A stretch of DNA of 20,716 bases from a virus: positions 1 through 20,716 of IMG/VR virus record IMGVR_UViG_3300027861_000235, one strand, 5' to 3'. The notes below the pieces were generated by a model. That model did not search any database, was not told the DNA's origin, and saw only the letters and a program-made list of their open reading frames with translations. A program made the translations under genes and the position numbers. Below are positions 1-20,716 of this stretch, in pieces (positions within the stretch are counted from its first letter, which is position 1; each line of letters starts with the position of its first letter).

Positions 1-387
1 TACATTGGGGACTGGAAGCCACTTAGTGGGGAAAACTTTGGGACTATGCTAGAGCACGCAATTATATATGACCAACCTATCACTAATTGGGAGACTCCGA
101 GTGCTGAGAACTGGAGATACTTTGCACCATCTTCGCAGTTTGTCTCTACCTTGGCTCACATAGATATTACTAATATTACTCAAGCTCCTGCTATGATATC
201 TGGAACTATGTCTCCTACTGACTACGATGCCACCCTAAATAGCTGGTCCGCACAAGCGAATACTCATTCTATATCAGGTATTACCGTAGGATTCGGTACT
301 TCTAAGTACTCTCCTGCTGCTGCTGCCGCTCATACTAACTTAACTGTAACTCGTGGGTGGACGATTACTGATGGAGGGCCTGTGTGA
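1..387 (+). CDS. C-terminal end of a BspA-type surface/adhesin-like protein (5' truncated)
   Basis: The reading frame is open from base 1 (first codon TAC) to the TGA at 385-387, giving 128 residues of a protein that starts before the window. An ATG at 46 lies inside this frame and has no good ribosome site, so it is not taken as the start. The end matches a module known from BspA-like and other surface proteins and from some phage tail appendages: a 'sP.dYDatLnsWsaQ' stretch, then 'GfGtSkYSpaaaaAht.L', then GWTITDGG close to the C-terminus. The role is inferred as a host-contact or decoration protein. Its place directly upstream of the head genes is where a terminase might have been expected. 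Function is not proven. Confidence 0.55.
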   Translation, partial: YIGDWKPLSGENFGTMLEHAIIYDQPITNWETPSAENWRYFAPSSQFVSTLAHIDITNITQAPAMISGTMSPTDYDATLNSWSAQANTHSISGITVGFGTSKYSPAAAAAHTNLTVTRGWTITDGGPV

Positions 388-578
388 TGAATTGCTCTGG
401 AGTTGTCAGTAAGTGGGTGTTGGTTTACGGTAATTCAAAGGTTATCGTTGCACAATATAATGATAGTCAAATGACTTGCAGCACTCATACTATTGAGACA
501 TTCGACACTGAAGCTGAGATGGAGGCAAGGATTACCTCTCTCGGCCTAACACCATTACCTCCAGAAGAGGAGCACTAA
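387..578 (+). CDS. Small phage protein of unknown function (63 aa)
   Basis: The ATG at 387 overlaps the TGA of the preceding frame (385-387) by one base and has GGAGGG at 373-378, about 8 bases upstream. A GTG at 384 is an in-frame alternative. The product is a small soluble protein with no signal peptide or membrane segment. It has a beta-rich first half (WVLVYGNSKVIVAQYND) and an acidic second half (TFDTEAEMEARITSLGL) ending in Pro/Glu/His. Tight coupling suggests co-translation with the BspA-type gene. It ends one base before the portal start. I do not recognise a family. Confidence 0.6.
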   Translation: MNCSGVVSKWVLVYGNSKVIVAQYNDSQMTCSTHTIETFDTEAEMEARITSLGLTPLPPEEEH

Positions 579-2267
579 ATGTCAGTAGGCCCTAACCCCA
601 CAGAACCTTACCGCAAACGGTTTGAAGAGCTTCGTAGTATCGTTCAGAAGGATTGGGCGGGTCACTGGAATGAGTTGTCTGAGTACTTTGCTCCCCGTAA
701 GAGTCGGTATTTGACTAGTATGGGTACTGCAGATGACAACTCTGGCAAGAAGAAGAACAGCAAAATCATTAACTCTATCCCTGTTTTGTCTGTAAATAAC
801 CTAACTAGTGGGCTATTTGGTAACATGACCTCTGCTACTAGTAAGTGGTTCCGGCTTGCATTGCGGAATCAAGAGCTGATGAATGATCCTTATGTGAGTC
901 GTTACCTCTATGAAGTTGCTGAAATCATGCTGGAAGTGTTCGGGAAGAGTAACTTTTACGGTGCTATGCACTCTAATTATAACGAATTGGCAGTCTTTGG
1001 TACTGCGGCGATGATGATTGAGGAAGACTTCAGTGATGTTATTCGTTGTAGGCCTTTCACTGCAGGGGAGTATTTCCTTGCTCTGAGTCCCAAGCTTGAA
1101 CCGGATACTCTATATCGCCAGTACAGCATGTCTGTTAGGCAGGTAGTTGAAGAGTATGGTATCGAGAATGTCTCTACTCCGGTCAAGAATATGTACGATA
1201 ACAACCAGGGTGAGAAGCTTATTAAGATTGTAGCCTGTATTCAGCCTATGGTTAAGAATGACCCTGCTGTTAAGATGAACACTGACTTTACCTATGAGTC
1301 TGTTCATTATGAGCAAGATACTGACGAAGGTAAGTTCCTGCGCAGGGGTGGCTACTATGAGAAGCCTTTCATGGCTCCTCGGTGGGATGCTACCTCTACT
1401 GATGTGTATGGTAGGTCTCCTGCGATGGATGCTCTTGGTGACGCTAAAATGCTGCAGAAAGAGGAAGAGAAGAAGCTTAAGGCTCTGGATAAGTTTATTG
1501 ATCCTCCACTTAAAGCTCCATCCTCTATGAAGAATGAAGTTATCTCTCAGGTTCCTGGTGGTGTTACTTATGAGGATGCTACTGAGCCTGGCGCGCAGGG
1601 TGTTCGTACTCTGTATGAGCAGAACTCAGGACTCCCTGCTGCTATTGCTGCTGCGGGTAATGATATTGCTGTAGTTGAGCAAAGGATTCAACGCACCTTC
1701 TTCAATGACTTGTTCCAGACCGTTATCAATGAGTCTAAGAGAATGACTGCTACTGAGGTTGCTCAGCGTAGGGAAGAGAAGCTATCGTTGCTTGGTCCAG
1801 TGGTCAACAGGTTGCAGTCCGAAGTGCTTGGTAACGCTATTGAGCGTACCTTTGCTATCTGTGAAGGCCTTGGTATGTTCCCTGAAGTTCCTGAAATCAT
1901 GGCAGGTAGACCTGTAGAGATACAGTATATCAGTGCCCTGGCTCAGGCTCAGTCAGTTGTGACTACTCAGTCAGTGGAGCAGGTCTTTGCCTTTGCAGGA
2001 AACCTCTCTGCAGTCTATCCAGAAGTCCTTGACCGGCTTGATGCTGATGAAGCTATTGAGTCTTATGCAGAAGATTATGGTGTACCACCTCACCTCATTC
2101 GTAGTGATGAAGAGGTGGAGGAAATACGGGCAGCTAGAGCGCAGGCGCAACAGCAGGCACAGCAACAGGAAGCTATGGCTCAGTCTGCCCAAAATGCCAA
2201 GGTACTATCTGAAACTGAAGTAGGTGGTAACAACGCTCTTGCCTCTATCATGGGAGATGTAGGCTGA
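579..2267 (+). CDS. Portal protein (podovirus head-tail connector)
   Basis: This 562-residue protein is expected to form the dodecameric ring at the unique capsid vertex through which DNA is packaged and ejected. The length is normal for podovirus portals. Visible family marks are the N-terminal 'DW..HWNELSEYFAPRKSRYL' region (about residues 25-46), the central 'YGRSPAMDALGDAKMLQKEEE' helix region (about 278-298, positions 1410-1475), and a Gln/Ala-rich C-terminal coil (QQQAQQQ, about 525-535) typical of the portal crown or barrel. The ATG at 579 follows GAGGAG in 'agaagaggagcactaa'. The gene opens the head block and shares one base with the next start (TGATGA). Identification rests on the head-to-tail connecting protein family pattern and synteny. 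Confidence 0.93.
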   Translation: MSVGPNPTEPYRKRFEELRSIVQKDWAGHWNELSEYFAPRKSRYLTSMGTADDNSGKKKNSKIINSIPVLSVNNLTSGLFGNMTSATSKWFRLALRNQELMNDPYVSRYLYEVAEIMLEVFGKSNFYGAMHSNYNELAVFGTAAMMIEEDFSDVIRCRPFTAGEYFLALSPKLEPDTLYRQYSMSVRQVVEEYGIENVSTPVKNMYDNNQGEKLIKIVACIQPMVKNDPAVKMNTDFTYESVHYEQDTDEGKFLRRGGYYEKPFMAPRWDATSTDVYGRSPAMDALGDAKMLQKEEEKKLKALDKFIDPPLKAPSSMKNEVISQVPGGVTYEDATEPGAQGVRTLYEQNSGLPAAIAAAGNDIAVVEQRIQRTFFNDLFQTVINESKRMTATEVAQRREEKLSLLGPVVNRLQSEVLGNAIERTFAICEGLGMFPEVPEIMAGRPVEIQYISALAQAQSVVTTQSVEQVFAFAGNLSAVYPEVLDRLDADEAIESYAEDYGVPPHLIRSDEEVEEIRAARAQAQQQAQQQEAMAQSAQNAKVLSETEVGGNNALASIMGDVG

Positions 2268-2560
2268 TGAATTCTGCAGATGAAGAGTCCATAGAGGAAC
2301 GCAATCTGAGGGTAAGGGTTGAGACTGAAAACTATGAAATGGCTATCAAATCCCTGCTAAACTCTGAAGAGGGGAGTTTCTTTTTTAAAAGATTCTTCTC
2401 AAAGGCAAAGATTTTTAGCAAGACTTTCACAGGGAATAGCCAGACTTACTACAATGAAGGCCAACGAGAAATGGCCTTAGATTACTTTAAAGAGTTTTCT
2501 CGGATATGTCCTGGAGAGATGTCCGAACTTTGGTTGTCCATTATTGAGGAGGAGAAATAG
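2267..2560 (+). CDS. Bbp19-like small virion-associated protein
   Basis: The 97-residue product starts at an ATG overlapping the portal stop by one base, so it is translationally coupled. The body carries the pattern I associate with the Bbp19 family of Bordetella phage BPP-1 and relatives: a hydrophobic/basic helix (FFFKRFFSKAKIFSKTFTGNSQTYYNEGQRE) followed by a helix ending in acidic residues. The 'F.GNSQTYYNEGQR' core is the best match. Its place between portal and scaffold is also where this family occurs. The precise role is unknown; a structural or assembly part in the head is likely. No signal peptide or membrane helix is convincing. Confidence 0.7.
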   Translation: MNSADEESIEERNLRVRVETENYEMAIKSLLNSEEGSFFFKRFFSKAKIFSKTFTGNSQTYYNEGQREMALDYFKEFSRICPGEMSELWLSIIEEEK

Positions 2561-3241
2561 ATGAGTGAAGAAGGTGTTACAGCGGAGGAAGGTACAGTGG
2601 ATAACACCACTACAGTAGATAACTCTGCAGATAATGCTGGTGGTACGGGTGCTGTTGATGCAGGTACTGAGAATGTTCTTGGTGCAGGTGTTGAATCGGA
2701 TGCGACTGTTGATGTGGGTGCAGGTGAGAGTCTTCTTGATGGTGAGGCAGGTGAGGTTGCTCCTGTTGCTCCTGAAAGCTATGAGTCTTTTACTGTTCCT
2801 GAAGGATTTGAAACAGACGATGAATCTGTAGAGCAGTTCTCATCTATGGCAAAGGAGTTGGACTTGAGCCAGGAACAGGCTCAGAAGCTCCTCAATAAGC
2901 AGGCCGAGCTTAATGCTGATATGAAAGCACAAGCAGAGACTGCAAGAGTCCAAAGAGAGCAAAGCTGGGTTGACGAGCTTAAAGCTGATGCTGTCGTTGG
3001 AGGTAAGAACCTGCCGGAAACGGTGGAGAGAGCTAATCGTACTCTACGGAATCTAGGTTCCCCTGAATTGATTAGTTTAATTAAAGAAAATGGTTATGGG
3101 AATAATCCCGCAGTCGTCAAGTTTATGGCGAATATTGATAAGAAGTTGGGTGAAGATAGCATGGTTGAGGGTAAAGGAACTACCATCTTGAATAAGACCG
3201 CTGCTCAGGTCATGTTTGACCACCCAAGTTCACAGGCTTAA
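2561..3241 (+). CDS. Capsid scaffolding protein
   Basis: This 226-residue protein is expected to guide procapsid assembly inside the shell and then leave. The first 97 residues contain no Lys or Arg and are rich in Glu, Asp, Gly, Val and Thr. A short 'SYESFTVPEGFE' element (about 73-84) leads into helices 'LDLSQEQAQKLLNKQAELNADMK' and 'QSWVDELKADAVVGGKNLPETV'. The C-terminal part has 'NGYGNNPAVVKFMANIDKKLGEDS', a common ending of scaffolds next to the major capsid gene. The start ATG follows GAGGAGGAG at 2546-2554. Length, helix content, charge polarity and location fit the scaffold class. No protease motif is visible. Confidence 0.85.
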   Translation: MSEEGVTAEEGTVDNTTTVDNSADNAGGTGAVDAGTENVLGAGVESDATVDVGAGESLLDGEAGEVAPVAPESYESFTVPEGFETDDESVEQFSSMAKELDLSQEQAQKLLNKQAELNADMKAQAETARVQREQSWVDELKADAVVGGKNLPETVERANRTLRNLGSPELISLIKENGYGNNPAVVKFMANIDKKLGEDSMVEGKGTTILNKTAAQVMFDHPSSQA

Positions 3242-3259
3242 TGAAATAGGAGATACACA

Positions 3260-4255
3260 ATGGCTACTCTAGCTACTAACGTACAAACCCTTGCAGATCA
3301 CGCTAAGATGCTTGATCCAGATGGTAAGGTTGACTACATCGTAGACACCATTACTGAACGCAATGACATTCTTGAAGACATGGTTTGGAAAGAAGGTAAC
3401 TTGCCTACTGGTGAGCTGACTACCGTTCTTACCGGACTCCCTTCTGTTGCATGGCGTATGCTGAACTACGGCTACCAACCTAGTAAGATGACCACTAAGC
3501 AGGTCACTGATACCTGTGGTATGCTCGGAACCTTTGGCGAAGTTGATAAGGACATTGCCAACCTGAACGGTAACACTGCCGAATACCGCATGAAGCAAGA
3601 TGCCAAGCGTCTCAAGGCCCTCGGTCAAGAGTTTGCTAGCACCTTCTTCTATGGTAACACTGATACCGCTCCTGAAGAGTTCCTGGGTCTTACTCCACGC
3701 TATTCCAGCAAGTCTGCTGCTAATGGTGCTAATATTCTTCTCGGTGGTGGTTCTGGCTCAGACAATACCTCTATGTGGCTCTTGACCTTTGGTGAAGAAG
3801 AAGGTGGATACGGTATCTATCCCAAGGGTTCTAAGGCTGGTATTGAAGCTACTGACCTCGGTCAACAGGTTCTTACTGATGTTGCTGGTGGTAAGTACCT
3901 CGGCTTCCAAAACCACTACCAATGGAAGTGTGGTTACACCATGAAGAACTGGAAGTACAACGTTCGTATCCCGAACATTGATATTTCTGACCTTACCAAG
4001 AATGCTTCTGCAGGTGCCGACCTGATCGATCTTATGATTCAGGCCACTCACCGTAACGAAGATACCTCTGCAGGTAAGACTGCATTCTACTGTAACCGTA
4101 CTGTCCTGAGCTTCTTGGACCGTCAGACTTACAATAGTGATAATATGAATCTCTCTTACGATAAGGACCCACATGGTAAGCGTGTAATGACCTTCCGTGG
4201 AATCCCTGTTCGTCGTTGTGATTCATTGGTAGAGAACGAAGCTCTGGTATCCTAG
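3260..4255 (+). CDS. Major capsid protein, epsilon15 gp7/BPP-1 type
   Basis: The 331-residue product is the shell protein (HK97 fold expected). Strong family signatures are 'DGKVDYIVDTITERNDILEDM' near residues 21-41, 'WKEGNLPTGELTTVLTGLPSVAWRMLNYG' (about 43-71), 'QVTDTCGMLGTFGEVDKDIA' (about 80-99), 'EFASTFFYGNTDTAPEEFLGLTPRY' (about 124-148), 'GIYPKGSKAGIEATDLG', and 'HYQWKCGYTMKNWKYNVRIPNID'. These belong to the GP7-like capsid family of phage epsilon15, BPP-1 and relatives rather than the T7 gp10 family. The RBS is an AGGAG just upstream of ATG 3260. A hairpin follows the stop, as expected for a very highly expressed gene. Confidence 0.95.
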   Translation: MATLATNVQTLADHAKMLDPDGKVDYIVDTITERNDILEDMVWKEGNLPTGELTTVLTGLPSVAWRMLNYGYQPSKMTTKQVTDTCGMLGTFGEVDKDIANLNGNTAEYRMKQDAKRLKALGQEFASTFFYGNTDTAPEEFLGLTPRYSSKSAANGANILLGGGSGSDNTSMWLLTFGEEEGGYGIYPKGSKAGIEATDLGQQVLTDVAGGKYLGFQNHYQWKCGYTMKNWKYNVRIPNIDISDLTKNASAGADLIDLMIQATHRNEDTSAGKTAFYCNRTVLSFLDRQTYNSDNMNLSYDKDPHGKRVMTFRGIPVRRCDSLVENEALVS

Positions 4256-4264
4256 CCTCACTCT

Positions 4265-4303
4265 CCTCTGGGGGGACACTGGGTTCCCCTGGAGGTATTT
4301 TAG
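4265..4303 (+). terminator. Probable (leaky) intrinsic terminator after the capsid gene
   Basis: The arms 4265-4276 (CCTCTGGGGGGA) and 4284-4295 (TTCCCCTGGAGG) can pair over 12 positions with three G-U wobbles, around a 7-base loop. A weak T-rich run (tattttagtt) follows. The imperfect U tract suggests partial termination, which would lower expression of downstream genes relative to the capsid gene. Confidence 0.55.
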
Positions 4304-4327
4304 TTAAATGAACAAGGAGATATAAAG

Positions 4328-4717
4328 ATGATTATGGACAAGCAGCTCGTTATGAGCGAAGATCAGGCAGTTACCGCTACTGCCGTTAGTACTAATGTCC
4401 TTGACCTTGGCGCAGGTGGAGTTGCTGAAGGGCATCCTATCCGCATTAACTGCCAAGTAACTGAGGCGTTTGACAACTGTACTTCTCTTGATGTTAAGGT
4501 TCAGACTGATGATAACGCTTCATTCAGTTCTGCTACTGAGCTTCAGAGTGTGTTGGTTCCACTGGCTTCTTTGGCCATTGGTTATCAGGTTCCTCTCGGA
4601 ACTCTTAATGGTCCTGTTGAGCAGTACCTTCGTATGAACTATGTTGTTGCAGGTAGTGCTCCCAGTGTTGGGACTATTACTTCTGCTCTCGTTCTTGACA
4701 AACAGACTAACGCTTAG
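4328..4717 (+). CDS. Bbp16-family capsid cement (decoration) protein
   Basis: This 129-residue protein matches the Bbp16 capsid cement pattern: an N-terminal 'MIMDKQLVMSEDQAVTATA' arm, 'STNVLDLGAGG', a beta core 'SLDVKVQTDDNASFSSATEL', 'VPLGTLNGPVEQYLRMNYVV' and the C-terminal 'TSALVLDKQ'. In BPP-1-like phages this protein binds the outside of the expanded capsid and stabilises it. Its place directly downstream of the major capsid gene agrees. AAGGAG at 4314-4319 supports ATG 4328 over the internal ATG at 4334. It sits between two hairpin terminators, so its level may be tuned separately from the capsid protein. Confidence 0.85.
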   Translation: MIMDKQLVMSEDQAVTATAVSTNVLDLGAGGVAEGHPIRINCQVTEAFDNCTSLDVKVQTDDNASFSSATELQSVLVPLASLAIGYQVPLGTLNGPVEQYLRMNYVVAGSAPSVGTITSALVLDKQTNA

Positions 4718-4728
4718 GAGATAGACTA

Positions 4729-4962
4729 ATGGAATATACCTGTATTCGGAAGTGCTACTTTATGGATCGTCTTATCAAGGAAGATCAAGTCATTACTATT
4801 AATGATCCTAGTGATCAGGACAAGATGATGCTTGATCGTTGCTTTGAGTGTGATGAACCTGCACCTAAGAAGCGTACCCGTAAAGTTGCACCTAAGAAGG
4901 CTGAGGAGAAGAAGACTGAAGATAAGTTGCCTGACTCTCCGGCTCCAGGTTTCCTTGAGTAA
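4729..4962 (+). CDS. Small Lys-rich protein of unknown function
   Basis: The 77-residue product follows the cement gene by 11 bases, with GGAG in 'taggagatagactaatgg'. The N-terminal half (MEYTCIRKCYFMDRLIKEDQVITI) resembles short beta proteins often found just after capsid or cement genes, with Cys at residues 5, 9, 38 and 41. The C-terminal half is a charged, probably disordered Lys/Glu/Pro tail (KKRTRKVAPKKAEEKKTED) that could touch nucleic acid or capsid. A head-completion or accessory role is only inferred from position. I do not recognise a named family. Confidence 0.65.
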   Translation: MEYTCIRKCYFMDRLIKEDQVITINDPSDQDKMMLDRCFECDEPAPKKRTRKVAPKKAEEKKTEDKLPDSPAPGFLE

Positions 4963-4970
4963 ATTTCTAT

Positions 4971-5005
4971 GGGGGGAGGGGTTGTCTCTCCCCCCTTTTT
5001 TGTTT
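4971..5005 (+). terminator. Strong intrinsic terminator closing the head operon
   Basis: GGGGGGAG (4971-4978) pairs perfectly with CTCCCCCC (4988-4995). The stem can extend to 11 pairs with two G-U wobbles and a 3-base loop (4982-4984). A run of T with one G (ttttttgtttt) follows at once from 4996. This is the clearest rho-independent terminator in the window and separates the head genes from the lysis and tail genes. Confidence 0.9.
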
Positions 5006-5023
5006 TAGAGTAGGAGAAGTAAA

Positions 5024-5284
5024 ATGGCTGTAGAACCTGGGAAGGATACCAGTGAGTATAAAGAAGCTAAAAGCGCAAGTGTTTGGGGTATTGTTGCAAT
5101 GTTACTTGGTACTCTCATTACTATTGGGGGTGCTGTTGCGGAGGCCCTTGGAACTGATACCAAGTCCGCTATAATCGCAGGTGCTATTGTAGCCACTGCA
5201 GGTGTTCTTCAGAAGACGTTTGTCTCTCTAGGGTACATCAAGAGCCGCAGTGATGTTAAGGTCGCTGATGAGCCTTCTAAGTAG
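5024..5284 (+). CDS. Putative two-TM phage holin
   Basis: The 86-residue protein has a charged N-terminus, two hydrophobic helices (about residues 20-42, SVWGIVAMLLGTLITIGGAV..., and 48-70, SAIIAGAIVATAGVLQKTFV) joined by a short polar turn, and a charged C-terminal tail. Size and topology fit a class II holin, which would form holes in the inner membrane at the end of infection. A TAGGAG lies just upstream of ATG 5024. The gene comes right after a strong terminator and before a small lipoprotein gene, a combination typical of lysis cassettes. No endolysin is seen nearby, so the call rests on topology and context. Another small membrane protein is the alternative. Confidence 0.6.
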   Translation: MAVEPGKDTSEYKEAKSASVWGIVAMLLGTLITIGGAVAEALGTDTKSAIIAGAIVATAGVLQKTFVSLGYIKSRSDVKVADEPSK

Positions 5285-5289
5285 TCTTA

Positions 5290-5331
5290 TTGGACCTATT
5301 ATTAAATTTATAATTCTCGCACTGTACGAGA
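5290..5331 (+). promoter_or_regulatory. Possible promoter/operator in the 62-base gap
   Basis: A perfect TATAAT lies at 5309-5314. The best upstream -35-like elements are poor: TTGGAC at 5290 gives only a 13-base spacer. A 5-bp inverted repeat (TCTCG/CGAGA, 5315-5319 with 5327-5331, 7-base loop) follows and could be an operator or a 5' mRNA hairpin. It would restart transcription after the terminator at 4971-5005. This is a weak call. Confidence 0.25.
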
Positions 5332-5346
5332 TTCGGGAGCAAAGTA

Positions 5347-5586
5347 ATGAAGCGATCCAAGCTGATGATTGTGCTGATGGTGCTTCTGGGGAATTGTTTT
5401 CTCGTAACCTCCTGTAGTTCTTTTCGCAAGGCGATTTATGTTCCTCCTGGGGCGGCAGTCGAAGTTAGGACTGAGTGTATGGTTCCAGTGTGGGTAACAG
5501 TAGAAGATAAAAAGATTCGGGGTTGGGCTAAGGCAGGCCAGTATTGGCGTCTTGGCCCTCCCCCGTGGGTGCGTAAGGAGAAATAA
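5347..5586 (+). CDS. Small phage lipoprotein (o-spanin-like candidate)
   Basis: The 79-residue product has a lipoprotein signal: basic MKRSK, a hydrophobic core (LMIVLMVLLG), and a lipobox ending V-T-S-C with the lipidated Cys at residue 23. The mature part (about 57 aa) contains 'YVPPGAAVEVR' and ends with a Pro-rich 'LGPPPW' stretch. An outer-membrane anchor next to a holin candidate suggests a role in the last lysis step, like an o-spanin. However, no inner-membrane partner is encoded in another frame here and there is no C-terminal TM for a u-spanin. Phage lipoproteins with the 'YVPPG.aV' pattern occur in other phages without proven function. The stop overlaps the RBS region of the next gene. 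Confidence 0.6.
   Translation: MKRSKLMIVLMVLLGNCFLVTSCSSFRKAIYVPPGAAVEVRTECMVPVWVTVEDKKIRGWAKAGQYWRLGPPPWVRKEK
5575..5580 (+). promoter_or_regulatory. RBS that fixes the adaptor start
   Basis: AAGGAG ends 7 bases before ATG 5588. It favours that start over the in-frame upstream ATG at 5552, which would overlap the lipoprotein gene by 35 bases and has no such site. Confidence 0.8.
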
Positions 5587-5587
5587 G

Positions 5588-6181
5588 ATGAGTACTAAAA
5601 CTGAAATCTGTAATTACGCACTTGAGTATATTGGCAGAAAGACTATTGCTAATATTGATGCCGTTCCTGGCACCCGTGAAACAAATGTATGTAAGCGGTT
5701 CTACGATTTGGCTAGGCAGGGAGTACTGCGTGATCATAAGTGGGGGTTTGCCACTAGATCTATTACTCTTGCCTCTGTAGATACTGCAGACTTTGTAGGT
5801 TGGGACTATGCTTATCAATACCCTGTTGATGCACTGTATGCGAGTGAGATTTATAACTCTGCAGAATCTGACCCTATTGCCTACACAATTGAATCTAACC
5901 ATGACCTTGACGGTAAGTTTATTCTTACTGACCAAGATGACGCTATACTTATTTACGTTGCTGATACTGATGAGACTCACCTGTTTGACTCTCAGTTTGT
6001 AGAGGCTCTATCATTTAAACTTGCTGCTATGATTACTGTTCCGCTCAAGGGTGAGAACCAGTTGCAGCAGACTATGGCTCAGAACTATGGCATGGCAATA
6101 ACTAAGGCTAAGGCTAGTGATAGTAATGAGCGTCACGCTGAACCGAATACTGATAGTAGTCTACTCAACTCCAGGAGCTAG
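5588..6181 (+). CDS. Head-tail adaptor (T7 gp11-like tail tubular protein A family)
   Basis: With the start at 5588 the product has 197 residues, the usual size of podovirus adaptors. The family pattern is clear: 'EICNYALEYIGRKTIANID', then 'ETNVCKRFYDLARQGVLRDHKWGFATRSITL' (about 31-61), and a C-terminal helix region 'FVEALSFKLAAMITVPLKGENQLQQTMAQNYGMAITKAKASD' where the protein typically docks on the portal. It is expected to form the ring under the portal and to carry the nozzle. The next gene starts 3 bases after the stop. Confidence 0.87.
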   Translation: MSTKTEICNYALEYIGRKTIANIDAVPGTRETNVCKRFYDLARQGVLRDHKWGFATRSITLASVDTADFVGWDYAYQYPVDALYASEIYNSAESDPIAYTIESNHDLDGKFILTDQDDAILIYVADTDETHLFDSQFVEALSFKLAAMITVPLKGENQLQQTMAQNYGMAITKAKASDSNERHAEPNTDSSLLNSRS

Positions 6182-6183
6182 AT

Positions 6184-8106
6184 ATGCCGACTGCAACAGC
6201 ACAACAAGTATCATTTAACGGTGGTGAGCTAGCTCCTAGACTCTATGGGCGTACTGATCTTGAGAAATATGACTCCTGTGTAAAGACGATGAAAAACTTC
6301 ATTCCTACCTTGCAGGGTGACATTGTTAATAGACCTGGAACTAGGTTCGTTGTAGAGGTGAAGGACTCCACTAAGAATGTCCGGTTGATCCCTTTCCAGT
6401 TCTCAGTGACTCAGGCATATGTCCTTGAGTTTGGTGATGAGTACATGCGGGTCATTGCTGACGGTGCTCAGGTAGTCTATCCTGTAGGTCATCCTGATGC
6501 TGGTGATCCTGTAGAGGTTGCTATTCCTTATGCTCATACTGACCTAGATCGTATTCAGTTTGCTCAGAGTGCTGATGTACTGTTCTTGGTTCATCCAGTC
6601 TATGCACCTCAGAAGATAAGTAGATACAGTAATACTGAGTGGACTTGTGATTCTATTCCTTTTGGCACTTCTTCTGCTACACCTACTGGGCTTGCTAGTG
6701 ATTCAGGTGGCGCCACGATTTACTATGTAGTTACCGCTGTGGTTGGAGGTGAAGAGTCTACAAAGTCTACTCCTGCAGGAAGTGGTACAGAGACTAGTAC
6801 ATTATCTTGGAATGACATCTTTGAGGCTGAATACTACAATGTGTATAAGCTGAAGAATGGTGCGTACAACTGGATCGGTGAAGCTGAGAGTAATCAGTTT
6901 AAGGATAGCACCATAGAAGGTGATCCTGGTAAGAGACCACCAGAAGCTATTGACCTTTTTGGTGCTGAACCTACTTTAGAAACGCTTAGTTCTAATGTAG
7001 TTCCTGTTATGGCTCAAGATGGTAATGTGTACTCTGCAGCTGGTGGTGGATGGACTGCTACAACTGCTGCAGCTTCTGTAGTTTCGGGTTCAGGGGCTTC
7101 TTCCTTATATGCTTTGTTCGATGGGGCTGCCTTGGGCATGAGCATCTACGATCAGGTATATGGAACAGGTGACGCTACAGTAGTAATTACTCCAGACACA
7201 GGTATTGCTTTTGGTGGTTACTCTCTTACTAATAGTTCTGGGACAGCTAGTGCGCCTAAGAGCTTTACTCTTGAAGGGTATGATGGTTCCTGGCATATGT
7301 TAGATGATCAGTCTAATGAGACTGCATGGCTACCTAGCGAGAAGAGAACATATACATTCTATAATGAGACAGCTTATACTCAGTACCGTATTGTGTTTAG
7401 GGATGCAGTTAATACTATCCTGGTATCACTTGAAGAGATAGAGATGCATACTGCTACCTATAACACTGCTGCTAACTACCCTGGCAGTATTACTCTGTAT
7501 CAGCAGAGACTAATCCTTGCCAGAACTGACGCGAATCCTCAGACATTCTGGGGTTCACAGACAGGTAACTTCTTTAACTTTAACACTTCACGTCCGCTTC
7601 AGGATGATGACTCTTACCAGTTCACTATCTACAGTAATCAGATCAATGAGGTTAAGTGGATTGCGGCAATGAAGTCACTACTTACTGGTACTTCTGGTGC
7701 TGAGTGGGAGATTACAGCAGGCTCAGGTGGAGGGGCTATTACTCCTACTAGTGTTAATGTAGTCTCGCAGGGTAATCGAGGGTCAGAGGCTATTATACCT
7801 ATTATCATTGGTAGTAGCTTGTTGTTCATTGCTAGGGGCGGTAAGAGTATTCGGGACTATGGGTTTAACTTTGACGTAGATGGTTATACTGGTGATGAGC
7901 TTACGCTTCTTGCCAGTCATTTATTTGAAGATTCTGCAGTAAGGGCATGGGCATTCCAGAAGGCTCCGTATTCTGTAGTGTGGGTAGTAATGGAAGATGG
8001 TTCTTTAGTAGGCTTGACCTATGATAAGGACCAGAAGGTGATAGCATGGCATCAGCATGAGACTGATGGTGACTTTGAATCTGTGGCAGTTATATACGGG
8101 AGTTAG
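6184..8106 (+). CDS. Tail nozzle-like protein, N-terminal part (split gene)
   Basis: The 640 residues begin with the family signature 'FNGGELAPRLYGRTDLEKYDSCVKTMKNFIPTLQGDIVNRPGTRF' (residues 10-54). They continue with 'PFQFSVTQAYVLEFGDEYMRV' and 'YPGSITLYQQRLILARTDANPQTFWGSQTGNFFNF' (about 428-462). Two added modules are visible: a fibronectin-III-like segment (about 167-255, 'YYVVTAVVGGEES', 'YNVYKLKNGAYNWIGEA') and a discoidin (F5/8 type C)-like segment (about 272-422, 'PKSFTLEGYDGSWHMLDD', 'SLEEIEM'). The protein stops at 'WHQHETDGDFESVAVIYGS', where related proteins continue. The missing end is encoded at 8342-8974. AGGAG at 6171-6175 supports the start. It is expected to form the lower tail tube or nozzle. 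Confidence 0.8.
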   Translation: MPTATAQQVSFNGGELAPRLYGRTDLEKYDSCVKTMKNFIPTLQGDIVNRPGTRFVVEVKDSTKNVRLIPFQFSVTQAYVLEFGDEYMRVIADGAQVVYPVGHPDAGDPVEVAIPYAHTDLDRIQFAQSADVLFLVHPVYAPQKISRYSNTEWTCDSIPFGTSSATPTGLASDSGGATIYYVVTAVVGGEESTKSTPAGSGTETSTLSWNDIFEAEYYNVYKLKNGAYNWIGEAESNQFKDSTIEGDPGKRPPEAIDLFGAEPTLETLSSNVVPVMAQDGNVYSAAGGGWTATTAAASVVSGSGASSLYALFDGAALGMSIYDQVYGTGDATVVITPDTGIAFGGYSLTNSSGTASAPKSFTLEGYDGSWHMLDDQSNETAWLPSEKRTYTFYNETAYTQYRIVFRDAVNTILVSLEEIEMHTATYNTAANYPGSITLYQQRLILARTDANPQTFWGSQTGNFFNFNTSRPLQDDDSYQFTIYSNQINEVKWIAAMKSLLTGTSGAEWEITAGSGGGAITPTSVNVVSQGNRGSEAIIPIIIGSSLLFIARGGKSIRDYGFNFDVDGYTGDELTLLASHLFEDSAVRAWAFQKAPYSVVWVVMEDGSLVGLTYDKDQKVIAWHQHETDGDFESVAVIYGS

Positions 8107-8108
8107 TA

Positions 8109-8333
8109 ATGGAAAGTGAAGACCTAAGAGAGATTAGGGATGACATCAAGACGGTACTACAACATCAATCGAATCTTATAGGTCGTTTTGATTCACACAT
8201 TGATAATGAGGCTATTCACCAAAACCCTCCATGTGATGCCCATAAAACTCTCAGTGCGAAGCTTTGGGCAATAGGCACAGGTGCAGTCGCAGCAGTATTA
8301 GGAAGCCTTTACAGCGTACTTAAGGCGCATTAG
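8109..8333 (+). CDS. Small one-TM membrane protein (holin-like accessory candidate) inside the split nozzle
   Basis: The 74-residue product has a polar helical N-terminus ('LREIRDDIKTVLQHQSNLIGRFDSH'), a short 'NPPCDAHKTL' linker and one C-terminal hydrophobic helix (about 52-71, LWAIGTGAVAAVLGSLYSVL). This N-coil/C-TM layout resembles XhlA-like or one-TM holin-associated proteins, but the sequence match is too weak to name it. GGGAG at 8098-8102, within the end of the preceding ORF, serves as RBS 6 bases before the ATG. The gene sits exactly between the two parts of the nozzle protein, which is unusual. Confidence 0.65.
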   Translation: MESEDLREIRDDIKTVLQHQSNLIGRFDSHIDNEAIHQNPPCDAHKTLSAKLWAIGTGAVAAVLGSLYSVLKAH

Positions 8334-8336
8334 GAG
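8332..8336 (+). promoter_or_regulatory. RBS for the separate C-terminal nozzle ORF
   Basis: AGGAG overlaps the TAG stop (8331-8333) of the 74-aa ORF and lies 5 bases before ATG 8342. It shows that the C-terminal nozzle part has its own translation start. Confidence 0.75.
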
Positions 8337-8341
8337 TCTCT

Positions 8342-8974
8342 ATGTTTTCGGATGATATGTATGTAGTTGTTACTAGGACTATAGGCGGCTCTACTGTTAA
8401 GTATATTGAGTTGGTTAGTGATAGGTTTACTGACGAAACGACACCTGAAGATGCTTACTTTGTAGACTGTGGGTTGTCCTATGACGGTGCTCCTGCTAAC
8501 TCATTCTCTGGATTAGACCACCTTGAAGGTGAAGATGTAGCTGTCCTTGCTGATGGTAATGTCTTTAATGGGTTAAGTGTAGCTTCCGGTGCAGTAGCCC
8601 TACCTAATAGCATTACAGCTTCTGTAGTTCATATTGGCTTACCTTACACATCAACCATGACTACATTGGATGCTGAGCTTAGAGGGGGGAACTCCCCCAC
8701 TATTCACAACCAGATACGGAATATCAATGGGGCTACTATTAAGCTGAAGGACACTAGAGCTTTATGGTACGGGCCTGACGCTGATAACCTAGATGAGTAT
8801 GCCTTCCGTACTGACGAAGATCCTGGAGATCCTACTAGGCTCTTCACCGGTGAGGTAAGTGTTCCTCTGAATCCTGGTAGTGGTGAGACTGCTGAGATGA
8901 CTATTGTGAATACTGATCCATTGCCGATTAACGTACTGTCACTAATCACTGAACTGGAGGTAGGCGATCAATGA
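8342..8974 (+). CDS. Tail nozzle-like protein, C-terminal part (split gene)
   Basis: The 210 residues read as the end of the protein encoded at 6184-8106. 'DDMYVVVTRTIGGSTVKYIEL' (5-25) is the continuation normally found shortly after 'WH.HETDG.FESVAVI'. It is followed by 'FVDCGLSYDGAPANSFSGLDHLEGEDVAVLADGNVF' (about 40-75), 'VVHIGLPYTSTM', and a C-terminal 'NTDPLPINVLSLITELEVGD'. Family knowledge says these motifs usually lie in one polypeptide. Here they follow a new ATG with its own RBS, in another frame. The two parts together have 850 residues. They probably assemble as two chains of one nozzle. The stop overlaps the next start by four bases (ATGA). Confidence 0.75.
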   Translation: MFSDDMYVVVTRTIGGSTVKYIELVSDRFTDETTPEDAYFVDCGLSYDGAPANSFSGLDHLEGEDVAVLADGNVFNGLSVASGAVALPNSITASVVHIGLPYTSTMTTLDAELRGGNSPTIHNQIRNINGATIKLKDTRALWYGPDADNLDEYAFRTDEDPGDPTRLFTGEVSVPLNPGSGETAEMTIVNTDPLPINVLSLITELEVGDQ

Positions 8975-9411
8975 GTTATACTGTAAAGAGAGCTGATAAG
9001 GCTTCTGCCCGTGAGATACTGAAGAACACCTATTATGAAGCAAACAAGGTATTCAGAAAGTATTCAGCGTGGGGCGATATAGTAGCTGACAACCTCAAAG
9101 CTCTTGAGACAGATAACCATGCCTACATCTTATTTGATCCTAATGACAGGCCCATAGTGCTGTTTGGTATTATGCCTGGAGAGTATAGTGTAATGTGGTG
9201 TACTCCTAGAGAAGATATGAGCCAGAGAGATAACGTTGCCTTTCTGCGTAGGGGTATTGAAAAGGTCAAAGAGTGGTATAAAGAGTTTGGAATCATCTAT
9301 GTCCCAGTACATAAGGAATGGGAAGCTGTGAAAGACCTAGTATTGTTCCTTGGCTTTACTATACTGGATGACGGTAATAGTGCTGTTTACGATGGAGAAT
9401 GTGATGACTGA
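8971..9411 (+). CDS. T7 gp13-like virion protein with GNAT-type fold
   Basis: The 146-residue protein begins at an ATG within ATGA (8971-8974), so it is coupled to the nozzle end. The layout is that of the gp13-like internal virion family related to GNAT acetyltransferases: 'REILKNTYYEANKVF' helix, 'HAYILFDPNDRPIVLFGIMPG' strands, 'YSVMWCTPREDMSQRDNVAFLRRGIEKVKEWYKEFGIIYVPVHKEW', and a final 'FLGFTILDDG' strand typical of GNAT ends. The acetyl-CoA loop (Q/RxxGxG/A) is not recognisable, so catalytic activity is doubtful. A role in virion assembly before ejection is inferred from T7. Confidence 0.72.
   Translation: MSYTVKRADKASAREILKNTYYEANKVFRKYSAWGDIVADNLKALETDNHAYILFDPNDRPIVLFGIMPGEYSVMWCTPREDMSQRDNVAFLRRGIEKVKEWYKEFGIIYVPVHKEWEAVKDLVLFLGFTILDDGNSAVYDGECDD
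9394..9397 (+). promoter_or_regulatory. RBS that fixes the gp14-like start
   Basis: GGAG lies 6 bases before ATG 9404. It argues against the in-frame upstream ATGs at 9350 and 9392 and gives an 8-base overlap with the preceding gene. Confidence 0.75.
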
Positions 9412-9961
9412 GTCAGTATCCGCAGGGTTGTTTCTAGCCAGTACCGGACTACAAGCGTTCGGACAGCATAAACAGATAACTGCACAAAATCAGGCTAATG
9501 AATATAATGCACAGGTGTTGCGTAATAATGCGGCATTGGGGGAGCAAAGTGCTCTTCTTGAGGAACAGAAGGCTGCTCAGGCGCGTGAGGCAGGTAGAGT
9601 TAAGGAGAAGGGCTTTAGGGAACGTGCAGAGCGTCTTAAGGGTACTCAGAGGACTGGCTTTGCTGCTTCTGGTGTGGTAGTAGACGAGGGGTCTGCACTA
9701 GCCGTAGCCGAGGACACTGCCGAGCTTACTGAACTAGATGCACTGAACATCCGGCACAATGCAGAACTACAGGCATTTGACTACGAAGTGAGTGCTAGGA
9801 ACGAGCGCATTGGTGCTGGTAACCTTAACGAGAAGGCTGACTTGTTGGCGAGTCGTCAGCGTAGTTCACTGCTCCCTGTAGCTGGTACTCTGCTATCTGG
9901 TGCCAGTACCTTCGGGCAACAGTACGGCAATCCATTTGCTAAGAAGAAGGGGGTCGCATAA
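9404..9961 (+). CDS. T7 gp14-like internal virion protein
   Basis: From ATG 9404 the product has 185 residues. It starts with a short hydrophobic/amphipathic segment (VSAGLFLASTGLQAFG). A long helical, Ala/Glu/Gln-rich coil follows (about 20-75), then 'LKGTQRTGFAASGVVVDEGSALAVAEDTAELTELDALNIRHNAELQAFDYE' (about 77-127), the most conserved mark of this family. A hydrophobic 'LLPVAGTLLSGAS' and a basic 'FAKKKG' end close it. Family knowledge from T7 places such a protein in the internal core, ejected into the outer membrane as part of the DNA channel. The stop shares a base with the next start (TAATG). Confidence 0.75.
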   Translation: MTESVSAGLFLASTGLQAFGQHKQITAQNQANEYNAQVLRNNAALGEQSALLEEQKAAQAREAGRVKEKGFRERAERLKGTQRTGFAASGVVVDEGSALAVAEDTAELTELDALNIRHNAELQAFDYEVSARNERIGAGNLNEKADLLASRQRSSLLPVAGTLLSGASTFGQQYGNPFAKKKGVA

Positions 9962-11976
9962 TGGCACTCATTCCAAAGGCGGCTATAGGGCATGTGGGGC
10001 AGGGAGTGTCCCGTGCTAGGTTGCAAGGTACTGAGGGTGTCCAGCGCACTGCAGAGGACTTCGGTGCCCAGACTGGTGCAGACATTGAGAGGTTTGCCAA
10101 GGCATCACAGCAGGCGGCAATTGTCCTGCTTGACAGAACAAACAAGCATATGGTCACTGATGCCTCTAATAAGTACCGCACTGCTGCCCGTGACATTAAC
10201 CTGAAGTACCAGAAGCTGAGAGGGCAGGATGCTATAGGTTCCGCACAGAAGGCAGAGATAGATCTTGCGAAGGCAAAGGAAGAGGTACTGAAGGACCTTA
10301 ATACCCCTGTGCAGTTAAGGGCATTTAGCGATGACTCTGAAGGTGTCACTAGAAGCACTATGGGGCAGCTTAAGAGTCATCAGGGGAGAGAGGAGTATGC
10401 GTTTGGCAAGCAGGTCTGGTCAGGCAAGAACTTCAATATTATACAGACGGCTAAAGTGGATGCGCTAGGTGATGACCCTGGAATGGCTGCTATCCAAGTT
10501 AATAGGGGAATAGCAGAGATAGAGAGCAATGTAATTGATCGTTTTGCGCCTAAGAAACCTGATGGCACTGTTGCTGACGCTAAGGACTGGCCTGAAGGCT
10601 CTAGTGAGATCTATAATGCCGAGATGACCAAGGCTCAGAACACCTACCATGCAGAGTTGCTTAACACTTTTGCAGCAGAAAACCCTGCTAGAGGGCTTGT
10701 GTATCTAGAGAAGAACAAGAAGACAATGGACCCTAAGCTATACAGCGACTTCAAGGACAAGATGGAAGACTTCGCCAATGATGACCAAGTTGATACTGAT
10801 GTGAATGCATTGCGTAGTCTACCTGCAGATAAGGTCCCAAGTGCTATAGCGGAACTGCCAAAGGAGCGCAGGAATAAGGTACGTGCTGAGTACAACGTCC
10901 AGATGGAAGAGGTCAAGAGGGCTGAATTTATCGGCAATAAGGATAAGATGGACACTGTTATAAACGGCATTGACAGTGGAGATATGTCGCTAGACGATGC
11001 ATCAAAGCAGGCTAGGATGTTTGAAGACCCCAAGATGCGTAGAGCTTTAGAGGCCTCAATAGCAGAGAAGAAGTCTGGCATTAAGAAGTCATTCGGAGCC
11101 ATCAGTTACCTTAAGGCAGGTAAGGAGCTAGGTGCCATAAAGGGTGGTGATGTAAACGCCCTTGAGAAGTGGTACATGACAACTGCCCCAGAGCTTCCGT
11201 TTATGTCAGATGCTGAGAGGCGTGACCTCTTGGGAGACTGGCAGGATAAGCATGATCTTGCTACAGGTGCCAAGATCCCGAAGGCTTCTTCTGAATCTCA
11301 GTGGAAGAAGGAAGCCAGGAAGGAGATGGATGACCAGTTATCGTCTATCACCGAGGCACTGTTGGACAAAGGCCTGATCAACCTTAATAAGGCTAATGAC
11401 TTTGTTGCCAATAGGAGGTCTATGTTTGAGACAGACATAGCAGCACTGGAGGCTAATGGGCCTTTAGAGCGTGGTGCCGCTATGACAGTAGTGACTGACC
11501 TAATGAGGGTCACGGATACGGTAAAGATAGGTGACAAGGTTGTTAATATACCTGATGGGCTTGCTTCCCAAATGAGAGCAACTGACAATGATGGTGATAT
11601 AGAGGCACTTCCAAAGCACCTAAAACACGTAAGAAGTCAGATTAGTGATGCCCTGAAGATAAAGAAGCAGGCCGGTGATCAACAGTTCTCAACATCAGGT
11701 GAGTCTTACGGGTTTGATGATGAACTTGAAGTATATATGTCCCCAATCAGATTTGCTGGTCCTATATATAAGCCGTTTGGTGGTGGTGTAAAGGAGATAT
11801 CTCCAGAGGAGAGAGAAGCACTATCAAAGGTTGAGGCAGACAATATCAAATCCGCTGAGGCTACAAAGAGAGAGAAGGCTAGAGTGGAGTCGGAGCCTGG
11901 GGTATGGGATGACTTTACGACTTGGTTCAACAGCACCAACTTCAGCCTTGGCCACGGTAGAATCCGCTTAAGATGA
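9961..11976 (+). CDS. Large internal virion protein (ejectosome candidate, gp15-like position)
   Basis: The 671-residue product is almost wholly helical and charged, with no signal peptide or convincing TM helix. The N-terminal region (about 1-120: 'GAQTGADIERFAKASQQAAIVLLDRTNKHMV', 'YRTAARDINLKYQKLRGQDAI', 'LRAFSDDSEG') is of the kind seen in internal core proteins of podoviruses. It contains repeated long helices with Lys/Asp/Glu through the middle. Its place after the gp14-like gene and before the giant proteins matches T7 gp15. Ejection with the DNA is inferred from position only. ATG 9961 overlaps the preceding TAA by one base. Confidence 0.62.
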   Translation: MALIPKAAIGHVGQGVSRARLQGTEGVQRTAEDFGAQTGADIERFAKASQQAAIVLLDRTNKHMVTDASNKYRTAARDINLKYQKLRGQDAIGSAQKAEIDLAKAKEEVLKDLNTPVQLRAFSDDSEGVTRSTMGQLKSHQGREEYAFGKQVWSGKNFNIIQTAKVDALGDDPGMAAIQVNRGIAEIESNVIDRFAPKKPDGTVADAKDWPEGSSEIYNAEMTKAQNTYHAELLNTFAAENPARGLVYLEKNKKTMDPKLYSDFKDKMEDFANDDQVDTDVNALRSLPADKVPSAIAELPKERRNKVRAEYNVQMEEVKRAEFIGNKDKMDTVINGIDSGDMSLDDASKQARMFEDPKMRRALEASIAEKKSGIKKSFGAISYLKAGKELGAIKGGDVNALEKWYMTTAPELPFMSDAERRDLLGDWQDKHDLATGAKIPKASSESQWKKEARKEMDDQLSSITEALLDKGLINLNKANDFVANRRSMFETDIAALEANGPLERGAAMTVVTDLMRVTDTVKIGDKVVNIPDGLASQMRATDNDGDIEALPKHLKHVRSQISDALKIKKQAGDQQFSTSGESYGFDDELEVYMSPIRFAGPIYKPFGGGVKEISPEEREALSKVEADNIKSAEATKREKARVESEPGVWDDFTTWFNSTNFSLGHGRIRLR

Positions 11977-11990
11977 TAGGGGCATAAAGG

Positions 11991-14198
11991 ATGTCGGACT
12001 TTCTTCGTGCCACAAACAAGAAACTGGAGGACATTAAGTTCGCCCAGCGATCTGAAAGGTTGGCAGGCGCTTGGGCCAATACCAAAGGTGTAGAGCCACA
12101 GACTGCTATAAACGCAGCTCTTCAAGATCCTACTTATGCGTATGATGCGGCACAAGCGGTTACTGGCAATATATTCAAGACCCTAGAGATGACTAGGGGG
12201 CTTACCCCTCCGCAGGTAAGGCAGGCTCAAGATGTTATCCAGAGATTGAACCCAACTGTCCCTCTGCAGGAGGCAGTTAAGGAAGTACCTAAGTTTACAA
12301 AAGATGCAAAGATGTACCAGACATTGACTGAGATGGCTGCAGTTGCGGACTACAACCCTAAGTTCATGTCTGAGTTCTTTTCCAGGCCAGAGCTTATGGC
12401 CAGAGCAGATGATAACCTAAATACATATGTGCGATTGAACCGTAACCTTGTAGAGTCAGGGTCTTTGATAGGAAAGATTAGGTGGGAGGCAGAGAGCGGA
12501 CTGCTTATTCTTGCACAAGGGGTTGGTCCTACTGCCACGTACCTAGACGATGTAGCAGGTGACATAAAAGACTTCATAGTAGGTAACGAGCCTCCTGAAG
12601 ATCCTATTCTCAAGATGCTGTATGAAGAGCGTAGACAGGGACGGCTATTCACAGATATTGGCGATTGGATCTCTAGCAGCATCCCTGGCCAGCTTGACTT
12701 TGATGTGAGACCACCTATCAATAGTCCTGAACAGGAAGGAGCTTTAGGCTTCTTTGAGGAGAACGTCCCTGCCGCAGCTAGTGCATTGACTCACATGGCT
12801 ATGTCATTCATGGTTGGTGGGGCAAGCTTCGGAGGCTATGTGCTTACAGCCCCTAGTCAGTTTGCTAAATATGAAGAGCGTAAAGAGCAGGGTGAGATAG
12901 ACCCCACATTCAACAAGGCATCTATACTTGCAAACACTCTAGTCTTGGGTGGCTTAGAGTGTATAGCGTGGGGCGGCTTGGCTGCTAAGGGAGCAAAGCT
13001 TGCTAAGGCTAGAAGGGCAATTAGATTTGGCAGGGCAGGCACTGCCGCTAGGACCTCACTGGGGTTTGCGGGAGAGAGCTTTAAGCAAGGTGGCGAAGAA
13101 GTCTTCCAAGGCATGGTGGAGACTGTGTTGGACATCGGCGCAGAGCTTACATGGGCTGAATACAACTCTGACAGGGTATATGGACAGATAGGGCAGGGAT
13201 GGAAGGACTCTCTTAAGGAAGCCAAGAGTATGCTTCTGGTGTCTGCTGTCGGACTTAAGGGCATTATGAAGCGTGAGAATGCCAAGTACATGATGTCGGC
13301 TATGCAAGTAGAGGCGTATGACAATCTTAAAGAAACACTTGATGACATTGGTGATGATACTGATCCTGAGATGGTTAAGTTAGCTATCAAAGGCAGTGGC
13401 ATAGAGGTCACATCATTGACCTATGAGCAGTTACAGGCTGCTGTCAAGAAAGCGCATCCAGAGCTTGATGACGTATCTCGTATGACGTTGCTTCAGGCAG
13501 TATCCGAGAAGATGAAGATCTCTGAGGCTGATAGGGATGAGTCACTTAAAACTGGTTCTAGGATTGAGGTTGATACTGTTGACTTCACTCAGGCATTTGG
13601 GACGGATACTAAGGCACTGGAGATCCTTGAGAGTGACATATCCCTGAACGGTGAGGCAGGCTACTCCAAGGAAGAGTTAGCAGAGATTAAGGACGGGTTC
13701 GATGATATAATGGCAACCATTGATAGCATGGGTGCTGAGATAGACGAGCGCAGGGGTATCCCTAAGAAGTTGATAGCTCTAAGGGTACAACTAGAAGAGG
13801 CTGCAGATAACAAGCAAATCGACATGACTAGAGACAAGATCAAAGCCAATGTTGCCCTGTTTGGTGCTATGGCTCGTATTGCCGCACAGAGGAGAGGCCT
13901 TCCAGTAGATGACTACCTGGATAAGTATATGCCTGACTTCATGCTTGGTGGCGAACACTCAGGCCAGAGAATATCTGAGTGGATGGCGGCCCAAGGGATA
14001 CAAGTAGAAGAGACCAGTCAAGAGCAGGTAGACCCTCTAGCAGATATAAAGAATATTAAGAATGCAGAATGGGCTTCATCTAATGTTAATGTTGTCTTCA
14101 ATGACACCGTTGAGACCGTGCAAGCAGGTGAACTTGTTACCGAGTTGAGCAGGCGCAAGAATACTTTGGATGCTCTGCTGAAATGCCTTAAGGGATAG
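11991..14198 (+). CDS. Large virion protein with central hydrophobic hairpin (ejectosome candidate)
   Basis: The 735-residue protein starts at ATG 11991, 14 bases after the previous stop. The N-terminal 260 residues are helical and soluble. Around 262-284 ('ALTHMAMSFMVGGASFGGYVL') and 308-331 ('ILANTLVLGGLECIAWGGLAAKG') lie two hydrophobic segments that could insert into a membrane, followed by a basic stretch (KLAKARRAIRFGRAG). The rest is acidic helix up to 'NTLDALLKCLKG'. No lysozyme or transglycosylase motif is visible. Context with the next gene suggests two parts of one large internal virion assembly, as with T7 gp15/gp16. Ejection into the host envelope is an inference. Confidence 0.6.
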   Translation: MSDFLRATNKKLEDIKFAQRSERLAGAWANTKGVEPQTAINAALQDPTYAYDAAQAVTGNIFKTLEMTRGLTPPQVRQAQDVIQRLNPTVPLQEAVKEVPKFTKDAKMYQTLTEMAAVADYNPKFMSEFFSRPELMARADDNLNTYVRLNRNLVESGSLIGKIRWEAESGLLILAQGVGPTATYLDDVAGDIKDFIVGNEPPEDPILKMLYEERRQGRLFTDIGDWISSSIPGQLDFDVRPPINSPEQEGALGFFEENVPAAASALTHMAMSFMVGGASFGGYVLTAPSQFAKYEERKEQGEIDPTFNKASILANTLVLGGLECIAWGGLAAKGAKLAKARRAIRFGRAGTAARTSLGFAGESFKQGGEEVFQGMVETVLDIGAELTWAEYNSDRVYGQIGQGWKDSLKEAKSMLLVSAVGLKGIMKRENAKYMMSAMQVEAYDNLKETLDDIGDDTDPEMVKLAIKGSGIEVTSLTYEQLQAAVKKAHPELDDVSRMTLLQAVSEKMKISEADRDESLKTGSRIEVDTVDFTQAFGTDTKALEILESDISLNGEAGYSKEELAEIKDGFDDIMATIDSMGAEIDERRGIPKKLIALRVQLEEAADNKQIDMTRDKIKANVALFGAMARIAAQRRGLPVDDYLDKYMPDFMLGGEHSGQRISEWMAAQGIQVEETSQEQVDPLADIKNIKNAEWASSNVNVVFNDTVETVQAGELVTELSRRKNTLDALLKCLKG

Positions 14199-14210
14199 AT
14201 TGCTATCCTT
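14191..14210 (+). promoter_or_regulatory. Hairpin at the junction of the two giant genes
   Basis: AGGGATAG (14191-14198) pairs with CTATCCTT (14203-14210), including one G-U pair, around the loop ATTG. The left arm contains the TAG stop of the upstream gene. Only a short TTAT follows, so it is at most a weak terminator. An mRNA stability or processing element is also possible. Confidence 0.35.
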
Positions 14211-14238
14211 ATACTGATGTCACTAATGGAGTTTGTAG

Positions 14239-17200
14239 ATGCCTAGTTTAACAGAATGCCTTAAGAAGCTCGGTACTGTGGTATCCGAAGCAGACAAGAA
14301 TGAACTTCTTTCTGCGGAGTTGCTTCAAGAGGGTGACATTACTGACAAGATTTCAGAGATGGTGGCGGCAACTGACCGTGACTTAGATGGTATCCGTGCT
14401 CAGTTGACAGAGCAGGGATTTGATGTTACTAAGCCTATTGGAACTCTTCAGCAGGCTAGTGCTTTCCATGGTACTCCTCATGATATTCTTGGCAACCTTG
14501 ACCCTGAGCAGCGTAGGTTTATGCTAGATAATATTGGTACTGGTGAAGGTGCCCAGGCGTTCGGTCATGGGCTGTACTTCACCAGTGAAGAAAGTATTGC
14601 CAATTGGTATGCGGAGCGTCTTACTGGTGGTGTTAATGCCAATGTAAGAGATGCTATAGACTCTCTTGACTGGCTAGGTTTCGGTAGCAGGACAGAGGCC
14701 CTTAAGAATATTAGAGCGAACGAAGATTGGGCCGATAGATGGGACGCCAACGATGACCCTGATGTGGTTGCAGAGCTTAATAACTGGAGAACACTAGGGC
14801 AGGAGAAGCGTGTATTTAACGTCACTCTTTGGAAGGACAAGCAGGAGAATCTGCTGAAGTGGAATGACTCTGTATCTCCTGGTGTTGCTGAAGCTATTGA
14901 CAAGCAATTAGAGGCTGAAGGGTCAGATCTTAGGCTTTCTGATTTTAACCCTGGATTAGCCAATATGGATACTGACGCCATCCGTCAGGTTATCAAGACT
15001 AATGATTCTGATGCTGATATAGATGGGATGACTAGAGAAGAGTTAATCCAGATGTATGATGATATGGAGCTTGAGGGGTGGACACTCTTTGAGAGTGGAG
15101 CCGCTCTATATTCCTCCTTGTCTGATGAGTTCCATTCTGATAAGGCGGCTTCAGAGTTCCTTAACCGTGCAGGCATTGATGGTATATCCTTCCCTGCTCA
15201 GTCCGGTGGCAGAGGTGACGGTAGCAAGGGCACCAACTATGTAGTCTTTGATGATGCAGCCATTGAGATTGAGGAGCAGATACTGCTTCAGCAAGAGGGT
15301 GGTGAAGTCAGAGGTGTGTTTGATGTAGAGCGGAACATTGTAGGTCTATACAAGATCAATGATGCTTCTACCTTCATCCATGAAATCTTCCACTTCTTTG
15401 CTAAGGACCTCAAGGCTATGGCAAAGATGGACGGTGTAGATAGTGACCTGCTTAACGACATTGCTATTCTTGAGAAGTATGCTGGTGCTTCACTCGACTC
15501 TGTTGAGGCCCAGGAGAAGTTGGCCAGAGCTTTCACTAGGTACATGGGTTCCGGCAAGGCTCCTTCTGTAGGTTTGCAGGGTGTCTTTGAGAGCTTTAAG
15601 GACTGGCTACTTGGTATGTGGGATGTGGTCAGCAGTAGCTTTGAGTACTCTGACGAGGTGGGTGGTGTATTCGACCGTATGTTGGCATCTCAGGAAGATA
15701 TGGAGATGGCTAACGCAATGTATAGTGACATGGTTACTTTGACCAGTGCTATGGAGGATATACTTGATAGTGATGAGGAACGTGCGTCACTAGCCAAGGC
15801 TAAGAAGGAGCACAACAAGGCTAACCAAGATGCCAGAGTAAGCTTGCTTGCGCTACGCATGACTGCTTGGAAACGTGCCAGAGGCGGTATTAGGGGCATT
15901 AGAGCGCAGGTAAAGAAGGATCTATCAGAGACCGAAAGGTATAAGGCAGTAGCTTACTTTGAGCCTGGACGTTCGCTCAATGCCAACGAGTTGAGCAAGC
16001 AGGACATTGATCACCTCAAGTCTCTTGGCAAGTCTATCGTAACGAAGAAAGGTGGCACTACTCTTGATGCTGCTGCTATGTCGTTAGGCATTGCTAGTGG
16101 TCAGGAGCTACTGGCATCTATGCGTAATACTAAACCTATCAATGAGGCTGTTACTGAAGAGACTGCTGAACGGGTTCGGAAGCAGACTGAAGCTTACGAG
16201 AGGGAGATAGAGAGTCTGTCTGGAGCAGACTGGAAGGCACAGCTTGCAGAGGAGTCACTGCATAGCGAGGCGAAAATGCGTGAGATGGTAGAGATTGCCA
16301 AGATACTTGCTATGAAAGCGTTGAAGTCTCAGCAAGGCGCACTGCGTAGTGAACAGAGGAAGCTTACGCATGAAGCTGTTAAGCTGGCGGCACGTAAGGT
16401 CATATACGATATGGATCCTAGTAAGGCAAGAGCTACCCATAAGTTCCTGCTGGCAGAGAAACGCTACCTACGAATGGCTACAAACCTTGCGCTCAAGGGT
16501 GATTATGAAGGTGCTTACTCTGCTATGAAGAAAGCTACTCTTCAGAATGCTATGAGTCGAGAGTCAAAGAATTTCCGCAAGATGCAGGACAGTTTGATAA
16601 AAAGAACTAGCAAGAAGAGGCTGGCTAGTACGTTAGATGGTTCTGATGAGATGGCTAAGGTTGAAGAACTCAGAGCAGATGCTGTCAGGCAGTTGGTTGG
16701 ACAGTACATCCATAAGGACATCAAGCCGAAGGTATTCGACAACGCACTTAAGGACCTAGTAGCACAGGACATGACTGATGACGCTGAACTCATAGAGTCA
16801 ATGGCACCTGCTTCACTAATTCTTGCTGACTGGATGATAGAGGGAACACCTATTGTTAAGGCAGAGGACTGGTACAAGCTAGACAACGCTATAAGCCACT
16901 TGGTTAAGATCGGGCGTGGGCAACTGGATGCGCTTAAGACTGCTAGGTTCCAGAGCAGGGAGCAATTGATAATGGGTATGTTGGCTCAACTTGGTGAGTT
17001 GAAGTCGATGAAGATCCGTGGTGGCGACATACGCTCATGGCAGAACTTCTTAGGTAGTGTCCTGAGTGATGTGCGTAGAGCTGATTTTATTATGGATGAG
17101 CTTGATGGGTTCAGGCTGGAGCAAGGTCTACCACCTGGGCTGTTCGTATCAACCTTCGTAAATACTATCAACGAAAAAGAAGGCGACTACGGAAAGTTGA

Positions 17201-19119
17201 TGCTTGAGTTAGATGATGCAATGAAGCCACATCTAGTGAAGCTTACGGAAGCCTCTAGAAGGATCTCTAAGGAGATGGGTACTAAGGTAGGATTTGGATT
17301 GCCTGGATTCGATGGTGAGGCTAGTGAGTTTATGGTTAAGGTAGGGGAGCTTGAGTTTACTACCGAGAATCTGATTGCAATTCTGCTTAACTTGGGCAAC
17401 CCTGACACCAGAGCTATGGTAATGAGTAACCCGAAGGGGCACAACTTCTCACCTAAGATGATAGATAAGATCTCTTCACTGTTTAACGCTGATGAACTTA
17501 AGGCAGTCCAGGGTTTACTGAATGTGGTAGCGTCTAAAACTGATAAGCTTGATAAGGTTGCTAAGGACGTTACTGGTAGGTCGCTAGTAAGGGTAGATAC
17601 TGACAGTGGGTATGAGGTCAAGTCAAAAGACGGGGAGACTATCAAGATAGAAGGGTACTACCCTATCTCTCATGGTTCTCAATACAACAGGGTTAGTGCG
17701 GCTCAGTCTGCAAGAGAGATGGCCATGAACTCTATTGACGCTGTGTTCAGGTCAAACACTGTGAAGGGATCAATGCTGATAGAGCGCATGAGGGACAAGG
17801 ACGGTAACATACTTGTTGTTAGGCCAGTGAGTCTTAGTCTGTCCACCTATCGTCAGCACGTATCTGACATGGCTAGACTGATTACTCACCAGAAGCTAAT
17901 GAGTGAGATAGCACCTGTCTTCCACGATGCTAGGATAGAAGAAGCCATCACCAACGTCATAGGTCCTAACGGGTATAAGACCATGATAGAGGCTTTGCAG
18001 GGTGTGGCTAGGCCTGGAGGCACTAAGCTTGAGCCTCGGAAGGGCTACCTAAAGGTGATGAACTGGGTACGGAAGAAGGGTGGCGCACTAGCCCTTACTC
18101 CTAGAGTGTCTTCTAGTATTAAGCAGGCACTGTCTACCATGAACGGGTTGAGTGAGCTTAGTAAGTTCAGCAAAAAGACACCTATTTATTATGCCCAGGC
18201 AGTTAAGCAGTTTGCTAAGGGTGGCAAGGTTTCTGATCTTGTAGCTTTTGTCGATGAGTCAGACCCTTCAATGATGTCTAGAGGCAACACTTTAGACATG
18301 AACCTTAACGACCTTACTGAGGAGGCTAGGGCGGCTCTTCCTGTGGGGGTCACTATCCCTGGCACCAATAGAGTAGTCACTATGAAGGATGTTCAGGATG
18401 CAATGTACTACGGCATTAAGACGGTTGACTATGCTACTACCTACCCTATTTGGTTGGCGGCATACAATATGGCACTCACCGAGAACATAGGTGGTGTTAA
18501 GGAGACCATGACCCCAGAGGAGAAGAAAGCTAAGGCTATAGACTTTGCACGTTTAACAGTCAGCAGAACTCAGCCTTCCTCTGCACCTCTGGCTTTGACT
18601 GCTGTACAGCGTAATGAATTTATGAAGTTCTTTACCTCATTCATGACGTTCACTCTCGGTGTTCATGGCCAGCGTATGATCAATAGCTTCAAGGCTGTTA
18701 TGAATAAGGATATACCTCCTAGTGAGTACATCAAGACTGTTGTCTTGGAGGGGCTTGCACCAGTGTACCTGCAGATGGCTTTCGCGTTCTTGGTGTACTC
18801 TGACGATGAGCGTCCTGAGTGGTCTGAGTTGTTTATAGAGCCTGTACTGTATATGACTACTTCTTGGCTTCCGATAGTACGGGATGTACCTACTATGGCC
18901 AAGTACAACATCTCTAATGTAGCCCCCACCTTTGCACAGATGCTAGAGAGGATCTGGTATCCGTTGGATGAGACTCTTAGATGGGATGACGCAGGAGAGA
19001 TAGTATATGAGTGGGGCAAGACAGCAGGTGCGATTGCTGGTGTTAATGTGCTAAACTTCACTGATGATATAGGCAAGATGTATAAGAAGACTACTGGAAA
19101 AGATATTCTCGGTAAATAA
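14239..19119 (+). CDS. Polyvalent virion protein with ADP-ribosyltransferase-like and HExxH metallopeptidase-like domains
   Basis: This 1626-residue protein starts at ATG 14239 (GGAG at 14228-14231). An ART-like domain (PolyVal type) spans about 74-345: 'AFHGTPHD' with His77, 'GTGEGAQAFGHGLYF' (100-114), 'GIDGISF' (312-318) and 'NYVVFDD' (333-339). Next comes 'NDASTFIHEIFHFF', a zincin HExxH (His381, Glu382, His385), with Glu426 in 'QEKLARAFTRYMGSGKAP' as a possible third zinc ligand. A long helical region follows. The C-terminal third (about 1170-1626) resembles the LPD38-type region of large polyvalent proteins and has a hydrophobic helix near 1504-1518 (LAPVYLQMAFAFLVY). Such proteins are thought to enter the host with the DNA and act on host targets. 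Enzyme activity is predicted, not shown. Confidence 0.75.
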   Translation: MPSLTECLKKLGTVVSEADKNELLSAELLQEGDITDKISEMVAATDRDLDGIRAQLTEQGFDVTKPIGTLQQASAFHGTPHDILGNLDPEQRRFMLDNIGTGEGAQAFGHGLYFTSEESIANWYAERLTGGVNANVRDAIDSLDWLGFGSRTEALKNIRANEDWADRWDANDDPDVVAELNNWRTLGQEKRVFNVTLWKDKQENLLKWNDSVSPGVAEAIDKQLEAEGSDLRLSDFNPGLANMDTDAIRQVIKTNDSDADIDGMTREELIQMYDDMELEGWTLFESGAALYSSLSDEFHSDKAASEFLNRAGIDGISFPAQSGGRGDGSKGTNYVVFDDAAIEIEEQILLQQEGGEVRGVFDVERNIVGLYKINDASTFIHEIFHFFAKDLKAMAKMDGVDSDLLNDIAILEKYAGASLDSVEAQEKLARAFTRYMGSGKAPSVGLQGVFESFKDWLLGMWDVVSSSFEYSDEVGGVFDRMLASQEDMEMANAMYSDMVTLTSAMEDILDSDEERASLAKAKKEHNKANQDARVSLLALRMTAWKRARGGIRGIRAQVKKDLSETERYKAVAYFEPGRSLNANELSKQDIDHLKSLGKSIVTKKGGTTLDAAAMSLGIASGQELLASMRNTKPINEAVTEETAERVRKQTEAYEREIESLSGADWKAQLAEESLHSEAKMREMVEIAKILAMKALKSQQGALRSEQRKLTHEAVKLAARKVIYDMDPSKARATHKFLLAEKRYLRMATNLALKGDYEGAYSAMKKATLQNAMSRESKNFRKMQDSLIKRTSKKRLASTLDGSDEMAKVEELRADAVRQLVGQYIHKDIKPKVFDNALKDLVAQDMTDDAELIESMAPASLILADWMIEGTPIVKAEDWYKLDNAISHLVKIGRGQLDALKTARFQSREQLIMGMLAQLGELKSMKIRGGDIRSWQNFLGSVLSDVRRADFIMDELDGFRLEQGLPPGLFVSTFVNTINEKEGDYGKLMLELDDAMKPHLVKLTEASRRISKEMGTKVGFGLPGFDGEASEFMVKVGELEFTTENLIAILLNLGNPDTRAMVMSNPKGHNFSPKMIDKISSLFNADELKAVQGLLNVVASKTDKLDKVAKDVTGRSLVRVDTDSGYEVKSKDGETIKIEGYYPISHGSQYNRVSAAQSAREMAMNSIDAVFRSNTVKGSMLIERMRDKDGNILVVRPVSLSLSTYRQHVSDMARLITHQKLMSEIAPVFHDARIEEAITNVIGPNGYKTMIEALQGVARPGGTKLEPRKGYLKVMNWVRKKGGALALTPRVSSSIKQALSTMNGLSELSKFSKKTPIYYAQAVKQFAKGGKVSDLVAFVDESDPSMMSRGNTLDMNLNDLTEEARAALPVGVTIPGTNRVVTMKDVQDAMYYGIKTVDYATTYPIWLAAYNMALTENIGGVKETMTPEEKKAKAIDFARLTVSRTQPSSAPLALTAVQRNEFMKFFTSFMTFTLGVHGQRMINSFKAVMNKDIPPSEYIKTVVLEGLAPVYLQMAFAFLVYSDDERPEWSELFIEPVLYMTTSWLPIVRDVPTMAKYNISNVAPTFAQMLERIWYPLDETLRWDDAGEIVYEWGKTAGAIAGVNVLNFTDDIGKMYKKTTGKDILGK

Positions 19120-19131
19120 GGAGGACGAGTA

Positions 19132-20716
19132 ATGATTAGTATTACATTGAACAGGAACCAGTATGCAGGGAATGATAGTACTACTGTCTTCCCGTATGCG
19201 TTTGAGATAGCTGCTGATGCAGAGCTATTGGTGTACTTGACTGATAGTGTGTCTGACCCTGAAGTCACTACACTCCTTACCTTGACTACTGACTACACTG
19301 TCAGTGGGGCTGGTGATGCTAGTGGTGGTAATGTAACTTACACTGGTGGTGGTACTCCATTGCCTACTGGTTGGCGGCTGACTATCCTTCGGGACAGTAA
19401 TCAGCAGCAGTTGACTGACTTTGATAATCAGGGTGGTTACTTTGCTGAGAGTACTGAAGAGGCAGTTGATAAGCTGACTCGTATTGTGCAGGACCATACT
19501 GAGATACTTGATCGTACTGCATCTACTATCCCTTACTATTACGGTACGACTGCTACCATTACCATCCTTGCAGATCCAATGACTACCCGTGGTGATATGA
19601 TTATTAGGAATCCTGATAATACTACGGCAAGGCTTCCTCTAGGCGGTGCAGGCACTGTACTTACTAGTGATGGTACAGATACCAACTGGGTAGCTTTTAC
19701 TGGTGGTGGTGACATGACCGCTGCTATGTACGATCCTACTACTGTTCAGGGTGATGCCTTTGACATGGATAACATGATAGAGGGTGCTGATACTAAGATA
19801 CTGACTGCTACTGAACGTAGTGCTATTGTGGCTAATACAGCAAAGGTCACTAATGCTACTCATACAGGTGATGTCACTGGCTCTACCGCACTCACTATTG
19901 CAGCAAATGTAGTTGAGGACGGTATGTTGTCTGCGGGCGTCCAAGCAGAGATGGCAGCCAATACAGCTAAAGTAACCTATCCCTCCGCTGACAGCACTAA
20001 GCTTGCAGGTATAGAGGCTGCTGCTGATGTAACTGACGCTACTAATGTGGCTGCAGCAGGTGCAGTGATGGACACTGGTAACGAGGCGGTGGCAGGAATT
20101 AAAACCTTCTCATCCTCTCCGGTTATACCTGCACCTACTACTGATCTTCAGGCAGCAACGAAGAAGTATGTAGATGACAACGCAGGAGGTTCACCACTGA
20201 CTACTAAGGGTGATGTGTACGGGTATGATACAGCGTCTACGAGAATCCCTGTAGGAAGTAATGATCAGGTTCTTACTGCTGATAGCACTCAGGCTCTTGG
20301 TGTTAAGTGGGCCGCTTCTGCTTCAGGGTTTGCAGATCCGATGACCACTCGTGGTGATACCATTGTCCGTAATGCAAGTAACACTACTGACCGTCTTGCC
20401 GTAGGTGCTAATGGTACATTCCTGTCTAGCAATGGTACTGATATAGCTTGGAGCGTACCTTCTGGTAGTGGTGATATGGTGGGGCCTGCTAGTGCTGTAG
20501 ATGAGAACCTGGTTGTCTTCGATTCTACTACAGGTAAGTTGACTAAGGACTCAGGGACTAACATCTCTGCAGTAACAGCCAATACTGCCAAGGTTAGTAA
20601 CGCTTCTCATACTGGTGATGTGACAGGTTCTACAGCCCTGACTATTGCGGCTGACGTAGTGACCTATGCTAAGATGCAGAACGTTGTGGCTGACGATAGG
20701 ATACTGGGCAACATAG
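19132..20716 (+). CDS. Tail fibre protein, T7 gp17-like N-terminus (3' truncated by the window)
   Basis: The frame is open from ATG 19132 (GGAGG at 19120-19124) to the last base without a stop, giving at least 528 residues. The first 120 or so match the T7 tail fibre N-terminal domain that binds the tail: 'NQYAGNDSTTVFPYAFEI', 'DYTVSGAGDASGGNVTY', 'GWRLTILRDSNQQQLTDF', 'YFAESTEEAVDKLTRIVQ'. The shaft has repeated modules: 'PMTTRGD...RL..G..GT.L.S(D/N)GTD..W' twice, a related 'LTTKGDVYGY' unit, 'ANTAKV(T/S)NA.HTGDVTGSTALTIAA' twice, and 'PTTDLQAATKKYVDD'. These are usual in trimeric fibre shafts. The receptor-binding tip lies outside the window. Confidence 0.85.
   Translation, partial: MISITLNRNQYAGNDSTTVFPYAFEIAADAELLVYLTDSVSDPEVTTLLTLTTDYTVSGAGDASGGNVTYTGGGTPLPTGWRLTILRDSNQQQLTDFDNQGGYFAESTEEAVDKLTRIVQDHTEILDRTASTIPYYYGTTATITILADPMTTRGDMIIRNPDNTTARLPLGGAGTVLTSDGTDTNWVAFTGGGDMTAAMYDPTTVQGDAFDMDNMIEGADTKILTATERSAIVANTAKVTNATHTGDVTGSTALTIAANVVEDGMLSAGVQAEMAANTAKVTYPSADSTKLAGIEAAADVTDATNVAAAGAVMDTGNEAVAGIKTFSSSPVIPAPTTDLQAATKKYVDDNAGGSPLTTKGDVYGYDTASTRIPVGSNDQVLTADSTQALGVKWAASASGFADPMTTRGDTIVRNASNTTDRLAVGANGTFLSSNGTDIAWSVPSGSGDMVGPASAVDENLVVFDSTTGKLTKDSGTNISAVTANTAKVSNASHTGDVTGSTALTIAADVVTYAKMQNVVADDRILGNI
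19570..19689 (+). repeat. Fibre shaft repeat A, copy 1
   Basis: It encodes 40 residues beginning ADPMTTRGDMIIRN and ending GTDTNW. It aligns without gaps to copy 2 at 20332-20451. A shorter related unit (TTKGDVYGYDT...VKW) lies at 20194-20310. Confidence 0.8.
19831..19914 (+). repeat. Fibre shaft repeat B, copy 1
   Basis: It encodes 28 residues, ANTAKVTNATHTGDV... to AANVV. It matches copy 2 at 20578-20661 in 25 of 28 residues by my count. A partial third copy (ANTAKVTY) is at 19957-19980. Confidence 0.8.
20332..20451 (+). repeat. Fibre shaft repeat A, copy 2
   Basis: It encodes ADPMTTRGDTIVRN through GTDIAW, 762 bases after copy 1 and of equal length (120 bases). Confidence 0.8.
20578..20661 (+). 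repeat. Fibre shaft repeat B, copy 2
   Basis: It encodes ANTAKVSNASHTGDV... to AADVV, 747 bases after copy 1. By my count 19 of 84 bases differ from copy 1, and 15 of these changes are silent. Confidence 0.8.

Follow-up and report, generated by a model that had tools for sequence, protein, structure and literature searches.

Can the tail nozzle of a phage, the tube through which its DNA leaves, be built from two separately encoded chains, and if so, does a small gene lying between the two coding regions have anything to do with the nozzle? The question is raised by the window, the 20,716-nt stretch that makes up positions 1 to 20,716 of the IMG/VR record IMGVR_UViG_3300027861_000235. An earlier note had described here three ORFs in three different frames, each with its own ribosome-binding site and with clean junctions, and we find the same ORFs with the same boundaries. 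The features of the locus are as follows.

5585-6181, plus strand: tail tubular A / connector gene, directly upstream of the nozzle (phrog_394 tail protein, E 2e-51)
6184-8106, plus strand: ORF1, 640 aa, nozzle N-terminal chain, ending in ...FESVAVIYGS (phrog_376 positions 1-501; 8ck1_A residues 8-536)
6955-7458, plus strand: extra domain of ORF1, about 160 aa, at which 9/9 aligned relatives have a gap
8098-8102, plus strand: GGGAG, Shine-Dalgarno site of ORF2, within the final codons of ORF1
8104-8111, plus strand: ORF1 stop TAG (8104-8106), then an in-frame TAA (8107-8109) overlapping the ATG of ORF2 (8109-8111)
8109-8333, plus strand: ORF2, 74 aa, the putative inserted gene, with a charged N-terminal part carrying HQNPPCDAH and a probable TM segment near residues 52-70
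8332-8336, plus strand: AGGAG, Shine-Dalgarno site of ORF3, overlapping the ORF2 stop codon
8342-8974, plus strand: ORF3, 210 aa, nozzle C-terminal chain (phrog_376 positions 508-711; 8ck1_A residues 542-827; structure models)
8971-9411, plus strand: next gene, internal virion protein-like (phrog_308, E 1.4e-5), whose start overlaps the ORF3 stop (ATGA)

The sequences upstream of the three starts, caGGAGctagatATG for ORF1, GGGAGttagtaATG for ORF2 and AGGAGtctctATG for ORF3, each provide a Shine-Dalgarno site. Past its end, the ORF1 frame runs directly into TAG TAA and then into many more stops, so the two halves are not joined by readthrough. Tight stop/start junctions are common throughout the gene cluster of the window, and the codon use of ORF2 and ORF3 resembles that of the rest of the phage. 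The tail tubular A gene, which a mechanical ORF list starts further upstream (5552-6181, TTG start), occupies the same gene position in the related locus L001.

ORF1 and ORF3 match consecutive parts of the same family. In a PHROG profile search, ORF1 (E 4.6e-145) and ORF3 (E 4.7e-53) together cover positions 1-501 and 508-711 of the 712 in PHROG 376, that is, homology over the whole protein, and they divide the Carin1 nozzle (PDB 8ck1_A) in the same order. By tblastn, the two matched stretches are 15 nt apart and in frame in phage records (epsilon15, at 10216/10232, Tyrion, BPP-1, SR18 and others), and 256 nt apart in the window. Identity to the relatives is similar on either side of the break; for the related nozzle L002 it is 47% before the break, 54% just after it and 43% in the tip. 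Both halves are open, and they retain 47/52 of the near-invariant columns before the break and 14/15 after it. This comparison confirms that ORF1 and ORF3 together make up a single tail nozzle of the T7 gp12-like kind, each being one half. The family of T7 gp12 and Carin1 gp36 resembles the window in the sequence of both halves, in the fold of the relatives and in the gene order next to tail tubular A; it differs in being one chain at nearly all related loci where the window has two. A single polypeptide is usual, but not strictly defining, for T7 gp12-like nozzles, and here there are two ORFs with tandem stops. The rest of the window includes a portal (PF12236, E 2e-145), a GP7 capsid protein (E 2e-118), a Bbp16-like cement protein, tail tubular A and internal virion proteins, and by this gene content the phage, which is uncultured, is a short-tailed one of the epsilon15/BPP-1/Carin1 type. 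The extra domain of ORF1 looks discoidin or carbohydrate-binding-like by eye only; it has weak PHROG tail-protein matches and no Pfam domain.

The position of the break in the protein was read from the alignment to full-length homologues and from a structure model. The junction aligns as FESVAVI(YGS-stop ... MFS)DDMYVVVTRTIGG, and the relatives carry about five loop residues at that point. The break falls between ESVAVI and DDMYVVV, and no conserved residue is lost. In a confident AlphaFold2 model of the complete nozzle of L002 (mean pLDDT 85), this point lies in a turn, with strands 468-478 and 481-492 on either side and pLDDT at 90-95. The nozzle fold match was obtained on this relative, not on the two-chain complex of ORF1 and ORF3: the best PDB match of the model is 8ck1_A (E 7e-55), followed by T7-type nozzles at E about 1e-24. 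As modelled, then, the break is a beta-hairpin turn within a folded domain, and to the question raised by the earlier note, whether it falls within one domain, the answer is yes. From the strand meander and from what we know of T7 gp12, we take the interrupted domain to be propeller-like. The first 40 or so residues of ORF3 correspond to two strands of that domain and a linker, and the remainder is the nozzle-tip domain. When ORF3 is modelled alone, its first 40 residues have pLDDT 43-52 and residues 41-110 have 73-93, so the first two strands of ORF3 appear to need ORF1. A break inside a folded domain means that the two chains would have to co-assemble, and implies that they would reassemble into an active complex.

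How common is this arrangement? Relatives were drawn from bacterial genomes and from viral contigs, and three profiles were run on every locus, one for the part ahead of the break, one for the strands that follow it and one for the tip domain. All three regions lie within one ORF at 344 related loci (312 distinct proteins), so homologues are not normally two genes, a situation that the earlier note had allowed for. The exceptions are the window, L099, L106, L181 and several loci cut by contig ends. Among the related loci collected there is no second phage with the same split position. L099 (whose contig is shared with L283 and L285) and L106 have their break about 35 residues further along, immediately ahead of EDAYFVDCG, and L181 is split at yet another point. 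As in the window, an ORF of its own encodes the nozzle tip domain in these three, which differ from the window in the break point. In L099 the split ORFs overlap by ATGA with no insert between them. In L106, positions 4787-4990 hold a candidate ORF of about 67 aa between the halves, with a TAATG stop/start junction; it is not recognisably similar to ORF2 and is like it in size only. Going by these loci, the nozzle gene is split at several positions, with a small ORF in the gap in two lineages. To the earlier note the split looked like a stable architecture; this has indirect support only, from the sequence conservation of both halves, as the relatives include no second phage with the same split. 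In the literature searched we found no report of a split nozzle.

Several loci have other peculiarities. L099 (2521-7264) and L106 (2469-7141) carry a separate tip-domain gene and then a gene of about 560-600 aa at whose end the tip domain occurs a second time. The L001 nozzle tip (2935-5376) has an extra domain, FCCH-like by analogy to phage annotations, which is another insertion in this protein. We set aside Pseudomonas phage UFJF_PfDIW6 (L115, 3986-6455), where the two "tail tubular B" labels reflect two ORFs that overlap near the N-terminus; a sequencing frameshift may be the cause, and the split is in any case a different one. The double labels in BPP-1 and in a Caulobacter phage are gene overlaps only.

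ORF2 is an orphan. No homologue was found by tblastn in phages and viral contigs, no Pfam (E<=1), NCBIfam or PHROG family matches it above chance, and a comparison with PADLOC gives no match at E<=1, which bears only indirectly on a role as a superinfection-exclusion moron. A degenerate DNA motif search returned only a chance match, in L114. The codon use of ORF2 is the best of the six frames and lies 3.1 SD above shuffles, and its GC and GC3 are as in its neighbours, so it looks like a real gene and not a conspicuously foreign one. A one-TM gene in the break had been proposed, and the gene is there; the TM call is borderline, with a best 19-residue hydropathy of 1.58. ORF2 probably encodes a small membrane protein. 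Its build, with the N-terminal part helical and a probable TM segment towards the C-terminus, is that of small phage proteins which relatives carry elsewhere (L119-L122, L290), and is comparable with that of HK97 gp15-type exclusion proteins and XhlA-like holin accessories. For XhlA or a holin accessory there is no Pfam match at E<=1. The family phrog_5225 gives E 0.28 with 19% identity in the alignment, a similarity not above chance. Morons and the phrog_5225-like proteins of relatives are thus like ORF2 in being small, with a single probable TM, in the late gene cluster, but have no sequence match to it above chance. A small TM gene beside the nozzle is not a general feature among the relatives. 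Most likely ORF2 is a late gene that hitch-hikes here, and its product does not belong to the nozzle.

The reading that we consider quite probable is fission of the nozzle gene by insertion of a small gene, with the two chains assembling as one protomer and ORF2 as a hitch-hiker. An ancestral single-chain gene would have been split by an insert of about 240 bp at the beta-hairpin turn. The insert would have brought in the small gene together with a start and a ribosome-binding site for it, and at the insert's end the downstream part would have gained a Shine-Dalgarno site and start codon of its own. Both chains, that of ORF1 (640 aa) and that of ORF3 (210 aa), would then probably come from a single late mRNA through coupled re-initiation, which is suggested by the ORF1 stop 2 nt before the ORF2 start and by the overlap of the ORF2 stop with the Shine-Dalgarno site of ORF3. 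The first two strands of ORF3 would complete the domain begun by ORF1, making each nozzle protomer a two-chain unit. Since ORF2 is an orphan, the insertion is not traceable to a source; the one candidate for a scar, the 11-nt repeat TAGTAATGGAA found at 7985 and 8104, may be chance.

The earlier note's reading is supported in part: a split nozzle is well supported, and a functional tie between the nozzle and the membrane protein made in step with it has no support. An ORF2 protein acting in tail assembly or in DNA entry at the inner membrane, with the split giving a fixed ratio, would account for its place between the halves and for the tight junctions on both sides. But such junctions are normal across this gene cluster, and where the nozzle of a relative is intact, no gene of this kind lies at that place; L001 shares the gene order of the window from the capsid gene through to those for internal proteins, its nozzle is intact, and it lacks ORF2. 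Where the nozzle is split elsewhere, the L099 halves have no insert and the small ORF of L106 is a different one. A functional tie is possible but unsupported, and we hold it unlikely. It is equally improbable that a two-chain virion nozzle split in a folded domain comes together with a membrane protein whose role in assembly or in DNA delivery is coupled to that nozzle.

The remaining alternatives deny that two working chains are made. Ribosomes can bypass an inserted stretch, as in T4 gene 60, and the halves might be rejoined in this way, by a self-splicing intron, or by readthrough or frameshift. The earlier note had itself considered removal of 8109-8333 as an intron. An Rfam scan of 7800-8700 finds no intron family and no group I/II core, its one match being to a different family and at chance level (E 3.4), and the RNA fold is no stronger than that of shuffles (z +1.2). 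The 235-nt gap is occupied by an ORF, the tandem in-frame stops TAG TAA and the separate Shine-Dalgarno site and ATG of ORF3 speak against a rejoined chain, and no in-frame take-off/landing codon pair for bypass is seen by eye. Rejoining of any kind is very unlikely. The split could instead be an assembly chimera or belong to a defective virus with a degenerating nozzle; this is a 20.7-kb metagenomic fragment seen once, and with no second phage found to share the split, we may be looking at a young or failing variant caught in a single sample. Against this, both flanks come from one gene with the insert between them in a clean three-gene order, the other structural genes are open, and both halves retain their invariant residues and codon bias. 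We consider decay or artefact quite unlikely.

Fission of a gene by an inserted one is already documented for phage enzymes carrying homing endonucleases. In Aeromonas phage Aeh1 the nrdA gene is in pieces around mobE and the split NrdA enzyme is fully functional; the gene 60/39 topoisomerase of T4 with mobA and the gene 43 polymerase of Aeromonas phage 25 are further two-chain precedents (PMC2988022). In these systems, as proposed for the window, an inserted gene leads to two chains, which cooperate in the cases tested, and some of the inserts have overlapping stop/start junctions. Their inserts are homing endonucleases in enzyme genes; that of the window has no nuclease match (ORF2 matches no such family in Pfam, NCBIfam or PHROG), is a probable small membrane protein, and splits a virion nozzle. 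What would be new is that the fission affects an essential part of the virion, that it falls within a folded domain and that the insert is no recognisable nuclease. The break marks a site at which a podophage nozzle is split in nature, and this region of the nozzle tolerates rearrangement, as the further break points in L099, L106 and L181 and the domain insertions show.

Two other features of the window deserve mention. Positions 14239-19119 encode a 1626-aa ejection-type protein (phrog_9880), the N-terminal part of which (AFHGTPHDI...GHGLYFTSE) recalls, by eye and with no Pfam support, ADP-ribosyltransferase-like motifs. Positions 5024-5586, which lie after the cement gene and before that for tail tubular A, hold a two-TM holin-like gene and a small lipoprotein of Rz1-like build, a pair that is also present in L001.
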